Assembly (NCBI GenBank): GCA_005223075.1 | Contig: NJBO01000004.1 | Coordinates: 62,001 to 126,000 of the forward strand | Reading direction: 5' to 3' | Length of the DNA stretch: 64,000 nucleotides | Origin: a candidate division TA06 bacterium B3_TA06 | GTDB lineage: Bacteria; Hydrothermota; Tepidihabitantia; B3-TA06 | Part shown: in pieces, positions 1 through 64,000 of the stretch | How the letters are laid out: each line of letters opens with the position of its first letter | How positions within the stretch are numbered: position 1 is the first letter of the stretch | Position numbers and translations under genes: made by a program | The notes under the pieces: model-generated | Told to the model about the DNA's origin: nothing | Database searches by the model: none | Seen by the model: the letters and a program-made list of their open reading frames with translations, nothing else

Positions 1-1
1 A

Positions 2-73
2 CACCGGGTTTGTCCTAACTGCGGATTCTACGGGGATCACGAAGTTATCATGGTGGAGCAAAAGAAAAAGTGA
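2..73 (+). CDS. rpmF: 50S ribosomal protein L32, C-terminal end (partial)
   Basis: Only the last 23 codons are inside the window. They encode a short basic tail with a CPNCG zinc-type knuckle followed by FYGDHEVI and a lysine-rich end, as in the C-terminus of bacterial L32, a large-subunit ribosomal protein. The TGA stop at 71-73 overlaps the GTG start of plsX. Linkage of rpmF to plsX is a classic bacterial arrangement and supports both calls. The 5' part lies outside the window. Confidence 0.85.
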   Translation, partial: HRVCPNCGFYGDHEVIMVEQKKK

Positions 74-1047
74 GGATCGCGCTCGACGCGATGGGGAGCG
101 ATGCTGCCCCATCCTCTGAGGTGGAAGGTGCGTTAACCGCTCTGGCAGAGGATACCGATCTTGGGGTTGTTCTTTTGGGGCTGCGGGAAGCGCTCGAGCC
201 TTTTAAAAAAAAGATAGGCGAAGCGCAGGGTCTGGCTCTCGTCGAGGTCGAGGAGGCAATCGGGATGCATGAGGCTCCCAGCGAGGCCCTTAAAACCAAA
301 GCCTACTCAAGCATCGCCAGGGGTATTGATCTGCTCAAAAGGGGCGAGGTGGACGCCTTCGTAAGTGCTGGCAACACCGGCGCGGTGATGGCCTTCTCCC
401 TCTTTACCCTGGGAAGGATCAAGGGAATACAGCGACCTGCGCTTGGAGCATCATTCCCTACCCCCAGCGGGCACACGTTCGTTTTGGACGTGGGAGCCAA
501 CGTGGAGGCCAAGCCGGTGCAGTTGAGGAACTACGCTGTCATGGGGCGTATAGTTATGGAGAAGATATTTCGCGTTCCCCAGCCTCGCGTGGGAGTAATA
601 AACGTAGGGCATGAACGCGGCAAGGGCAATCAGTTGACCCAGGAAGCCTACGGGCTTCTTGAGCAGGCTCCCATTCGTTTCATCGGCAATCTTGAGGGTT
701 CTGAGGTGTTTCGCGATAAGGCCGACGTGATAGTTACCGATGGATTCACCGGCAATGTGCTGCTTAAGGTATGTGAAGGTATGGGTGAAGCGGTGCTTTC
801 TACCCTGCATACCACAGGGAAGAAATACCGCTGGCGCAGTTGGTTTTCCAAGAAGGTATTCCGTGATTTTATAAGTGGTTTGAACTACGAGGAGTCGGGC
901 GGTGCGATCCTTTTGGGGGTAGAAGGTTCTGTGATCATCTCACATGGTCGTTCTTCTGCACATGCAATCACTAACGCCCTACGGCTTGCATCCTTTACGG
1001 TCCGCGAAGGAGTTGTTGATGCTATCAAGGAAGAGTTTAGTAATTAA
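70..1047 (+). CDS. plsX: Phosphate acyltransferase PlsX
   Basis: PlsX converts acyl-ACP to acyl-phosphate for phosphatidic acid synthesis at the membrane. The 325-residue protein is full length for the family. It opens with ALDAMGSD (the family usually has DAMGGD, so Gly is replaced by Ser) and contains MHEAPSEALKTK, VSAGNTGAVMA, LDVGANVEAKP, VTDGFTGNVLLK and a late SHGRSS motif. The GTG start at 70 overlaps the rpmF stop, which predicts translational coupling. A lipoprotein gene overlaps its 3' end in another frame. Confidence 0.96.
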   Translation: MRIALDAMGSDAAPSSEVEGALTALAEDTDLGVVLLGLREALEPFKKKIGEAQGLALVEVEEAIGMHEAPSEALKTKAYSSIARGIDLLKRGEVDAFVSAGNTGAVMAFSLFTLGRIKGIQRPALGASFPTPSGHTFVLDVGANVEAKPVQLRNYAVMGRIVMEKIFRVPQPRVGVINVGHERGKGNQLTQEAYGLLEQAPIRFIGNLEGSEVFRDKADVIVTDGFTGNVLLKVCEGMGEAVLSTLHTTGKKYRWRSWFSKKVFRDFISGLNYEESGGAILLGVEGSVIISHGRSSAHAITNALRLASFTVREGVVDAIKEEFSN

Positions 1048-2185
1048 ATCTTTTTATTTAACGTTTTTTTTGCTTTTGCTGGCAGGATGCGAAGAGGGGC
1101 CGCTTGGCTTCGAGGAGCTTGGACGTGGAGAGCTCGAAGTTCACCATTTTGTCCTTGAGCCGGATACGGTTGCAACCTTCAGTAAGCAGATTGCTCTGGG
1201 TGAGGCGACAACACTCATAGGTGGGCGCGACGACTTGACCGAGGCGCGTATCCTTATCTCGATAGACGGCCTTGATTCCATCGTTGCATTCGACTCGGTA
1301 AAGCTCCTGCTTCGACGCTACCCTGCAGATGAGATCGCTTCCTCACACGTTACCTTCAGCATCTATCCGGTTACGGCCGATTGGGATGAGATAGGTTGCA
1401 CGTGGGTTCTTGCAGATGCCTACAACAAGTGGCTTGAACTTGGAGCAGAGTTCGATGAGTCAGATTTAGTGGCAGAACTCACGGTAGCGGATGACACGGT
1501 TGAGTGGATTCTCGATCCTGACCGGCTTGAGACATATCAGCAGGGGATGATCCTCTTACCCGAAAACGAGGGTTTCTGCTACCTGGGTTCTGACGAGAAG
1601 GAGGTCTATGCCCCCTTTATCCTCGGTTTTGATGCAGATGATACCACCAGGTTCTCGTCCGTAGCTGGATCTGATTACTACGCCGCTGTTCACGACGCCA
1701 CTATACTTAAGCCGTATGAGGCTCCCTCGCCGGATACCCTTCTTGGTGCGGGATTGGCATGGAGGGTCTTCATGCATTTTTCTCTCGATACCCTGCCGCA
1801 GGATATTGATGTTACTTCCGCTGATCTGGTGGTGGAATACGAGAACTTCTTCTCGCCCGAGAATACGCTGGACTTCGTCTGTTACCGCTTGATCGATGAT
1901 TATGCGGGGCGGTTTAGCGCACTGTCATCAGCGATCGCAGGAAGGGACTCGATAGACGTTACCTCTGATTCTTTGTCGGTGTCCTTTGTTGGGGTGGCTC
2001 AGTTCTGGGTGGATGAACCAGACTCCAACTTCGGGCTCGTGCTTTCTCATTCGTTCCTGGAGGCCATCCCCTCGTTCGGCCAGGAGAAGCGTGTTCATGC
2101 TCTTGCTCGCATTACGGGTACGCCGAGGCTTGTTGTTACCTATACCGCCGTGCCTGAGACTCGTTTCCCAGGGGAGGAAAGATGA
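1019..2185 (+). CDS. Lipoprotein with DNRLRE-like beta domain
   Basis: I chose ATG 1019, inside the end of plsX, because an AAGGAG site precedes it and it gives a compact lipoprotein signal: basic start, hydrophobic run and LLAGC lipobox with Cys at residue 24. The 388-residue protein has two similar halves. Each has a stretch of the type seen in DNRLRE/CBM96-like beta domains (substituted side chains on a strand, then a VTADWDE-type segment near residue 120). It is probably anchored in the outer or inner membrane. The following barrel gene overlaps by ATGA, so the two products may work together. Function unknown. Confidence 0.72.
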   Translation: MLSRKSLVIKSFYLTFFLLLLAGCEEGPLGFEELGRGELEVHHFVLEPDTVATFSKQIALGEATTLIGGRDDLTEARILISIDGLDSIVAFDSVKLLLRRYPADEIASSHVTFSIYPVTADWDEIGCTWVLADAYNKWLELGAEFDESDLVAELTVADDTVEWILDPDRLETYQQGMILLPENEGFCYLGSDEKEVYAPFILGFDADDTTRFSSVAGSDYYAAVHDATILKPYEAPSPDTLLGAGLAWRVFMHFSLDTLPQDIDVTSADLVVEYENFFSPENTLDFVCYRLIDDYAGRFSALSSAIAGRDSIDVTSDSLSVSFVGVAQFWVDEPDSNFGLVLSHSFLEAIPSFGQEKRVHALARITGTPRLVVTYTAVPETRFPGEER

Positions 2186-3246
2186 GACGACTCCTTATCT
2201 TCCTTCTCCCGTTGGGTTCGGTGCTTTTGGCATACTCCATCTTCAACACGCACGGGTTGGGTGGCTACACCACGCCAGCTGAGTTCCTCAAGATTCCATC
2301 AAGGACCCAGACAAGCCTTGAGGTTCGCTTCACTTCGGAGTACGTCTATGCAACCGATGGTCAGGCAGGTCAGAACGCTTTCCTCGTACGCCCTGAGCGA
2401 TTCCGGTTCTACGTTCCTCTGCCGTGGCGGTTCGGCCTTGGAGCTCAGATGGCCCAGCGTTTCAATCTTGATTTTTATGTAGAGAGCGACTCTGCTCGTT
2501 CGGCAGATTATACCCTTATCCGCAGGGTTAAGGGACGGGGCGGGATCGAGGGACTAAGGCTCTCGCTTGACAAGGGCTTCTACGATATCGCCTATCTTGG
2601 AGTCGGATACGAACGGTTGTTCGGCGGAGCCTGGGAGCGCTGGGATTCTGAGATCGTGGAGCTTGGTGAAATGACGGTTGACTCTCTTCTTTATTATTTT
2701 GGCGGCAACGGTGTGTGGGGAATGGCAGGATTCAAGCTGGGACCTCTACAGCTTCGCGGCTTCTACGGATACCCTCTTGATCTTGGGGTAACCACCGAGG
2801 TGCAGACCTCCCGCGATACCACGGTCGTTGATTCGGCTTCATACACCCCGCCTGCGGAGTTTGGAGGAATACTTGCTTACTCCGCAAACAAGCTGGAGCT
2901 GGGACTGGCGTATATCCAGCAGAAAGCAAGCGATCCTGGCTCTCTCTCCTTTATTACAGGGCATCTTGTTGAGGTCAACGGTGGTTGGGAGCTTAAACCG
3001 TTCATTTTAACTGGCAAGGCCGGATGGAAGAGCTGGTACGTGGAGTCCGCAGGTGGTTCACCTATACGCGACATCTACCTCGGTATAGGAACGCGCATAC
3101 CTATCGAGTCTTACGGTTATGGAATCCTCGAGCTGTCTGGTGGATTACGAGAGGCAGGAGCAATCTCGGAGTATCATGTTGAACTACGCGCAGGCCTTGA
3201 GTTCAGGGAGCTATGGAAGAAGCGTGAGAGGATGTGGGGTGGTTAG
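2182..3246 (+). CDS. Outer-membrane beta-barrel protein
   Basis: The 354-residue product has an N-terminal signal (MRRLLIFLLPLGSVLLAYS). Alternating aromatic and polar strands with Gly-rich turns then run to the end, typical of an outer-membrane barrel. The start overlaps the upstream lipoprotein stop (ATGA at 2182-2185). No specific family is recognised. The paired lipoprotein suggests a two-part envelope complex. The 3' end overlaps the start of the yggS-like gene by 8 nt. Confidence 0.68.
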   Translation: MRRLLIFLLPLGSVLLAYSIFNTHGLGGYTTPAEFLKIPSRTQTSLEVRFTSEYVYATDGQAGQNAFLVRPERFRFYVPLPWRFGLGAQMAQRFNLDFYVESDSARSADYTLIRRVKGRGGIEGLRLSLDKGFYDIAYLGVGYERLFGGAWERWDSEIVELGEMTVDSLLYYFGGNGVWGMAGFKLGPLQLRGFYGYPLDLGVTTEVQTSRDTTVVDSASYTPPAEFGGILAYSANKLELGLAYIQQKASDPGSLSFITGHLVEVNGGWELKPFILTGKAGWKSWYVESAGGSPIRDIYLGIGTRIPIESYGYGILELSGGLREAGAISEYHVELRAGLEFRELWKKRERMWGG

Positions 3247-3928
3247 CGCGAATCTGGCGAAAGTAAGACAACGTATCGCCGCGGCCTGTGAACGTGGGGG
3301 ACGCGACCCTGAGGAAGTAAAGATAGTTGCAGTTACCAAGACCCATCCGGTTGAGGTTGTACGCGAAGCTATCGCCGCCGGTATCAACATAATAGGGGAG
3401 AACCGCGTCCAAGAGGCAGAGGCGAAATATAAAAAGATCGATGCAGACATCGAGTGGCATCTGGTTGGTCATCTGCAGCGCAACAAGGTGCGCAAGGCGC
3501 TTTCGATATTTTCTATGATCCACAGCCTTGATTCACTGCGGTTGGCTGCCGAGATAGAGAAAGAAAGCACAAAGCTGGACAAACTGACACCCTGTCTTAT
3601 AGAGGTTAACACCTCTGCAGAAGAGACCAAGTTCGGCGTGGCTCCGGATGAACTGGCCGGGCTGGTTGCAGAGGTTCTGAATCTGGAGCATATCAAGCTG
3701 GTAGGCTTGATGACGATTGGTCCTCTAACAGAGGACAAGGACAGAATAAGGCGCAGCTTCGTGCTTTTGCGCGAGCTGCGTGACCGGGCCGAGAGCGTCT
3801 TCGGTTGCTATCTGCCGCATCTTTCGATGGGTATGAGCGAGGATTTCGAGATCGCGGTTCAGGAAGGCGCCACGATGCTCAGGCTCGGCCGGGTATTGTT
3901 CGGCCCGCGACAAAGCTTTGGGGCTTGA
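3239..3928 (+). CDS. YggS/PLPBP family pyridoxal-phosphate homeostasis protein
   Basis: This family binds PLP without catalysing a known reaction and buffers vitamin B6 and amino-acid pools in the cytoplasm. The product contains VAVTKTHP with the predicted PLP lysine at residue 34, then IIGENRVQE, WHLVGHLQRNK, IHSLDS, VNTSAEETKFG, GLMTIGP and LSMGMSEDFE, all typical of the family. A GTG at 3239 with an upstream GAGAGG gives 229 residues, the usual length. An in-frame ATG farther upstream (3119) would lie deep inside the barrel gene and is not favoured. The stop codon lies within the tRNA-Phe promoter. Confidence 0.93.
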   Translation: MVSANLAKVRQRIAAACERGGRDPEEVKIVAVTKTHPVEVVREAIAAGINIIGENRVQEAEAKYKKIDADIEWHLVGHLQRNKVRKALSIFSMIHSLDSLRLAAEIEKESTKLDKLTPCLIEVNTSAEETKFGVAPDELAGLVAEVLNLEHIKLVGLMTIGPLTEDKDRIRRSFVLLRELRDRAESVFGCYLPHLSMGMSEDFEIAVQEGATMLRLGRVLFGPRQSFGA

Positions 3929-3953
3929 CAATGCCTGGTAAAATCAGTATATT
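3925..3953 (+). promoter_or_regulatory. Promoter of tRNA-Phe
   Basis: TTGACA at 3925-3930 and TATATT at 3948-3953 are separated by 17 bp, and the tRNA begins 11 nt after the -10. The -35 box overlaps the stop codon of the yggS-like gene. Confidence 0.75.
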
Positions 3954-3964
3954 CTGAGCTTGTA

Positions 3965-4037
3965 GCCGGGGTAGCTCAGTTGGTAGAGCACGGGTCTGAA
4001 AAACCCGGTGTCCGCAGTTCGATTCTGCGCTCCGGCA
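3965..4037 (+). tRNA. tRNA-Phe (GAA)
   Basis: A full cloverleaf is visible. The acceptor GCCGGGG pairs with CTCCGGC (one G-T pair), there is a D-loop AGCTCAGTTGGTAGAGC, and the anticodon stem CGGGT/ACCCG encloses loop CTGAAAA with anticodon GAA. The T-arm contains GTTCGATTC, and the discriminator is A. CCA is not encoded. Confidence 0.97.
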
Positions 4038-4040
4038 TGC

Positions 4041-4068
4041 TTGACAAGGCCTAGAAAGAGTGTATAGT
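4041..4068 (+). promoter_or_regulatory. Promoter of the FlgD-Ig/PorV/TPR operon
   Basis: TTGACA at 4041-4046, 16-bp spacer, TATAGT at 4063-4068. It lies directly after tRNA-Phe and about 50 nt before the ATG of the first gene of the envelope operon. Confidence 0.72.
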
Positions 4069-4121
4069 TATACAAAGAAGTGAAAAGAAGTCAAACAAAC
4101 CTAAGCCCAAGGAGGGAAATA

Positions 4122-5747
4122 ATGAAGAAGGTAGCCCTTCTGACTGTCCTTCTTGTTGTGGCCGCAAGTGCAGCCATTACAATTACTTTTCCAGGCGGAG
4201 AGCCTACCACCGTAGGTATTCCGGTTAGGGTAGTCATCACGTCGGACGCAGTGGATAATGTCGATCTATTTGTTAATCCAGGGCAAAAAACGTGGGCTTA
4301 TCCTACTGAAGTTGATCTTACTCAAACAGGCCCCACTACTTTTGAGTATGACGACGACATAGAAATTACTCACCCCGGTACTAACATTACTCTTTATGCC
4401 AGCAAAGGTGCAGAACATGGAGAATCATCACCGTTTACAGTGGTTGAAGGTGCTGCTGCTAAGTGGCAGATTATTGCCCCTGGTGAAACTGCCGATCCTG
4501 GAAACGCCACCAACCCTGAGGGTAAGACCGGCACGGCATCAGTAACAGCCGGTGAAGACGGAAACTATAATATTCAAGTCTGTGACAAGTGGAGCAATAT
4601 CGTAAGTTCCACGCTTACACCTGTTGTATCCTGCACCGATAGCTTTGCCGATCTGGGCACCCCGGCAATCGGCCTCAACATGTTCAAGCTTCGTGAGGCA
4701 AAAAACCAGCAGACCATTACCGTAACCGGCGGCGGCTTGGCACAAGATTTTGCCAAGGTGAAGGTCAATCCTTGTGAAGCAACCCAGCTTCTCCTTTTAT
4801 GCCCTGGTGAGAATTCCCTGCCAGGTGATAATGCAACGTCAGGTTACCCGGGCAAATACGGTGAGCCAGTGGATGCATTCCTCGGAAGTCTTTATCTTGT
4901 TGAAATCCGAGCGGTTGACGATTGCTGGAATCAGGCAGATTATGACGATCCTGACGTGAATGTATTTGCAGGTACGGAGAATCTCACGGCGGCGCAACAG
5001 TATGGTATAGACAATGGTACGACAGGCAAGATAGTTGATGTAGTCTTCAAGGAAGTCAACCGTCAAGGTGAATGGATCGATGCGATAGGTTTGTTAGGAT
5101 TACGGACCGACTACTCGACAAAGGTAGTAGTGCAGCCAGGTATCGACTCACTCCTGACTTACTTCGTCCCCCCCACGGTGCCCGTGGGTGTTCATGCAGA
5201 TCTGTACGCCAAGGCCTACGTGGCTGGTGATCCGTTGGAGTTCGGTTACGCCTATCCGACTCTAATTGAAGGGCCTGCAGAACATTTCCATCTGTCAGAT
5301 ACGGTGATTAAAATCGACGAAGGCGTAGGCAGTATTGAAGCCTGGGCAGACACAGTTGGCACTTATGTTGTTGAGGTCACTGCAGGTGCTCAAGTTAAGA
5401 CCGCCGTGTTGACCGTTGAGGAACGTCCCGGCGTCACCGTGATCCCAAATCCGTTCAAATACAGTGCCCATGGCGACATTCCGATCAAATTCAGCTACAA
5501 GGTAGCCGAGCAGAATGCTGCTGAGGTTCTGCTCTTGATCGCCGATCCGTACGGCAACATAGTCTATAAGGCGACCTATGAAAAGGGCGCTCCTGAAGCC
5601 GATGCCGGTACACAGGAGATTTTCTGGGACCGCACGAACAGCAAAGGCAACAGGATCGCCAGCGGGATGTATCAGGCGGTAGTTAAGATTACGCTTACGA
5701 ATCTCAGCACCGAGACTTTGAAGAAAAACTTCATAGTGATCTGGTAG
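4122..5747 (+). CDS. Secreted protein with C-terminal FlgD-type Ig domain
   Basis: The ATG at 4122 follows AAGGAGG at 4109-4115 and begins a clear signal peptide (MKKVALLTVLLVVAASAA). The 541-residue product is rich in beta-strand Ig-like segments. It ends with a FlgD-Ig module (about residues 440-541): VIPNPFKY, then FSYKV, a DPYGNIVYK strand, WDRTNSKGNRIASGMY and a final strand. This module is common at the C-termini of surface proteins in FCB candidate phyla. It is the first gene of an operon with a PorV-like barrel and TPR proteins. The substrate or partner is unknown. Confidence 0.8.
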   Translation: MKKVALLTVLLVVAASAAITITFPGGEPTTVGIPVRVVITSDAVDNVDLFVNPGQKTWAYPTEVDLTQTGPTTFEYDDDIEITHPGTNITLYASKGAEHGESSPFTVVEGAAAKWQIIAPGETADPGNATNPEGKTGTASVTAGEDGNYNIQVCDKWSNIVSSTLTPVVSCTDSFADLGTPAIGLNMFKLREAKNQQTITVTGGGLAQDFAKVKVNPCEATQLLLLCPGENSLPGDNATSGYPGKYGEPVDAFLGSLYLVEIRAVDDCWNQADYDDPDVNVFAGTENLTAAQQYGIDNGTTGKIVDVVFKEVNRQGEWIDAIGLLGLRTDYSTKVVVQPGIDSLLTYFVPPTVPVGVHADLYAKAYVAGDPLEFGYAYPTLIEGPAEHFHLSDTVIKIDEGVGSIEAWADTVGTYVVEVTAGAQVKTAVLTVEERPGVTVIPNPFKYSAHGDIPIKFSYKVAEQNAAEVLLLIADPYGNIVYKATYEKGAPEADAGTQEIFWDRTNSKGNRIASGMYQAVVKITLTNLSTETLKKNFIVIW

Positions 5748-5758
5748 GTCAGGAGGCA

Positions 5759-7081
5759 ATGATGAAAGCAAGACACGTATTTCTAGCACTTACACTGGTT
5801 GTAGGGCTTGCGTTTGCCCAGGCATCTGTGGAAGGATCGGGCGGCCAGGGTGCTATGCTATTTGAGGCCGGCGGCAGCGCCCGTTCGCTGGCTATGGGGC
5901 AGGCCTATACGGCGATCGCCGATCAGGGCGAAGCCGTACTCTACAACCCGGCAGGTCTGGGGCAGATCCACTCGGCAAAGCTCTCGCTCTTAGGTGGGAC
6001 CCTCTACGGAAACACTTACCAGAGTGTGTTGGCCTACAACATGCCCTGGGCCACCTATGGGACGTTTGGGCTGGCCTATGCGGGAGCCTTTGGTGCCCTT
6101 GAGGAGACGATAGCTCCGGACGGGACCAACATCGCCGCCGAAGACGGAATGAGTAACTCCGGCGTGATGATCAGCTACGCCAAGAAGTTCAGTGCCTTCA
6201 GTGTGGGACTTGCCCCCAAGATTCTCTTCAGCAGGCTTTCTGATGAGCAGGCGCTTGCCTTTGACGTAGACGTCGGGTTCATGCTCTACCCGCTCAGCCC
6301 CATCCTCGCCAAGAAACCCACCAGCTCCCTTCCATACGACCTGCTTACTTTGGGTGTTGCTGCCAAGAATCTTCTGGCAGCTACCATGGACTACACGGGC
6401 AGCGGCATGGAGCCTGCGAACCCGCGTATCGTCCGTGCCGGACTGGGGATCAGGCTGCTTGACAACCGCGTGAAACTGGCCTCAGACATCTCCTACACAC
6501 TCGATGATAACGAAGTCTTCGGCTGGTATGAAGGCCTTGAGGTATATCCGGCAAGGCTCCTGGCTCTGCGTGCCGGTATCAACCACAACTTCTTTAGCTT
6601 CGGGCTTGGTGTCAATACCGATCTTTCACGCAGCGTGGCGCTTGAGGTTGACTATGCCTTCATGATGAATTACGCGAGTGAGTTCCTGCTCGAACCTATC
6701 CATAAGGTATCTTTAAACCTGAACTTGAAGAGCGTTGCCGGACTATGGCTTGCTTCTCGTCCTGTTGAGCTTAACTCCCCGGCCGACTACGCGGAGATTA
6801 GTGTTAATGGAGCGGCCCAGTTCAAGGGACGCATCAAGCGTTGGGTTTTCGAGATCAAGGACGCCGGCGGAAACGTCGTTTATCGAAAAGCCCAGGACGT
6901 CTACGGTGAGATCGATGAGTTGCCTTCAAAGTTTACCTGGAACGGCGTTAACAGCATCCGCGGTGGTCAGGTTGATAAAGGTACATACTACTATCAGATT
7001 ACGATCACCGATAAACTCGGGGACAAGATAGTCTATGAAGGGCTTCTCCTCAAGGTAGACTGGAAAGGCGTAAGGAGATAG
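5759..7081 (+). CDS. PorV/UPF0164-like outer-membrane barrel with FlgD-Ig tail
   Basis: A signal peptide (residues 1-20) is followed by the family signature: GGSARSLAMGQAYTAIAD and YNPAGLG near residues 37-62. PorV-type proteins are outer-membrane barrels that shuttle type IX cargo in Bacteroidetes; applying that role here is inference. Residues about 345-440 form a FlgD-like Ig module (FEIKDAGGNVVYRK, FTWNGVN, KGTYYYQITITD). That is an unusual addition to the barrel and resembles the tail of the upstream gene. AGGAGG precedes the ATG-ATG start. It lies 11 nt after the upstream gene and 4 nt before the TPR gene. Confidence 0.82.
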   Translation: MMKARHVFLALTLVVGLAFAQASVEGSGGQGAMLFEAGGSARSLAMGQAYTAIADQGEAVLYNPAGLGQIHSAKLSLLGGTLYGNTYQSVLAYNMPWATYGTFGLAYAGAFGALEETIAPDGTNIAAEDGMSNSGVMISYAKKFSAFSVGLAPKILFSRLSDEQALAFDVDVGFMLYPLSPILAKKPTSSLPYDLLTLGVAAKNLLAATMDYTGSGMEPANPRIVRAGLGIRLLDNRVKLASDISYTLDDNEVFGWYEGLEVYPARLLALRAGINHNFFSFGLGVNTDLSRSVALEVDYAFMMNYASEFLLEPIHKVSLNLNLKSVAGLWLASRPVELNSPADYAEISVNGAAQFKGRIKRWVFEIKDAGGNVVYRKAQDVYGEIDELPSKFTWNGVNSIRGGQVDKGTYYYQITITDKLGDKIVYEGLLLKVDWKGVRR

Positions 7082-7085
7082 GAAA

Positions 7086-9776
7086 ATGAAGAAGCTAGTA
7101 GCCTTCCTCGCGATCCTCGTCGTTGTCGGTGGGCTCTTCGCAGACAAGTTCATGGACGACTATGAGGCTGCGGAGCGTCTGCTTACTCAGAAGAATTATG
7201 AGCAGGCCTACAGATTCTACAACGGTCTTATACGAGAGTCCGCCTCCCGCGGTTTTGCCGCCGAGATAAAGTATCGTACCACTCAATGTGCCTATAACCT
7301 CGGGCGTTTCGAGGTGGCGATCTCGCTTCTGGAAAAGATTCTGAATGAGGATATCCCCGCAGATGCTCGTTACGCTTATCTTGAGCCGCAGGTGAAGTTC
7401 TCCCTGGGGTTGTGCTACTTCCAGATAGGAGAGGACCAGCGAGCTCAGCGATATCTGGATGAGGCAGCAGAGCTGGGCGGAATGGGGATCGCGGATTACC
7501 TTATCCGCATGGACTATAAGACGGCTTACGATCACCTCAAGGATAAAGAGTATCCGGTTGATAAGCTTTTCCTTGCTCGCAGCCTCATAAACTCCAGGGA
7601 CCCTGAGTTTTCCAGCGACATCCGGTTCATTCTTACCCAGCTTTCCGAGGATGTTGCCCTTGAGGAACTCGTTGACTTCAGCCGGGCGGAGATGCAGTTC
7701 TTCGACCAGGATTATGCCACATCAAAGCACGTCTTCCGCGACTTCATGACCAAGTATCCGCAGACAGCGCTTAGACCTTATGCTGAGTATTACCTTGCTT
7801 GTTCCTACTTCCACGATGGTGAGCACCGCTATGCTATTGACCTTTTAGGTAAACTCACCGATCCCAACACCAATCGTGTGCTTGCAGCTCATGCCTTCTT
7901 TATACGCGGCGAGGCCTATAAGGAACTTGAGTTACCCGACAGCGCTATCTCCTCGTTCGAGAACGCCAGAATCGTTGCCCCAAACTCGATGGTCGACTTC
8001 TACACCACCTACAGGCTCTACGAGATCTACCGAGAAGAATACAAAGAGAAGGGGGATGAGGTTGCTCTGTCAATGGCCAAGCGAGAGGCTAAGCGGATGG
8101 GAGAGATAGCCCTTCGCGGGCGCGAGATGCGCCATATGGAGAATCTTTCCCGCTACGTGCGCGGCAACATCGAGTTTGATCAGAATCAATACACTGAGGC
8201 CCTCAACTACTACCGCGAAGTGACCATCAACGCACCCTCACCTGACTATGCCACTGAAGAGGAACTCTTGGTCTATGAGGCGGCAATGACCATGGAACTT
8301 TTGGCACTCAACAGGCAGGATAATCGTGAAAGCTACAACGCGGCGATGACCATGCCTTACACTTACTTCACGATATTCAAGCGGGATTCGGTTGCTCTTG
8401 ACTACGGCGGTGACTTGCGAGCGTATCTCCTCTACAACCAGGCCGATGCAACATACTACTCATCTTACGTGCGTGGGGAGATCCGTAACACAAAGAGGCG
8501 CGAGCAAGCACGAGAGAAGTACCAGGAGATCCTTGATAAGTATCCTGATTCCTATATGAGTACCTTGGTCAAGGTTGCTCTGGCATGGTATAAGCTTGAG
8601 GCAGGAGAGGGCTACTACGATGCTGCGCTTGCGGAGTTTGATGCCCTTACTAATCGTGATAGCCCCACCGCTACCACCAAGACGGACGCTTTAGTTCTTG
8701 CGGCTTACGGACAGGCACTTGCTTACTTCTATAAAGGCGACTTTGGAAACGCCGGCGCGTGGTTCCTGAACGAAGAGGAGTACCGCAACGGGCTTAGGGT
8801 GACGGTGAACCGCGAGGATGCCAGTGAACACGTGCGTTACAACGAGATCGCAGATAGCCTTATAGACCGCAGTCTCTACTGGCGTGCTACCTGTTTTGAA
8901 GCGCTCAATGCGTACGGTGATGCGTTGGATATCTATCAGCATATCGCAGATGCCTACCCTGATCGCGAGAAGGCGGGAGACGCCTGGCGGAAGATTATAG
9001 AGTTCAATCTCCGTGGAGGCAGGGTTGATGACGCGGTTTCTGCAACCGAAGAAGTGAAGAGCAGGATGACTGTGAATCCCAGGGTCTACAAGGAAACCTA
9101 TGGATACGGATTGGCGTCTTTGTTCGATCACTACCAGCGCGCAGGTGATGAGGCTACAGCCGAGGTCTACGCTAAGAAACTTGTGAGCGAGCTGGGTACT
9201 ACTGAGCCTATTGAAGGGCTTTACTACAGACAGGCCATGGAAGATACCAGCGTCGCGAATATCGGCGATCTGCGGGTGAGGATAGAGATGATACGGGCGC
9301 GTAATCCACGTAGCACCTACCTGCCTGACCCCTTGTTCCTCCTGAGCCTGCTTCTTATTGAGGATGAAAGCTTCGATGAGGCCAAGGAGGTTCTGGTCGA
9401 ACTCAAGAACTGGCCTGACATCTCGGCCACCAGAGACAGGATGCCCGATATCTCCTATCAGCTCGCAAGGGTACATTTCCAGACAGAGAAGTACGAGGAT
9501 GCAATCACTGGGTTCGAGTCGTGGACGCGATACTACGAGAGGGGTGAAACCGCGCGGACTGATCTTGCCCCGTTCGTTTACTACTTCCTCGGTTTGTCCT
9601 ACTTTAACCTGGGAGAGGGGGTTGAAGGAAAACCTCAGGTTCGTATCGACCACTACCGTAGGGCCTTGAAAAGCTTCGAGGTCATTAAGGAAAGCTACTC
9701 CGACAGTGATTTCTACACGGACAACGCGGAGACGGTAGATCGGTTTATCTCGCAATGCAAGAGAAATATCCACTAG
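7086..9776 (+). CDS. Large secreted TPR protein
   Basis: The 896-residue product has a signal peptide (MKKLVAFLAILVVVGGLFA), then TPR-like helix pairs over almost its whole length. Recurrent patterns include A..LL..KNYEQAYRFYNGLI, YAEYYLACSYFHDGEHRYAI and ISYQLARVHFQTEKYEDAI. It is probably periplasmic or attached to the outer membrane and acts as a scaffold. It is the third gene of the operon starting at 4122, and its 3' end overlaps the next TPR gene by 22 nt. TPR proteins next to a TonB/Tol-type motor recall CpoB/YbgF, but no orthology is claimed. Confidence 0.8.
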   Translation: MKKLVAFLAILVVVGGLFADKFMDDYEAAERLLTQKNYEQAYRFYNGLIRESASRGFAAEIKYRTTQCAYNLGRFEVAISLLEKILNEDIPADARYAYLEPQVKFSLGLCYFQIGEDQRAQRYLDEAAELGGMGIADYLIRMDYKTAYDHLKDKEYPVDKLFLARSLINSRDPEFSSDIRFILTQLSEDVALEELVDFSRAEMQFFDQDYATSKHVFRDFMTKYPQTALRPYAEYYLACSYFHDGEHRYAIDLLGKLTDPNTNRVLAAHAFFIRGEAYKELELPDSAISSFENARIVAPNSMVDFYTTYRLYEIYREEYKEKGDEVALSMAKREAKRMGEIALRGREMRHMENLSRYVRGNIEFDQNQYTEALNYYREVTINAPSPDYATEEELLVYEAAMTMELLALNRQDNRESYNAAMTMPYTYFTIFKRDSVALDYGGDLRAYLLYNQADATYYSSYVRGEIRNTKRREQAREKYQEILDKYPDSYMSTLVKVALAWYKLEAGEGYYDAALAEFDALTNRDSPTATTKTDALVLAAYGQALAYFYKGDFGNAGAWFLNEEEYRNGLRVTVNREDASEHVRYNEIADSLIDRSLYWRATCFEALNAYGDALDIYQHIADAYPDREKAGDAWRKIIEFNLRGGRVDDAVSATEEVKSRMTVNPRVYKETYGYGLASLFDHYQRAGDEATAEVYAKKLVSELGTTEPIEGLYYRQAMEDTSVANIGDLRVRIEMIRARNPRSTYLPDPLFLLSLLLIEDESFDEAKEVLVELKNWPDISATRDRMPDISYQLARVHFQTEKYEDAITGFESWTRYYERGETARTDLAPFVYYFLGLSYFNLGEGVEGKPQVRIDHYRRALKSFEVIKESYSDSDFYTDNAETVDRFISQCKRNIH

Positions 9777-11362
9777 GGCGGGTTTTTGTCCTAACAATTA
9801 TTCTATTGTCTGCATCTCCCCTGCTTTCCGCGGGGGAGATGCAGATCACCATTACAGAGGAGTACAAAGGAGCGATTCGTGAGCAAAAGCCTCATGGGCT
9901 TTTCCACGAAAGCGGGGAGGTGAAGCTGGAGGGAGGACTCACTCCAGAGCAGGTCTCTGAGCTTAAAGGGATTATAAACACCACTGATCTTGTGGTGCTG
10001 CGAGATGCGTTACAAAACTCAATCATCCTTGATCTATATGAGAAGGGCGGCTACGCGGCTCTTTTAAATGCGGCTCAGAGTTATCTTGAACAATACCCTG
10101 AGGGGGACCCTGTGTTCCGTCCCCATATCCTCTTCCATGTGGCAGAGGCGCTTTACTATCAGTACGAATACCAGGAAGCGATGCTGCGTTACCGGGAGCT
10201 GATGAACGAGTACAGCACCTCCGAGATATACACCTTTGCTCAGCAGGGTCTTGCGTGGTGTCTTATGCACCTGGGACGTTGCGATGAGGCGCGTGACCAG
10301 TTCAAGCAGCTTCATCCCGCCACGGTTGAGGGTTTTGTAGCCGCGGTTTTCGGTCAGGCGATCAACGAGTTTAACGATGAGAGATACCAGGAGGCCATCA
10401 GGCTTTTCTTTGACGAGGCCGGTTATCAACAGATACCTCTGGAGGGTATCTGGGGACCTCTGGCAAAGTCGCTTGTTCCAAAGAATCTCTACTATAAGGC
10501 ACTGGCCTACGACCGTCTTGGGGATCAGCGTACTGCGATTCGTTACTTCAGACGTGTGTCCGAGGACTATCCTGATTGTCCCAAGGCAGGCCGGGCCACC
10601 TATCTTGTCGGATGGTTGAGTTTCCTAGCAGAGGACTACGGTCAGGCCATAATCTTCTTTAACAGGGCCATTGACCTCGTTCCCGACAGTTCAGATATCT
10701 ACGAGATTCGCATCAACCTTTCCCAGGCCTACTACAATGCAGGGCGTTTGTCCGAGGCAATCAGCAACTGGAAGGAGATCTGCAGGGTATGGGGGGCCTC
10801 GGTTGCCAACACAGGTCTTGAGCAGTGCTACACCAGGCTCTCTGCCGAGATGATGGCCGGAGACTACGGGCTCTTCCCGACCGACACCCTTGAGCGTCTC
10901 TTGAGGAACTTCGCCGCAGGCCTCCCCGACTCAAAGGATCTGCCCACCTTCCAGTTTCAATTGGCCCAGAGGTTCTATGACGAGAATGACTACCGCAAGG
11001 TGCTTGAGTGGACCGCATCGGCCATGGCCTCGCAGGCCAGCGAGGATGTAATCAAGGACGCAAAGAGATTGCGTCTCTTTGCTCTCTACTCACTCAATGA
11101 GTGGAAGGACCTGGTTGTGGAGGGTGAGAACTTCAAGAAACAATACCCCAAGGATACCGAGGACAATCTTCTCTTTATTATAGGGGCAGGGTATGCTTCC
11201 CGTGGGGATGACTTGAAGGAAACCAACGTTACATCAGCACATGATCATTTCCGCAAGGCAATCCCTCTGTTCGAGAAGTTTCTTGCCACCGTAGCAACGG
11301 ATAACCCATATCGAAGCTATGCCGAGCAACTCCTGGCTTACTGCCGCAGCCAGTTGCAGTAG
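9755..11362 (+). CDS. Secreted TPR protein
   Basis: The 535-residue product has an N-terminal signal (GRVFVLTIILLSASPLLSAG, preceded by about eight residues) and multiple TPR units, for example HVAEALYYQYEYQEAMLRYRE and YYKALAYDRLGDQRTAIRYF. The ATG at 9755 lies inside the end of the preceding TPR gene and has no strong ribosome site, so it probably depends on translational coupling. A second hydrophobic start is not available downstream. Together with the 896- and 831-residue neighbours it forms a set of three secreted TPR proteins. Confidence 0.78.
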   Translation: MQEKYPLGRVFVLTIILLSASPLLSAGEMQITITEEYKGAIREQKPHGLFHESGEVKLEGGLTPEQVSELKGIINTTDLVVLRDALQNSIILDLYEKGGYAALLNAAQSYLEQYPEGDPVFRPHILFHVAEALYYQYEYQEAMLRYRELMNEYSTSEIYTFAQQGLAWCLMHLGRCDEARDQFKQLHPATVEGFVAAVFGQAINEFNDERYQEAIRLFFDEAGYQQIPLEGIWGPLAKSLVPKNLYYKALAYDRLGDQRTAIRYFRRVSEDYPDCPKAGRATYLVGWLSFLAEDYGQAIIFFNRAIDLVPDSSDIYEIRINLSQAYYNAGRLSEAISNWKEICRVWGASVANTGLEQCYTRLSAEMMAGDYGLFPTDTLERLLRNFAAGLPDSKDLPTFQFQLAQRFYDENDYRKVLEWTASAMASQASEDVIKDAKRLRLFALYSLNEWKDLVVEGENFKKQYPKDTEDNLLFIIGAGYASRGDDLKETNVTSAHDHFRKAIPLFEKFLATVATDNPYRSYAEQLLAYCRSQLQ

Positions 11363-11559
11363 TGTTGCCGCTACTTTCCCCTTTCATCCTTGTATTTTTC
11401 ACAGCTGTACCGATCGAATCTGGGGCGAACATACGTGTAGATATGGCTGGGGCTTGGGAGAGTATAAACACGGACGCCGCGAAAAGGCTCAAGAGGGGCC
11501 CAGAGGAATCATCAAAAAGACCGACGCCTCGCGAGGAAAAGATTGCACCCCTTGAGTGA
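11362..11559 (+). CDS. Small protein with N-terminal hydrophobic segment (uncertain)
   Basis: This 65-codon frame starts at a GTG that shares its G with the TAG stop of the TPR gene, a coupling-type junction. It encodes a hydrophobic N-terminus (LLSPFILVFFTAV) followed by a charged tail rich in Arg, Glu and Pro. It could be a small exported or membrane protein, or chance coding. No family is recognised. Its end overlaps the promoter of the next TPR gene. Confidence 0.4.
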   Translation: MLPLLSPFILVFFTAVPIESGANIRVDMAGAWESINTDAAKRLKRGPEESSKRPTPREEKIAPLE

Positions 11560-11579
11560 GGGTAATCTGTCTTTATAAT
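11552..11579 (+). promoter_or_regulatory. Promoter of the third TPR gene
   Basis: TTGAGT at 11552-11557, 16-bp spacer, TATAAT at 11574-11579. It would give a leader of about 30 nt containing an AGGAG site, so the third TPR gene can be transcribed separately from the first two. Confidence 0.65.
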
Positions 11580-11614
11580 ATAGAAGAGATGGAGAATCGC
11601 TTTAGGAGAACGTG

Positions 11615-14110
11615 ATGGTCGCGTTGCTTTTGTTGCTAATCAGCCAGGACGGTCTGGGGGTGCGCACTGTTGAGGCTGCTGAGGTGCTTGAGCGCAAGCC
11701 GCATTTCCCATACCGGCTGCCTGAATGGGTTACCGACGAGTATCTCTTTGCGCTTGCCGGCTTCTCGCTTGAGGAAGAGATTGAGGAGTGCATTGATGCC
11801 ACGATCCTTACCCTTGGGCTTGGCGGCAAGCCCTTGACTCCGGCAATGGTCGGTCCTTTCGAGCTGCTTGAACAACTGAAGCACGAGGAGGCGATGAAGA
11901 TTCTGGCGATGCAGCTTGGGACCCCACCTGTACCTGAGGTGAGGCGTCAGATCCTACTCTACCGTATAACCGGCGACTGGATGGGCGGCGATCTTGACGC
12001 GGCAAGGCAGAGCCTTAAGACACTCCAGCTAGACACCGAAGCGTCCCAAGGCACTGATCTTGATTTTGTTTCCGATCTTCTTTCCTACTGGAAGAAGGGT
12101 GAGGTGGCCACCGACGACTCGCTTCTACACTTTCTTTTAGTCGAGCGTGATCCTGAGATGGCCTTGGAGTTTCTACCCGATCAACCAGTCCCGGTTCAGG
12201 CTTTGCGATACCATCTTGATGATGATGCCCAGGTTTTGCCTGAAGGTTCGACAGCTCGTTTTCTACGTGCCCACAGACTGCTGCGTCAGGGGCGCTACCA
12301 GGAGGCGGAGGATTCCCTGAAACGGCTTTCTGATCTGCGCTTTCCATACCAGGCACTTTCCCGTTACGATATGGCTGCGGCCCTTCTGGCGCGTGACAAC
12401 TCGCGTAAGGCTCACCTTGCGGTACCTGATTCCTTCCCCTATCAGTGGCTGCTGCCCCAGCGCTCGCTTGCCCTTATGAGGGGGCGGGTTGAGTGGGCCG
12501 AGGAGCGCCCCAGTGACGCCAGGAGATGGTTCAGAGAGGCTCAGGATAACATCTCGTTCGATTTGTACGCTAAGTGGGTGATGTCTTCTAGCAAGGCCGA
12601 TCCTGCCACCGAGGCTCACTTTGCTCGCCACAATGCGGATGAACTCTATCGCGCTCTGCGGGTTGCCGATCTCTTCAGGGGGGGTGATTACAGGCGTGCG
12701 GTTCCCATCCTTGAGGAGTCTCTTAGGGGGCTTGACATATCCAGCTCCACGCCACTTGGCGATCTTATGGTGGCGCTATATGGGGTTGCCCAGAACGAAC
12801 AGGCTAACTACCAGCTTGTAGTGAGATTAGCCGATGTAGTCCGGGAACGCGGTATGCAATCGGAGGAAGAAAGCTACTTTGTAACCGCTGCTCATCTGGC
12901 TGTAGCTGACGCCTACTACTACGCTGGAGGTCGTTACGAGGATCTGGCGAAGCCTTTCTATGAGTACTGTATGAAGAGTGACTTTGATGATCTTCGTCAT
13001 CTGGGTCTTTTTGGTCTTGGGTGGAGTTTGCTTGGGAAGCGGGAAGTAGAGGGCATAGAACCTGTTCTTTCAGTTCTAGGCAAGGAATCCCTGACGGAGT
13101 GGGAGAGTGAGGTTGCGATATTCCTGGAGGGTATGGTCTTTTATGCGAGGCGTGATTTCCGAGGTGCTGCCGAGGTCTTTTCCCGATTGAACTTCTCCTC
13201 GGTGCCCCGGATGCAAATGCAGGGGCTCTACTTTGAAGCCCGCTCCTACGAGCAGAGCGGCAGGCCCGAACTTGCGGCTTCTGCCTACGATGATCTGCTT
13301 GCCGTTTTCCCGGACCGGGAAGAGGTGCGCGACTCGTGGACTCGTTTGGTGCGTGCTCAGATCGAAATGGATGATATCGACGCGGCAAAAGAGACCCTGA
13401 ACCGTCTCATTAAGCAGGCGAAACTCCACCATTTCCCGTTTGTTGATCTGTATAAAGAGATACTCCTCTTAATCTTCGATGCCTCTATGGCCAAGGGTGA
13501 TGAGGAGCAGGCCAGGCAAGTGGCAAAAAGTTTCAGTCTTGCTCAGAACTCGACTTTGCCTCTGGAGGCTTTCTACTATCGAATCGGGGAGCAGGACACA
13601 GCGCTTTGGCAGACCGATCATCTTATTGGTGTAGTTGCAAAGCTTTCCGATGTTAATCCACGAAGTGCCTACCTTCCACCTCTTCTCTTGCAGCTTGCGC
13701 GCATGGAGATTGAGCTCGCAGACTACAGGCCAGCCGTAGAAAGACTTGAGCGCATCATCCGATGGAGTAGGCTTTCCGATGTGAGTAGCATACTCCCCGA
13801 GGCATCATACGAGCTGATTCGTGCCGCGGTGCTTTCCAAGGACTGGGAGCGGGTAATACTTCGAAGCGAGATATTCATGAAATCCTATCCTGATCTGGAT
13901 GAGCTTGCTCCCCGTGTGCTTTTTTTCCAGGCAGCAGCCCTTCTAGAACGTGCGGGCAACGGCGATCCATTTGCTCGCAAGGAAGACGGTAAACAGGCGA
14001 TTGCGGCACTGGATCGTCTTGAGACCTCCTACGCGCAGACTGATTTTGTGAAGGAGTTGGTGGATGATATCAAAGCCCTGCGCAGTTTAGCCGAGTTGTT
14101 TGTCCGATAG
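11615..14110 (+). CDS. Large TPR-repeat protein
   Basis: ATG 11615 is chosen because AGGAG at 11604-11608 is well spaced from it; GTG 11612 is the alternative. The N-terminus is short and hydrophobic (MVALLLLLISQDGLG), consistent with export although it lacks a classic basic start. The 831-residue product is built of helical TPR-like pairs (for example LRAHRLLRQGRYQEAEDSL, FYARRDFRGAAEVFSRL and SYELIRAAVLSKDWERVI). Its organisation resembles the 896-residue TPR protein upstream, so the two may be old duplicates. It lies between the FlgD/PorV operon and the Ton motor operon. Confidence 0.75.
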   Translation: MVALLLLLISQDGLGVRTVEAAEVLERKPHFPYRLPEWVTDEYLFALAGFSLEEEIEECIDATILTLGLGGKPLTPAMVGPFELLEQLKHEEAMKILAMQLGTPPVPEVRRQILLYRITGDWMGGDLDAARQSLKTLQLDTEASQGTDLDFVSDLLSYWKKGEVATDDSLLHFLLVERDPEMALEFLPDQPVPVQALRYHLDDDAQVLPEGSTARFLRAHRLLRQGRYQEAEDSLKRLSDLRFPYQALSRYDMAAALLARDNSRKAHLAVPDSFPYQWLLPQRSLALMRGRVEWAEERPSDARRWFREAQDNISFDLYAKWVMSSSKADPATEAHFARHNADELYRALRVADLFRGGDYRRAVPILEESLRGLDISSSTPLGDLMVALYGVAQNEQANYQLVVRLADVVRERGMQSEEESYFVTAAHLAVADAYYYAGGRYEDLAKPFYEYCMKSDFDDLRHLGLFGLGWSLLGKREVEGIEPVLSVLGKESLTEWESEVAIFLEGMVFYARRDFRGAAEVFSRLNFSSVPRMQMQGLYFEARSYEQSGRPELAASAYDDLLAVFPDREEVRDSWTRLVRAQIEMDDIDAAKETLNRLIKQAKLHHFPFVDLYKEILLLIFDASMAKGDEEQARQVAKSFSLAQNSTLPLEAFYYRIGEQDTALWQTDHLIGVVAKLSDVNPRSAYLPPLLLQLARMEIELADYRPAVERLERIIRWSRLSDVSSILPEASYELIRAAVLSKDWERVILRSEIFMKSYPDLDELAPRVLFFQAAALLERAGNGDPFARKEDGKQAIAALDRLETSYAQTDFVKELVDDIKALRSLAELFVR

Positions 14111-14480
14111 GTGACTTGCCTGCTCATGCAATTGGTTTTACACCCGGGTCATTTGACGAGACCCGTAGGGATGGATTTTCTCATCATGAGAGGATTCTTG
14201 GCCTTCAGTCCTATGACCGAGCTTTTTGCCTAGGGTATCTTTCCTATTGATCTTTGTTCGATTTTGGATATTATTATGATACAGTTTAAGACGAGCATCG
14301 CGTTTTTTGTCTAAGAGACGGGCGGGGTGTGGTAAGTATATGGAATTGCGTGTCTTGGAAGACAGGCAGGTGGTATGTAACTTGCTTGCTTTCTTCCGTA
14401 AACGTAAGAGTAATCTTGAACGTCTTATAGATGAGAAAAACCGGTGGTTTTGAGCGTGTATCCCATTAGGGGATAGAGAC
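14111..14480 (+). other. Gene-poor stretch with one possible 37-codon ORF
   Basis: About 370 nt separate the TPR gene from the Ton operon promoter. An ATG frame at 14340-14453 encodes 37 residues with a basic, helical C-terminal half, but it has only a weak ribosome site. Short inverted repeats (CGGGTC/GACCCG near 14150-14167 and CTCAT/ATGAG near 14180-14190) lack a T-tract. I see no convincing terminator or RNA gene. Confidence 0.3.
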
Positions 14481-14509
14481 TTGACAAGAAGGTAAAAGTT
14501 GACTATACT
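14481..14509 (+). promoter_or_regulatory. Promoter of the exbB-exbD-tonB operon
   Basis: TTGACA at 14481-14486, 17-bp spacer, TATACT at 14504-14509. A consensus AAAGGAGG ribosome site follows before the exbB ATG. Confidence 0.8.
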
Positions 14510-14538
14510 TTGGGTAAAGCATTGCCAAAGGAGGTACG

Positions 14539-15180
14539 ATGAAGTTACTCCAGATGGTTGATCCGAGATTCAGTTGGGTTATGACAGTGATTCTCGGGGT
14601 TTCGGTTATTGCGATCGCATTGATCGTAGAGCGGTTTATCTACTTCGGCAAACGGCGTGCCAAGGCCGCGAAGTTCTTCGAGAAGGTTAAGGAGACGTTT
14701 GCAACGGGCGGCATCCCCGAGGTGCTTGCTCTGGTAAAGAACTACGATGTCCCTTTCGCTCATATTGTTCGTGTGGCTTTCGAGAACTACACCCTCCCAG
14801 ATGAGATGATCGCTGAGCTCATGGAAAGCGAGATCCTTGAGCAGCGAACCAGGATGGAACGTTTCCTTGGTGGTTTGAATACCATAGGCAACGTGGCGCC
14901 GCTTCTAGGACTTTTGGGCACAGTGCTCGGTCTTATCAACGCATTTGCTAATATAGCTAAGTCTGGTTCAGGCGGCCCTGCCGTGGTTGCGAAAGGTGTT
15001 CAGGAGGCCCTTTACACTACCGCTTTCGGATTGATGGTTGCTGTGCCAACCATCTTCGCCTACAACTACTTTGCCAAGAAGGCCACCGACTTGACGGATG
15101 AGATGGAGTCCTTCATGCGTCAGCTCCTCAAGCTTATCTCGATGTCTAAAGGTGGTTCCTATGAGAATCCGCAAGCCTAG
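14539..15180 (+). CDS. exbB: ExbB/TolQ-family proton channel protein
   Basis: The 213-residue product has membrane segments near residues 10-35, 118-142 and 155-180. It carries the MotA/TolQ/ExbB core (TIGNVAPLLGLLGTVLGLI and ALYTTAFGLMVAVPTI). With ExbD it forms the inner-membrane proton-driven stator that powers TonB-type energy transfer to the outer membrane. It starts an operon with two exbD-like genes and tonB. The 3' end overlaps exbD by 20 nt. Family membership is secure; whether it works as ExbB or TolQ is not settled by sequence alone. Confidence 0.93.
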   Translation: MKLLQMVDPRFSWVMTVILGVSVIAIALIVERFIYFGKRRAKAAKFFEKVKETFATGGIPEVLALVKNYDVPFAHIVRVAFENYTLPDEMIAELMESEILEQRTRMERFLGGLNTIGNVAPLLGLLGTVLGLINAFANIAKSGSGGPAVVAKGVQEALYTTAFGLMVAVPTIFAYNYFAKKATDLTDEMESFMRQLLKLISMSKGGSYENPQA

Positions 15181-15595
15181 TAGGAAAGCGCATCCATCCG
15201 GAGAGGCTCAGATCACCTCTCTGGTTGATGTCGCCCTGAGCCTTGTTATCTTCTTCATCGTTACCCTTCCTGCGCTTCTGGAGAGCGGGATCTTTGTAAA
15301 GGCCCCAGGGGTAACTCCCGTAGGTAGTACTGAGCAGGTCGATGAGTTCAAGGTTGCTATCTACCTTAAGGCCGACGGTACCTATCTTTTGAACGAGGAG
15401 CCTATCGAGAAGGAACAGATGGGCCCACTGATCGAGCTTTTGCTCCAGCGCAGCGTGGATAAGATGGTGGTTGTCCGTGCCGACGGTGCGGTGAGTCACG
15501 GCGATGTGGTAGAGATCCTTGATCTGGCGAAGGAGAAGAAGGCGCTTAGACTGGCACTCCTGCGGGGCAGGCCTTTAGAAGAAGAAGGGTCGTAA
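15161..15595 (+). CDS. exbD: ExbD/TolR-family protein (first copy)
   Basis: ATG 15161 lies within the end of exbB and gives 144 residues. The N-terminus has the family layout: a short cytoplasmic part, ITSLVDVALSLVIFFIVTLP with the membrane Asp of the family, then a periplasmic domain ending in a KMVVVRADGAVSHGDVVEIL segment. It pairs with ExbB as a stator subunit. The next gene starts on the last base of its stop codon, indicating tight co-expression. Confidence 0.92.
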   Translation: MRIRKPSRKAHPSGEAQITSLVDVALSLVIFFIVTLPALLESGIFVKAPGVTPVGSTEQVDEFKVAIYLKADGTYLLNEEPIEKEQMGPLIELLLQRSVDKMVVVRADGAVSHGDVVEILDLAKEKKALRLALLRGRPLEEEGS

Positions 15596-16047
15596 TGGCC
15601 GAAAAGAGAGAAAAGCGCGATCTTGATGTCCAGAAGGTTATCATTCCTATGGCTGGTGTGGCACTTATCGTGGTTCTGATGATGATGATAACTGCAACGC
15701 AACTCCTCACGCATGAAGAGACCCAGGTAGAGGTGCCCAGAGCGAACACGATGGAACGAACGACAGAGGATAACCTGACTATAGCCCTCGTAGGTACTAT
15801 GGATAACCCTGGGGATCGTAAGCTTTACCTTAACGACTCGCTTATGCCCCTACCTTCTATCGAGCGGCGGATTCAGCAGAAGATGGGCGAGGACCCCTAC
15901 TATCTGGTTGTTGTTCGTGCGGATAAGAGAGCACCTTCCCAGTGGGTTATGGATCTTTTAACGATGGTTAAAGGCGCGGGGGCGCAGCGCGTAGCGCTGT
16001 CCACTAAGCGCATTGTCAAGAAAGAAGAAGCCACCAATGGCGAATAA
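15595..16047 (+). CDS. ExbD/TolR-like protein (second, divergent copy)
   Basis: The 150-residue product has one membrane segment (VIIPMAGVALIVVLMMMITA, about residues 14-35). Its periplasmic domain ends in PYYLVVVRADKRAPSQWVMDLL, the same layout as ExbD. The membrane helix lacks the usual ion-carrying Asp (the first copy has LVDVALS), so it may be a structural partner rather than a proton carrier. TAATG overlap with the first exbD. Two different ExbD-like subunits in one operon suggest a hetero-oligomeric stator. Confidence 0.8.
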   Translation: MAEKREKRDLDVQKVIIPMAGVALIVVLMMMITATQLLTHEETQVEVPRANTMERTTEDNLTIALVGTMDNPGDRKLYLNDSLMPLPSIERRIQQKMGEDPYYLVVVRADKRAPSQWVMDLLTMVKGAGAQRVALSTKRIVKKEEATNGE

Positions 16048-16059
16048 AGGAGATGAAAA

Positions 16060-17025
16060 ATGGCTAGTTTTATGGGATTAGAGATCAGCCTGCGTCCGAA
16101 GGATTGGTTGCATACATGGTGGCTGGCCCTCTCTAACACGGCTCGCGGTCTTGGTGAGATTTTTGCAAACAAACGGCTGTGGGTCGGGCTTGCCGTTTCA
16201 GTGGTTCTGCATGGGTTGATTTTCTTCCTCTCGTTGGATTTGATGGGGCGCAAGGTAGGCGCAGATCTAGGTCAGGATATACCTGTAGCCTACGATCCCA
16301 CTTTGCCCCCTAAAGCCCAACAGCTTGTTCAGCAGGAACAACAGTTCTTGCCTGGCAGCACAGCAGAGGAGAGTGCACCCATCGATCTCTCAAAGGGCAA
16401 GGTTTCTTTCCAGTCCCAGATAGAGGTTGATGAGTTCTCCCTGGATAAGGGTCAGGCCAGCTTAACCGGTGATGTTATCCGCATCAATCCAAATACGCGG
16501 CTTTCGACGGAGGAGATCTTAGCTCAGGCCCCGATCGACATCTCACGCAGTATCGGGGGCACGGGTGCGCAGAGTGCCTTCGATCGGATTGCCGGTTCGG
16601 GCGCTGGTAGCTCAATCGAGTTGGACAGTAGAGCCACACAGATCGGCTCCCAGGTGGAGAAGCCCACGTTTGAGAGGGCCGGTGGTGATGCCGGCGCGGC
16701 TAAACAGGCCGTCAGTGAGGGAGGCGCTAAGGGCTCGACCTTTGCTCTCACTGGCGATCTGTCGCAAGCGGATATTATAAGCAGCCCCTTCCCTGTATAT
16801 CCACCGTGGGCAAGGCAGAAGGGACTGACCAATGTCACGATCCGTATCCGCTTCTCGGCCGATGCCTCGGGGAATGTGCTCTCAACTATGATCGTGGGCA
16901 AGAGCACCGGTTATCCGAACTGGGATTCCGCAGTCAAGTCAACCCTGGCTCGCTGGAAGTTCAAGCCTGCCGATGGCGTTGGCAAACGAAACGCTACCAT
17001 TACCTTCAGGTTCATACTGACTTAG
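16060..17025 (+). CDS. tonB: TonB-family energy transducer
   Basis: The 321-residue product has a 40-residue cytoplasmic N-terminus, one membrane segment (about 41-61, WVGLAVSVVLHGLIFFLSLD) and a long linker. Its C-terminal TonB domain (about 235-321) contains FPVYPPWARQKGLTNVTIRI, NWDSAVKSTLARWKF and FRFIL. The linker is Ser/Gly/Gln-rich rather than the Pro/Lys-rich spacer of proteobacterial TonB. AAAGGAG precedes the ATG. It would transfer proton-motive force from ExbB/ExbD to outer-membrane partners. Confidence 0.9.
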   Translation: MASFMGLEISLRPKDWLHTWWLALSNTARGLGEIFANKRLWVGLAVSVVLHGLIFFLSLDLMGRKVGADLGQDIPVAYDPTLPPKAQQLVQQEQQFLPGSTAEESAPIDLSKGKVSFQSQIEVDEFSLDKGQASLTGDVIRINPNTRLSTEEILAQAPIDISRSIGGTGAQSAFDRIAGSGAGSSIELDSRATQIGSQVEKPTFERAGGDAGAAKQAVSEGGAKGSTFALTGDLSQADIISSPFPVYPPWARQKGLTNVTIRIRFSADASGNVLSTMIVGKSTGYPNWDSAVKSTLARWKFKPADGVGKRNATITFRFILT

Positions 17026-17035
17026 GAGGTCCGCT

Positions 17036-17860
17036 TTGAGGAAGATACCGTTTGTTCTCTTTATGGCGTTGATAGTTATTCCTGCAACTCTCTTAGGGCA
17101 GGAGCCGTGGGAAAGGGTTGTTACAGGAAAAGCGATCATCGAGAGTAAGCCGAAGGCGTTCTACTACGAGATAGATCCTTACCAACCTATAGGGATCCTC
17201 CTTGGTGCCAACAGGTTCATCCTGGACGAAAACCTTACCACCCAGGTGGAGAAGGCGGTTGGTCGAAGCACCTTCATGGCAGATCCTTATCTTTTGCGTA
17301 TCCCTGTGCAGATTTCCAGGTTCTACGATCTTGATCACGAGTTTTTGAGTGTAGAAACAGCACCATACCAGGAACGTGGAGTGAGCGAATGGGAAGTGCA
17401 GATACTGGACGCACGAGGTAGCACCTTCCGCACGCTTCAAGGCAGAGGCTCCCTACCGGCTTCTATTAGCTGGGATGGGCGCGGTGACGAACTCACCGAG
17501 GTGATGCGTGTAGGCGATGTCTATTCCTACATCATTATTCTAACCATGAAAGACGGTTCCCGCATGCGTAAGATCGGCCGGCCTATCGATCTGAATGGGG
17601 TTGCTTACGACAGCGTAGTTGCGGTGAAGGAGTCAGAGATTGCAACCTACGATCCGATTGTCTCTGAAAAGATCGCCCGCTATTATCAGTACGTTCTCAA
17701 CCGCTTCAAAGAGAAGGGCTTCTCCCGGATCAGAATAACCGCTTCGGATAGCTATATAGCCGATATCGCGCAGCGTTATCTTAATGAACGGCTTTACCAC
17801 ACTGAGATCACCGTTGTGGAGAATCCTGAGTACGCTCGTGTAGAGTTTGTCTTCCAGTAG
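17036..17860 (+). CDS. Periplasmic protein with FlgD-Ig-like segment
   Basis: The start is TTG at 17036, six bases after AGGAGG, followed by a signal peptide (MRKIPFVLFMALIVIPATLLGQ). Residues about 115-175 resemble the FlgD-Ig module (VSEWEVQILDARGSTFRTL, ISWDGRGD, VYSYIIILTMKDG). The last 60 residues have an alpha/beta look reminiscent of OmpA-like domains (IARYYQYVLNRFKEKGFSRI, DIAQRYLNERLY), but I cannot assign it firmly. It is the last gene of the Ton operon, 10 nt after tonB. This ties FlgD-Ig proteins to the motor genes. Confidence 0.7.
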   Translation: MRKIPFVLFMALIVIPATLLGQEPWERVVTGKAIIESKPKAFYYEIDPYQPIGILLGANRFILDENLTTQVEKAVGRSTFMADPYLLRIPVQISRFYDLDHEFLSVETAPYQERGVSEWEVQILDARGSTFRTLQGRGSLPASISWDGRGDELTEVMRVGDVYSYIIILTMKDGSRMRKIGRPIDLNGVAYDSVVAVKESEIATYDPIVSEKIARYYQYVLNRFKEKGFSRIRITASDSYIADIAQRYLNERLYHTEITVVENPEYARVEFVFQ

Positions 17861-17903
17861 GAGCACAATAACGCGTTAGAGAAGGGAAGTAAGGAAAGTT
17901 GAA

Positions 17904-17928
17904 AGGCCCGTGTGGTTGACACGGGCCT
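17904..17928 (+). terminator. Perfect 10-bp inverted repeat, possible bidirectional terminator
   Basis: AGGCCCGTGT and ACACGGGCCT flank a 5-nt loop. A real poly-T tract is missing on either strand. It sits between the convergent ends of the Ton operon (+) and the minus-strand operon ending at 17995, and it overlaps the -35 box of tRNA-Asp. It could terminate, or modulate the tRNA promoter. Confidence 0.5.
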
Positions 17929-17943
17929 CGGTCTAAATATAAT
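17916..17943 (+). promoter_or_regulatory. Promoter of tRNA-Asp
   Basis: TTGACA at 17916-17921, 16-bp spacer, TATAAT at 17938-17943. The tRNA starts 10 nt after the -10. The -35 is embedded in the 17904-17928 hairpin. Confidence 0.8.
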
Positions 17944-17953
17944 TCAGCCTCAT

Positions 17954-18028
17954 GGAGCCGTAGTTCAGCTTGGGTAGAACGCTAGCCTGTCACGCTAGAG
18001 GTCGCGAGTTCGAGTCTCGTCGGCTCCG
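17954..18028 (+). tRNA. tRNA-Asp (GTC)
   Basis: Acceptor GGAGCCG pairs with CGGCTCC, discriminator G. The anticodon stem CTAGC/GCTAG encloses loop CTGTCAC with anticodon GTC, and the T-arm contains GTTCGAGTC. CCA is not encoded. A minus-strand protein gene ends inside its anticodon stem. Confidence 0.97.
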
Positions 18029-18663
18029 GTTTTTCTTTTTCTGCGATTCTCCAGCCACCTTGAAAAAAGCCAGAGCACAGGCAACACGATAACCGCCGCA
18101 AGCAAACCCCACCATCCAAGAAGGGTAAATGAGGTTACTATTACGTCCGCTGTAAGCACCCCCAGACAGATCGTAAGGAAAGAGCGCCAGGGCGGCATCC
18201 TTAACACTGATGCGATAAGCGTGCCCGTCCATGCGCCGGTTATAGGGAGAGGTATCGCTACGAACAGGAAAAGCCCCAGATACTCGTAGCGTTCAATGAG
18301 CCCGCCCTTCCTTTTGGCATGAGCAATAAGCCAGTCAAAGAATCGGCGGAGTATCTTGAAGCGACCGAGCAGTCGCATTACGGCGTCTAAAAGGAAGAGG
18401 ATTGGGATCACAGGCAGGATGTTTCCTACAAGCGCTATAAGCGAGACCTGTAGCCAGGGAAGACTGAAGCCGTGTATACCTAGTGGCACGGCTCCGCGCA
18501 GCTCGGAGATGGGCGTCATGGAAAGAAGAAACACCACCAGGTGTTCCCCTAACCCCTGTTGGGTCAATGTTTGCCCTATTCGTTCTCCAAATCCACCACC
18601 CAGTGCCAGAACTGCAAGGATTAAAACCCCTATCAGGGCAAGCCTATCTTTCTTCTGTGCCAT
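17995..18663 (-). CDS. Small multidrug-export family membrane protein
   Basis: The 222-residue, highly hydrophobic product has the family signatures SMTPISELRGAVPLGI, LVGNILPVIPILFLLDA, RYEYLGLFLFVAIPLPITG and AWTGTLIASVL. The family is named for a putative small multidrug exporter, but its transport role is poorly established. The ATG at 18663 lies inside the 3' end of the VWA gene, so it is translationally coupled. The reading frame has no stop before tRNA-Asp and terminates in the antisense of its anticodon stem, so the last 11 or so residues (ending ADETRTRDL) are encoded by tRNA-complementary DNA. Confidence 0.85.
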   Translation of the reverse strand: MAQKKDRLALIGVLILAVLALGGGFGERIGQTLTQQGLGEHLVVFLLSMTPISELRGAVPLGIHGFSLPWLQVSLIALVGNILPVIPILFLLDAVMRLLGRFKILRRFFDWLIAHAKRKGGLIERYEYLGLFLFVAIPLPITGAWTGTLIASVLRMPPWRSFLTICLGVLTADVIVTSFTLLGWWGLLAAVIVLPVLWLFSRWLENRRKRKTGADETRTRDL

Positions 18664-20438
18664 ATCTCCACCAGGAAAATGGTCCCCACAAGGATTACGA
18701 GCAACGGGGTTTTGAGTGGTTTGAAATTAAAGGTCTTTCTGCGGGGGAGTGATTCAACGAGTTCTTCCAATTCTGTAATCGTAACGAGTTCTCCGGAGTT
18801 TTGATGGGCAAGATGCGCGAGCAACTTGTGGTTTGATCCACGCGAGGGTTGTTCGGGAGGAGCTGGAGTTACTTCGATCCTACCCCTTGGGACGAATCTC
18901 TGATTGTTCCATGAGATACTAAGGCGATAGGCTCCGGCTGGCGGTGTTCCTGAAAGACGGAACGAGTGAGAGGTTAAAGGTATTACATTCAACGCATGCG
19001 AGTCGGGCATCAGCCAGGCTTGGATTCCGCCACCGGTCACCTCAACCTCAGAAAAGAGTGCGAGCCTTAATGAGGCATCGGTTGATTCCTCAACCCCGAA
19101 CCTGAAAGGGAAACCCTCACCTTCGATAAGGTAGACTAATGTTGTTTGGATGAAGGAGCTAAAACCTTCCCTATCCCGCCGGATGGCTGAGGTAAGATCG
19201 GGCAGCTCGACCCCAACCGTTCTCACCGGCTCGTTGAGGCTGGCCATGAAGGTAGCTCCGTCCTTGCCCACCAGGGTTTGGGCTCCAGGCCTTGCCACAT
19301 ACATGGCCTGGGATGGATTCTCTGCACCCCCTGTTTCAGGATGCCATTCGGCCATGAGAAGCTCTGCAAGTGGTGAGTATTGCCAGGGGGGGCTGGGATC
19401 GAACCGACGCCTCGTTGCTTTGAGGGGAAAGAGGTTCATTAAGCCGGATGGAGCCCGTTCGGCTGCAGAGATGAACATGATAGGGACAGCTTTTCTAACG
19501 GCATCCCTTACCTTTTCTTGGGTTCGGTTTGATAGATCAGCTCCAATGGGTCCAACGACCAAGACGTCCGGTTGCCTGTTCATATCACCCACAATTCGCC
19601 CAGGCGCGACCTCGATGTGGGTGGATAGCCGTATCCTGGGCAGGACCCGCAGCGCCGCAAGGATCAACTCCGTTTCCTGCGAGATCACCCCTGCTATGAA
19701 TAGCACCTCCAGTTGTCTTGATTTTTGGGGCGCTCGGAAAACAAAGGAGTTGTTATCGAGTCTATCTTCCAAAGGCAAGCTGTCGAGTTCTACTCGCCAG
19801 GTTGTTTTCGAGCCGTCTTGGGGGAGCGGAATGGTTAGTTCGGTTAACCTATCCGCTGCGAGCCTTACTTCGCGTCCCGTAACTCTGTTACCCCCTTTAT
19901 AGAAATCTAACCGACTAACGGTTTCGGCCTCAAGGTTAGATCTCAACCTGACCCGCGCTTGAGCAGAGTCAAGCATCTCGACCTCTTCTATGCCTATATC
20001 AGGGAGGTTTTCCTTGCCTATGGGGAGTACCCAAAGTGGTGTTGGTAGAAGCTTGCCCTCCAGTTCATCCGGGCCGTTGTGCCGTCCGTCGCTTACCAAC
20101 AGGATAGCATCGGCATCTTTAGGGTCCAGTGAGCCAAGAGCGGCATGGATGTCACTGCGGCGCCCGTTGAACTTCACTGCGGCAGGATTCTTAAGCGGGG
20201 CAAGGGAATCGGCGAAACGGTAGGCGTCCAGAATCACACTTCCTTGCAGTCCTTCCAGCTCCGCCAGAAGTTGCCGGTATTGGTTCTGCTTTCCTTCGCT
20301 GGACATACTGGAGGAGGCGTCTACGAGCAGAACCAATCGGGGATGAGTTCGGGGCCTTGGTAGACGGATAGAAGGGATGAAAAGGGTCGCCAAACCAGCC
20401 AGGATGAGGCCGCGAAGGATCCAGTCTAGAGGCTTCAC
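18633..20438 (-). CDS. Membrane-anchored VWA-domain protein
   Basis: The 601-residue product has an N-terminal membrane segment (LDWILRGLILAGLATLFIP). A von Willebrand A domain from about residue 35 carries the MIDAS start LLVDASSSMS and later LLVSDGRHNG. Its long middle region looks like a Rossmann-type domain (VLFIAGVISQETELI and DVLVVGPIGADLS), as in VWA proteins with glutamine-amidotransferase-like domains. A C-terminal membrane helix (LLVILVGTIFLVEIW) ends the protein. It overlaps both neighbours and forms a three-gene minus operon. Exact role unknown. Confidence 0.77.
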   Translation of the reverse strand: MKPLDWILRGLILAGLATLFIPSIRLPRPRTHPRLVLLVDASSSMSSEGKQNQYRQLLAELEGLQGSVILDAYRFADSLAPLKNPAAVKFNGRRSDIHAALGSLDPKDADAILLVSDGRHNGPDELEGKLLPTPLWVLPIGKENLPDIGIEEVEMLDSAQARVRLRSNLEAETVSRLDFYKGGNRVTGREVRLAADRLTELTIPLPQDGSKTTWRVELDSLPLEDRLDNNSFVFRAPQKSRQLEVLFIAGVISQETELILAALRVLPRIRLSTHIEVAPGRIVGDMNRQPDVLVVGPIGADLSNRTQEKVRDAVRKAVPIMFISAAERAPSGLMNLFPLKATRRRFDPSPPWQYSPLAELLMAEWHPETGGAENPSQAMYVARPGAQTLVGKDGATFMASLNEPVRTVGVELPDLTSAIRRDREGFSSFIQTTLVYLIEGEGFPFRFGVEESTDASLRLALFSEVEVTGGGIQAWLMPDSHALNVIPLTSHSFRLSGTPPAGAYRLSISWNNQRFVPRGRIEVTPAPPEQPSRGSNHKLLAHLAHQNSGELVTITELEELVESLPRRKTFNFKPLKTPLLVILVGTIFLVEIWHRRKIGLP

Positions 20439-21433
20439 TGGGTTTGTGGTATGAGTTGGTCGAAGCGCAGCGGGGATGGGGCAGGACGAGTTATGAGGGT
20501 GACGCTGTCAGGAAGAGTGGCCTCTGAAAAGCTTGCTTCTTCCTCGTATACACCGTTGCCGTCGCGGTCGAACCACGCCTCTATCTTTGTTTCTTCTCGT
20601 TCCTCGAGCGTTGCAATAAAAGCACCTGATGAGTCGGTGATCGTGAGGGCGAATAGATCTTGTGGCGTCTTGAATAGAACGATCGCCGAGTAGGCGGCCC
20701 TGCCTTCTGAGGTTTTCACCTCGCCCCGGATGTCGCGAAGGACGAGTCCGGTATCCGAATACACAAAAGCAGCCAGACCCTCAGTTGTGCGATTGCCTGC
20801 GAAGTCTGAGACTCCGGGCAGAAGAACAAGATAGAAGGGGAGACCCTTAAGTGTGGTGTCGGCAACCCGGACGCTGTAGCGTGTGAGCTCCCGGTTCCAT
20901 GAACCGGAGAGCGCCTCCTCGGATGCGGGCGGAGCGGTAAGTATCCGCATACCCCGGCTTGTATCTAAAGGTTCGCTGAACTCAAACCGGATACTATAGG
21001 GGAAGGTTGTCTGGGGATCAAGGGGTGATACGAGTATGCTAACAGAGGTTGTGTCTTGGCGAGTTGAGGCGCGGAAGCTTGAGCGGATTGATGCACCATT
21101 GCCTCTTGAGTCGACCACAAGGCCTGATATCTGGTAGGTCTCGTCAATAAGTGGAGAGGTAAGAAGTATCAGGGAAAATCCCCTCGTGTCGTTTGGGTCT
21201 CTCGCGATGAAGCGTATATCAGCCGTATCATTCCCGGATGCGATAAGGAATGTGCTCGGGAGCAAGGCTGTCGAGTCAAGTTCCTCATCGAAGCTCACGA
21301 TTAGCTGGTTTCGGTTTATGGGGGTCACCGAAACAAGGTGCGGGGGGAACTTATCCGTATTCGGGATTGCTCCCTGACGGGCGCAACCGGCGAGTAGGAT
21401 GATCACGAAAACCAAGTGTCTTGGCTTTAACAT
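20435..21433 (-). CDS. Lipoprotein with SbsA-type Ig domain
   Basis: The 332-residue product begins with a lipoprotein signal and lipobox (IILLAGC, Cys at residue 17). Residues about 30-115 match the Big_5/SbsA-like Ig pattern: PPHLVSVTPINRNQLIVSFDE, then LIDETYQISGLVVDSRGN. A second Ig-like copy follows, and near the C-terminus a carboxypeptidase-regulatory-like segment (DSSGAFIATLEE and AWFDRDGNGVYEE). It is the first gene of the minus operon and overlaps the VWA gene by 4 nt. Probably a surface or periplasmic structural lipoprotein. Confidence 0.75.
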   Translation of the reverse strand: MLKPRHLVFVIILLAGCARQGAIPNTDKFPPHLVSVTPINRNQLIVSFDEELDSTALLPSTFLIASGNDTADIRFIARDPNDTRGFSLILLTSPLIDETYQISGLVVDSRGNGASIRSSFRASTRQDTTSVSILVSPLDPQTTFPYSIRFEFSEPLDTSRGMRILTAPPASEEALSGSWNRELTRYSVRVADTTLKGLPFYLVLLPGVSDFAGNRTTEGLAAFVYSDTGLVLRDIRGEVKTSEGRAAYSAIVLFKTPQDLFALTITDSSGAFIATLEEREETKIEAWFDRDGNGVYEEEASFSEATLPDSVTLITRPAPSPLRFDQLIPQTQ

Positions 21434-21539
21434 GAGGTGATGATACCCTTTGGCTCGAGGGTGTCAAGGGGTATTGGTTCCTTCGGATCCCGGGTAATTG
21501 CGATGCTCCCAACTCCCTTAGATAGCTTTCCCTTGAGGC

Positions 21540-21567
21540 TTGACATGTGGCGCTGTGTTTCTATACT
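21540..21567 (+). promoter_or_regulatory. Promoter of PorV-like gene and purA
   Basis: TTGACA at 21540-21545, 16-bp spacer, TATACT at 21562-21567. An AAGGAGG ribosome site follows before the ATG at 21601. Confidence 0.75.
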
Positions 21568-21600
21568 TAGGTTATTGACCTTTAAGGAGGTTGAGAAGTT

Positions 21601-22755
21601 ATGCTAAAAAGAATAACGATCGGGGTGGTTTTGTTGAGCGGAGTTTGCTTTGGGGCGGGTAGGCGTCCCGGCGCGGTGTTCCTCATGATCTGGCCCGGTT
21701 CACGCCCAACGGCCCTTGGGGGTGCATTTACGGCTATCGCGGACGACGCTTCGGCCGCTTACTATAACCCCGGGGGATTGGGTTTCCAGCGCAACATCAT
21801 CCTTTCGATGATGCACGTTAACTGGCTTCCTGATCTGTGGCCGGGGATGTATTACGAGTATCTTGCCATTGCCGCCCCGTTCAAAAAGGTAGGAACCTTT
21901 GCATTCAACGGGGTTTACCTTACTACAGGCGAGACGGTGGTTCAGAATGAGAGTGGAACGGTGATAGGCACCTATACCACGTTTGATCTCTCCATGGGTC
22001 TAGCCTACGGACGCGAAATTGCCCCCTCCTTCTCCGTCGGAGGTGGACTGAAGTTCATCTACTCCTTCCTTGTCCCCGAGTGGGTCCTTGGACGGTTGCC
22101 TGGGCTGGGGATGAGCGAGGGGGGGCAGGGTCTCACCTGGGCGGTGGATGCCGGAGTGCTCTACAAGCCATTCGAAAGATTCCATGTAGGAACTACCCTG
22201 CAGAATCTGGGCCCACCAATTTCTTTCTCAGCCACATCAGAGCCAGATCCTCTACCCTTGATGTTGCGCATGGGAGCCAGTTACAAGCCGCTATCTTTGC
22301 TTTCTAAAGACACCACCAAGGAACAGTTCGAGATAGTCGGCTTGAGGTTGACCGGCGACATCACCAAGGTGCTTATAGGGATGTTTGCCGTCGATCCGCC
22401 TGAAGTAGACTCCATGAGTTTCGGTCAGGAGTTGGGGTATGAGATAGGTGAAAGCTGGCGCAGCCTGGGTATGGAGGTTTCAGTTTACCGCGAGATCCTT
22501 ACCATGCGGGTTGGCTACTTCTTCGACAAGAGCGGAGCCAGAGGTGGTTTCGTTCTTGAAGAGAACATCAGCACAGAACACGTAGGTCTGTTCCCCCTCC
22601 TCTTTGGGTCGCAAGAGGGCAAGCTGACGAAGGTGGGGATTACGTTCGGCGCTGGTGTCAAGTATGCTGGTTTCCAGCTTGACGTTGGCGTAGACGAACT
22701 GATCTACGACTTCCCCACCGCCAACCGGAAATTCTCACTGACCTATACCTTCTAG
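21601..22755 (+). CDS. PorV/UPF0164-like outer-membrane barrel
   Basis: A signal peptide (MLKRITIGVVLLSGVCFGAG) is followed by the signature RPTALGGAFTAIADDASAAY and YNPGGLG near residues 38-62. Barrel strands run to the end with a terminal aromatic (FSLTYTF), as required for outer-membrane insertion. The 384-residue length suits a PorV/FadL-type barrel. No FlgD tail is present, unlike the barrel at 5759. It is followed after only 4 nt by purA, an odd pairing that probably reflects simple co-transcription. Confidence 0.83.
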   Translation: MLKRITIGVVLLSGVCFGAGRRPGAVFLMIWPGSRPTALGGAFTAIADDASAAYYNPGGLGFQRNIILSMMHVNWLPDLWPGMYYEYLAIAAPFKKVGTFAFNGVYLTTGETVVQNESGTVIGTYTTFDLSMGLAYGREIAPSFSVGGGLKFIYSFLVPEWVLGRLPGLGMSEGGQGLTWAVDAGVLYKPFERFHVGTTLQNLGPPISFSATSEPDPLPLMLRMGASYKPLSLLSKDTTKEQFEIVGLRLTGDITKVLIGMFAVDPPEVDSMSFGQELGYEIGESWRSLGMEVSVYREILTMRVGYFFDKSGARGGFVLEENISTEHVGLFPLLFGSQEGKLTKVGITFGAGVKYAGFQLDVGVDELIYDFPTANRKFSLTYTF

Positions 22756-22759
22756 CGAA

Positions 22760-24046
22760 TTGAGCAGCCTTGCCCTCATAGGACTTCAGTGGGGTGATGA
22801 GGGTAAGGGCAAGATGGTAGATTGGATCTCGGCCCGCTTTGATCTAGCGGTTCGCTGTCAGGGCGGGCCGAACGCCGGTCACACCGTATGGGTGAACGGC
22901 AAGAGATGGATCTTCCACCAGATACCTGCTGGAATCCTTAATCCACAAATCAAAGTTGGGATCGCTGCCGGATGCGTCCTTGATCTCAAAATCCTCTTTG
23001 AAGAGCTCGATCATCTTGACAGTGAGGGTGTAGAGTACGCCTCACGGCTTACCATCGATCCTCGCGTCCACCTTATCCTTCCTCATCACAGGCTTCTGGA
23101 TCGGCTGCGTGACGAGGCGCGCGGAAAGGCAAAGATAGGCGTGACCGGTAGGGGGATCGGTCCATGCTATCAGGAGAAGTATGCACGCTACGGGATCAGG
23201 GTAGGAGACCTCTTCTCCCCCTCGCTTTCAGATCGAATAGATGTTCTCCTTGGCTACGTGAATCCGATCCTTGAGAAGGTCTTTGATCAAGAACCCTTTG
23301 AGAGGCAGGGGATATTGGATGATCTTCTGAGAGTAAAGGATCGAATCACTCCCTTTGTGGGCGATGCGGCCGAGGTGGTTGAGGAATATCTTGCTCAGGG
23401 CAAAAAAGTTCTCTTTGAAGGGGCACAAGGGTTCCTTCTCGACATTGATCACGGCTCCTACCCCTATGTTACCTCTTCTCATCCCGGAACCGGCGGTATC
23501 ACTTCAGGGATAGGTATATCACCCAAGTCGATAGGTGAGGTGATAGGACTTACCAAGGCCTACGCTACCCGGGTAGGCACCGGACCATTCCCTACTGAGG
23601 CGACGGGTGAGGTGGAGGCTCAACTGCAAAAGATAGGCAACGAGTTTGGCGCTTCTACCGGCCGCAGACGTCGTTGCGGCTGGCTCGATCTGCCGCTTCT
23701 GCGATACGCTATTCGCTCCAACGGCGTGGACGGCCTTGCCGTTACCAAGCTGGATGTCCTGGATGACTTTGATGTAATCAAGCTGTGCATCGGTTATCGC
23801 AGGGCTGATGGTAGTATAGCTAAGGAGATCAAGCCGTGGGATGAGAACGCGGGTGAGCCCGTCTACGAGGAGATTGAAGGATGGCGAGTCCCGACCGATG
23901 GTGTGCGGTCGCTTGAGGAACTACCAGATCGTGCCCGCGCCTATCTTGAGCGTATCTCGCGCGAGTTGGATCTCCCGCTCTGGCTCGTTTCGGTGGGCCA
24001 GGATCGCAAAGCCACCATCGTTCTTCCCGACTTCCCATTTAAATGA
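22760..24046 (+). CDS. purA: Adenylosuccinate synthetase
   Basis: PurA makes adenylosuccinate from IMP, aspartate and GTP in AMP synthesis. The 428-residue protein has the GTP loop GDEGKGK at residues 12-18, NAGHTV, LPHH, TGRGIGPCYQEKYAR, LFEGAQGFLLDIDHGSYPYVTSS, GTGPFPTE and TGRRRRCGWLDL. The start is TTG at 22760 without a visible ribosome site; coupling to the barrel gene 4 nt upstream is likely. Its end overlaps the QueH/UDG fusion by ATGA. Confidence 0.97.
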   Translation: MSSLALIGLQWGDEGKGKMVDWISARFDLAVRCQGGPNAGHTVWVNGKRWIFHQIPAGILNPQIKVGIAAGCVLDLKILFEELDHLDSEGVEYASRLTIDPRVHLILPHHRLLDRLRDEARGKAKIGVTGRGIGPCYQEKYARYGIRVGDLFSPSLSDRIDVLLGYVNPILEKVFDQEPFERQGILDDLLRVKDRITPFVGDAAEVVEEYLAQGKKVLFEGAQGFLLDIDHGSYPYVTSSHPGTGGITSGIGISPKSIGEVIGLTKAYATRVGTGPFPTEATGEVEAQLQKIGNEFGASTGRRRRCGWLDLPLLRYAIRSNGVDGLAVTKLDVLDDFDVIKLCIGYRRADGSIAKEIKPWDENAGEPVYEEIEGWRVPTDGVRSLEELPDRARAYLERISRELDLPLWLVSVGQDRKATIVLPDFPFK

Positions 24047-25206
24047 GTGTCCGCAGACCGCGGCTTCTTTTACATATCTGCTGTGCACCTGACGCGACCT
24101 CGGTCTTTGAACGTTTGAAAGATCGATTCCAGGTCACCGGCTTCTTCTGCAACCCCCAGATCGAACCAATGGAGGAGTACAATAAGCGGCTGGAAGAGAC
24201 CAGGAAAGTGGCCGAGGCCATGGGGTTTGAACTTTTGGCCGGCGAATACGATCTTGATCTATGGCAGGATGCTATCCGCGGACTTGAGGGTGAATCTGAA
24301 AAGGGGAGACGGTGCGAGATTTGTTATAGATTTCGATTGGAGGAGACGGCAAGAACGGCAGACAAGCGAGGGTTCGACTATTTTACCTCTACCCTTTCAG
24401 TCAGTCCTCATAAATCCTTTGGTTGGCTCAAGACGATGGGAGAGGAACTAGCCGCCCGATACGGAGTCGAGTTCCTGGCCGAGGATTTCAAGAGGCAGGA
24501 GGGGTTCAAGCGCAGCCTGGAGTGGTCAGAGAAACTCCACCTCTACCGTCAGGACTACTGCGGCTGCTTGCCCTCCTCAGAAGCACGTAAGCGAGTCCTG
24601 GCCGAACAACAAGAATCCTACGAACAGTTTGCCGCAGACCTTCGAGCTTGCCGAACGTGTGAGGATTTCCTTGATCCTGCGGTTATATTTGAGGGTGGGG
24701 CCAATCGGCCTTTGATGATCATCGGACAGGCGCCGGGGCGGCATGAGCTTGCCTCGCTCAGACCTTTCTCCGGCCCGGCGGGACGCAAGCTTTGGTCTTG
24801 GTTTGCCGATCTGGGTTACGAGGAGGATCTCATCAGATCAAACGCCTACGTCACCGCGGTGGCCAAGTGTTATCCCGGACTTGGTCCGAGCGGTAAGGAC
24901 GACGCCCCGCCTTCCTCCCATCAAAAGAAAAACTGCCTTCCCTGGCTGGAAGCCGAGTTCTCACACGCCCGTCCCAAACTCCTTGTCCTGATTGGCTCAA
25001 TCGCCGCCAAGACCGTCCTGGGTAAGAATGCGGGCATGAACCTCGTAGGGAAGAAGATCCAAAAACGTATCTGGGGACGCAAGGTCTTCGTCCTGGTTAT
25101 GCCACACTCTTCAGGTCTCAACCGCTGGCCGAACATGCCTGCAAATAAGCCAAAGTTCGAAAAGGCGCTTGAGCTTTTGAAGAAAGAACTTGATAGGTAT
25201 CTCTGA
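24043..25206 (+). CDS. QueH epoxyqueuosine reductase fused to iron-sulfur uracil-DNA glycosylase
   Basis: Residues 1 to about 185 match QueH (DUF208), which reduces epoxyqueuosine to queuosine in tRNA. Visible motifs are LLLHICCAPD with Cys13-Cys14, RRCEICYRFR with Cys91/Cys94, and YRQDYCGC with Cys173/Cys175. Residues about 195-387 match the iron-sulfur uracil-DNA glycosylase family. Four cluster cysteines are plausible (Cys203, Cys206, Cys277, Cys299), with the catalytic-pocket motif IIGQAPGRHE and the C-terminal PHSSGLNRW. Both halves look intact in one frame with no internal start needed. It overlaps the purA stop (ATGA). Confidence 0.9.
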   Translation: MSVRRPRLLLHICCAPDATSVFERLKDRFQVTGFFCNPQIEPMEEYNKRLEETRKVAEAMGFELLAGEYDLDLWQDAIRGLEGESEKGRRCEICYRFRLEETARTADKRGFDYFTSTLSVSPHKSFGWLKTMGEELAARYGVEFLAEDFKRQEGFKRSLEWSEKLHLYRQDYCGCLPSSEARKRVLAEQQESYEQFAADLRACRTCEDFLDPAVIFEGGANRPLMIIGQAPGRHELASLRPFSGPAGRKLWSWFADLGYEEDLIRSNAYVTAVAKCYPGLGPSGKDDAPPSSHQKKNCLPWLEAEFSHARPKLLVLIGSIAAKTVLGKNAGMNLVGKKIQKRIWGRKVFVLVMPHSSGLNRWPNMPANKPKFEKALELLKKELDRYL

Positions 25207-25210
25207 GAAC

Positions 25211-25347
25211 TCACCCCCACCCTAACCCTCCCCCGTCGAGGGGGAGGGTATAAATCATAGCCCAACTGTTTGCAAAATAAATAGACGACCTTTGCGCTCC
25301 AAAACAAAATACCCCTCCCTTGACGGGAGGGGGTAAGGGGGAGGGTG
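25211..25347. repeat. Inverted pair of REP-like palindromes
   Basis: The left unit (about 25211-25250) has a perfect ACCCTCCCCC/GGGGGAGGGT stem around GTCGA. The right unit (about 25307-25347) is its approximate reverse complement, with a TACCCCTCCC/GGGAGGGGGTA stem around TTGAC. About 55 nt of A/T-richer DNA separates them. They fill the space between the convergent queH/udg and rarA genes, the usual place for REP/BIME elements. They may also stop transcription from both sides. Confidence 0.8.
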
Positions 25348-25352
25348 GAATC

Positions 25353-26705
25353 CTATTTCTTCTTACGTTTTTCCCTCATCGCCCGCTTGCGTTCCCGTAA
25401 GGCTTTAACCCTTTCCTTTAATCTCGCCTCAAATCCTCTGTCGGTAGGCACGTAATACACATGTCCCTCCACATTGGGTGGGCGGTATGTCTGGTCTTCA
25501 ACCGCGTCCTCAAAGGAGTGCGGATACTGATAGTCCTTGCCGTAGCCGAGTCTCTTCATAAGTCCAGTTGGTGCGTTTCTTAGATGCAGAGGCACAGGTT
25601 CGGCCTGGGTCTCCTCTATGTCCTTTCGCGCCGCCTGGATCGCCTTGAGGGTGGCGTTTGACTTGGGTGCAAGTGCAAGGTAGATTGCCGCCTCCACCAG
25701 ATGGAATACGCATTCCGGGTATCCCACGAAGTGGATTGCGTCCTTTGCCGCGTTGGCAACGACCAGTGCTTGGGGATCGGCAAGCCCGATGTCCTCGCCA
25801 GCTAGGATCACCATCCTTCTTGCCAGATAGAGTGGGTCCTCGCCCGACTCAACCATACGCATCAGCCAGTATACCGCGGCGTCCGCATCAGAGCCGCGCA
25901 GAGACTTGATGAACGCCGATATCAGGTTGTAGTGCTCCTCGCCTGCCTTGTCGTAGAGCAAAAACTTGCGCTCAAGCACCGCCTCGATTGTCTTTTTAGT
26001 GATGATCCTTTTTCCGTTTTTGTCCGGTTCGGTCACCTGCACCGCGGCCTCAATCGCGTTGAGCGCACGGCGTGCGTCTCCGTCAGAGATTTTGATGATG
26101 AAGTCGAGTACCTCATCCGAGGCTTCAGGTTTCATCCCTGCCAGGCCGCGCTCATCGGTTATCGCCTGGAGCAGGATCTTTTTGAGATCCTCTTCCTCCA
26201 GAGGATTGAATATGAAGACCCTTGATCTTGAGAGTAGCGGGCCTATGACCTCAAAGCTGGGGTTCTCGGTGGTGGCGCCGATCAGAGTGATCGTTCCCCG
26301 CTCCACGTGCGGCAGGAACCCATCCTGCTGCGCCTTGTTGAACCGGTGTATCTCGTCTAAAAAGAGGATGGTTTTGCGTTTATGAGCCTTCCAGGCAAGC
26401 TTTGCACGCTGCACGATCTCACGCACATCCTTGATCCCTGCGGCTACCGCACTTTTGGCGATGAAATCGGCGTCCACCAGTTTGGCGATAACAAAAGCAA
26501 GGCTCGTCTTACCCGAACCCGGAGGCCCCCAGAAGATCATTGATTGTATGTTGTCCGTCTCAATCAACTTCCTTAATGGTCTGCCTTTGCTGACAAGATG
26601 CTGTTGTCCCGCGAACTCGTCCAGGTTACGCGGACGCATCCTTTCCGCGAGCGGTGCCTGCGAGCCCTCGTCTGGAGAAGATTCTTTGCTTGCAAAAAGA
26701 TCCAC
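25353..26705 (-). CDS. rarA: Replication-associated recombination ATPase RarA (MgsA)
   Basis: RarA is an AAA+ ATPase acting at stalled replication forks. The 450-residue product has LAERMRPRNLDEFAGQQHL, Walker A GPPGSGKT (60-67), Walker B ILFLDEIHRFNKAQQD, sensor GATTENPSFEV, and a C-terminal region with AEDIGLADPQAL and YPHSFED. The start codon is GTG at 26705, placed 5 nt downstream of a TATAAT box, so the mRNA is predicted to be leaderless. A basic tail (RKRAMREKRKKK) ends the protein. It is convergent with the QueH/UDG gene. Confidence 0.96.
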   Translation of the reverse strand: MDLFASKESSPDEGSQAPLAERMRPRNLDEFAGQQHLVSKGRPLRKLIETDNIQSMIFWGPPGSGKTSLAFVIAKLVDADFIAKSAVAAGIKDVREIVQRAKLAWKAHKRKTILFLDEIHRFNKAQQDGFLPHVERGTITLIGATTENPSFEVIGPLLSRSRVFIFNPLEEEDLKKILLQAITDERGLAGMKPEASDEVLDFIIKISDGDARRALNAIEAAVQVTEPDKNGKRIITKKTIEAVLERKFLLYDKAGEEHYNLISAFIKSLRGSDADAAVYWLMRMVESGEDPLYLARRMVILAGEDIGLADPQALVVANAAKDAIHFVGYPECVFHLVEAAIYLALAPKSNATLKAIQAARKDIEETQAEPVPLHLRNAPTGLMKRLGYGKDYQYPHSFEDAVEDQTYRPPNVEGHVYYVPTDRGFEARLKERVKALRERKRAMREKRKKK

Positions 26706-26710
26706 GTTCC

Positions 26711-26738
26711 ATTATAGATGAGGAAGCGGCATAGTCAA
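26711..26738 (-). promoter_or_regulatory. Promoter of rarA, abutting its start codon
   Basis: On the minus strand TTGACT (26738-26733), 16-bp spacer, TATAAT (26716-26711), then 5 nt to GTG. Transcription would start at or within a couple of bases of the start codon, leaving no leader. Confidence 0.75.
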
Positions 26739-26831
26739 ATTCCTCTCGGTGGATAGGTTGGGTTGTCGATTAAACGCCTCAATCCTGACGATTTCAGGCA
26801 ACTTTCTGCCGTTTCTGTGAGCAAGGTGGGA

Positions 26832-26886
26832 GTGTTACGGGGGTGTTACGGGTACGGGTTGACATAAGGGGTATGCGCGTTAGACT
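26832..26886 (+). promoter_or_regulatory. Promoter of PBP1A with tandem GTGTTACGGG sites
   Basis: GTGTTACGGG occurs at 26832-26841 and 26843-26852, one helical turn apart. A partial third copy (TACGGG) abuts TTGACA at 26859-26864, followed by a 16-bp spacer and TAGACT at 26881-26886. The placement just upstream of the -35 is what a transcription activator would use. The same arrangement is present at 52272-52302. Confidence 0.65.
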
Positions 26887-26957
26887 TTAGGGTTGAGAGA
26901 TAATACTAAAGCTTGAAGTTAGGTTAACTTTTAAATCAAAGGAGCGTCTAAACGAGA

Positions 26958-29177
26958 ATGGAGCAAGAAAAGGGTCATCTTCCCGCAACCCAGGCCCCGC
27001 CGAGGCTAAAGCATGGCCCAAGCAAATCTAGGCTAAGGCGCGGATTATCGAGGAATCTACCTCGGATCTCGCGCAAGGGATGGCTCTTCTTTGGCTTAGG
27101 GGTTCCTGCATTTATCTACGCTTTCCTTGCAGGCATAGGGATTGTTGTCCTTTCGGTTGCCAAACAAGATCTGCCTGATCCGGTTTCGCTTCAGACCTAT
27201 AGGCCTCCCCTGACCACAAAGGTGTTCGATCGCAACGACAGCTTGATCTACGAGTTTTACGTTGAGCGCCGCGATCCCATCCCCTTGGACAGTATGCCTG
27301 TGCTTATGGTGGATGCTTTCGTGACAGTCGAGGATAAGCGTTTCTACAGGCACTGGGGAGTGAGTTTTCCCGATATCTTCCGGGCTTTCCTTAAGAATAT
27401 AGCCGCCGGTCGTATCGTCGAGGGCGGGAGTACCATCACCCAGCAGCTTGCGCGGAACATGTTCCTTACCTTCGAGAAGAGCCTCATGCGGAAGATAAAG
27501 GAAGCGATGCTTGCGGTGCAGCTTGAGAAGATGTATGCAAAGGATGAGATACTTGAGATGTACCTGAACCAGGTCTACTTTGGTCACGGCGCATACGGTG
27601 TCGAGGCCGCGGCTCAGAGGTTCTTCGACAAGCATCTGTCCGAGCTTTCCATCGACGAGTTTTGTCTTATTGCAGGCCTTACACGCTCTCCCAGCCACTA
27701 CTCGCCTTACGAGCATCCTGAACGTGCCAGGATACGACGCGATCGCTTCATAAACGCCCTTTACGAGATGGGCAAGACAGATAAGAAGACACGGGATAAA
27801 CAGATTGCTGCACAGATCAAACTAGCCCCGCGCAGGCTGCCTCCCGACGAGGCCCCTTACTTCGTAGAAGAGATCAGGCGTTATCTTGAGCGTAAATACG
27901 GCTCCGGCTTGATCTATCGGGAGGGTGTCTACATCTATACCACACTTGATCTTGGGATGCAGCGTGTAGCCAACAAGGCGCTGGAGACGCAGCTTTTGAA
28001 GATTGAGAGCGAGAAGAACCTCAAGGTCCTCAAGGCTGACTACGATACGGTGGCGTTCACCGACGAGAGCGAGGCGCCCAAATATCTTCAGGCGGCACTC
28101 GTGACCATGGATGTCCACACAGGCGAGGTTCTGGCGCTTGTGGGAGGCAGGGACTACAAGCAGAGCTCGTTTGATAGGGCCGTACAGGCGAAACGTCAGC
28201 CTGGTTCCTCATTCAAGCCTTTCGTTTACACCGCCGCGATAGACAACGGTTTTACTCCAGGGGACGTGGAGTTCGATGCGCCTGTGCTTGTACGAACAGG
28301 GCGTTCGCTGTATGCTCCTGCCAACTGGGATCGTAAGTTCTACGGACCCATGACCTTGCGAGAGGGGTTGGCACAATCCCGTAACCTTGTTGCGGTGCGT
28401 CTTACACGGTACGTCGGCCCTGAGATCGTTGTCGAGTATGCTTACAAGATGGGCATTACCTCCCCGCTCAAACCGGTGCTCTCGATTGGCCTTGGTACTG
28501 TTGAAGTTGCTCCGATTGAGATGGCAACCGCCTTCTGCACCCTGGCGAATCAGGGCTACAGGGTGGAACCTGTCTTCATCCGTCGGATCATTTCCAGGGA
28601 CGGCGAGATCATCGAGGAGTGGTTCCCCCAGCAGGGCGAACAGGTTCTATCTCCACAGACCTCCTTCCTTGTAACCTCCATGATGCAGAGTGTGATCAAC
28701 GCAGGTACGGCCATGGGAATCAGGCGACGCGGCTTCACCCGGGTTGCTGCAGGCAAGACAGGGACGACGGATGACTTTACGGACGGCTGGTTCGTTGGGT
28801 TCACCCCGGAGATTGCCTGTGCCGTTTGGGTTGGCTTTGACCGCAAGCAGACGATCTACCGTGGTGCTTCTGGCGGTTCGTGTGCCGCTCCTATCTGGGC
28901 TGCGTTCATGAAGGCAGTAACCGAGAGTATGCCACCTTCCACCTTCAAGATGCCCGAAGGGATAGTGACCCGTACCATATGTACGCTTACCGGACAGCTT
29001 GCCACACCTGATTGCCCTCGCTCCCGCACCGAGTACTTCCTTTCCGGAACCGATCCCACCATGTACTGCCAGTACCACCGTTTGCAAAAGCTCAGGGGCG
29101 GTTCACGCGAGCAGTTCTACCGGCTTGACCGGCGCAACGCCGGGGGCTTTGTTCAGAGTAATATCGTTGATTATTAG
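26958..29177 (+). CDS. Penicillin-binding protein 1A (bifunctional class A PBP)
   Basis: This enzyme polymerises and cross-links peptidoglycan. The 739-residue product has a basic cytoplasmic N-terminus, a membrane segment (about 45-70) and a GT51 glycosyltransferase domain with VEDKRFYRHWGVS and EGGSTITQQLARN. Its transpeptidase domain has the SxxK motif in RQPGSSFKPF (about residue 416), SRN (about 473) and KTGTT (about 600). The C-terminal tail is Arg/Gly rich. All catalytic motifs are present. It is preceded by the tandem-repeat promoter, with a 5' leader of about 65 nt. Confidence 0.95.
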   Translation: MEQEKGHLPATQAPPRLKHGPSKSRLRRGLSRNLPRISRKGWLFFGLGVPAFIYAFLAGIGIVVLSVAKQDLPDPVSLQTYRPPLTTKVFDRNDSLIYEFYVERRDPIPLDSMPVLMVDAFVTVEDKRFYRHWGVSFPDIFRAFLKNIAAGRIVEGGSTITQQLARNMFLTFEKSLMRKIKEAMLAVQLEKMYAKDEILEMYLNQVYFGHGAYGVEAAAQRFFDKHLSELSIDEFCLIAGLTRSPSHYSPYEHPERARIRRDRFINALYEMGKTDKKTRDKQIAAQIKLAPRRLPPDEAPYFVEEIRRYLERKYGSGLIYREGVYIYTTLDLGMQRVANKALETQLLKIESEKNLKVLKADYDTVAFTDESEAPKYLQAALVTMDVHTGEVLALVGGRDYKQSSFDRAVQAKRQPGSSFKPFVYTAAIDNGFTPGDVEFDAPVLVRTGRSLYAPANWDRKFYGPMTLREGLAQSRNLVAVRLTRYVGPEIVVEYAYKMGITSPLKPVLSIGLGTVEVAPIEMATAFCTLANQGYRVEPVFIRRIISRDGEIIEEWFPQQGEQVLSPQTSFLVTSMMQSVINAGTAMGIRRRGFTRVAAGKTGTTDDFTDGWFVGFTPEIACAVWVGFDRKQTIYRGASGGSCAAPIWAAFMKAVTESMPPSTFKMPEGIVTRTICTLTGQLATPDCPRSRTEYFLSGTDPTMYCQYHRLQKLRGGSREQFYRLDRRNAGGFVQSNIVDY

Positions 29178-29194
29178 CTCCTTATAACTCTCTT

Positions 29195-29890
29195 ATGTCG
29201 CCTACCACTACGCCCGCTTCGGGAAAGGATCCTTTCAAACTTCATCCTTTTGATCTTGGCAGGGCCTACGAGAAGCTTTTTGAACGTTGGGGACCTCAAG
29301 GTTGGTGGCCTGCTGATACTCAAACCGAGATCATAGCCGGTGCGCTTTTGGCACAGGCAACCAACTGGAAGAACGTCGCTCAGGCTGTAGCCAACCTCAA
29401 ATCCCGAAGGCTTCTTGAAGATTCTTCAGACTCACTTCATGCCCTTCTCGAACTACCACTTCCTGAACTTGCAGAGGCGATTCGACCATCAGGCTACTTT
29501 AGGCAGAAATCCAAACGTCTGCATCGTCTCATGGGGTTCCTTGCAGATAATCTAGGTTCACCGCCCTGGAAGATACCTGGGTCTCAGGTCATGCTCTGGC
29601 GTGAAAGGCTGCTTGAGCTGAATGGTCTGGGACCTGAGACCGTGGATTCCATCCTTCTTTACGGCTTTGATCTTCCTTGCTTCGTAGTGGACGCCTACAC
29701 ACGCAGACTGCTTTTGCGCCACGGTATGATCACCGATCAAACTTCCTACGAAGAGATCCGCTTTATGTTCGAGGACGCGCTTCCTCGAAGGAGTGAAATC
29801 TACAATGAGTACCACGCGCTCATCGTTCGGTTGGGCAAGGAGCATTGCCGCCGCAGTGCTCGCTGTACTGATTGCCCCCTCTTTGCTTGA
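29195..29890 (+). CDS. HhH-GPD DNA glycosylase, endonuclease III/MagIII-like
   Basis: The 231-residue product has the HhH-GPD fold motifs: LLAQATNWKNVAQAV, LNGLGPETVDSILLY and VVDAYTRRLLLRHG with the catalytic Asp. The lyase Lys of endonuclease III in the HhH hairpin is Glu here (GPETVDS), which points to a monofunctional base-excising glycosylase of the MagIII (3-methyladenine) type. The cluster at the end has only three Cys (CRRSARCTDC) and then stops, so the fourth ligand of a classic 4Fe-4S loop is missing. It has no clear ribosome site; TATAAC lies 6 nt before the ATG but without a good -35. Confidence 0.85.
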   Translation: MSPTTTPASGKDPFKLHPFDLGRAYEKLFERWGPQGWWPADTQTEIIAGALLAQATNWKNVAQAVANLKSRRLLEDSSDSLHALLELPLPELAEAIRPSGYFRQKSKRLHRLMGFLADNLGSPPWKIPGSQVMLWRERLLELNGLGPETVDSILLYGFDLPCFVVDAYTRRLLLRHGMITDQTSYEEIRFMFEDALPRRSEIYNEYHALIVRLGKEHCRRSARCTDCPLFA

Positions 29891-30932
29891 GGGGCAGGAA
29901 TACATCCGCGGTCTTTACCTTTCGCCCTACAGCGCACATCAGGAGTGGCTGCTTCAAAGGATAGAAAAGGCGGCAGACCGCAGTGATCTGAACGCGGTAG
30001 TAGTCGATATGAAGGACGACTTCGGGCTACTTCGTTATCCTTCCAAGAACCCGATAGCCCGATCCTGCGGAGCGATAAGGCCGATCTTTGATGTGGATTC
30101 GTTGATCCGACGCATGCACAATCACAACGTCAGGGTCATAGCAAGGATCGTTTGCTTTAAGGATGATTATGCTTGCAACTATTCCAACTTCGCGGTCTAC
30201 CACAGCGGGGGCGGTATCTGGGCGGATGAGGGCGGAGCTTACTGGTTAAACGCTTTCGACGAGCGGACCTGGTCCTACAATATCTCTATAGCCAGGGAGC
30301 TTGAGGAGATAGGGTTTGATGAGATTCAACTGGACTACGTGCGTTTTCCTACAGACGGCGACGTGCTATCCTGTGTCTTCTACGGGCGCAAGGGAAGAAT
30401 CAAGGAGGAGGCCATAGAGGGGTTTTTAAAGATGATGCGAGAAGGCATCACGGTGCCGCTTTCGGTGGACGTCTTCGGCTACGCGGCCTGGCGTGCCCTT
30501 AAGCTGGAAGGCCAGGAGCTTTCAAGGATAGCCAGACACGTTGACTACATCTGCCCTATGCTGTATCCTTCCCACTTCTCTCCGCAGTTCCTTAAGGGTG
30601 AACCTGACAGGGATTTCTGGGTTTACTACACGAGCGTGGAGAGTGCTTACAATCTCATGGGCTCCTCAAACGCACGTATAGTGACTTACGTTCAGGGGTT
30701 CTCGTGGCGTGCCCCGCGTTTCGGTCCGCAATATATCTTCGACCAGATGTTGGGTTCTCTTGCTGCAGGATCGGACGGTTTCTTCATCTGGAATGCCGCC
30801 GGCAAATACCTGCCGGCCTTCGAGGCGCTCAGTTGGGGCGGAAGTTCACTCCGAGTGAGAGACGTTCCGAGCCTCCCAGAAATCCATACGAGAAGTAGAC
30901 CGCGTCCAACGTTAAGTGAAGCACTTTGGTAA
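29805..30932 (+). CDS. Secreted DUF4015 putative glycoside-hydrolase-like protein
   Basis: ATG 29805 (or GTG 29793) lies inside the preceding glycosylase gene, so an 86-nt overlap encodes the signal peptide (SIAAAVLAVLIAPSLLEG) in a different frame. The mature 375-residue protein begins YIRGLYLSPYSA and has the DUF4015 TIM-barrel-like features NAVVVDMKDDFG, RVIARIVCFKD, YWLNAFDERTW and DEIQLDYVRFPTDG. The family is predicted to act on carbohydrates, but no activity can be read from sequence. The 3' end overlaps a convergent barrel gene by 104 nt. Confidence 0.83.
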   Translation: MSTTRSSFGWARSIAAAVLAVLIAPSLLEGQEYIRGLYLSPYSAHQEWLLQRIEKAADRSDLNAVVVDMKDDFGLLRYPSKNPIARSCGAIRPIFDVDSLIRRMHNHNVRVIARIVCFKDDYACNYSNFAVYHSGGGIWADEGGAYWLNAFDERTWSYNISIARELEEIGFDEIQLDYVRFPTDGDVLSCVFYGRKGRIKEEAIEGFLKMMREGITVPLSVDVFGYAAWRALKLEGQELSRIARHVDYICPMLYPSHFSPQFLKGEPDRDFWVYYTSVESAYNLMGSSNARIVTYVQGFSWRAPRFGPQYIFDQMLGSLAAGSDGFFIWNAAGKYLPAFEALSWGGSSLRVRDVPSLPEIHTRSRPRPTLSEALW

Positions 30933-31758
30933 ACTCATACTCGTAGCCCAGGCCGAAGCTGAAACCTCCCCACGTGCCAAGATGATAGCCTGAACGATAA
31001 CCACCTCTGATGGCAAGACCTGATGAGCCCGTGCTACCCTCAGGCGAGAGGTATATCTTAAGCTCTCCTCCTAAACAAACGGTGGGCGGATCATCAATAG
31101 GCCAGACAAGGTCAGAGGCGAAGAGAAGATGGCTGCCTTTTAATGGGAAGAGCAGGGCCAGCCCTCCTCGCACAGTGGTGGGGGCAAACTCAATATCATA
31201 AATGAATCGCCTTGGGGTTCCCAGATGCTGAAGCACAAGGCCTAAGTAGAGGTATTTGGTCGGCTTCACCTTTAGCCCGAAGTCCCCCAGGAGCGAGTAG
31301 GCATGGTAGTTGTATATCTTTGAGGCTACAAACTTCGCTGAAGCACCCAGCGAAACGTAGCGATTCAGCTGCCATCCTACCCCTGCCGATCCCAGGACGT
31401 CGTAGAGGGAGAATTCCCCTTGGGTTCTACCCTCTTCGTCTCGAAGTGTGTCTGTAGCCGAGAGATATGCCGCGGCAACTCCCATGCTTGCCCGTCCCTT
31501 TCGTTCAATTGGAAAAACCGTTGCGCCGCTTGCGTAGCCTACATCCCCATATAGATTCATGAACATCAATGAGACGTCCATCCCTTTCATCATACCCATT
31601 CCTGCGGGATTCCAGAACATAGCGTTGGCGTCGTCTGCGACCGCGGTGAACGCCTCACCCATCGCCACAGGACGCGCTCCCACCCCGAGCTTCAGGAACG
31701 GCATACCAACCGTCACCGCCTGAGATGTAAGTGTCAGAGAGAGGAGTATAGCTACCAT
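30829..31758 (-). CDS. PorV/UPF0164-like outer-membrane barrel (short)
   Basis: The 309-residue product has an N-terminal signal (MVAILLSLTLTSQAVT), then GVGARPVAMGEAFTAVADDA and FWNPAGMG, the family signature, then barrel strands ending LGVNFRPN. It is the second gene of a minus operon and overlaps the upstream barrel by 7 nt. Its last 35 codons lie antisense to the end of the DUF4015 gene; the final strand is part of the fold, so I regard this overlap as real. Confidence 0.82.
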   Translation of the reverse strand: MVAILLSLTLTSQAVTVGMPFLKLGVGARPVAMGEAFTAVADDANAMFWNPAGMGMMKGMDVSLMFMNLYGDVGYASGATVFPIERKGRASMGVAAAYLSATDTLRDEEGRTQGEFSLYDVLGSAGVGWQLNRYVSLGASAKFVASKIYNYHAYSLLGDFGLKVKPTKYLYLGLVLQHLGTPRRFIYDIEFAPTTVRGGLALLFPLKGSHLLFASDLVWPIDDPPTVCLGGELKIYLSPEGSTGSSGLAIRGGYRSGYHLGTWGGFSFGLGYEYEFTKVLHLTLDAVYFSYGFLGGSERLSLGVNFRPN

Positions 31759-32432
31759 AGGAAAGAGAAGGATAAGCCTGGATTCAACCGTCCGCCGTAG
31801 CTAATCCTTGCTTCAAGGGCTGTGCTCCACGATTCTCTTGAGTAGAGAAGGGAGAACGAAGCATTAGCTGCCACTCCGAATCCCTTTAGTGGCTCTTCGT
31901 GTTGAGTGATCTCGGCGATCAAGCGTCCGAAGGCGTAGCCTGCACTTCCACCTAGCGACAGCACGGGCTTGATCCGCCAGGAGCTGAATGGATCGTAGAG
32001 GATGTCGGCTCCTCCTCCAGCGGTCAAGAAGGTAGCGTAGCTCTCGTAGGGGTCATCCGCGTAGAATGTTGCGGGTCCAAGGAGCGAGACGCGGGGGCGA
32101 ACAAAGAGATGTTTGCTCGGGTTGATGCCTGCGCTCACATCCGCGCATAATGGAACGCCTGTCAGGTCTCCTGCGGATAGTGGAGAAAGCAGATAGCCGA
32201 TCGAGAAGCAAAAGATCCCCTTCCGCATACCGACCTGGGGTTTTAGAATAGTTGTGAACCCTTCATAGCGATCCCTGAGCTCCAGAACATGAATCGTTGC
32301 CGCAAATCCCTCTTGGGCTCTGAGGGCACATGCCAGATCCTGACCTGCCAGTAAGGCCCCTAGATTTTTTTGAGCAAAATTTAGCTCTTGCCGGGCAAAA
32401 CCTCCCAGTAGAAGCAATGTAATTACACCCAT
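31752..32432 (-). CDS. Outer-membrane protein, unknown family
   Basis: The 226-residue product has a short hydrophobic N-terminus (MGVITLLLLGGFA) that looks like a signal peptide. Glycine-rich alternating strands follow, ending LNPGLSFSFLW with a terminal aromatic, as in barrels. The segment near residues 20-60 (ALRAQEGFAATIHVLELRD) resembles the PorV-type region but lacks the NPAG motif. It is co-transcribed with the PorV-like gene downstream. The ATG lies 5 nt after a TATAAT box, predicting a leaderless mRNA. Confidence 0.65.
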   Translation of the reverse strand: MGVITLLLLGGFARQELNFAQKNLGALLAGQDLACALRAQEGFAATIHVLELRDRYEGFTTILKPQVGMRKGIFCFSIGYLLSPLSAGDLTGVPLCADVSAGINPSKHLFVRPRVSLLGPATFYADDPYESYATFLTAGGGADILYDPFSSWRIKPVLSLGGSAGYAFGRLIAEITQHEEPLKGFGVAANASFSLLYSRESWSTALEARISYGGRLNPGLSFSFLW

Positions 32433-32437
32433 GCAGA

Positions 32438-32465
32438 ATTATAAGGTAGCGGCAGGCGTTGTCAA
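32438..32465 (-). promoter_or_regulatory. Promoter abutting an outer-membrane protein start codon
   Basis: Minus strand TTGACA (32465-32460), 16-bp spacer, TATAAT (32443-32438), then 5 nt to ATG at 32432. A near-consensus promoter with no room for a ribosome site. Confidence 0.8.
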
Positions 32466-32631
32466 TCTCCCTGACCTTACCTAGGTAAACGGTGGCGGCG
32501 AAACCTATGCGAGGACCGGCTCCAAGCATCACTTAGACAACGATAGATTTGTTATTTTCTGGGTTACGCTGAATGCTCCGGAATTTTTGAAGTCTCGCTG
32601 GCTCTCCACCCTGTGCCTTATGTTATGAGCG

Positions 32632-32665
32632 CTGCGATCTTTTGCCCAAAGGGCAAAAGGAGCAT
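32632..32665 (+). repeat. Dispersed hairpin repeat, CTGCGATC family (copy 1)
   Basis: CTGCGATC is followed by a CTTTTGCCC/GGGCAAAAG stem around AAA and then GAGCA. It sits just past the 3' end of the RNase P RNA gene. Related copies are at 33684, 35623 (inverted) and 57862 (inverted). Confidence 0.7.
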
Positions 32666-32670
32666 TAAGG

Positions 32671-33024
32671 GTCCGGTGGGCCTGTAAGCCGAATTCTGTC
32701 TAGGGCGGTCATCTGTCTAGTGCCAGCGCGTTGCCGCGGGCATCCTGCAGCCTACCCGAGGGGTCAGGACCTACGTCCAGTCGACGGGCCGCCGCCCCCC
32801 TGCTTGGCCTTGCTCCGGGTGGAGTTTACCGTGCCCTGGATGTTACCACCCAGGCGGTGCGCTCTTACCGCACCTTTTCACCCTTACCTGCGGGAACAGG
32901 CGGTATGTTTTCTGTGGCACTGGTCAAGGGTTGCCCCTTCCGGCTGTTAGCCGGCACCCTGCCCTGTGGAGTTCGGACTTTCCTCTCCGCCCCGAAGGCA
33001 GAGCGACCACCTGGCCCACCGGAC
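32671..33024 (-). ncRNA. rnpB: RNase P RNA, bacterial type A
   Basis: The ends pair over 12 bp (GTCCGGTGGGCC with GGCCCACCGGAC). Reading on the minus strand, the 5' part has the conserved GAGGAAAGTCCGAACTCC block and the 3' part the GAATTCGGCTTACAGGCC block, both hallmarks of RNase P RNA. The length of about 354 nt is normal. The exact 5' and 3' ends are estimated from the terminal pairing. A good minus-strand promoter lies upstream. Confidence 0.95.
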
Positions 33025-33029
33025 AAGAT

Positions 33030-33057
33030 ATTCTAGCCTCCGCATAAGGTTTGTCAA
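33030..33057 (-). promoter_or_regulatory. Promoter of RNase P RNA
   Basis: Minus strand TTGACA (33057-33052), 16-bp spacer, TAGAAT (33035-33030). The mature 5' end would be about 6 nt downstream. Confidence 0.78.
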
Positions 33058-33167
33058 GCAAGAGCGGTTGTCTCCTCACCTCAGTAATTTGATACTACTT
33101 TTTTGTAAAAGATTTAAATTGACTTGAAACCACTTGACAAGATTTTTTTGCGTATATTTGGATACGG

Positions 33168-33188
33168 GGGAATCCCTGAGGGGTTCCC
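33168..33188 (+). other. Leader hairpin before the mini sorting-domain gene
   Basis: GGGAATCCC and GGGGTTCCC pair over 9 bp (one G-T) around TGA. It lies in the probable 5' leader of the gene at 33223, downstream of a TTGACA (33134-33139) whose -10 is not well placed. Possible mRNA-stabilising hairpin. Confidence 0.4.
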
Positions 33189-33222
33189 ATGCACGTAAAT
33201 AAACCAAACAAAGGAGGACATC

Positions 33223-33621
33223 ATGTCCAAATCAAAAAAACTCCTCCTCATCGCCGCGGTTGCGGTGTGCGAGGACCGGATCGTGTGGGTGTATTCCCGT
33301 CTTAACACCGACACCATCTTCGAGGCCTTCGCCTTGATCACCGACTGGGACATGGGGGTTGGGATCTCGGAGTCCTCACCTGAGCCAGCATCACCAATCA
33401 AGCTTGAGGCCTCCCTCAACCGGCTCTCATACGATGTCCCAGGCGAAGCCCGGCTTACCCTCTACTCCGCCGACGGCCGGAAGGTGCTTACCGAGACCAT
33501 CCAGGGCAAGGGCATCTGGACGCCCTCCCCGCCCTCCTCCCACCTCCCCTCCGGCGTGTATTTTGCCCGGGTTGAGGGGGATGCGTCATCCAAAACACAG
33601 AAGGTTGTTCTCATAAGATAG
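33223..33621 (+). CDS. Miniature secreted protein with type IX-like sorting domain
   Basis: The 132-residue product combines a short hydrophobic N-terminus (SKSKKLLLIAAVAVCEDR) with a C-terminal sorting domain of about 80 residues: GEARLTLYSADGRKVLTETI, LPSGVYFARVEG and a basic end TQKVVLIR. Almost no mature passenger lies between them, so it looks like an internal deletion of a larger secreted protein. It has a good ribosome site (AAAGGAGG). The signal peptide is imperfect, and the gene may be degenerate. Confidence 0.6.
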   Translation: MSKSKKLLLIAAVAVCEDRIVWVYSRLNTDTIFEAFALITDWDMGVGISESSPEPASPIKLEASLNRLSYDVPGEARLTLYSADGRKVLTETIQGKGIWTPSPPSSHLPSGVYFARVEGDASSKTQKVVLIR

Positions 33622-33628
33622 TAAGCGT

Positions 33629-33670
33629 GCCGACTTACGCGAAGCGGCGTTTAGAAACGCTAAAGTCGGC
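33629..33670 (+). terminator. Nested hairpin after the mini sorting-domain gene
   Basis: GCCGACTT (33629-33636) pairs with AAGTCGGC (33663-33670), and GCGTTT/AAACGC forms an inner hairpin. No T-tract follows. It may end or stabilise the upstream transcript. Confidence 0.4.
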
Positions 33671-33683
33671 CCCTACGTTTTCC

Positions 33684-33720
33684 CTGCGATCTTTTTGCCG
33701 AAGGGTAAAAGGAGCATTTA
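33684..33720 (+). repeat. Dispersed hairpin repeat, CTGCGATC family (copy 2)
   Basis: CTGCGATC followed by an imperfect CTTTTTGCC/GGGTAAAAG stem around GAA and GAGCATT. Same flanks as copy 1 with changes in the stem. Confidence 0.65.
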
Positions 33721-33721
33721 T

Positions 33722-33763
33722 CCCGGGGTCCCCGCTCGAATACCTTGTATTCGAGTGGGGTGA
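33722..33763 (+). repeat. Dispersed hairpin repeat, GGGGTCCCC family (copy 1)
   Basis: GGGGTCCCC starts the unit. CCCC-G-CTCGAATAC (33730-33743) pairs with GTATTCGAG-T-GGGG (33747-33760) around CTT, a 14-bp stem with one G-T pair. Two further units lie at 43275-43355 with unrelated stem sequences. Confidence 0.65.
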
Positions 33764-33769
33764 AATTGC

Positions 33770-33797
33770 TTGACAATGTAAGGAATTGGCGTATCTT
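33770..33797 (+). promoter_or_regulatory. Promoter abutting the cdd start codon
   Basis: TTGACA at 33770-33775, 16-bp spacer, TATCTT at 33792-33797, then 9 nt to ATG 33807. The predicted transcript has 0-3 nt of leader. Confidence 0.68.
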
Positions 33798-33806
33798 CTT
33801 GACAAT

Positions 33807-34268
33807 ATGTTGCCGGACTCACAAACCGGTAGTAACCCCCAAGTCCAATCGGCGGGGAAATCGTTGCTTCCTGAGCAGGTAGTTGAGAACCTCAAGCAAA
33901 CAGCAAGGGACGCGTCAGCGAACTCCTACTCCCCCTACTCCAACTTTCCCGTGGGAGCAGCGGTTTTAGCAGAAAGCGGTCGCATCTATTCCGGCACCAA
34001 CGTGGAGAACGCATCCTACGGGCTTACCATATGTGCCGAGCGTGTTGCTGTAGCTGCGGCAGTTACCGCAGGTGAGAGGAGTATCGCTGCAATCGCTATC
34101 TATACTTCTACAGAAGAGCCTTCCGTTCCCTGCGGGGCGTGCCTTGCGGTGATATCTGAATTTGCGGATGGCATACCGATCCTTTTATTCACTGAAGACA
34201 AACAGTGCTGGTATTCACTTAACCAGCTGCTGCCAGAAAGATTTAAACTAAAGCCAAAGGAGACATGA
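33807..34268 (+). CDS. cdd: Cytidine deaminase
   Basis: Cdd hydrolyses cytidine to uridine in pyrimidine salvage. The product has YSPYSNFPVGAAV, TNVENASYGLTICAERVA (zinc Cys plus catalytic Glu) and VPCGACLAVI (two zinc Cys), the complete active site. ATG 33807 is chosen over the upstream in-frame ATG at 33786 because the -10 box lies between them. This gives 153 residues with an unusually polar N-terminal extension of about 20 residues. The gene overlaps the malic enzyme gene (ATGA). Confidence 0.95.
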   Translation: MLPDSQTGSNPQVQSAGKSLLPEQVVENLKQTARDASANSYSPYSNFPVGAAVLAESGRIYSGTNVENASYGLTICAERVAVAAAVTAGERSIAAIAIYTSTEEPSVPCGACLAVISEFADGIPILLFTEDKQCWYSLNQLLPERFKLKPKET

Positions 34269-35617
34269 TAATGGAGCAAAAGAACGTCGACGAACTCCTT
34301 GCTAAGGCCGAGAAGCCGAGCAAGGACGCGATGAAGATGCACCCATTCTATCAGGGCAAGGTGCAGGTGATGGCCAAGTGCTGCGTGCGTAACATGGACG
34401 ACTTCGCCATCTGGTATACGCCTGGCGTGGCCAAGCCGTGTCTGGATATCCGCGACCACCCGGAAAAGGTGTTTGAACACACCAACAAGGGGAACATGGT
34501 GGCGGTGGTCTCGGACGGCACGCGGGTGCTTGGTCTGGGTGACATCGGCCCCGAGGCCGGGCTGCCGGTGATGGAGGGTAAAGGACTTCTCTTCAAATAC
34601 CTGGGCGGTGTTGATGCCTTCCCCATCTGTCTTGATACCAAGGACCCGGACAAGATCATCGAGACGGTGCTCCTTCTTCAGCCATCATTCGGCGGCATCA
34701 ACCTGGAGGATATCTCTCAGCCCAAGTGTTTCGACGTTCTGGATGAGCTCAGAAAGCGCGCCCGCATCCCTGTGTGGCACGACGACCAGCAGGGCACGGC
34801 TGCGATAATCTACGCCGGACTCATCAACGCCGTTAAGCTGGTGGGCAAGAAGATTGCCGATATTAAGCTGGTCTTCCTGGGAGCCGGTGCCGCGAACATC
34901 CGTGCCGCTCACGTGTGCATCACCGGTGGTTTCAACCCGGAGAATATGATCCTGGTGGATTCCAAGGGCATTATCCATAAGGAACGCACCGAGCTTGCAG
35001 AGAAGTACAAACAGAAGTGGGAGCTTGCTCAGATCACCAACCGCGAGCAAGTCAAGGGGGGTATTGCAGATGCCATGCGCGGCGCCGATGCGGTGGTTGG
35101 TGCATCCAAGCCCGGTCCCGGCGTCATATTGCCAGAGTGGATCAAGGCCATGGCCGCAGACCCGATCGTATTTCCCTGTGCCAACCCGGTGCCTGAGATC
35201 TGGCCCTGGGAGGCCAAGGAGGCGGGTGCTCGAGTGGTCGCAACCGGACGTTCCGATTTCCCAAATCAGGTCAACAACTCGCTTGGCTTCCCCGGCATCT
35301 TCCGCGGAACCCTTGACGTGCGCGCCAGAACCATCACCGATGGCATGTGCATCGCCGCAGCCAAGGAGCTTGCAAAGGTCGCCGAGGACAAAGGTCTTAC
35401 GGAGGACTACATCATCCCCTCCATGGACGAGTGGGAGGTCTTCCCGCGCGAGGCCGCAGCCGTCGGTATGCAGGCCGTCGAGGAAGGGGTGGCGCTTCGC
35501 GCAGACGTCACCCGTGAGCAGTTGCTCAAAGAGGCGGAGGAGACGATCCGCAACGCACGCTCCTCTGTCCAACTTCTCATGAAGGAAGGTTATATACCTG
35601 AGTATAAAGAGGAATAG
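34265..35617 (+). CDS. NAD(P)-dependent malic enzyme
   Basis: Malic enzyme converts malate to pyruvate and CO2 with reduction of NAD(P). The 450-residue product has WYTPGVAKPC, DGTRVLGLGDIGPEAGLPVM, WHDDQQGTAAIIYAGLINA (metal site), the Rossmann LVFLGAGAANI and ATGRSDFPNQVNN. The start could be ATG 34265 or ATG 34271; an AAGGAG site before them fits either. It is translationally coupled to cdd, an unusual pairing. A strong terminator-like hairpin follows. Confidence 0.95.
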   Translation: MIMEQKNVDELLAKAEKPSKDAMKMHPFYQGKVQVMAKCCVRNMDDFAIWYTPGVAKPCLDIRDHPEKVFEHTNKGNMVAVVSDGTRVLGLGDIGPEAGLPVMEGKGLLFKYLGGVDAFPICLDTKDPDKIIETVLLLQPSFGGINLEDISQPKCFDVLDELRKRARIPVWHDDQQGTAAIIYAGLINAVKLVGKKIADIKLVFLGAGAANIRAAHVCITGGFNPENMILVDSKGIIHKERTELAEKYKQKWELAQITNREQVKGGIADAMRGADAVVGASKPGPGVILPEWIKAMAADPIVFPCANPVPEIWPWEAKEAGARVVATGRSDFPNQVNNSLGFPGIFRGTLDVRARTITDGMCIAAAKELAKVAEDKGLTEDYIIPSMDEWEVFPREAAAVGMQAVEEGVALRADVTREQLLKEAEETIRNARSSVQLLMKEGYIPEYKEE

Positions 35618-35622
35618 TTAAG

Positions 35623-35657
35623 TGCTCCTTTCGTCCCCTTGGGACAAAAGATCGCAG
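35623..35657 (-). repeat. Dispersed hairpin repeat, CTGCGATC family (copy 3, inverted)
   Basis: Read on the minus strand: CTGCGATC, then a CTTTTGTCCC/GGGGACGAAAG stem around AA, then GAGCA. The stem keeps pairing although the bases differ from copies 1 and 4. It lies directly after the malic enzyme gene. Confidence 0.7.
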
Positions 35658-35667
35658 TGAGAATAAG

Positions 35668-35691
35668 AAGGCCAGCCCACAGGCTGGCCTT
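35668..35691. terminator. Bidirectional terminator-like hairpin after malic enzyme
   Basis: AAGGCCAGCC and GGCTGGCCTT pair perfectly over 10 bp around CACA. The A and T flanks make it usable on both strands. It isolates the malic enzyme gene from the peptidase promoter. Confidence 0.75.
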
Positions 35692-35713
35692 TCACCTTTA
35701 ATCAGGTAGTATA

Positions 35714-35741
35714 TTGACAAACATGATCCCTCCATTAAACT
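35714..35741 (+). promoter_or_regulatory. Promoter of the M1 peptidase pair
   Basis: TTGACA at 35714-35719, 16-bp spacer, TAAACT at 35736-35741. An AAAGGAG ribosome site precedes the ATG at 35779. Confidence 0.72.
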
Positions 35742-35778
35742 ATCCTCTAGGGATTTTAAACACAAATAAAGGAGCGAG

Positions 35779-37728
35779 ATGAATCTGTTTTTACTTTTGG
35801 TCGCCGCCGTGCCGCTTCCTACGCTCGAGCAGCATATGCTCCTTCACAAGCAGGAGAAGGTTAGCCAGAGAATTATGATACCTGGCGATTACTGGGATGA
35901 GGGGCACGACTTCGACGTTCTTGACTACGATATAGATATGACCGTAGATATACCCGCGGACACCATCTGGGCAGATGTAGGTATTCAGTTTGAGGTGCTT
36001 TCGGATGATCTGGACACCATGGGTCTGAACTTCCACTGGGCACTCACGGTGGAGGAGGTAAAGGAAGGTTCTAACCCACTCGAATGGGAGTCCGTCATAG
36101 GCGGAGATTTAAAGATAGCCATGGGCAGAGAGGTATCGGCAGGCGATACCCTTGAGCTTACCATCAGCTATCATGGGAAACCGATTCAACGGGGGCAGGG
36201 CCTCTACATAGACGAATTGGTTACCTACACCAACTGTGAACCGCAAGGGGCGCGGAACTGGATTCCATGCTACGACGAACCCTCGGACAAGGCAACGTTT
36301 ACCCAGCATATCACCGTGCCACGCGATTATAAACTCGTAGCCAACGGAACCCTTGAATCCTTGGAAAAGAATGGAAACTGGTGGACATATACCTGGCGCG
36401 AGCACTATCCCCAGCCTACCTATCTTATCGCCTTTGCCACAAGTAAGCACTACGTCACAAAGGATACCTTCGCCACTGTGGATGCGATCGAAGTTCCCAT
36501 GAGAACCTGGATGCTTGAAAGCCACAATGTAGCGAATAAGTTTGATTGCACCCCCGGAATAGTGGAATACTTCTCCGATATCTTCCCGCCCTACCCCTTT
36601 GCCGATGAGAAGTACGATCAGGTCCATGCTCCAATAGGTGGAGCCATGGAAAACACCACCTGCACATTCATCAACACCTTCAAGAACTGGGGAACCACAT
36701 GGGATCCTGTGATCGCACACGAGCTCTCTCACGATTGGTGGGGCGACTGGCTTACCTGTGCCACCTGGGCCGATCTGTGGCTCAACGAGGGATTTGCCAC
36801 ATACTGCGAGGTTCTGTGGTGGGAGGAAAAATACGGTCAGGAGGGCTACGACGCCTACGCTCGTTGGATAATGGATCTCTATCTTGAATACGGTCAGCGC
36901 CATCCTATCTACGATCCGCCGTGGGGTGATCTCTTTGGGGTGACTACCTACGAGAAGGGTGGAAGCGTTATGCACATGCTGAGGCAGGTTTTAGGCGATT
37001 CAATCTTCTTCGCGGGCCTCAACACCTACGCGTGGCGCAACGCAAACGAGGCTGTTATCACCGACGACTTCCAGGATGTAATGGAAGAGGTGGCAGCCCA
37101 GGACCTTGACTGGTTCTTTGACGCCTGGATATACGGACCGGGACACCCCCACTACGAGATCGGCTGGAGAGTTGCCCCTAAATCGGGTAACACTTACGAT
37201 GTGGAGTTTGCTATCTCCCAGATGCAGGATCAGAGCAAACATTATTTCCCATTCCGGATGCCTTTAGAGATCTATATTTACTCCAGAAGTGACACAACGG
37301 TTGAGACCATCACAGACAGCCTCGGTTATCAGCGATTCAGTGTTGAAATCGAGGGAGAGCCAGATTCCTTCCGCTTGGGCCCTCGTAGCAAGGTACTATG
37401 CGAGATAACCTATCACGACGACATTGACGATGTGCCTCGGCCGGGTGTTGAAGAGAAACCGGTCGATAGAACAGCACCTTTGACGCTCTCCGCAGACGAT
37501 ATGTTCACCGATCTCATGCACGTTCGCTTCAGCCAGCCGCAGGCTCAGTTCGTAAGCCTTGCTCTTTATGATGCCGCTGGTCGTCGAGTCAGACTGTTCT
37601 ACAAAGGTCGCTCCAGGGAGTTCTACCGGGTCTATCCACTTGCAGATCTCGCTTCCGGTGTTTACTTCGTTCGCCTGGGGCAGGCCAGCGGTTCTTATAC
37701 GTCGGTAAAGACTGTCAAGATCAGGTAA
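35779..37728 (+). CDS. Secreted M1-family metallopeptidase with sorting domain
   Basis: The 649-residue product has an N-terminal signal (MNLFLLLVAAVPLP) and an M1 aminopeptidase core. It has the substrate-binding GAMEN motif near residue 287 and HELSH-x18-E (from about residue 312, ending in LWLNEGFATYCE), so the zinc site is complete. The C-terminus is a type IX-like sorting domain: VSLALYDAAGRRVRLFY, LASGVYFVRL and a basic end. It is probably exported to the cell surface to cleave N-terminal residues from peptides. A related gene follows after 3 nt. Confidence 0.92.
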   Translation: MNLFLLLVAAVPLPTLEQHMLLHKQEKVSQRIMIPGDYWDEGHDFDVLDYDIDMTVDIPADTIWADVGIQFEVLSDDLDTMGLNFHWALTVEEVKEGSNPLEWESVIGGDLKIAMGREVSAGDTLELTISYHGKPIQRGQGLYIDELVTYTNCEPQGARNWIPCYDEPSDKATFTQHITVPRDYKLVANGTLESLEKNGNWWTYTWREHYPQPTYLIAFATSKHYVTKDTFATVDAIEVPMRTWMLESHNVANKFDCTPGIVEYFSDIFPPYPFADEKYDQVHAPIGGAMENTTCTFINTFKNWGTTWDPVIAHELSHDWWGDWLTCATWADLWLNEGFATYCEVLWWEEKYGQEGYDAYARWIMDLYLEYGQRHPIYDPPWGDLFGVTTYEKGGSVMHMLRQVLGDSIFFAGLNTYAWRNANEAVITDDFQDVMEEVAAQDLDWFFDAWIYGPGHPHYEIGWRVAPKSGNTYDVEFAISQMQDQSKHYFPFRMPLEIYIYSRSDTTVETITDSLGYQRFSVEIEGEPDSFRLGPRSKVLCEITYHDDIDDVPRPGVEEKPVDRTAPLTLSADDMFTDLMHVRFSQPQAQFVSLALYDAAGRRVRLFYKGRSREFYRVYPLADLASGVYFVRLGQASGSYTSVKTVKIR

Positions 37729-37731
37729 GCC

Positions 37732-39645
37732 ATGAGAGCATTGGTAAACCTTTTACTTATCCTCACTGCCTGGTGGCCCAAAGAGCGAAGCGGGTTGGAG
37801 CACCATCCGGTTATGGAGTTCGCGGATTTCGTTTTAGAAGATACGAGCATTGCCTATGACATCCAGCACTATAAGCTCGCCTTTGATGTTGATATCCCAG
37901 CCGAGACACTTTCCGCTAACACAGAGATCACCCTCAGTATGCTGGAATCTACAGATTCCCTGATGTTGCATTTTGTGGGGATGGAGGTCTCCGAGATCAA
38001 AGAAGGAGGCGAGTCTCGTTCCTTTGAGCGTGTTGATTCCTTCCTTGTGTTATCCCTGGGTCGAACCGCTTCAGCAGGTGAAGAGATTGTCTTGGATATC
38101 TCCTACCACGGAGCACCTACCCCTGCTTCAAGCGTATTTGGTGAGGGGCTTGTGATTGACGGAAGTGACGCTGACACAGCGGTTACCTACACCTGTAACG
38201 CACCCTGGGCTGCCAAATACTGGTTCCCATGCCAGGATAATCCGGCTGATAAGGCAACCAGCCAGATGGAGGTTACCGTTCCCGCAGGCTACGAGGTTAT
38301 ATCAAACGGTACGCTTGCCTCGGCTGATCGTTCGGGTTCAAACTGGACCTTCCATTGGCAGGAGTTCCACCCCATCGCCACCTACCTCATCGCGTTCGCC
38401 GCATCGAAGAACTACGCACTAACCACAGATACTGCCTCGATCGACGGCACACCGCTACCCATCTACCACTGGGTGCTTGCCAAGGACTCCGCCCAGGTTA
38501 CCCCTAAGCTTATGCGGGTGAATGAGATAGTGGAGTACTTCTCCGAGCTCTTCTATTCTTATCCTTTCCTTGACGAGAAGTATGCTCACGTTCATTTCCC
38601 TGTACGGGGTGCCATGGAGAACCAGACCTGCACCCACATCAACACCAATATCCCGTGGGGTGACTGGGACGTTATCGTTGCCCATGAGCTTTCTCACTCC
38701 TGGTGGGGCAATGCGATAACCTGCCGTAAGCTCAAGCACATGTGGCTTAACGAGGGTTTTGCCACCTACTGTGAAGCCTTATGGATCGAGCACCGCGACG
38801 GCGCTGACGCATATCAGGAGTACTATGAGCGGGAGATTGCGGGCGGGTATCTCGGCGACTTCCAATCAAGGCGCTATCCCATACTTGATCCACCCTGGTC
38901 GGAGATCTACTCTCCTCTTACATACGAGAAGCCTGCCGCCGTTCTGCACATGCTGCGGCGGATTGTAGGAGATGACGAGTTCTTTAGCATCCTGCGAACC
39001 TACGGCGAGCGTTATCAGGATTCCACCGCATTGAGCGAGGACTTCGAGGCGGTGGTGGACGAAGTCACAGGGCAAGACTACTCCTGGTTCTTTAACCAGT
39101 GGCTCAGGGCTCCTGGCCATCCTGAATATCTAATCAGCTGGGGTGTTGAGCCGACAGGCGATTCTGTACGGGTAATCATGAGATTGCGTCAGACCCAGAG
39201 CTGGCCGCCTGATGTTCCAATATTTCGAATGCCGGTTGAGTTCGGTCTCATTGAAAGTGCAGATACCAGCTTCGTTTCGTTCATTGACAGCCTCGAAGAT
39301 CAAAGTTTTGAGGTTACAATAGGCGGTGCACCTGATGGAGTTATCTTCGATCCACACGGCAATCTGCTCTGCGAGATTGAGGTATCCGGTATAGCCGAGA
39401 AGAACCCGGATGATGGTTCAGGTTTTGTCTGCTCAACCATCTGTAGTGGCTTGCTGGAGTACACGTTGGATTTCCATAAGCGGATTGATCTGGTGCTCTA
39501 CGACGTCTCAGGCCGCCAGATTGAAACTTGGTCAGATATCAAGGAAAGCGGTTCCTTGGATCTTGGGCATTTGCCCGGCGGGGTCTACTTCCTGAGGGTT
39601 TTGAGTCTCCCCTCACAGACGCATCGAGTAGTTCTCATCCGATGA
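37732..39645 (+). CDS. Secreted M1-family metallopeptidase with sorting domain (second copy)
   Basis: The 637-residue product is colinear with the gene upstream and is clearly a tandem duplicate. GAMEN lies near residue 293, HELSHSWWGN near 319, and WLNEGFATYCE supplies the third zinc ligand. The C-terminus is again a sorting domain (IDLVLYDVSGRQIETW, LPGGVYFLRVL, ending VVLIR). The N-terminus is a weaker signal (MRALVNLLLILTAWWP). Retention of every catalytic motif in both copies suggests different substrate ranges rather than decay. Confidence 0.92.
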   Translation: MRALVNLLLILTAWWPKERSGLEHHPVMEFADFVLEDTSIAYDIQHYKLAFDVDIPAETLSANTEITLSMLESTDSLMLHFVGMEVSEIKEGGESRSFERVDSFLVLSLGRTASAGEEIVLDISYHGAPTPASSVFGEGLVIDGSDADTAVTYTCNAPWAAKYWFPCQDNPADKATSQMEVTVPAGYEVISNGTLASADRSGSNWTFHWQEFHPIATYLIAFAASKNYALTTDTASIDGTPLPIYHWVLAKDSAQVTPKLMRVNEIVEYFSELFYSYPFLDEKYAHVHFPVRGAMENQTCTHINTNIPWGDWDVIVAHELSHSWWGNAITCRKLKHMWLNEGFATYCEALWIEHRDGADAYQEYYEREIAGGYLGDFQSRRYPILDPPWSEIYSPLTYEKPAAVLHMLRRIVGDDEFFSILRTYGERYQDSTALSEDFEAVVDEVTGQDYSWFFNQWLRAPGHPEYLISWGVEPTGDSVRVIMRLRQTQSWPPDVPIFRMPVEFGLIESADTSFVSFIDSLEDQSFEVTIGGAPDGVIFDPHGNLLCEIEVSGIAEKNPDDGSGFVCSTICSGLLEYTLDFHKRIDLVLYDVSGRQIETWSDIKESGSLDLGHLPGGVYFLRVLSLPSQTHRVVLIR

Positions 39646-39702
39646 GATAAACTAACGCAGGACAGCCCCGCCCTTCCTTATCCCTTCAGTTAATTCCAGA
39701 AC

Positions 39703-41736
39703 CTAGTAGATGACTATCTTCCCTCTGAATTCTTGATTCTCCACGTCTAATCGGTAGAAGTAGACACCCGGCTGCTGCACGATCCGAAAGCTTGCTTCTC
39801 CATCCTCGATCCTTCGAGAGTACTCCGCGATGCGCTGCCCGGCAACGTTGTAGAGGAGAAGCGTTGCTTTGTCTGAATCCGTTCCAACGGTCAGTTTGAC
39901 TTCAACCTCATGGCCGATAAGGGATGTGGTGACGGAGGGTGGTCTGTCAGGCGACTCGGCGATCCCGCCTGTTGATTCGTTGCGATAGTAGCGCAGTCTG
40001 CCTCCTTGAACGAGGTAGAGGTCAAGATCACCGTCTTCATCAGCATCGCAGAGACAAGGGTTGCCGCTGACTCCGAGACTCTTGAATACCTCCTCGTGCT
40101 TATGCCAGCGAGGATTATCCTGACCGGAATTAAAGTATGCAACCAACCCCTGGTATCCGGTATTGACTGTGAGATCGGGCAGGTCTAATTCGTTGTCGGT
40201 TAAATCTCCTGGCGTTAAAAAGATGATTCCAGAACTGGGCAGGCCTGTTATAAAATCGTGATGGTATTCATAGATAGGTTCCTCATCAGAGCCTGTGTTG
40301 ATAAAGCCTACTACGGTTGAATCCTCATAGTCGGCGGTAAGCTCACCGATTAAGTCCATGTCGCCGTCGCCGTCCACGTCAAGGAAGCATGAGGGGAAAA
40401 GCGGAGGTAACTCCTTAAGCGCATTGCTGTCTGCGACCCATTCAGGTTCCTCTTTCGTGCCCTGGTTACGGTGAAGGATGTGGGAACCGATGTAGTTGGA
40501 TTCATCGTCCTCCTTGATGATGTTTATTACGTAGTCAACAAGACCGTCTTGGCTGAAGTCTACGTATTGCAGGTGTCCATTAGAGATAGGAATATGTACG
40601 TTCCATTCCCAATAGCGGTAATGCGTATCTACTTGCCAAAGGGTGCCGTCTTCGTTCGCAGAGGAGTGATGCCTGAAGTAGGGGAATAGATAGCCGGGTC
40701 CGAAGGGGTCTTCTTGGTATTCCTGTTCAGCCACAGCCAACTCAGGTATTCCATCGGCATCAAGGTCGGCTGCGGCTGGATAGTGCCCCAGAATTCCTCC
40801 CCAAACGATGGGCCGTGCGTCGTAAGCGATTCCTTCGGACGTAAGTCTGCCTGGGATGTAGTGATAGCCTTCGTCCCAATCATATCCGGGGTAGATGATA
40901 TCCTCAACCCCGTCTTGGTTCCAATCGAGGATTTCAAGTTCCTTTATCTCGTTTCTTAAAAAGAGGTGAATGGTGTCCCATTCAGGGGAGAGGGCAGAAC
41001 CCTTATTGTGCCAGACAGTGAAGTACACCCAATCTGGACGAGGGTCGACAGCAAGCCATTCTCCTGTCAGTACATCCCAGACACCATCTTTGTCCCAGTC
41101 TATCCATTGAAGCGCGGGCAGCGCTGGCCAGTATCCGAAGTAGGAGCTATCGAGTTCCCATGATGGCTTCTCGGGAGTGCCGGCATTCCACCACAAGGCT
41201 GGTAGTGGGGAATCCTCCTCTACCCACATATACCCCATCATATCCAGATCTCCATCCTCGTCTATGTCGGCAAAGTCGGGTCTTATGACCCACTCCTTGT
41301 CAAAGAGTGTGGTGTCAAGTTCCCATAGAGGTTCGCCTGGCTTTCCCTTGTTAACAAAGACGAACATGAGGCGAGACCAGCCCTTCTCCATCGAGATCAC
41401 GATTTCATCTCTTCCGTCTGCATTAAGATCGCCTACCCCTAAGGAATGTATCACTCCTTGAAGAGGTGGTTCAAAAACGATTCCGTTAAGAAGTTCCTGG
41501 TTCGCCTTCCATTGTCTGCCTCTGGAGGTAAGGATATTCTCGAATGCTTCGAGGGAATCACCGAACTCCTTGCCAAGGCGTATCATATCTTCATCGCCGT
41601 CAAGGTCCACATCCACGAACTCCAGTTGTTGTTGGTTAAAGGTAAGCCCCAGGCTTATACGCTCGGTCTCGTCGACCCAGTACCACTGCGGCTGGGCCGA
41701 AAAAAGGGTCAGAAACACAAAGATGAACATATACAC
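39703..41736 (-). CDS. Secreted VCBS/FG-GAP repeat protein with sorting domain
   Basis: The 677-residue product has a signal peptide (MYMFIFVFLTLFSAQ). Many short acidic calcium-loop motifs of the FG-GAP/VCBS type recur: VDLDGDEDMI, LNADGRDEIVI, DIDEDGDLDMM, DLDADGIPELAV, DVDGDGDMDLI and CDADEDGDLDLY. This suggests a calcium-binding beta-propeller. The C-terminus is a sorting domain (ATLLLYNVAGQRIAEY, PGVYFYRLDV). It is convergent with the peptidase pair and also a probable surface protein, perhaps for adhesion. A good promoter and AAAGGAGG precede it. Confidence 0.88.
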   Translation of the reverse strand: MYMFIFVFLTLFSAQPQWYWVDETERISLGLTFNQQQLEFVDVDLDGDEDMIRLGKEFGDSLEAFENILTSRGRQWKANQELLNGIVFEPPLQGVIHSLGVGDLNADGRDEIVISMEKGWSRLMFVFVNKGKPGEPLWELDTTLFDKEWVIRPDFADIDEDGDLDMMGYMWVEEDSPLPALWWNAGTPEKPSWELDSSYFGYWPALPALQWIDWDKDGVWDVLTGEWLAVDPRPDWVYFTVWHNKGSALSPEWDTIHLFLRNEIKELEILDWNQDGVEDIIYPGYDWDEGYHYIPGRLTSEGIAYDARPIVWGGILGHYPAAADLDADGIPELAVAEQEYQEDPFGPGYLFPYFRHHSSANEDGTLWQVDTHYRYWEWNVHIPISNGHLQYVDFSQDGLVDYVINIIKEDDESNYIGSHILHRNQGTKEEPEWVADSNALKELPPLFPSCFLDVDGDGDMDLIGELTADYEDSTVVGFINTGSDEEPIYEYHHDFITGLPSSGIIFLTPGDLTDNELDLPDLTVNTGYQGLVAYFNSGQDNPRWHKHEEVFKSLGVSGNPCLCDADEDGDLDLYLVQGGRLRYYRNESTGGIAESPDRPPSVTTSLIGHEVEVKLTVGTDSDKATLLLYNVAGQRIAEYSRRIEDGEASFRIVQQPGVYFYRLDVENQEFRGKIVIY

Positions 41737-41756
41737 CTCCTTTTGTCCATCTAAAT

Positions 41757-41784
41757 ATCATAACTTAGGAGAAGTAATTGTCAA
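41757..41784 (-). promoter_or_regulatory. Promoter of the VCBS gene
   Basis: Minus strand TTGACA (41784-41779), 16-bp spacer, TATGAT (41762-41757). The insertion sequence begins only about 10 bp upstream of this -35 box. Confidence 0.72.
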
Positions 41785-41793
41785 GTCTGCGCA

Positions 41794-41884
41794 TTGCCTC
41801 ATCAAAAATCCACCTGACCGAAGGATGACGCTTGCGGAATAACATGTCTGGTTGCCTCACGTAAAAATCCACATGAACGTGGAT
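41794..41884 (+). repeat. Left end of the insertion sequence (units A and B)
   Basis: Unit A at 41794-41838 and unit B at 41852-41884 share TTGCCTCA and AATCCAC cores and are 58 nt apart in direct orientation. Unit B overlaps the possible start codons of the transposase. Confidence 0.75.
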
Positions 41885-43192
41885 CAGAGTATGATCGTTT
41901 CCATTAAGAACAAGAAAAGGAGGCGGTCATATGGCACTGTACCCTATGAGTGCACCAGGCACTCAAGGGGCACGCTGACGTTAAGAGAAAGGAGAGCGGT
42001 GATTAAGGAAACAGTAGGACGCTATCAGAGGGCTAGGAAGAGGGAGAAAACAAAGATACTGGATGAGTTTGTGGTCTTGACCGGCTACACCAGGCATCAT
42101 GCTTGTTGGGTCTTGAGGACGTGGGGCAAGCGCAGCCCTCCCAAGCATACCAGGAGAAGACGCCGTATCTACGATCACAAGGTATTTGTGGCACTCAGGG
42201 AGGTATGGCTTATCTGTGACTCGATCTGCGGCAAGCGACTGGCTCCGTATCTTAAGGAGATAGTGCCTATTCTTATTCGCCACAAGGAGTTGACTGTAAA
42301 CACCGAGACTGCCGAAAAGCTTACAAGGATAAGTGCTGCAACCATAGACAGACTACTTGCGCCGGAGAGGAAGAAGTACAATACAAAGCCCAGATTGAGG
42401 TCTGAGAGTTCGCTTCTTAACCGGATACCACTAAAGACCTTCTCTGAGTGGGACAGAACTAAGCCTGGTCATCTACAGGTGGATCTGGTGGAGCACAACG
42501 GGGGGACCACTAGAGGCGAATACACCTGCAGCCTGGTTATGACGGACCCCTGCAGCGGCTGGACCGAGGTTCGTGCGGTTCGCAACAAGGCTCAGGTGTG
42601 GGTGTTTGAGGCATTGCAGTACAGCCTTGGCCGTATCCCCTTCCAAATAGATGGGCTGCACTCTGACGGCGGCTCCGAGTTCATCAACGACCATCTGGAA
42701 AAGTACTGTGAGAAAGAAGGGATAACCTTTACCCACTCCCGCCCCTACAAGAAGAACGACAACTTCTGCGTAGAGCAGAAGAACGGTAACATAGTGCGCA
42801 GGACTGTAGGTTATGGCAGATACAGAGGTGAAAGTGCTTTGAAGGTGCTGAACGAGCTGTACGAAGTTCTCAGAGTATACGTGAACTACTTTCAGCCGGT
42901 GATGAAGCTTGTGGAGAAGACCAGAATAGGCAGCAGGGTCACCAAGCGCTATGATAAGGCGAGAACCCCCTTTAAGCAATTACTGGAGTGTGAGCAGATA
43001 GAAAAAGAGGCAAAGCAAGTGTTGAGTGAACAGTACAGAAGCTTAAATCCTGCTGAACTGAAGAGGAAGATTACATGTTATCAGCAGCAGCTATTCAGAT
43101 ATCTACCCAGGAGAAGAACGAGGGACAAATCAGGACTGGACAGCGTGAAGATTTACTCCGCAAGCGTCGTCCTTCGGTCAGGTAGAATTTAA
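41873..43192 (+). CDS. DDE transposase (integrase-core, ISNCY-like)
   Basis: The product has an N-terminal helix-turn-helix region (FVVLTGYTRHHACWVLR), then IDRLLAPERKK and an integrase-core domain. Its DDE residues lie in LQVDLVEHNGG, GLHSDGGSEFIND and VEQKNGNIVRR, followed by YVNYFQPVMKLVEKTR and KRYDKARTPFKQLL. This pattern fits a transposase group often filed as ISNCY; the exact family is from memory. I use ATG 41873 (439 residues); TTG 41852 and ATG 41891 are alternatives. The C-terminal codons lie within right-end unit A. It appears intact. Confidence 0.9.
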   Translation: MNVDQSMIVSIKNKKRRRSYGTVPYECTRHSRGTLTLRERRAVIKETVGRYQRARKREKTKILDEFVVLTGYTRHHACWVLRTWGKRSPPKHTRRRRRIYDHKVFVALREVWLICDSICGKRLAPYLKEIVPILIRHKELTVNTETAEKLTRISAATIDRLLAPERKKYNTKPRLRSESSLLNRIPLKTFSEWDRTKPGHLQVDLVEHNGGTTRGEYTCSLVMTDPCSGWTEVRAVRNKAQVWVFEALQYSLGRIPFQIDGLHSDGGSEFINDHLEKYCEKEGITFTHSRPYKKNDNFCVEQKNGNIVRRTVGYGRYRGESALKVLNELYEVLRVYVNYFQPVMKLVEKTRIGSRVTKRYDKARTPFKQLLECEQIEKEAKQVLSEQYRSLNPAELKRKITCYQQQLFRYLPRRRTRDKSGLDSVKIYSASVVLRSGRI

Positions 43193-43238
43193 ATGAGGCA
43201 ACAGGTATTCATTTCAAGTGGATTCTTATGTGAGGCAA
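43157..43238 (-). repeat. Right end of the insertion sequence (units B and A)
   Basis: Read inward on the minus strand, unit B (43238-43213) precedes unit A (43201-43157), the reverse of the left-end order, with 37-nt spacing. Both begin with TTGCCTCA. Confidence 0.75.
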
Positions 43239-43274
43239 CAGGGTCTGACGTGGGATACTCGGGGAGTTTTGATT

Positions 43275-43355
43275 GGGGTCCCCACGAGGTCGCGAAGCAA
43301 AGACGTGGGGTAAATAAAGGGGGTCCCCGAGAAGTTACGTCGTAACTTCTCGGGG
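43275..43355 (+). repeat. Two GGGGTCCCC-family hairpins in tandem (copies 2 and 3)
   Basis: Copy 2 (43275-43310): GGGGTCCCC start, CCCCACG/CGTGGGG stem around 17 nt. Copy 3 (43321-43355): CCCCGAGAAGTTACG/CGTAACTTCTCGGGG, a perfect 15-bp stem around one T. Both begin with GGTCCCC but have different stems. They lie between the insertion sequence and the 3' end of tRNA-Glu (minus) and could act as its terminator. Confidence 0.65.
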
Positions 43356-43360
43356 CTTAA

Positions 43361-43435
43361 TAGCGCTATGGGGATTCGAACCCCAGTCTCCTGGCTGAGA
43401 ACCAGGTGTCCTAGGCCGGACTAGACGATAGCGCC
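43361..43435 (-). tRNA. tRNA-Glu (CTC)
   Basis: On the minus strand acceptor GGCGCTA pairs with TAGCGCT (first pair G-T), discriminator A. The anticodon stem CCTGG/CCAGG encloses TTCTCAG with anticodon CTC, and the T-arm has GGTTCGAAT. CCA is not encoded. Confidence 0.95.
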
Positions 43436-43444
43436 ACAAGGCCA

Positions 43445-43472
43445 ATTCTATCCACAAGGCTTGATTTGTCAA
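43445..43472 (-). promoter_or_regulatory. Promoter of tRNA-Glu
   Basis: Minus strand TTGACA (43472-43467), 16-bp spacer, TAGAAT (43450-43445), 9 nt before the tRNA. Confidence 0.75.
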
Positions 43473-43527
43473 GCTTAAGACCTATAGGGATGTGCAGTGG
43501 AAGATCGCGTGTTACGCTTGGACGGTC

Positions 43528-43555
43528 TTGACAACTGCCGAAAATTAATTATCTT
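43528..43555 (+). promoter_or_regulatory. Promoter of the PDZ-protein gene
   Basis: TTGACA at 43528-43533, 16-bp spacer, TATCTT at 43550-43555. The predicted leader is about 125 nt and contains an ACCGCC/GGCGGT hairpin (about 43644-43663) shortly before the AAGGAGG site, which could affect translation. Confidence 0.65.
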
Positions 43556-43687
43556 TAGGGGGCTTGCAAGATGCGTATTTTCGTGTAAACTCTTGAGTGT
43601 GGAATGCAGGTCGCTAATTTTATGGAGGAGATAAGTCGGATATACCGCCTTTGTGGTGGCGGTAGAAAGAAATTTTAAGGAGGCATC

Positions 43688-45172
43688 ATGAAGTTTGCGT
43701 GGAAACTCCTTCCACTTCTCCTTATCGCAGGGTTGTTCACTGTGGGTTACGCCGCGAAGCGAGGCGAACGTTCGAACGGACGACCCTCTGATGAACCCTT
43801 CTTATTGGTGGTTGGAATCGTTCCAGGCAGTATGGCCGATCAGGTGGGTATCAAGGAAGGCGATATCTTGCGTTCCTATGATGGGAACTGGGTCCAGTCC
43901 ATAGAGGAGCTGGAAGCGGTAAAGAAGCTGGCCGTGGATTCGGTCGAGGTTATCTTTGACCGCGGCGAGGAAACCCTGAGCTTCATCTTTCCTCCGGGTC
44001 AGATGGGACTCTACCTCGAGCAACAACTGCCTGAGCTTGAATACACGTCGGATGCGGTTCTGCTACAGGGAATAGGACCCTTGGATGAGAAAGAAGGGAT
44101 GAATAACTCATTTATTCTCTCGCTTGCCCGGACAGCGAACTACCTCAAGGATACGCTTGACTATACCATGCTAATGGGGCTTTCTGGGGCAGCTTTTCGT
44201 CTTCAGATGCACCATAACTGGGATATCTCGGCAGTTCTCGCTTCCGAAGGGTACCGCTGTGATCTTGTAGCCTTGGGGGCCTTGGGTTATGAGTACCGAT
44301 ACCTCGAGTTAGAGGAGAACATGCGCAACGTTGAAGCCGTGCGTGATGCTATAATCCAGACGGTTGATGCAGGTAGTCCTGTTATCGCCTTTCAGTTGGC
44401 GGCTTTCCCGGACTGGGGTATAATAACCGGGTACCAGAAGTCCGGACGAGAGTTCCTTGTCCGGGTCTACGAGAGTAAACGTACAGGCTACACGCTGGCC
44501 GAGGCCTTTCCCAAAAAGGTTTATCTTATTGAGGGACGCGATGTTCCCCCGACCCTAATGGAAGCCATCATCCGTTCCTTCGCGATAGCTCAGGAGGTTC
44601 TTGAGACCGAGCGCATCGGGGACTACTACTGTGGCCTCGAGGTGATGAAGAATTGGATTCAGGCCCTTGAAACGGGTGCGTTCCATAACCTCAGAGCAGA
44701 GGACTTCAATCGCATCGTCGACGCCAACGCCTGGATGTACAAGCAGCTTGCCGAGGATCGTGACTTTGCCGCTGCATATCTTAAGCGGATAGCGCCTCAG
44801 TTCCCGGATATCCAGGATAAGCTCTTGGCTATTGCAGACCTTTATGCTACAGAGGCAGAGTACCTGAATCTAGCGTTCGCATCTGAAGAAGAGATGCCCG
44901 TTGTCTGGGCCACAGACCTGGAAAGCCAGTATGACTGGACTCCCCAGATGCGTATGCGCGAGATCAACTACCTGCGTTTTGCAAGAGTAAAGGAAGACGA
45001 AGCGCTCAAAATCTGGTGCGCGATCAACGCGATCTACAACCCTGAACCCGTAGAAGAAGAGGAAGCCACTGAGGAAGCCCCCCTACCCGAAGAGGAGCAG
45101 CCCGAAGAGCCGATTCAAGAGGAGGAGATACAACCCACCCAGCCTGAGAGGTTCCGCGGGGAGGCCCAGTAG
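43688..45172 (+). CDS. Secreted PDZ-domain protein with papain-like-fold region
   Basis: The 494-residue product has a signal peptide (PLLLIAGLFTVGYAA). A PDZ domain (about 35-105) carries GIVPGSMADQVGIKEGDILRSYDG. The following region (about 115-300) resembles C39/BtrH-type papain-like proteins (SAAFRLQMHHNW-like and AGSPVIAFQ segments, DWGIITGY), but I cannot point to a complete catalytic triad. The last 45 residues are an acidic Glu/Pro-rich tail. It stands alone with its own promoter and long leader. Function unknown. Confidence 0.65.
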   Translation: MKFAWKLLPLLLIAGLFTVGYAAKRGERSNGRPSDEPFLLVVGIVPGSMADQVGIKEGDILRSYDGNWVQSIEELEAVKKLAVDSVEVIFDRGEETLSFIFPPGQMGLYLEQQLPELEYTSDAVLLQGIGPLDEKEGMNNSFILSLARTANYLKDTLDYTMLMGLSGAAFRLQMHHNWDISAVLASEGYRCDLVALGALGYEYRYLELEENMRNVEAVRDAIIQTVDAGSPVIAFQLAAFPDWGIITGYQKSGREFLVRVYESKRTGYTLAEAFPKKVYLIEGRDVPPTLMEAIIRSFAIAQEVLETERIGDYYCGLEVMKNWIQALETGAFHNLRAEDFNRIVDANAWMYKQLAEDRDFAAAYLKRIAPQFPDIQDKLLAIADLYATEAEYLNLAFASEEEMPVVWATDLESQYDWTPQMRMREINYLRFARVKEDEALKIWCAINAIYNPEPVEEEEATEEAPLPEEEQPEEPIQEEEIQPTQPERFRGEAQ

Positions 45173-45223
45173 CAGCAGGGCCTGGCTTTTAAGTAATCCC
45201 TGTTTCGCTGACCACCGGGATCC

Positions 45224-46588
45224 ATGATGCCTCCTCCACGGTCACGAGATAAGCCGTTAAGTGTCGTCAACCTGAAGAATGCAGGGCTGGGCACGATTAT
45301 CTTTGTGGCCTGGCCGGTTGCCCTGTCTACCCTTCTTACCCAGCTTATGACCATAGTGGACGCGTTCTGGATCGGTCGGTTGGGTTCAGTTGCTCTTGCC
45401 GCGGTGGGTGTAGCAGGCTCGGTATTCTGGGTTCTTGTCGCGCTTTCCCAGTTGACAAACGCACCTACGATGGCTTTCGTGGCCCGTTTCGCAGGAGCCA
45501 ACGACCGTTCTCAGGCCCAGGCTGCGCTCTTTCACGGCCTCCTCCTGGCCCTATCCCTAGGTGTGATTTTAGCCCTTGCTGGCGTCCCTTTGAGCAGGCC
45601 TATACTTTCCCTGTTCGGTGCCAGTCCGGAGGTGATGAAGGTGGGCACTCCTTACCTTGTGATCCTTTTTGTTATCCTGCCGTTTGTTTACTTTTCTGCT
45701 GCCTCCTTCACCGCTATGCAGGCAACAGGCGATACCCTTTCCCCGCTTCTCGTTTCCGCGGGCTCCAACGTTATTAACCTGGTGCTCGATCCCTTGTTGA
45801 TCTTCGGCTGGCTGGGTTTTCCCCGCTTGGGTGTGCTTGGGGCAGGAATCGCCACCGCTGTGGCTACCCTGTTCAACGTGATAGCAGCACTCATAATCCT
45901 GAGCAGAAGAGGCTTGCTTGGAGTGGTTCCACCACGGCTAGCGATTCTCGTCCGTTTCCTCAAGGTCGGCTTCTTTGCCATGATTCAGGGGATCACCAGG
46001 CCGTTGACCGGCATGGCGATGTTCTACATCATTGGTCTTTCCGGTGTTGTCGCTCAGGCCGCATTCACTGTGGGGCTTCGGATCATAGGCATCCCCTTTA
46101 TATTCCTCACAGGCCTTACGGTTGCCACCCAGTCCCTTGTGGGACAGTATCTAGGTGCTAGGAAACCTCTTGCGGCGTCACGCATCGTTCGTCTGAGCGG
46201 TCTATCCGGGTTCCTGCTGCAAGTCATTCTCTCGACACTTCTTTTCCTCGCCGCCGGTTGGCTCGTCGGCGTCTTTGCCCCGGGGCAGGATGAGGTGATA
46301 AAGGTCGGATCGGCTTACCTGCGGGTTTTGGCACCGTTCCTTTTGATCTTACCCTTCTCCATGGCGTGGTCCGGAGCTCAGTACGGTGCAGGACGAACCC
46401 TAGGCCCTGCCGTGGCCGCAGTGGCGGCAAACTGGATAGTCAAGCTTCCGTTGGCTTTCGTGTTAAGTCAAATAGTCGGGATGGATACCACAGGTGTCTG
46501 GCTGGCGATAGGCGCGTCCGTCGTGGTTGAGACCGCGGTTAACGGAGGATACTTCGCCTCAGGTAAATGGAAGAAGGGAGCGCTATGA
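45224..46588 (+). CDS. MATE-family efflux transporter
   Basis: The 454-residue membrane protein has about 12 hydrophobic segments in two similar halves. MATE-type motifs visible are ALPVALSTLLTQLMTI-like at the start, DAFWIGRLGSVALAAVGVAG, FTAMQATGDT and LDPLLIFGW, with VGQYLGARKP in the second half. It exports drugs or metabolites using an ion gradient; the substrate cannot be read. The ATG-ATG start at 45224 has no strong ribosome site. It overlaps the GNAT gene (ATGA). Confidence 0.92.
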   Translation: MMPPPRSRDKPLSVVNLKNAGLGTIIFVAWPVALSTLLTQLMTIVDAFWIGRLGSVALAAVGVAGSVFWVLVALSQLTNAPTMAFVARFAGANDRSQAQAALFHGLLLALSLGVILALAGVPLSRPILSLFGASPEVMKVGTPYLVILFVILPFVYFSAASFTAMQATGDTLSPLLVSAGSNVINLVLDPLLIFGWLGFPRLGVLGAGIATAVATLFNVIAALIILSRRGLLGVVPPRLAILVRFLKVGFFAMIQGITRPLTGMAMFYIIGLSGVVAQAAFTVGLRIIGIPFIFLTGLTVATQSLVGQYLGARKPLAASRIVRLSGLSGFLLQVILSTLLFLAAGWLVGVFAPGQDEVIKVGSAYLRVLAPFLLILPFSMAWSGAQYGAGRTLGPAVAAVAANWIVKLPLAFVLSQIVGMDTTGVWLAIGASVVVETAVNGGYFASGKWKKGAL

Positions 46589-47457
46589 TAAAACTTCGCG
46601 AGGCGACTTTCAAGGATCGTGATGGAATCCTGAGGATAGCATCCGCCACCTGGGAGGGTTGGGACTACGTTCCCCTCTACCTTGATGAGTGGATAAAGGA
46701 GGGCGGACTCTACGTTGCCGAGATTGAAGGGGAGATAGTCGGTATCACCAAGACCACGGAGCTATCTCCTGGAGAGATCTGGCTAGAAGCCATACGCGTA
46801 GCCGAGGAACATCGCAGAAAGGGCCTGGGACGCGAGATTGCCGAGGAGCAGTTAAGGCTGGCACTTGCCGCAAGCCCCAAGAGCATAAGGCTTTCCACCG
46901 CCGACGTCAACACCGCAAGCCTTGCGATAATACATCACCTTGGATTCCAGGAGTACGTGGTCTTTGATTACTTCGAGCAGAGGGAGCCTTTAGGTACATT
47001 GCGGAAAGTAGAGTTAGATGAAAAGGAGTTCCTCGCCGGTGCAGAGGTCACCGAGAAGGCCTGGGCACTCGTCCGATCCAGCGAAGAGTTTGTCGCCTCA
47101 AAGGGACTCTTGCCCCATACCTGGAAGTTCCGTAATTTCACAGAAGAGCTTTTCCGTTCCCTCCTGGAGGATGGGTTGGTTTACGTGACCCCTGAAGTCG
47201 GTGGAGTGCTGGTTCTTATGAGGAACCGCTATACGCCTGAAAGTCGAGAGATTGCGTTTCTTGAGGGCGATGAGCGCTCCCTTGAGATATTGAGCAAACT
47301 GGCTCAAGCGAAACTCGCCTCCCTACCGGATGGCGTGAGGTTCCTGGCCTTCGCAGCCAGTAAACGCAAGCACAAGATACTACAACACTTAGGTATGAAG
47401 TTCCACGAGCGTGTCAAGAAGGTATATGTGTTTGACTATCCTCTGGACAAGAAGTGA
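46585..47457 (+). CDS. GNAT acetyltransferase with C-terminal extra domain
   Basis: ATG 46585 overlaps the MATE stop and follows GGGAG. The 290-residue product has an N-terminal GNAT domain (about 1-135) with the acetyl-CoA loop VAEEHRRKGLGREIAEE and a typical NTASLAIIHHLGF segment. The second half (about 150-290) is a different alpha/beta domain, possibly a second degenerate GNAT fold. Acetyl-CoA-dependent N-acetylation of an unknown substrate is the likely activity. Confidence 0.85.
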   Translation: MIKLREATFKDRDGILRIASATWEGWDYVPLYLDEWIKEGGLYVAEIEGEIVGITKTTELSPGEIWLEAIRVAEEHRRKGLGREIAEEQLRLALAASPKSIRLSTADVNTASLAIIHHLGFQEYVVFDYFEQREPLGTLRKVELDEKEFLAGAEVTEKAWALVRSSEEFVASKGLLPHTWKFRNFTEELFRSLLEDGLVYVTPEVGGVLVLMRNRYTPESREIAFLEGDERSLEILSKLAQAKLASLPDGVRFLAFAASKRKHKILQHLGMKFHERVKKVYVFDYPLDKK

Positions 47458-47500
47458 TGAAGTCGTTGTGTGTCAATTGAGTCGAGCTCCTGCAGCCACC

Positions 47501-47528
47501 TTGACTTTGTTTGCTCTATTGGGATAAT
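47501..47528 (+). promoter_or_regulatory. Promoter abutting the lptE start codon
   Basis: TTGACT at 47501-47506, 16-bp spacer, GATAAT at 47523-47528, then 5 nt to ATG 47534. Predicts a leaderless transcript. Confidence 0.72.
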
Positions 47529-47533
47529 GAACA

Positions 47534-48007
47534 ATGCGTAAGATGGTGATCTTTGGAGCATTGCTGCTCGTGGGATGTTGTGGATACTCAACCCGCGCTC
47601 TCCTGCCTTCGTATCTTAAAACGATCTATATCTCCGATGTTGAGAACAAGACCCTGCGTCCCCTTCTTGCCGAGAACCTCAGGGACGGGGTTGTATTGGC
47701 CTTCACCCGAAGCGGTCGTCTGCGTGTTTCATCGGACGCCTCGGCCGATCTCGTTCTCAGGGTCAGTATCACCGGCTATAGACGCACCGCGGCTGTCTAC
47801 GATGCTTCGCGTAACGTATCCCAGTGGAAATACGAACTGCGCTTTGAAAGCCAGTGCCGGGATCAGGTAAAGAACACCGTACTTTGGGATGATAGAAAAA
47901 CCACCTCAGAGGTGCTTGACGCCGAGTTGGATGAGGAAGAGGGCATTCGGCAGCTGCTTGAGCGGGCAGCAGATGAGATCGTACGCAGCACACTGCTTGC
48001 ATGGTAG
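47534..48007 (+). CDS. lptE: LptE-like LPS-assembly lipoprotein
   Basis: The 157-residue product has a lipoprotein signal with lipobox LLVGC and the family pattern CGYSTRALLPSYLKTIYISDVENKT, which matches LptE. A later segment YRRTAAVYDASRNVSQWKY is also typical. LptE plugs the LptD barrel and helps insert lipopolysaccharide in the outer membrane. No other lpt genes are adjacent. The start codon lies at the predicted transcription start. Confidence 0.82.
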   Translation: MRKMVIFGALLLVGCCGYSTRALLPSYLKTIYISDVENKTLRPLLAENLRDGVVLAFTRSGRLRVSSDASADLVLRVSITGYRRTAAVYDASRNVSQWKYELRFESQCRDQVKNTVLWDDRKTTSEVLDAELDEEEGIRQLLERAADEIVRSTLLAW

Positions 48008-48138
48008 CCCAGGCCTTCAACGTTCAGATAGAGGAGTTGGTTACGTGCGGTGACGGGTTGGAGCATCTGGAGGCCGGTCGGGGCTGATATGTTCCCCAAG
48101 ACCGCTCATATTGAACTTGTGAGTCTCATGGAGATCGG

Positions 48139-49599
48139 ATGATTCTATTCAAAGATGCCTTGATCCACTCCCCACCGCGCAAATCCTTGCGAGCCGATCT
48201 TTTGGTTGAAGGCTCCAGGATTGCCAGGATCGGAAGGGTTGAATCCTCAGCCGACGCCGGGACTTACGAGAACAAGGTGCTCTTGCCTGGGTATATAGAT
48301 TCTCACATACATCTTCTTGAATACGGGTATTCGCTTGTCTTCCTTGACCTCCGGGAGATTCGTAGCAGAGAGGAGTTTTTTCCCTCGCTCTCATCGTATC
48401 TTCCCACTGCTCGCAAGCTTGGATTCCTTTACGCATTCAACTTGGCTCCGGAAAGGTTAAAGGAGACAGACTGGGAGCCACTTACGTCTGATCTTGACAA
48501 GATATCGAAAGATGTTCCAATTCTGATTCGCCGTGAGGACGGTCACTCCGTATATCTGAACAAGGCGGCGCGGCGCTGGTTGCTATATGATCAGCCCATC
48601 GAACACGCCAACGATCATCTCACCGGGCGATTCAATGAACTTGCGGTAGAACGCATGCAGGAACGTATTCCGCGTGATGTCAGGATCGAGGCTTTCATCA
48701 AGGCAGGAGCGGATCTCCTTGCTAAGGGGGTGACCGCTGCCGCGGTCATGATAGGCGATGAAGCGAGCCTTGGGGATGTGGAGATCATAAGATCAACAGG
48801 TGCGAGACTAGGCATAGAGGCCGCACTCTTTCCGCAGAATCGGGATGTCGGCAAGATATGCGATCTTGAACTTAGCCGTTTAGGGGGATGCATACTCATA
48901 GACGGCTCATTCGGCTCCCGCACCGCAGCGCTTCGCGAGCCGTACAGCGACGCACCCGGCAACCACGGCATCCTTTACTTCTCCCAGAAGGAGCTGGATG
49001 CGCTGGTGCACTGCGCTGAGGACGCCGGGCTGCAGATGACCTTCCATGCCATAGGGGACGAGGCGATCGGGCAGCTTTTAAGCGCCTACCAGAAGGTGAT
49101 AGAACCGGGCAACCCTAGAAGGCACCGCATAGAACACGCGGAGTTGCTTCCACCTGATCTTATAGAACGAGCGGCAAAACTTGGGGTTATCCTTGGTGTG
49201 CAGCCGATGTTCGAGGCTATCTGGGGGCAAGAGGGGGGGATGTATGCCGAGCGTCTGGGCGATCGCCTGCGCTGGACCAATCCTTACCGTTCTATCTTAG
49301 ATGCCGGTATCCGGATCGCCGCCGGTTCGGATGCACCCATAACTGCACCTGATCCAGCAGAGGGGATCAAGGCGTTTCTGAGCCATCCTATAGTTGAAGA
49401 ACGTATTACCCCAGAGGAAGCGGTTGCCGCCTACACCTATCATGGTGTCTACGCCATGCACCTTGAAGATCGCATCGGTTCGGTTAAGGAAGGCATGCAG
49501 GCCGACCTTCTGGTGTTCGATGAAGATCCGTTCGTCTCCCTCAATTTCCATCCCCAGGCGGTCATCCGCCGCGGTAAGTTGGTGGCTGGCTCTATCTAA
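48139..49599 (+). CDS. YtcJ-like amidohydrolase
   Basis: The 486-residue product has the amidohydrolase metal motifs LPGYIDSHIHLLEYG, FHAIGDEAIGQLL, RHRIEHAELLPP and IAAGSDAPITAPDPAEGI, with the composite beta-domain at both ends. The YtcJ/exoenzyme-regulatory group is predicted to hydrolyse amide-like bonds; the substrate is unknown. A GGAG site precedes the ATG. The 130 nt between lptE and this gene shows no clear promoter. It converges on the lipoprotein at 49596 with a 4-nt overlap. Confidence 0.9.
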   Translation: MILFKDALIHSPPRKSLRADLLVEGSRIARIGRVESSADAGTYENKVLLPGYIDSHIHLLEYGYSLVFLDLREIRSREEFFPSLSSYLPTARKLGFLYAFNLAPERLKETDWEPLTSDLDKISKDVPILIRREDGHSVYLNKAARRWLLYDQPIEHANDHLTGRFNELAVERMQERIPRDVRIEAFIKAGADLLAKGVTAAAVMIGDEASLGDVEIIRSTGARLGIEAALFPQNRDVGKICDLELSRLGGCILIDGSFGSRTAALREPYSDAPGNHGILYFSQKELDALVHCAEDAGLQMTFHAIGDEAIGQLLSAYQKVIEPGNPRRHRIEHAELLPPDLIERAAKLGVILGVQPMFEAIWGQEGGMYAERLGDRLRWTNPYRSILDAGIRIAAGSDAPITAPDPAEGIKAFLSHPIVEERITPEEAVAAYTYHGVYAMHLEDRIGSVKEGMQADLLVFDEDPFVSLNFHPQAVIRRGKLVAGSI

Positions 49600-50189
49600 G
49601 GGCTTACCTCCCAGCTGGCTTCCATAATTAACCCCTTCTCCAACACGTCGACAGTCCTGCACTCCCAAATCAAGGTGTCACCTTTCTGCCTTGTTGCGTT
49701 GTGCTTTATTATCCTGCCGGGAACCACTATCTTTTCTCGCCACATACCAGCATAAGAATCAGGATTGTATCCGATCAGTGTTTTGACGAGGGACTTCATT
49801 GATTTAATGTTGGCCCTTTCCTTACTCGAAAAGTAGGTTCTTGAAAGGTGGCAGCGGGCTGAGCCGGCCTCAGATTCCTCCTTGAGTATCAGGAGGCTCT
49901 CGTCTCCAAGCAGATTAGGGATGGCGCTTATACTGTCGAACCTGCCTTCAAGCCTATAGGCTCTGATGGTGTCCAGGGTGTCGACGGAAATGGCGGTTGT
50001 ATGCCAGCCCGCTCCAAAGGTATGGCCGGGCTCGAACCCTTCTATTTTGATTGGGACTTTTTTAGTGTAAGGTACATCAACTTTCATTTTGAGGGTGCCT
50101 CGGCCGTCAGGTTCAATCTTCATTACCGACGTATAGTTGAAACAGGCAGTCATCATGAGTACCGCTCCGGCTAGCAAAAGCTTTCGCAT
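49596..50189 (-). CDS. Putative lipoprotein
   Basis: The 197-residue product has a lipoprotein signal (MRKLLLAGAVLMMTAC, Cys 16). A beta-rich body begins with YTSVMKIEPDGRGTLKMKVD, the kind of opening seen in LppM-like/DUF3153 lipoproteins. It has no terminal membrane helix, so it is probably anchored only by lipid. AAAGGAGG precedes the ATG. It is divergent from the radical SAM gene across a 90-nt gap holding a palindrome. Confidence 0.65.
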   Translation of the reverse strand: MRKLLLAGAVLMMTACFNYTSVMKIEPDGRGTLKMKVDVPYTKKVPIKIEGFEPGHTFGAGWHTTAISVDTLDTIRAYRLEGRFDSISAIPNLLGDESLLILKEESEAGSARCHLSRTYFSSKERANIKSMKSLVKTLIGYNPDSYAGMWREKIVVPGRIIKHNATRQKGDTLIWECRTVDVLEKGLIMEASWEVSP

Positions 50190-50224
50190 CTATCCTCCTT
50201 TTCGCCTAACGATTCACAAGAAAG

Positions 50225-50273
50225 ACGCAACACTCTAAAGAAATGTTGCGTTCGGTGGCTTTCTTGTTACAAT
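50225..50273 (+). promoter_or_regulatory. Palindrome and promoter between divergent genes
   Basis: ACGCAACA (50225-50232) and TGTTGCGT (50244-50251) form an 8-bp inverted repeat with 11-bp spacing. The right arm contains TTGCGT (50246-50251), which with a 16-bp spacer and TACAAT (50268-50273) makes a promoter ending 6 nt before ATG 50280. The left arm gives a TTGCGT on the minus strand. Likely operator position for both genes. Confidence 0.55.
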
Positions 50274-50279
50274 TGCTTC

Positions 50280-51413
50280 ATGAACCTCAAGCGCGCCTTC
50301 GAGGAGATCGGTCTCTTCGCTAGGGGATTTGCGCCGGTGGCTAACCTTTCGGTAAATACCGTCTGCAACCAGCGATGTTTGATCTGTCAGCGATGGCAGA
50401 TGCACTGGCAGTCCGAGCAAGACAAGCTCACCCTGGACGAGATCAAAGACCTGGTCTACCAGCTGGTCAAGGATTTACATGTCAAGCGCTTCCGCATCAC
50501 CTCTACCGAGCCGCTGCTACGCAAGGATCTGCCTGAGATCGTGCGCTACATACGCAAATTCACCAGCTGCAACCTCATCACCAACGGTATGGCCATGACT
50601 CCTGAGCTTGCCCGTGAGCTGATCGGAGCCGGTATCTCCAAGGTGCGCTTCTCCATAGACGCGCCCAACGAGGTTAACGATACCCTGCGTGGGTTGAAAG
50701 GTTCCTGGGAGCGCTCGCGTCGGGGCGTGGAGATTCTTAAAGAGGCTAGGGAAGAGCTTGGCACACCGTATCCTTTGATAGACATCTACGCCGTTCTGAC
50801 CAAACTCAATATAGAGTTCATCCCTGATATGTACCGATTCGTTGCCTCCCAGGAACTTGACGGCCTTGCATTCGGGATAGTCTGGGAGAACACGGTTGAA
50901 GGTGTAGAGAGAACTGTCTGGAATGGCCGCAAGATCGCACGTTCCCACATGATTCCGGTTAGAGAATCACTCAAGCCTACCCCGGAACAAGTAGCATGGC
51001 TGAGGCAGGAGCTGGTCAGGATGGGGCTTATAACCAAGGGGGCCGAACAGGCCAAAAGGCTGGTGGAGCGGGTACTGGGGATAATGAGAGGCCGCCGCCT
51101 CTTCCGGTGTCCCTACCACTACTTTATCAACATCAATCCGGTGGGCAACTTCATCGCCTGCACCGTGATGGGCGGTTACTCGTTCGGAAACATCCGCTCC
51201 AAGAAGGCACGCGACATCTGGTTCAGCCGCCAGCACTACGAGTTCCTGACCAGGGTGGGGCGCGAGCCGTTTCCTGTGTGTCACGAGATATGCGAAGCCA
51301 AGGAGGAGCTCTACATCTCTTCCCTTAAGAGTGAGATACGCGGTTTGGCCATGTCCCTTTTATATCCTTTGAACTTGCGGTCGCTTCGCAATAAAAGCAG
51401 AAGCAGTCCCTAA
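50280..51413 (+). CDS. Radical SAM protein with C-terminal cysteine region
   Basis: The 377-residue product has the radical SAM cluster motif VCNQRCLICQRW (Cys29, Cys33, Cys36), then TEPLLRKDLPEIV and VRFSIDAPNEVNDTLRG. The C-terminal part has FRCPYHYFININPVGNFIACT and CHEICEAKEELY, a SPASM-like set of extra cysteines. Such enzymes modify peptides, cofactors or lipids; no adjacent precursor peptide is visible. The ATG lies 6 nt after a TACAAT box and no ribosome site is present, so it is predicted leaderless. Confidence 0.88.
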   Translation: MNLKRAFEEIGLFARGFAPVANLSVNTVCNQRCLICQRWQMHWQSEQDKLTLDEIKDLVYQLVKDLHVKRFRITSTEPLLRKDLPEIVRYIRKFTSCNLITNGMAMTPELARELIGAGISKVRFSIDAPNEVNDTLRGLKGSWERSRRGVEILKEAREELGTPYPLIDIYAVLTKLNIEFIPDMYRFVASQELDGLAFGIVWENTVEGVERTVWNGRKIARSHMIPVRESLKPTPEQVAWLRQELVRMGLITKGAEQAKRLVERVLGIMRGRRLFRCPYHYFININPVGNFIACTVMGGYSFGNIRSKKARDIWFSRQHYEFLTRVGREPFPVCHEICEAKEELYISSLKSEIRGLAMSLLYPLNLRSLRNKSRSSP

Positions 51414-52150
51414 TCCTCGATCAGCTCCCCCAGACTATGTATACAGAAATGAGGGCGAGGGAGGCCGTTATAGCAGGTGTCGCGGTTGGATGCATAAAGT
51501 ATGCTGCGGATACCTGACCGGCGCGCACCAAGGACGTCAAGCTCAAGCCGATCACCGATATGAGCCGTTTCCTTCGGCTCCGTATCCACGCGATCCAGCA
51601 GTATCCTAAACGCTTGAGGATTTGGCTTGCGTGGACCTATCTCGTCTGTGTAGAGGAGGTGGTCGAAGAAGGGGCTTAAGCCTTCGCGGTCCATGATCCG
51701 GCGGATTATGTGCCCGTGGGATGTATTCGAAAGTAATGCAAGTGTGCAGCCGCGGCGCTTGAGTTCGGCAAGCACCTCGATGGCTTGCGGTTCTGCAACA
51801 ATTGTTACTTTAAGCAGCGCCTCATCGAATGAGCGCAGAAGCTCCGAAAGGCCGCCTGCAATCTGCTTGCGAATACCTAACCGCGTGAGAAAACGGGATA
51901 CGACCTCACGGGAGGAGATCTCCATCTCGGTTTTTAGCCTCTCCGCCTCGCACTCCGCTCCTACATCCTGCAATGTGCATCCTATCTGGGATTTCGAGAT
52001 CTCAACACCGCGCTCCGCAAGTATTTGCTTAAACTCCTTCACCCTTATCTGGTCCTGACGCTTCCACTCTTCCTCGGTCTCATAACGGCCTATTGTGTAC
52101 CAGAAGTCGAAGGAGAGGGCCTTGATGCCTTGAAGTATCTCGTTCTCCAT
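51410..52150 (-). CDS. HAD-superfamily hydrolase
   Basis: The ATG at 52150 (246 residues) is preferred because a promoter ends 7 nt before it. An in-frame start farther upstream would add about 28 residues of unrelated sequence. Motif I is LSFDFWYTIG (catalytic Asp, with Trp in place of the second Asp), motif II ALLSNTSHG, and the acid motif lies in HIGDRLELDVLGARRSG. It resembles the phosphatase/haloacid-dehalogenase group. Its 3' end overlaps the radical SAM gene by 4 nt (convergent). Substrate unknown. Confidence 0.88.
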   Translation of the reverse strand: MENEILQGIKALSFDFWYTIGRYETEEEWKRQDQIRVKEFKQILAERGVEISKSQIGCTLQDVGAECEAERLKTEMEISSREVVSRFLTRLGIRKQIAGGLSELLRSFDEALLKVTIVAEPQAIEVLAELKRRGCTLALLSNTSHGHIIRRIMDREGLSPFFDHLLYTDEIGPRKPNPQAFRILLDRVDTEPKETAHIGDRLELDVLGARRSGIRSILYASNRDTCYNGLPRPHFCIHSLGELIED

Positions 52151-52157
52151 CAATTGA

Positions 52158-52185
52158 AGAATACCTGTAGGGGACCTTTTGTCAA
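52158..52185 (-). promoter_or_regulatory. Promoter abutting the HAD start codon
   Basis: Minus strand TTGACA (52185-52180), 16-bp spacer, TATTCT (52163-52158), 7 nt before ATG 52150. Confidence 0.7.
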
Positions 52186-52271
52186 TCAGAGCTGTGATGC
52201 TTGCGGAGTTAGTCCTCGCAATAGTAATCAACAAAAAGGGGATCTGAAGGTTCCAAAGGCCATAGGCAGGT

Positions 52272-52324
52272 GTGTTACGGGTGTGTTACGGGCAGGTTGA
52301 CAATCTGTATGAGGTGGGGAGAAT
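52272..52324 (+). promoter_or_regulatory. CPBP gene promoter with tandem GTGTTACGGG sites
   Basis: GTGTTACGGG at 52272-52281 and 52283-52292 (11-bp period), CAGG, then TTGACA at 52297-52302, 16-bp spacer, and a weak -10 GAGAAT at 52319-52324. The arrangement copies that upstream of PBP1A. GTG 52330 follows the -10 by 5 nt. Confidence 0.6.
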
Positions 52325-52329
52325 AGTTG

Positions 52330-53157
52330 GTGGACGACCAGGTTTTCAAGATTCCTTTTCGTGTATTCAGGTGGAATCCACATTGGGGCGATCTTGTTCC
52401 CGTTGGACTCTGGATTTTCACCTCCAGTATACTTCAGTTCTCGCGCCTTGCCGGGCCGCGCGCACCTTCACTTCTTGAGTGGCTCAAACCCACTGAGGAT
52501 CTTGGATTCCTGATCGCCCCCCTCCTTTTTGTGCGGCTTATAGAGAAGCGCGGTCTTTCTTTTATTGGGATTACGCGGCGTCACATAGGATTGGCTGTGG
52601 CGATCGGTCTGCCGCTCGGACTGCTCGCCGGCTGGTTTGCCGTCTCTCGTTCTTTTGCCTTAGGAGAATTCCCGCTGCTACCTGATCCCCTCCAGGGTAC
52701 GGCTTATTTTTTAGGCGCACTTTACCATCTGGCTGCAGTGGAGTTCTTCTACCGGGGTTGGCTTGCTTCACGGTTTGAGCGATCCTACGGTTTTCTCGCG
52801 GCGGTTTTGGGTTCGGCTCTGCTTTATGCCTTCTCTCCACTTGTTCTTTGGGGAACAGACCTCACGGTTCCTGCTGCGTTTTCTTCCGTTGGTTTCTACT
52901 GGGGCTCCGTGTTTCCGTTTACCTTCTTCGTCGGGATTCTTCTTGCCGGTGTTGCCAGACTCACGCGCAACCTTTTAGCCCCGATTCTGGTGATGCTTCC
53001 GCAGATGATCCTGGGCGATCTCTTACCCGGAGGATTGGCCCATCGTATCGGCCATCCGGAATCCAAGATTTTGGGAACCCTGGCACTTGCAGGTATTGTG
53101 GTGGTTATAGCTTGGCTTACCCGAAGAAGACAGGCAAAGAAACAATCTACTACTTAA
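52330..53157 (+). CDS. CPBP-family intramembrane protease-like protein
   Basis: The 275-residue product has about eight hydrophobic segments and the CPBP/CAAX-protease-type motif EFFYRGWLASRF (about residues 138-149), with Glu and Arg as in the family. These proteins are intramembrane glutamic proteases or enzyme-like helpers. The start is GTG 52330 (TTG 52327 is an alternative); either lies directly after the -10 box. It shares a tandem-repeat promoter with PBP1A, hinting at a shared cell-envelope regulon. Confidence 0.78.
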   Translation: MDDQVFKIPFRVFRWNPHWGDLVPVGLWIFTSSILQFSRLAGPRAPSLLEWLKPTEDLGFLIAPLLFVRLIEKRGLSFIGITRRHIGLAVAIGLPLGLLAGWFAVSRSFALGEFPLLPDPLQGTAYFLGALYHLAAVEFFYRGWLASRFERSYGFLAAVLGSALLYAFSPLVLWGTDLTVPAAFSSVGFYWGSVFPFTFFVGILLAGVARLTRNLLAPILVMLPQMILGDLLPGGLAHRIGHPESKILGTLALAGIVVVIAWLTRRRQAKKQSTT

Positions 53158-53191
53158 ACGCCCCCCAACTCCTCCAGATAATTTCTTCTCC

Positions 53192-54265
53192 CTAGAAGGG
53201 AAAGTTTATCTCGAGTTCACTGGCTATAGTACGTAACTTCTCCATGGTCGGTTCGTCTACATCGACCTCTGTGGCATTGCGGTCTTCGGCTTCGGCTTCC
53301 TTCTCGCCCGCGATCCAGATGCGCTCGGCACCTTCCTGTTTGGGGGTGTTCTTGAGCATGCGGATGAACGAGTCCATCCTCTCCTTGAACTCGTTCGTAT
53401 CACCGAAAGCGGCAGGATCAATCGCGGCAAGGAAGTGGCAGACATCGGGCGGTTCGCCCTTGCGCCCGTAGACCTCGGTTCCCATGGAGGCAAGGCTTAA
53501 GCCGCCTGAGAGTATCTCAACCACCGCTGCCAGATCATATCCCTTGTAGCCTCTGCTTTCCTCGCCTGCGCCGCCAAGTGGCGCAAGTCCGCCGCCGGCA
53601 CGATCCAATAGATTCTTTAAGACCTTACCCGGATCGGTGGTGGAATGACCCGCTTCGTCCGTTGCCCACGTCTCGGGAATGTCCTTGCCCAGCCGGTTGT
53701 AGACCTCAAGCTTGCCTCTGGGAACGGTGGATGTGGCCATATCCAGAACAAAGCGCCGCTCCTTGCCCGCGGGCACGGCGATGGCGATGGGGTTTGTGCC
53801 CAGCACCGCATCCTTGCCGAATGTCGGAACCACAAGTGGAGCGGAGTTGGTTGCAGAAAATCCTATAAGATCATACTCAAGCGCCATCATCGCGCAGTAG
53901 CCGGCTATCCCGTAGTGGTTGGAGTTGCGAACCACAGCCGCAGCAAGCCCCATCTTGCGGGCCTTCTCGATAACCTTTCGCATGGTCTTGACCGATATCG
54001 CCTGACCCAGCCCTGCGTTGCCGTTCACAAGAAGGGTTGTAGGCGTCTCCTTGATGATCGTGGGCTCGGCCTTGGGGTCCATCGTGCCTTTCCTGATCCC
54101 ATCTACGTAACGGACAAGTCTAGCTACTCCGTGGGAGGCGATCCCGCGCCGGTCGGATGCGATAAGCACGTCCGCCGTGATCTCTGCGTTCTCGTGCGAC
54201 ATTCCAAGTTTCTCGAACGAATTAACTGTGAATTCTCTTAAAGGCTCTATCTTAACTCTAGGCAT
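53192..54265 (-). CDS. Ldh2-family malate/L-lactate dehydrogenase
   Basis: The 357-residue product has ITADVLIASDRRGIASHGVARL, VRNSNHYGIAGYCAMMAL, GTNPIAIAVPAG, FVLDMATSTVPRGKLEV and GYKGYDLAAVVEILSG, typical of the Ldh2/YlbC group of NAD(P)-dependent 2-hydroxyacid dehydrogenases. ATG 54265 follows AAGGAGG and overlaps the upstream stop (TGATG). It is the last gene of the porX operon and would supply the dehydrogenase step beside the Lut-like iron-sulfur proteins. Confidence 0.9.
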   Translation of the reverse strand: MPRVKIEPLREFTVNSFEKLGMSHENAEITADVLIASDRRGIASHGVARLVRYVDGIRKGTMDPKAEPTIIKETPTTLLVNGNAGLGQAISVKTMRKVIEKARKMGLAAAVVRNSNHYGIAGYCAMMALEYDLIGFSATNSAPLVVPTFGKDAVLGTNPIAIAVPAGKERRFVLDMATSTVPRGKLEVYNRLGKDIPETWATDEAGHSTTDPGKVLKNLLDRAGGGLAPLGGAGEESRGYKGYDLAAVVEILSGGLSLASMGTEVYGRKGEPPDVCHFLAAIDPAAFGDTNEFKERMDSFIRMLKNTPKQEGAERIWIAGEKEAEAEDRNATEVDVDEPTMEKLRTIASELEINFPF

Positions 54266-55536
54266 CAATCCTCCTTGGGGTATGGCGTCCCCGTTTCCAA
54301 AACCATCTCGGCCATCTCGCGGATGAATGCCGGTACAAGTCCTTCCTTCTTCATATCGTCACGCAGTCGCTCGATGAGCTTTGCAGAATCTATCCCTGCC
54401 GGGCATATCTCCTTGCACCGGCCGCATAAAGCGCAGGAGTAGGCAAGGGGTGCGGCCTTTTCCAGTCCTCCTGAGATCAGTGCTGTCCAGGGCACACCGA
54501 TCCCGCCCATGTAGCGGTATCCCCAGTGTCCGGATACCAGGGGATAGATCGCACACTCGTACATGCACGCACCGCATCGCAGGCAGCGAAGCATGTCCCG
54601 GTAGACAGGGTCGGTCGCTGCTTTTATGCGACCGTTATCCAGAAATATCACGTGCAGTTCCTTGGGGCCGTGCGCACCATACACCACCACCTTCTCGATG
54701 TCGCCGGTCTTGGCAGGGCCTGAGATCATTGAGACGTAGGCAGTCACCAAGTAGCCTGCGTAGCGCATGAGCACCTCAAGGCCGAGCATGGCGTCGGCAA
54801 GCGTTGGCATGAGCTTCTCCACTCCGATCACCGCAACGTGCACCTCTGGCGCGTTGGTGGCGAAGCGGATGTTGCCCTCGTTCTCCACAAGAAAGATGGT
54901 GCCCGTATCCGCGGTGATGAAGTTCGCACCGGAGAAACCGACGTCGGCTTTGAAATACTTGTCACGTAAGAACTCTCTTGCGAACATGGCAAGCTTCTCC
55001 GGATCGGCAGGCAGTTCGCGGCCTGCGACCTCGGAGAATATCTTGGCGGTGCGTTCGCGGGGAACGTGTACTGCCGGGGCAAGGATGTGCATGGGGCGCT
55101 CGCCCAGAAGCTGCACGATGAACTCGCCCAGATCGGTCTCATATACCGTGTTGCCGTAATCGGCCATCACGTGGTTGAACTCGAGCTCCTCGGAGGTGAT
55201 GGACTTTGCCTTGACGATCATCTTGCCGGTGCCGATTATGTCTTTAAGAATCTCGTTTGCCCGCTGTGCGTCCTCTGCGAAGTATGTGTGGGCATGGTTC
55301 TTTTCTAATGCTTCGCGTGCTTTGGCAACGTAGCCTTCCAGATCGTCAATCACCCTGTCCTTTATCTCCTGGAAGCGCTCGCGTTTTTCGACCACCTCAG
55401 GGAAAGCGGCCAGGGCCTTGTCACGGTTGGAGCGGAATGCTTTGACCGCACGCTCCAGCGCGGTCTTTAAGAACTTGTCCTTGAGCGCCTTGTAGATTGT
55501 TCTTTTGTAGGCATTGAATTCCTTACTGGCATCCAT
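54265..55536 (-). CDS. LutB-like LUD-domain iron-sulfur protein
   Basis: The 423-residue product has an N-terminal LUD domain (GNTVYETDLGEFIVQLLGE, AVHVPRERTAKIFSEV and GANFITADTGTIFLVENEG). A C-terminal ferredoxin region with two 4Fe-4S motifs follows (CLRCGACMYECAIYP and CALCGRCKEICPAGID). This matches LutB, the electron-transfer subunit of lactate-utilising LutABC. No LutC is visible here. It lies between the CCG protein and Ldh2 with almost no gaps. Confidence 0.9.
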   Translation of the reverse strand: MDASKEFNAYKRTIYKALKDKFLKTALERAVKAFRSNRDKALAAFPEVVEKRERFQEIKDRVIDDLEGYVAKAREALEKNHAHTYFAEDAQRANEILKDIIGTGKMIVKAKSITSEELEFNHVMADYGNTVYETDLGEFIVQLLGERPMHILAPAVHVPRERTAKIFSEVAGRELPADPEKLAMFAREFLRDKYFKADVGFSGANFITADTGTIFLVENEGNIRFATNAPEVHVAVIGVEKLMPTLADAMLGLEVLMRYAGYLVTAYVSMISGPAKTGDIEKVVVYGAHGPKELHVIFLDNGRIKAATDPVYRDMLRCLRCGACMYECAIYPLVSGHWGYRYMGGIGVPWTALISGGLEKAAPLAYSCALCGRCKEICPAGIDSAKLIERLRDDMKKEGLVPAFIREMAEMVLETGTPYPKED

Positions 55537-55537
55537 C

Positions 55538-56272
55538 TCAATCCTCCATCTGTTCGGCTAGAAACATGGGTAGGTCGAAAACGTTTAGTTCCTTATCTTC
55601 GATTTCAGCAGCGCCGTCTGCGAGGTTCAACGTGCAGAAGGGACACGAGGTGACTATGGTGTCAACCCCTTTAGGCAGGACGTCGTCTTTAATCTTTCTG
55701 GTTGCCGCGGCCACCGCCAATTTAGGGAGGGATGCACGCAGCAGACCACCTCCCCCGCAGCAGGTGCCAAGCACTCTATTACGGTCCGCCTCGATCACCT
55801 GTACGCAGGCCTCCAGCACTCGTCGGGGTTCATCATACAGGCCCGGTCCCCTCCTGCCGATACCGCAGGGATCGTGGTAAAGAATTCTTACATCTTTGCG
55901 GTTTTTGAGCTTTATCTGACCTTTTCTCAAAAGCTCGTCCGCAAACTCCACGAAGTGCACTATCTTAAATGGCAGCTTGATTCCGAACTCTTCAGGGTAT
56001 TCATTCTTAAACATCATGTAACAGTGTGGGCACGAGGTGACCATTTTCGTTATCCCGGTTGAGATGAGTTTATCGGCAACCTTCTTTACGTACTCCGCTG
56101 CCTCGTCGTGGTATCCTGCGAGCGTCAACGGAACGCCGCAGCACAGGTCTTTACCTAACGGAACGTATTCGATCTTAGCTTTGGAAAGAAAATTCTCCAA
56201 TCCCTTAAGCAAGTGCGGGGCCCCGGCCGTGGTGCAGCCAAAGAAGACCCCCAGCTTTTCATGATTGGGCAT
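55538..56272 (-). CDS. LutA-like CCG-domain iron-sulfur protein
   Basis: The 244-residue product has two cysteine-rich CCG domains: GVFFGCTTAGAP with LCCGVPLTLAG and SCPHCYMMF in the first, HDPCGIGRRG with TCCGGGGLLRAS and SCPFCTLNL in the second. Such proteins (LutA, GlcF, HdrB) bind iron-sulfur clusters and pass electrons from hydroxyacids. AAGGAG precedes the ATG. It begins 15 nt after porX and overlaps nothing. Confidence 0.9.
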   Translation of the reverse strand: MPNHEKLGVFFGCTTAGAPHLLKGLENFLSKAKIEYVPLGKDLCCGVPLTLAGYHDEAAEYVKKVADKLISTGITKMVTSCPHCYMMFKNEYPEEFGIKLPFKIVHFVEFADELLRKGQIKLKNRKDVRILYHDPCGIGRRGPGLYDEPRRVLEACVQVIEADRNRVLGTCCGGGGLLRASLPKLAVAAATRKIKDDVLPKGVDTIVTSCPFCTLNLADGAAEIEDKELNVFDLPMFLAEQMED

Positions 56273-56287
56273 TCGCTGTCTCCTTGA

Positions 56288-57802
56288 TTATTTTGGGGTG
56301 AATATCCCGAGGGGCAGGATCATCTCCTCTGGCGAGATGCCGCCGTGCTGCAGGGTGTGCTTGTACTGGGCCTCGTACTCCTTGGGCTTGGTTGGGTAGA
56401 TGAAGTAGCAGTCGCGCTTGGCGATCACGAAGTTGGTGGGGCGTGGAAAGCGTGGCAGCTTGTATACCCTTGGGTCAGAAAGCGACACAGCATCCTTTGG
56501 GTTCACGGTAAGCGCAGGGCCGTACTTGTAGCGCAGGTTTGCAGAAATCTCTCTACCGCCCTTGATTATGGTTGGATGAGCAACGCGAAGGAACCCGTGA
56601 TCGGTTGTAAGCACCACCGTCACCCCGCGTTCAGCCAGGGTCTCAAGCAGAGGGGGGAAGATTGAGTTGGCGAACCATGAGCGGGTCACATCTACAAGTG
56701 CATAGTCCGAAGGGGCAAGCTCTTCAAGCAAAGAATCCGGTTTTACCGAGTGGATAAGCACATCAAGGAAGTTAAGTACGAACACACGGAACTTCTCCTT
56801 GCGTGAGATGATTGACTCGGCGTCACGGGATGCATCCTGGCCGCGAAATGCTTTCCTATAGATAATAGATGCCGATACACGCTCTCTTTTGAGAAACTCG
56901 CTGAGAAGCTCTTTCTCGTGTCGGTTTTGTCCGTGCTGGTTCCACACCCAGTAGTGGGGGAATCGTTCTGCTATCTCCTGCGGGTAAAGCCCTGCAAAGA
57001 TGGCGTTGCGCGCGTAAGGCGTGGCCGTCGGCAGGATCGAGCAGGTATATTCGAGGTGTGAGTCGAAGAACTCCTTGAAGAAAGGAAGGATAACGAGGAA
57101 CTGATCAAGCCGCATGCAATCAAACAACAGAAACACCACCTCTTTACCTTCGCGCAGGAGGGGGAAGACGTGCTGAGAGAGAACACGGGGTGATAATCCA
57201 GGTCCCCCACCCTCCTTGAGCCAGCGCGGGTAGTTTTCTTCGATGTAGAGGCTGAACTCGCGGCGCATCTGGCCGCGCTGCTCGTCACCTAGATCCCTGA
57301 GTCCCTCGTCTCCGAAGCGCTTGAAGCGCAGCTCCCACCGGACATCGCGGCGATATGCCTGGACCCAGCCCTCCCAATCGGTGGGGATCTCGGCACGCAT
57401 GAGCTCCTGGCTGTACTCGCGGCTAAGATTGTCACGAACAAGCCTCTTACGTTCCAGAAGCCTTTTTATGGCCGAGCCGAGCTGGGTCGGAGTTATAGGT
57501 TTGATGATGAAATCGTCGGCAAGCCTGGCAAAGGCTGAGTCTACGAGTTCTTCCTCCTCGCTCTTGGTGACTATCGCTACCAGAACGTCCTCGCTCTCGA
57601 CGCGGATGGCTGAAAGCGTCTCGATCCCGTCCATGCCCGGCATGATCTCGTCTAAAAGCACGAGGTCGTAGTCCCGCTTCTTTACAAGCTCTAACCCATC
57701 CGGGCCGTTGTTGGCGGTATCCACCTCATAACCGCGCTCCTTCAGGCTGTATATGTGGGGCTTAAGTAACTCTATCTCGTCGTCAATCCATAGAATACGC
57801 AT
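56288..57802 (-). CDS. porX: PorX-type response regulator with PglZ domain
   Basis: The 504-residue product has a receiver domain (acidic pair at residues 7-8, phospho-acceptor Asp51 in LVLLDEIMPGMDG, Lys101), then a helical linker and an alkaline-phosphatase-fold PglZ domain. The PglZ domain carries VVFLLFDCMRLDQF, SILPTATPYARNAIFAGL (active-site Thr near 259-261) and LTTDHGFLR. This layout is that of PorX, which controls type IX secretion genes in Bacteroidetes. Three lactate/2-hydroxyacid oxidation genes follow in the same operon. The ATG at 57802 lies 5 nt after a -10 box (TTG 57808 is an alternative). Confidence 0.9.
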   Translation of the reverse strand: MRILWIDDEIELLKPHIYSLKERGYEVDTANNGPDGLELVKKRDYDLVLLDEIMPGMDGIETLSAIRVESEDVLVAIVTKSEEEELVDSAFARLADDFIIKPITPTQLGSAIKRLLERKRLVRDNLSREYSQELMRAEIPTDWEGWVQAYRRDVRWELRFKRFGDEGLRDLGDEQRGQMRREFSLYIEENYPRWLKEGGGPGLSPRVLSQHVFPLLREGKEVVFLLFDCMRLDQFLVILPFFKEFFDSHLEYTCSILPTATPYARNAIFAGLYPQEIAERFPHYWVWNQHGQNRHEKELLSEFLKRERVSASIIYRKAFRGQDASRDAESIISRKEKFRVFVLNFLDVLIHSVKPDSLLEELAPSDYALVDVTRSWFANSIFPPLLETLAERGVTVVLTTDHGFLRVAHPTIIKGGREISANLRYKYGPALTVNPKDAVSLSDPRVYKLPRFPRPTNFVIAKRDCYFIYPTKPKEYEAQYKHTLQHGGISPEEMILPLGIFTPK

Positions 57803-57807
57803 CCCCA

Positions 57808-57835
57808 AGCATAGTCAGGATGAACAAGCTGTCAA
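57808..57835 (-). promoter_or_regulatory. Promoter abutting the porX start codon
   Basis: Minus strand TTGACA (57835-57830), 16-bp spacer, TATGCT (57813-57808), 5 nt before ATG 57802. It also drives the three downstream oxidation genes. Confidence 0.75.
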
Positions 57836-57861
57836 GCTTAATACCCCACGAAGTCGCTTTG

Positions 57862-57888
57862 TATTCTCCGAAGGAGAAAAGATCGCAG
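57862..57888 (-). repeat. Dispersed hairpin repeat, CTGCGATC family (copy 4, inverted)
   Basis: On the minus strand CTGCGATC is followed by a CTTTTCTCC/GGAGAATA-type stem around TTC. It sits between the divergent porX and barrel promoters. Just before it (57843-57856) CCCCACGAAGTCGC resembles the start of the GGGGTCCCC-family copy 2. Confidence 0.6.
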
Positions 57889-57909
57889 TAAAAATACGAG
57901 GGCTCAGGC

Positions 57910-57937
57910 TTGACAAGTTAGGGATTTTGTATATTCT
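57910..57937 (+). promoter_or_regulatory. Promoter of the outer-membrane barrel at 58057
   Basis: TTGACA at 57910-57915, 16-bp spacer, TATTCT at 57932-57937 (TATATT overlaps it two bases upstream). The leader is about 110 nt and ends in an AAGGAGG site. Confidence 0.6.
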
Positions 57938-58056
57938 CATTTAATTGGGCGTCCAAAATAAATAATAGATTCCTTAAATAATCAGGATGCCCTTTGTTCT
58001 GCTAGAGGAGGGTGGGGCAAAGGAGAAAAACAAAAACCTCAAATAAGGAGGTAAAA

Positions 58057-59349
58057 GTGAGCTTTCATAAGTTCCCTGAAGAAAAAAAGAAAGATTGCCC
58101 GATGGTGGTTGTAGTGCTCATTCTCGGTTTCTGTTCAGCGTCTTTCGGTTTCTGGTGGAATCCATTTACCCCGTCAGTGGTTGATGTTCGCAGCGTTGCC
58201 ATGGGTAACACGGGTTCGGTAACCGTCACTGGAAGCAACGCAATCTTTTGCAACCCGGCGCTACTTGGTGAATCGAACATGATTGAAGCACAACTGGGTG
58301 GAAGATTCTACTTTGGTGCAGCTGAGGACGAGTCTGAGGATAAGTTCGAGGGCAAGTATCTTCCCCTTCCTACGCCTACCCATCTTTCCTTCTCGATGCC
58401 GTTTCAAGTCCCAGAATATAAGCTTAAGGTTGTTCCGGCGATAGGCTATCACTTGGAACTTGATCTTACGGCAAAGCGAGAGATGAGTTGGGAGGATTTG
58501 ATTTGGGGGGAGACTCAGATAGAAGAGACCGCGACAGGTGGTCTGGATGTAATATCACCTGCTGTGGCAGTGCAATTCCTCGGTAAGTACTCTGTCGGAT
58601 TGGCACTTAATGTCGGTGGGATAACCAAGATGAGGGACAAGTACTCTGACATAAGCATGTACGATTCGCGCCAGGGCGATACTGCGGGTTATTATGATTA
58701 TTGGGACTACGAGAGCGAAACGGAGATTTCCCCAGAAGGTTCATTCGTTCTGTTCGGGGTCTTCGCTGAGTTTATTCCCGAGTTCGCTGCTGCCCTCACC
58801 TACCGTACCGGATTCAAATGGAAATGGGACGACTATGAAGAAGATGTTGATTGGACATGGATCACATGGGACCCGTACGACGAATGGGATACCTTGGAGG
58901 TCCACGACAAGGAGAAACTGGATGACGTAAAGTTTGAACTCCCTGGTATTTTTACCGTTGGCGTTCGTTCAAAGATCTCATCTATTCTGGTCCTGGCTGC
59001 CGAGTATCAGACTCGTCCCTTCTCCGATGTAGAGATAGATGGCGAAGATTTGGAGATTGAGAACGGGTCGGTTTTCCGCCTGGGTGCGGAGTTGATCACG
59101 CCTGTCTTGATCCGTGCCGGTTTCTACCATGAATCGATCCCCATGACGGATATAGACGACGAAGACCCCAAGGCCTTGACCGGTATCACTGCAGGATTGG
59201 GGATTCCGATCGCTTCAGTAGCGGTGATAAATGGTTCCTTTGAATACGCATTCTGGAACCAGGAAATCAACGATGATCATGATGAATACTCGGAGAATCT
59301 TTACAGGATCGGCCTATCAGTTCGGCTTCACTTTCCCAACCCTCTTTAA
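58057..59349 (+). CDS. PorV/FadL-like outer-membrane barrel
   Basis: GTG 58057 follows AAGGAGG and gives 430 residues. A 16-residue polar N-terminus precedes the hydrophobic signal (MVVVVLILGFCSASFGF); an ATG at 58102 inside the signal is a less likely start. The signature VRSVAMGNTGSVTVTGSNAIF and CNPALLG resembles the UPF0164/PorV opening, and the last strand (RIGLSVRLHF) has a terminal aromatic. It is the fourth PorV-like barrel in this window and stands alone. Confidence 0.78.
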   Translation: MSFHKFPEEKKKDCPMVVVVLILGFCSASFGFWWNPFTPSVVDVRSVAMGNTGSVTVTGSNAIFCNPALLGESNMIEAQLGGRFYFGAAEDESEDKFEGKYLPLPTPTHLSFSMPFQVPEYKLKVVPAIGYHLELDLTAKREMSWEDLIWGETQIEETATGGLDVISPAVAVQFLGKYSVGLALNVGGITKMRDKYSDISMYDSRQGDTAGYYDYWDYESETEISPEGSFVLFGVFAEFIPEFAAALTYRTGFKWKWDDYEEDVDWTWITWDPYDEWDTLEVHDKEKLDDVKFELPGIFTVGVRSKISSILVLAAEYQTRPFSDVEIDGEDLEIENGSVFRLGAELITPVLIRAGFYHESIPMTDIDDEDPKALTGITAGLGIPIASVAVINGSFEYAFWNQEINDDHDEYSENLYRIGLSVRLHFPNPL

Positions 59350-59420
59350 ATCGTAGGTGCCGAGCAATTGATGCTCCGTGTCTCTTAATTCACCAGGGAA
59401 GATACTGTCTGTAACTTGGA

Positions 59421-59828
59421 TCAGCTCAAATCCAGGTCCACGCTTCCCGAATCGTTTCCCCACCTTGCGGAGTTGAAAGTGTAGGAGCCGGTAAGATGGC
59501 TTTCCTTAAGCTCACCCTCTATGTGCATGGTAAAGTTGGTTCCGGTAACGTCAAGATCAAGCACGGCCGGGTTGGAGGTAAGGGTGCCTTGGCCCTCAAA
59601 CTCGATCACATCACCATTTATGACGAGCATTCCCTCAGCCTCAAAGGCCTCGTTTTCCTGTTCGAAATCGAATTGCAGCGATCCGCTGTAGGTTCCATCA
59701 AAGCTCGCGTAACTCCCCTTGAACTCGCCGCTCGTTTTTACGGTGAGGTCTGGGGACAGACATCCCCCCAGCACCAACGCCGCGAGAAGGACTGCACTTC
59801 TTCTCTTGATAGCACGAAGCATTATCAT
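59421..59828 (-). CDS. Small lipoprotein with beta-barrel-like body
   Basis: The 135-residue product has a lipobox (AALVLGGC) and a short body of repeating beta strands, including SGEFKGSYASFDGTYSGSLQF, FEGQGTLTSNPAVLDLDV and HLTGSYTF. This could be a small lipocalin- or META-like fold. GGGGA precedes the ATG (59828 or 59822). No family is firmly recognised. It faces away from the secreted protein at 60010. Confidence 0.62.
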   Translation of the reverse strand: MIMLRAIKRRSAVLLAALVLGGCLSPDLTVKTSGEFKGSYASFDGTYSGSLQFDFEQENEAFEAEGMLVINGDVIEFEGQGTLTSNPAVLDLDVTGTNFTMHIEGELKESHLTGSYTFNSARWGNDSGSVDLDLS

Positions 59829-59853
59829 TTCCCCATTTCTTGATTACTCAAAT

Positions 59854-59881
59854 ATTATAGGCTTGATTAGTGATGTGTCAA
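59854..59881 (-). promoter_or_regulatory. Promoter of the small lipoprotein gene
   Basis: Minus strand TTGACA (59881-59876), 16-bp spacer, TATAAT (59859-59854). Consensus boxes; a normal leader of about 20 nt follows. Confidence 0.82.
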
Positions 59882-59951
59882 CCTAACACAGGGGTTATTT
59901 TGGAGATGCTTTTGAATCGGAATCAGGGGCGTCAATTGGGCTGCAAAAGGC

Positions 59952-59979
59952 TTGACTAATCCTGGAATCGGCCTATTAT
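59952..59979 (+). promoter_or_regulatory. Promoter of the secreted protein at 60010
   Basis: TTGACT at 59952-59957, 16-bp spacer, TATTAT at 59974-59979, then AAGGAGG before the ATG. Confidence 0.72.
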
Positions 59980-60009
59980 TTTACAACAACCTAAGCAAGG
60001 AGGACATGT

Positions 60010-60951
60010 ATGAAGAAAGTCTTAGTTGTATTGGCACTGTGCGTGCCGTTTGCAACCATGCTGGCTGTGGGTCTGTCCTTGAATCCCATGGCCACAAACA
60101 AACCCTTTGAGTTGCACGATCTTGCGATGCCCGGCGACACCATAGAACTGGCTGAAGATGAGGGCGATCCTTCAGGCCTCTGGGGTCTACCATTGTATGC
60201 AGGCGACAGACTTGCGGTGAGACTCACCCCTCCAAGCTATCCCTTTGAGATCATCGCGGCGGCCTTCGTCCCGATTAGCTGGTCAGGCGAGCCTGATAGC
60301 TGGAAAGAGGAATGCAACCTTGTATTCTTTGGCGCAAGTTCCGGATCGGATGAAGAACCAACCTCTGAGATTGGACGATTGGATAAGGTTGCACCTTATG
60401 AGGAAATCAACTGGAACGTGTTTGATGTAAGTGGTTTGAACATGACGATAAACTCGGGTAAATTCTACTTCGCTGTTGAGAATCGAGTTGACAGAGATCC
60501 CGGCCTTGCTCTGGATTTCGCCAAGCCCTTGCACCATGTCTCCTGGATATACGCAGATTTCGATGGAATGATGTGGTATCCTTTGGATAATGTCTACTTG
60601 CAGGGAGAGGAGTGGATGATAGGGGACAGCATAGACGTTATCCTGCGGGTGTTGGGTGTAGTCAGCGGCAACGTAGTTGAGTTGAAGCCCGATGTGGAGA
60701 CCTCTGTTTCTCTGGCCAGTATTGTAGCTTCCGGTAGCACGATCAACTACTCGATCGCAGAGCCCGGAGAGGTAGAGATTACACTCTGGGATGCTCTTGG
60801 TCGTCGGGTTCAGACCTTCTATACCGGTCACGCCGATGCGGGCGAGCACACCCTTACCTGGGACGCCTCTGCACTTCCGAGCGGCGCATACTTCATCAAA
60901 CTCAAGACCCCGAGTACCGTAAGCACAGCCAAGATTGTCCTGATCGACTGA
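60010..60951 (+). CDS. Secreted protein with sorting domain
   Basis: The 313-residue product has a signal peptide (VLVVLALCVPFATMLAVG). Its middle domain of about 180 residues (RLAVRLTPPSYPFEIIAAAFVP... NLVFFGAS... FYFAVENRVDRDPGLALDF... HHVSWIYADF) is shared with the next gene. A type IX-like sorting domain ends it (VEITLWDALGRRVQTFYTG, LPSGAYFIKLKT, ending KIVLID). It is monocistronic, bounded by its own promoter and a strong terminator. The shared domain has no name I recognise. Probably a surface protein. Confidence 0.82.
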   Translation: MKKVLVVLALCVPFATMLAVGLSLNPMATNKPFELHDLAMPGDTIELAEDEGDPSGLWGLPLYAGDRLAVRLTPPSYPFEIIAAAFVPISWSGEPDSWKEECNLVFFGASSGSDEEPTSEIGRLDKVAPYEEINWNVFDVSGLNMTINSGKFYFAVENRVDRDPGLALDFAKPLHHVSWIYADFDGMMWYPLDNVYLQGEEWMIGDSIDVILRVLGVVSGNVVELKPDVETSVSLASIVASGSTINYSIAEPGEVEITLWDALGRRVQTFYTGHADAGEHTLTWDASALPSGAYFIKLKTPSTVSTAKIVLID

Positions 60952-60971
60952 AATTAACCTCTAACCTTTTG

Positions 60972-60999
60972 CAGCGGGCCTTGCGCCCGCTGTTTTTAT
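60972..60999 (+). terminator. Rho-independent terminator
   Basis: CAGCGGGC and GCCCGCTG pair over 8 bp, followed by TTTTTATTT. It ends the gene at 60010. Confidence 0.92.
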
Positions 61000-61024
61000 T
61001 TACGGATACTTGCTATAGGAGGGC

Positions 61025-61052
61025 TTGACTTACGGAAATCTTTTTGTAATAT
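61025..61052 (+). promoter_or_regulatory. Promoter of the PEGA-repeat protein
   Basis: TTGACT at 61025-61030, 16-bp spacer, TAATAT at 61047-61052, then AAGGAGG before ATG 61080. Confidence 0.68.
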
Positions 61053-61079
61053 TCAAAAGACTCAACCTAAGGAGGAGTC

Positions 61080-62459
61080 ATGAAGAAGCTATGGCTTTTA
61101 CTAGGGGCAGTGGTGATCCTGGGGTTGGTGGTGTGTGCGAAACCCAACGGCGCTATCGAGGTTAAATCCACCCCTGAAGGTGCGGCTATCTACCTTGACG
61201 GAGATGACACCGGTGAGAAGACTAACACCGTCCTGGACGAACTTGATCCGGATGACTACACTATCAAGCTCACCCTTGAAGACTACGAGGATTGGGATAC
61301 CACGGTTACCGTCGAAGCAGGCGATACGGTCGAGGTTAATGCCACCTTACAGGAAGTGCCAAAAACCTACGGTGCGCTTCAGGTAAACTCAACCCCTGAA
61401 GGAGCTGCGATTGAACTCGACGGCACAGCCACCGGTGAGACTACTAATGCCTTCTTTGACAGCCTGGCTGTCGGTTCACATACGCTCAAGCTTACCCTGG
61501 ATCTTTACGAGGACTGGGAAACCACGGTAACCATCGTCAAGGATGATACCGTGACCGTGGATGCGGAGCTTACCAAAAAGACAGGTTCCATCCAGGTGAA
61601 CTCTGAGCCGAACGGCGCTGCGATTGAACTCGACGGCGCAGCCACCGACCAGGTTACGAACTACCTGTTTGATGAAGTACCGCTTGGGGAGTACACGGTT
61701 AAACTTACGTTGAAGGATTACAAAGACTGGGATACAACGGTAACGGTGAACGAGGATGAGACTGCGACCATTGATGCAACCCTTGAGGAAGCCCCGCAAG
61801 AAGAGATAGAACTAAAGGAAGATGAGGCTACTATGGTGGGCTTCGGGTTCAAGCTGGATGCAGGGGATCGAATGGCCGTAATGTTTACCCCTCCGAGCTA
61901 TCCCTTTGAACTTACCCAGGCCTGTTACGTCCCTATCGGTTGGTTGGATGATCCTGATAACTGGAACGTACAGTGCGACCTTGTATTCTTCGGCCCAGGG
62001 GAGAAACCCGCGGTCGAGTTGGGACGTAAAACGGTCTCAGCGTCCGTACAAGGCGACTGGAACTGGTTCGATGTTAGTGATCTGGACATCGAGATTAACT
62101 CGGGAAGTTTCTTCTTTGCCGTTGAGAACCGGGTTAACGACAACCCAGGCATGGCATTGGATGGTGGCTATCCACCTAATCATGTCTCCTGGATGTATGC
62201 CACCTTCATCGGAGAGATCGACCCGAAGTGGGCAGCCTTTGACAACATCAATATCGTTGGCGGCGACCCTCCCTGGCCCGAAGATATGACTTTGGGCGAC
62301 AGCTGCGACCTGATACTTCGCGTTAAAGGAATGGTGCCAGGTGGTGCAGAGGTTGTATTGACTCCAACAGTTAGGCCCCATACTTCATACTCTGGCTCAC
62401 CTCTGACACTCCCTGCTGATCGAAAATACGAGATCTTAGACTGGAGGGAACTCAGATAG
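61080..62459 (+). CDS. PEGA-repeat lipoprotein sharing a domain with its neighbour
   Basis: The 459-residue product has a signal with a possible lipobox (LGLVVCAKPNG). Three PEGA repeats follow (about 22-95, 97-168, 170-240): each has IxVxSxPxGAAIxLDG, then YTIKLTLEDYEDWDTTVTV-like. The last about 200 residues match the middle domain of the gene at 60010 (MAVMFTPPSYPFE, LVFFGPGEKP, FFAVENRVNDNPGMALDG, NHVSWMYATF). It ends without the sorting domain of its relative. PEGA domains are often surface or polysaccharide-linked. Confidence 0.85.
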   Translation: MKKLWLLLGAVVILGLVVCAKPNGAIEVKSTPEGAAIYLDGDDTGEKTNTVLDELDPDDYTIKLTLEDYEDWDTTVTVEAGDTVEVNATLQEVPKTYGALQVNSTPEGAAIELDGTATGETTNAFFDSLAVGSHTLKLTLDLYEDWETTVTIVKDDTVTVDAELTKKTGSIQVNSEPNGAAIELDGAATDQVTNYLFDEVPLGEYTVKLTLKDYKDWDTTVTVNEDETATIDATLEEAPQEEIELKEDEATMVGFGFKLDAGDRMAVMFTPPSYPFELTQACYVPIGWLDDPDNWNVQCDLVFFGPGEKPAVELGRKTVSASVQGDWNWFDVSDLDIEINSGSFFFAVENRVNDNPGMALDGGYPPNHVSWMYATFIGEIDPKWAAFDNINIVGGDPPWPEDMTLGDSCDLILRVKGMVPGGAEVVLTPTVRPHTSYSGSPLTLPADRKYEILDWRELR

Positions 62460-62563
62460 CCCAACCTTGAGCTTTCAATCCCCAAACGGTCTCTGAGGTC
62501 GGTATTAGTGAAGTTGAAGGTGTGCTGAGACCGGAATAGAGCAAAGGTCAATCAAGAACTTTA

Positions 62564-62590
62564 GAGCGGGCTTCTGCCCGCTCCTTTTTT
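62564..62590 (+). terminator. Rho-independent terminator
   Basis: GAGCGGGC and GCCCGCTC pair over 8 bp around TTCT, followed by CTTTTTT. It closes the PEGA-protein gene; its stem sequence resembles the terminator at 60972. Confidence 0.93.
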
Positions 62591-62610
62591 GTAATGCCGA
62601 TAGGGAGGAC

Positions 62611-62638
62611 TTGACATTGGGCGCGGCGCGGATATGCT
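62611..62638 (+). promoter_or_regulatory. Promoter of the GAF-domain gene
   Basis: TTGACA at 62611-62616, 16-bp spacer, TATGCT at 62633-62638. The leader is about 65 nt; AAGGA lies 8-12 nt before the ATG at 62712. Confidence 0.7.
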
Positions 62639-62711
62639 TCTTTTAAGCTGGCTAAGTATAAGGTGGAGGGGTTAATCAGAGGTATACGCAGATAATGCAA
62701 GGAATACATCT

Positions 62712-64000
62712 ATGAGTGAAGACAAGGAAAAGGCTGTTGCGCCGGGTAGCGGCGAGGATTACCGGGAATACGTCCGCAAGAGGCTTGCTCTGATTGCTCC
62801 GGTGATCCAGAAGGTCTCGCTTGGCGAGTTCAGCGAGAAGATTGATATCCCACAGGGCGCAGAGGATGAGTTCACAGAACTCCTGGTGGGACTCAACCTG
62901 ATGATCGATGACCTGCGGTTCATGTTTGATGAGAACCGGGAGAAGACCGCTGAGCTGGAACGCCGCTTCACCGAGCTTTCTATCTTCAACGAGATAGGCC
63001 GTGCATTGGGCTCTACCCTGCAGTTGAGCGAGCTTCTCGAGGTGATATATAATCAGACCGGCCGTATTATGGATACTGAGAACTTCTACATAGCTCTCTA
63101 CGACGAGAAGTCTGCCAGTATTGAGTTTCCGCTGTTTATAGATGAGGGAAAACGCGTAGATATACCTCCGAGGAGGTTCGGCAATGGACTTACCGAGTAT
63201 ATTATCTCTACCCTCAAGCCCCTGCTTATAAGAAAGGATGTGACGAGCGTCACCCGTAGGTTGGGGATAGATATGGTGCTGAAGGGTGACGAGCCGCAGT
63301 GCTGGCTTGGGGTTCCAATGATCTCCCACGAGAAGGTGTTGGGTGTTATATCGGTCCAGAGCGTGCGTGAACCAAACATTTATGACGAGGACCATAAGCG
63401 TCTTTTGGAGGCGATTGCCAACCAGGCGGCGGGTGCTGTTGCAAATGCTCGTGCATACCAGGAGCTTGAGCGCAGAGTTGCCGAGCTTGCGGCGTTCAAC
63501 GAGGTAGGACGTGCCCTGGGCTCGACCCTTAAACTGGAAGAGCAGCTCAAGATCGTCTACGAGCAGGCCCGCGGGGTTATGCCTGCAGATCACTTCTACG
63601 TTGCCCTTTACCATCCGGCGGATGAGGACGCTGGAGCAGGGGCTGAGATCGAGTTCGTGTTTAACATCCAGGACGGCCTCCTGGCACCGCCGCGTATCCG
63701 TCCCTTTGGGAAGGGTTTGACCGAGTACATAATTCGCACCCGTAAGCCTCTCCTGATCCAACGCGATCTGGAAAACCGCATCAAGGAGTTGGATCTCGAT
63801 GTGGTGATTCGAGGAACGCCTGCCCGCTCCTGGCTGGGGGTGCCGCTTATCGTGCGTAATGAGGTTATAGGTGTGGTGGCGGCGCAGAGCGTTGAGAGGG
63901 AAGAGGCCTACGACGAAGGGCACAAGGAGTTCCTTACCTCCCTTGCAAGTCAGACCTCAGGCGTGATTGATAACGCGCGTGCCTACCGTGAGCTTGAGAA
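62712..64000 (+). CDS. Tandem-GAF signalling protein (partial, runs off the window)
   Basis: The reading frame is open from ATG 62712 to the end. An N-terminal helical region (about 1-90) looks like a coiled-coil/HAMP-like linker (EYVRKRLALIAPVIQKVSLGE, LMIDDLRFMFDENRE). Two GAF domains (about 95-245 and 265-420) follow, each starting FNEIGRALGSTL or FNEVGRALGSTL, with WLGVPMISHEKVLGVISVQS and WLGVPLIVRNEVIGVVAAQS. GAF domains sense small molecules. The effector (kinase, GGDEF or other) lies beyond the window, so I do not name it. Confidence 0.88.
   Translation, partial: MSEDKEKAVAPGSGEDYREYVRKRLALIAPVIQKVSLGEFSEKIDIPQGAEDEFTELLVGLNLMIDDLRFMFDENREKTAELERRFTELSIFNEIGRALGSTLQLSELLEVIYNQTGRIMDTENFYIALYDEKSASIEFPLFIDEGKRVDIPPRRFGNGLTEYIISTLKPLLIRKDVTSVTRRLGIDMVLKGDEPQCWLGVPMISHEKVLGVISVQSVREPNIYDEDHKRLLEAIANQAAGAVANARAYQELERRVAELAAFNEVGRALGSTLKLEEQLKIVYEQARGVMPADHFYVALYHPADEDAGAGAEIEFVFNIQDGLLAPPRIRPFGKGLTEYIIRTRKPLLIQRDLENRIKELDLDVVIRGTPARSWLGVPLIVRNEVIGVVAAQSVEREEAYDEGHKEFLTSLASQTSGVIDNARAYRELE

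Follow-up and report, generated by a model that had tools for sequence, protein, structure and literature searches.

In motors of the Ton and Tol kind, the proton is carried by an aspartate in the membrane helix of ExbD. Most of the solved examples have two axle aspartates that point in opposite directions, an asymmetry that is thought to set both the flow of protons and the power stroke (PMC12905483). Two Myxococcus systems have a pair of ExbD-type subunits: AglRQS, for which heterodimers are not known and whose AglQ and AglS subunits are each predicted to retain the aspartate (PMC9389320), and Oar-TonB, whose Ton system includes both ExbD1 and ExbD2 and plays a part in the export of PopC (PMC6434023). 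GldL/GldM is a proton-driven motor of bacteria that also have SprA, PorV-family and sorting-domain proteins. A study from 2025 added other new proton-driven transducers, and a term search of it turned up neither WOR-3 nor PorV (PMC12204202). Here we describe an operon that is widely conserved in WOR-3, is undescribed as far as could be found, and constitutes a third proton-driven trans-envelope system beside Ton and Tol-Pal.

The window is a stretch of 64,000 nucleotides from the bacterium B3_TA06, whose genome (2.41 Mb in 42 contigs) is counted as a member of candidate division WOR-3, also called Ca. Stahlbacteria. All ten genes listed in a preliminary description of positions 4122-17860 were found at their place, in their order and on the + strand (Table 1), and domain calls were made with Pfam and NCBIfam profiles. 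The probable start of ExbD1 is 15161 rather than 15098. A gap of ~430 bases with a promoter-like sequence inside it lies between the TPR genes and ExbB, and the strong sigma-70-like promoter matches ahead of both blocks of genes fit the two transcription units that had been proposed.

Table 1. Features of the operon and its promoter-like sequences, in window coordinates.
Feature	Position	Strand	Evidence or remark
Sigma-70-like promoter, first unit (TTGACA-16-TATAGT)	4041..4068	+	Consensus match only
Secreted Ig-domain protein, C-terminal FlgD-Ig, 541 aa, Sec-type signal	4122..5747	+	
PorV/PorQ-family outer-membrane barrel, C-terminal FlgD-Ig tail	5759..7081	+	
Secreted TPR protein, 896 aa	7086..9776	+	TPR_2, TPR_6, YbgF-type repeats
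Secreted TPR protein, 535 aa, lineage-specific extra copy	9755..11362	+	TPR repeats
Secreted TPR protein, 832 aa	11612..14110	+	TPR/YfiO-like repeats
Sigma-70-like promoter, motor unit (TTGACA-17-TATACT)	14481..14509	+	Consensus match only
ExbB/TolQ-type channel subunit	14539..15180	+	MotA_ExbB 114 bits
ExbD1, transmembrane Asp at codon 15227-15229	15161..15595	+	ExbD 66 bits
ExbD2, transmembrane Asp replaced by Gly21, codon 15655-15657	15595..16047	+	ExbD 56 bits
TonB-like transducer, S-x3-H in membrane helix	16060..17025	+	TonB_C, TIGR01352 over cut-off
P274, periplasmic FlgD-Ig and OmpA-like-topology protein, 274 aa, without lipobox	17036..17860	+	AF2, Foldseek

The first protein matches Pfam FlgD_ig at its C-terminus with 29 bits, over the cut-off; its AF2 model is all-beta with a mean pLDDT of 80, and Foldseek returned generic Ig-type arrays only. 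The barrel scored 73.6 bits against NF033709, below the cut-off of 90, with two of its homologues over that cut-off at 106 and 124 bits, and its FlgD-Ig tail scores 21.4. Both ends of PorV-type barrels face the periplasm, and so this tail should be periplasmic. FlgD-Ig is weak in the window's own copy of the last protein, P274, when taken alone (E 0.083). Across the aligned P274 members, FlgD_ig is matched by 17 of 18 (best 1e-7), and the AF2 model matches FlgD crystal structures in Foldseek (E 4e-4, a result dominated by the Ig domain), which bears out the earlier assignment of a FlgD-Ig domain to this protein.

A search with P274 gave matches in 44 of the 61 genomes of class WOR-3, and in the neighbourhoods of these matches the order FlgD-Ig / PorV / TPR / ExbB / ExbD1 / ExbD2 / TonB / P274 is the same across the families of the class. 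This order is complete in 28 fetched loci, the other loci being mostly partial at contig or stretch ends; in the genome G008, the operon is split, with ExbB-ExbD1 on one contig and ExbD2-TonB-P274 on another. The operon has one TPR gene in most relatives, against three in the lineage of the window. The operon also occurs in other classes of the phylum: a profile of ExbD2 matched 72 of 120 phylum genomes, of which eight were set aside as Ton-like (members of families f12, f15, f16 and f19 on the gene contexts that were read, the others on family or score), so that the operon is counted in ~64 of the 120. Because the order is kept in dozens of genomes at protein identities down to ~25%, chance is excluded as its cause. 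A dedicated motor of the Ton type with a dissimilar pair of ExbDs, as proposed from the window, is thus conserved together with its PorV-like and FlgD-Ig genes.

In most of these operons, only one of the two ExbDs keeps the proton-carrying aspartate. Alignment of the class WOR-3 homologues, with G036 left out, gave Asp in 32 of 32 ExbD1 sequences and in 0 of 35 ExbD2 sequences, where the column holds Cys, Ala or Gly. Six families of other classes (f18 and f23-f27) have the same arrangement, with Asp in ExbD1 and not in ExbD2, and in two more (f29 and f32) it is reversed, with Asn in ExbD1 and Asp in ExbD2; ExbD1 of f32 is fused to a second ExbB. A single carrier is not universal, since G036, a member of class WOR-3, has two canonical ExbDs in the operon with Asp in both, and G123, where two ExbBs are present, likewise has Asp in each of its ExbDs. 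In 24 of 35 ExbD2 sequences, a different Asp stands six positions ahead of the carrier column, at the membrane-helix edge; in the window's own ExbD2 this site is Val. Conserved prolines 3 before and 14 after the carrier column speak against realigning this upstream residue, and the Asp counts are those of the alignment and the tree, a regular-expression tally having been discarded as misled by the upstream Asp.

A tree of 60 ExbDs, from which the Asp column was removed beforehand, grouped every ExbD1 sequence, whether with Asp or with Asn, into a single clade (support 100/99) and the Asp-less ExbD2 sequences into a separate clade (support 99/95); it supports a clade of Asp-less ExbD2, not the monophyly of all ExbD2. 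As the ExbD1 clade spans both forms, the loss of Asp is reciprocal in orthologous subunits. The motor looks functional, since Thr128 and Thr161 of ExbB, the counterparts of the pore-lining threonines of known motors, are Thr in 35 of 35 sequences at each position, and the S-x3-H of TonB, part of the Ton SHLS motif, is kept as Ser in 34 and His in 36 of 39. Judged from these sequence patterns, the distribution of Asp suggests that ExbD1 and ExbD2 form a heterodimer with one proton carrier, although the two could instead form separate motors. A genome-wide scan for Asp-less ExbDs returned WOR-3 only, a restriction that is not strong evidence, as the scan used a single narrow pattern. In those parts of the literature that our searches covered, we came across no description of an ExbD partner without Asp.

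We compared the operon (motor A) with the canonical Ton (motor B) and canonical Tol-Pal (motor C) systems of the same phylum. Motor B is ExbB-ExbD-ExbD-TonB, with Asp in both ExbDs as part of a motif of the TASxxDIAFL type, and was found in every lineage looked at. The genome of the window has exactly two ExbD pairs, that of motor A and a canonical Ton pair on another contig, and without a third ExbD locus it shows no sign of Tol-Pal. Motor A shares with Ton the same three motor and transducer families, the TonB C-terminal domain and the ExbB Thr pair, but its two ExbDs have diverged and have a single Asp between the two, the unit lacks a TonB-dependent receptor, and a separate Ton operon is present in the same genome. 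The Oar-TonB system uses a TonB-dependent transporter, whereas none is encoded in the WOR-3 operon.

It is highly improbable that the operon serves as a further Ton system of the usual type, opening the PorV-like barrel for the import of nutrients. Bacteria commonly have multiple Ton copies, a TonB C-terminal domain is present, and the PorV family is FadL-like; the unit, however, encodes no plug-domain receptor, PorV-family barrels are not known to have a TonB-dependent plug, and the additional TPR and FlgD-Ig components are seen repeatedly across the phylum. Plug-domain proteins are present elsewhere in the window's genome, with four plug matches, so that TonB-dependent receptors are few there, a point in favour of the interpretation in the preliminary description. 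A plain Ton copy was rejected on the canonical Ton operon elsewhere and the absence of a plug protein here.

The operon also resembles Tol-Pal, a system required for division and an intact envelope. In profile searches the best-scoring comparison was TolQ for ExbB and TolR for both ExbDs, a TPR gene lies upstream, and P274 has an OmpA-like topology. The reading in which motor A, as an equivalent of Tol-Pal, draws the outer membrane towards the cell wall, P274 taking the part of Pal and the TPR protein that of CpoB, is possible but doubtful. The C-terminal domain of P274 has a fitting beta-alpha-beta-alpha-beta-beta order in the AF2 model; its OmpA sequence matches are weak, however (5 of 18 members, best E 0.005), the profile comparison of its C-terminus with Pal was not significant (P 0.11), and a lipobox is present in 0 of 42 homologues. 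The unit has neither TolB nor a lipoprotein Pal, and its PorV-like barrel and exported FlgD-Ig proteins are foreign to Tol-Pal. In relatives, motor C is a separate locus of the form Pal-YbgF-TolQ-TolR-TolA-TolB, and a true Tol-Pal coexists with the operon in many of them; several members of f6 and f3 have motors A, B or C side by side. In f1, f2 and f8, motor A is present and Tol-Pal is absent among the ExbD matches, whereas f9 and the f3 genera g5 and g8 have motors B and C without A, and every well-covered genome examined has motor A, motor C or both. This distribution is a hint, not proof, of an overlap between motor A and Tol-Pal.

In its subunits the operon also resembles the Myxococcus AglRQS-Glt system, which combines a single subunit of the ExbB type with two of the ExbD type and has TonB-like transducers, but ExbD2 of the window's operon lacks the Asp that AglQ and AglS are both predicted to have (PMC9389320). 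A gliding or surface-transport motor like Agl-Glt, or like GldLM-SprB of Bacteroidota, that moves the Ig-array protein is an unlikely reading. Two ExbD homologues with a TonB-type transducer recall the Agl-Glt layout (PMC9389320), and the product of the first gene is a long array of Ig domains that is exported; such arrays, however, serve many roles.

The preliminary description had proposed that the motor may energize the export or surface assembly of FlgD-Ig and sorting-domain proteins. In its type IX form, the motor would replace GldL/GldM and export these proteins through SprA, a reading that part of the evidence suits. SprA is present in the window's genome (TIGR04189, 353 bits against a cut-off of 200) and in 115 of 120 phylum genomes, C25 peptidases occur in 61 of 61 class genomes, and the operon has a PorV-family barrel. 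Neither GldL nor GldM was matched by the window proteins, and their models found nothing over the cut-off in 61 class WOR-3 genomes, the accompanying control panel including no positive genome; this is in keeping with the proposal. The distribution of the operon, at ~64 of 120 genomes, does not follow that of SprA, and within the class, operon-negative genomes do not have lower numbers of candidate cargo than operon-positive ones: the medians were, respectively, 58 and 47.5 for FlgD-Ig among the matches listed (at most 75 per genome; p 0.87) and 13 and 13.5 for C25 peptidases (p 0.78). The window's genome itself has 61 FlgD-Ig matches. With no shortfall of these proteins in operon-negative genomes, the operon is not required for their general export.

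The operon itself includes neither SprA nor a C25 gene, and motor B, ubiquitous in the lineages looked at and followed in several families by a sorting-domain protein, is on these grounds at least as good a candidate for the secretion motor. We therefore consider a type IX-like role for motor A quite improbable, and a general type IX motor was rejected because the operon's occurrence follows neither SprA nor the C25 and FlgD-Ig counts. The presence of SprA and C25 and the lack of detected GldL/GldM speak for the original proposal; a role in general export is not borne out. Our literature searches found nothing that joins WOR-3 and T9SS.

We favour, at a probability of roughly 0.55, a dedicated proton-driven trans-envelope machine of WOR-3, apart from Ton and Tol-Pal, with an ExbD1/ExbD2 axle and its own outer-membrane partners. 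It would be a Ton/Tol/Agl-type variant, unusual in having a single carrier in its axle, for which the strongest points are the conservation of the operon and the reciprocal loss of Asp. In the mechanism we propose, five copies of ExbB would enclose an axle built from a single ExbD1 and a single ExbD2, and only one of these two could carry a proton; proton flow would be turned into motion, and the TonB-like rod would carry the force through the periplasm. The PorV-like barrel, the TPR scaffold and P274 may form the outer-membrane complex that receives it, in which soluble P274, with its FlgD-Ig and OmpA-like parts, may hold the cell wall. The gene neighbourhood is the basis for a target at the surface, and the operon's own exported Ig-array protein would be a likely client, to be moved, anchored or assembled there; the complex may alternatively tether the envelope. 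The role is most likely a dedicated one in surface-protein handling or envelope tethering, not secretion in general. The full version, a rotary 5:2-type motor with an obligate-heterodimer axle, left with a single carrier by repeated reciprocal loss of Asp and powering an undescribed outer-membrane surface machine of WOR-3, is more tentative and has slightly less than an even chance.

A natural motor with one Asp, lost from either subunit according to lineage, makes the need for two proton carriers directly testable. For the organisms themselves, the operon would mean a third envelope motor, with outer-membrane partners of its own, in a little-studied phylum.

Among WOR-3 genomes, the SprA/Sov translocon is nearly universal, and in the window's own genome it is a protein of 1964 aa on contig 5 (TIGR04189, 353 bits). 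GldL/GldM models gave no detection over the cut-off in the 61 genomes of the class. The gene that follows the canonical Ton operon (ExbB-ExbD-ExbD-TonB) encodes a secreted protein. In most cases a sorting domain of this protein, either FlgD-Ig or Por_Secre_tail, scores above the cut-off, and BNR-type repeats are frequently present as well; the copy in the window's own genome gives a weak match for the tail, at 17 bits.

Feature coordinates at the loci examined
Feature	Locus	Position
SprA/Sov	L095	6508-12402
Secreted protein after canonical Ton operon	L096	7051-9057
Same	L130, L135, L199, L201, L209, L212	
ExbB-ExbD1 fusion	L183	6296-7381
ExbB-ExbD1 fusion	L187	9596-10672
P274 tandem duplication	L044	10240-12117
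P274 tandem duplication	L045	
tRNA-like sequence	Window	3925-4037

Between the YggS-like gene and the window's operon lies a tRNA-like sequence with a strong promoter-like site of its own. Similar TTGACA-TATAxT sites recur in this region, among them a perfect match at 17916.

The operon is split over two contigs in genome G008 (L196, L046), with ExbB-ExbD1 on one and ExbD2-TonB-P274 on the other. The gene for P274, the operon's terminal periplasmic protein, is tandemly duplicated in genus g3, and additional distant copies occur in G006 (contig 67) and G007 (contig 237). In family f32, ExbB and ExbD1 are fused into a single protein, adjoining a second, separate ExbB.
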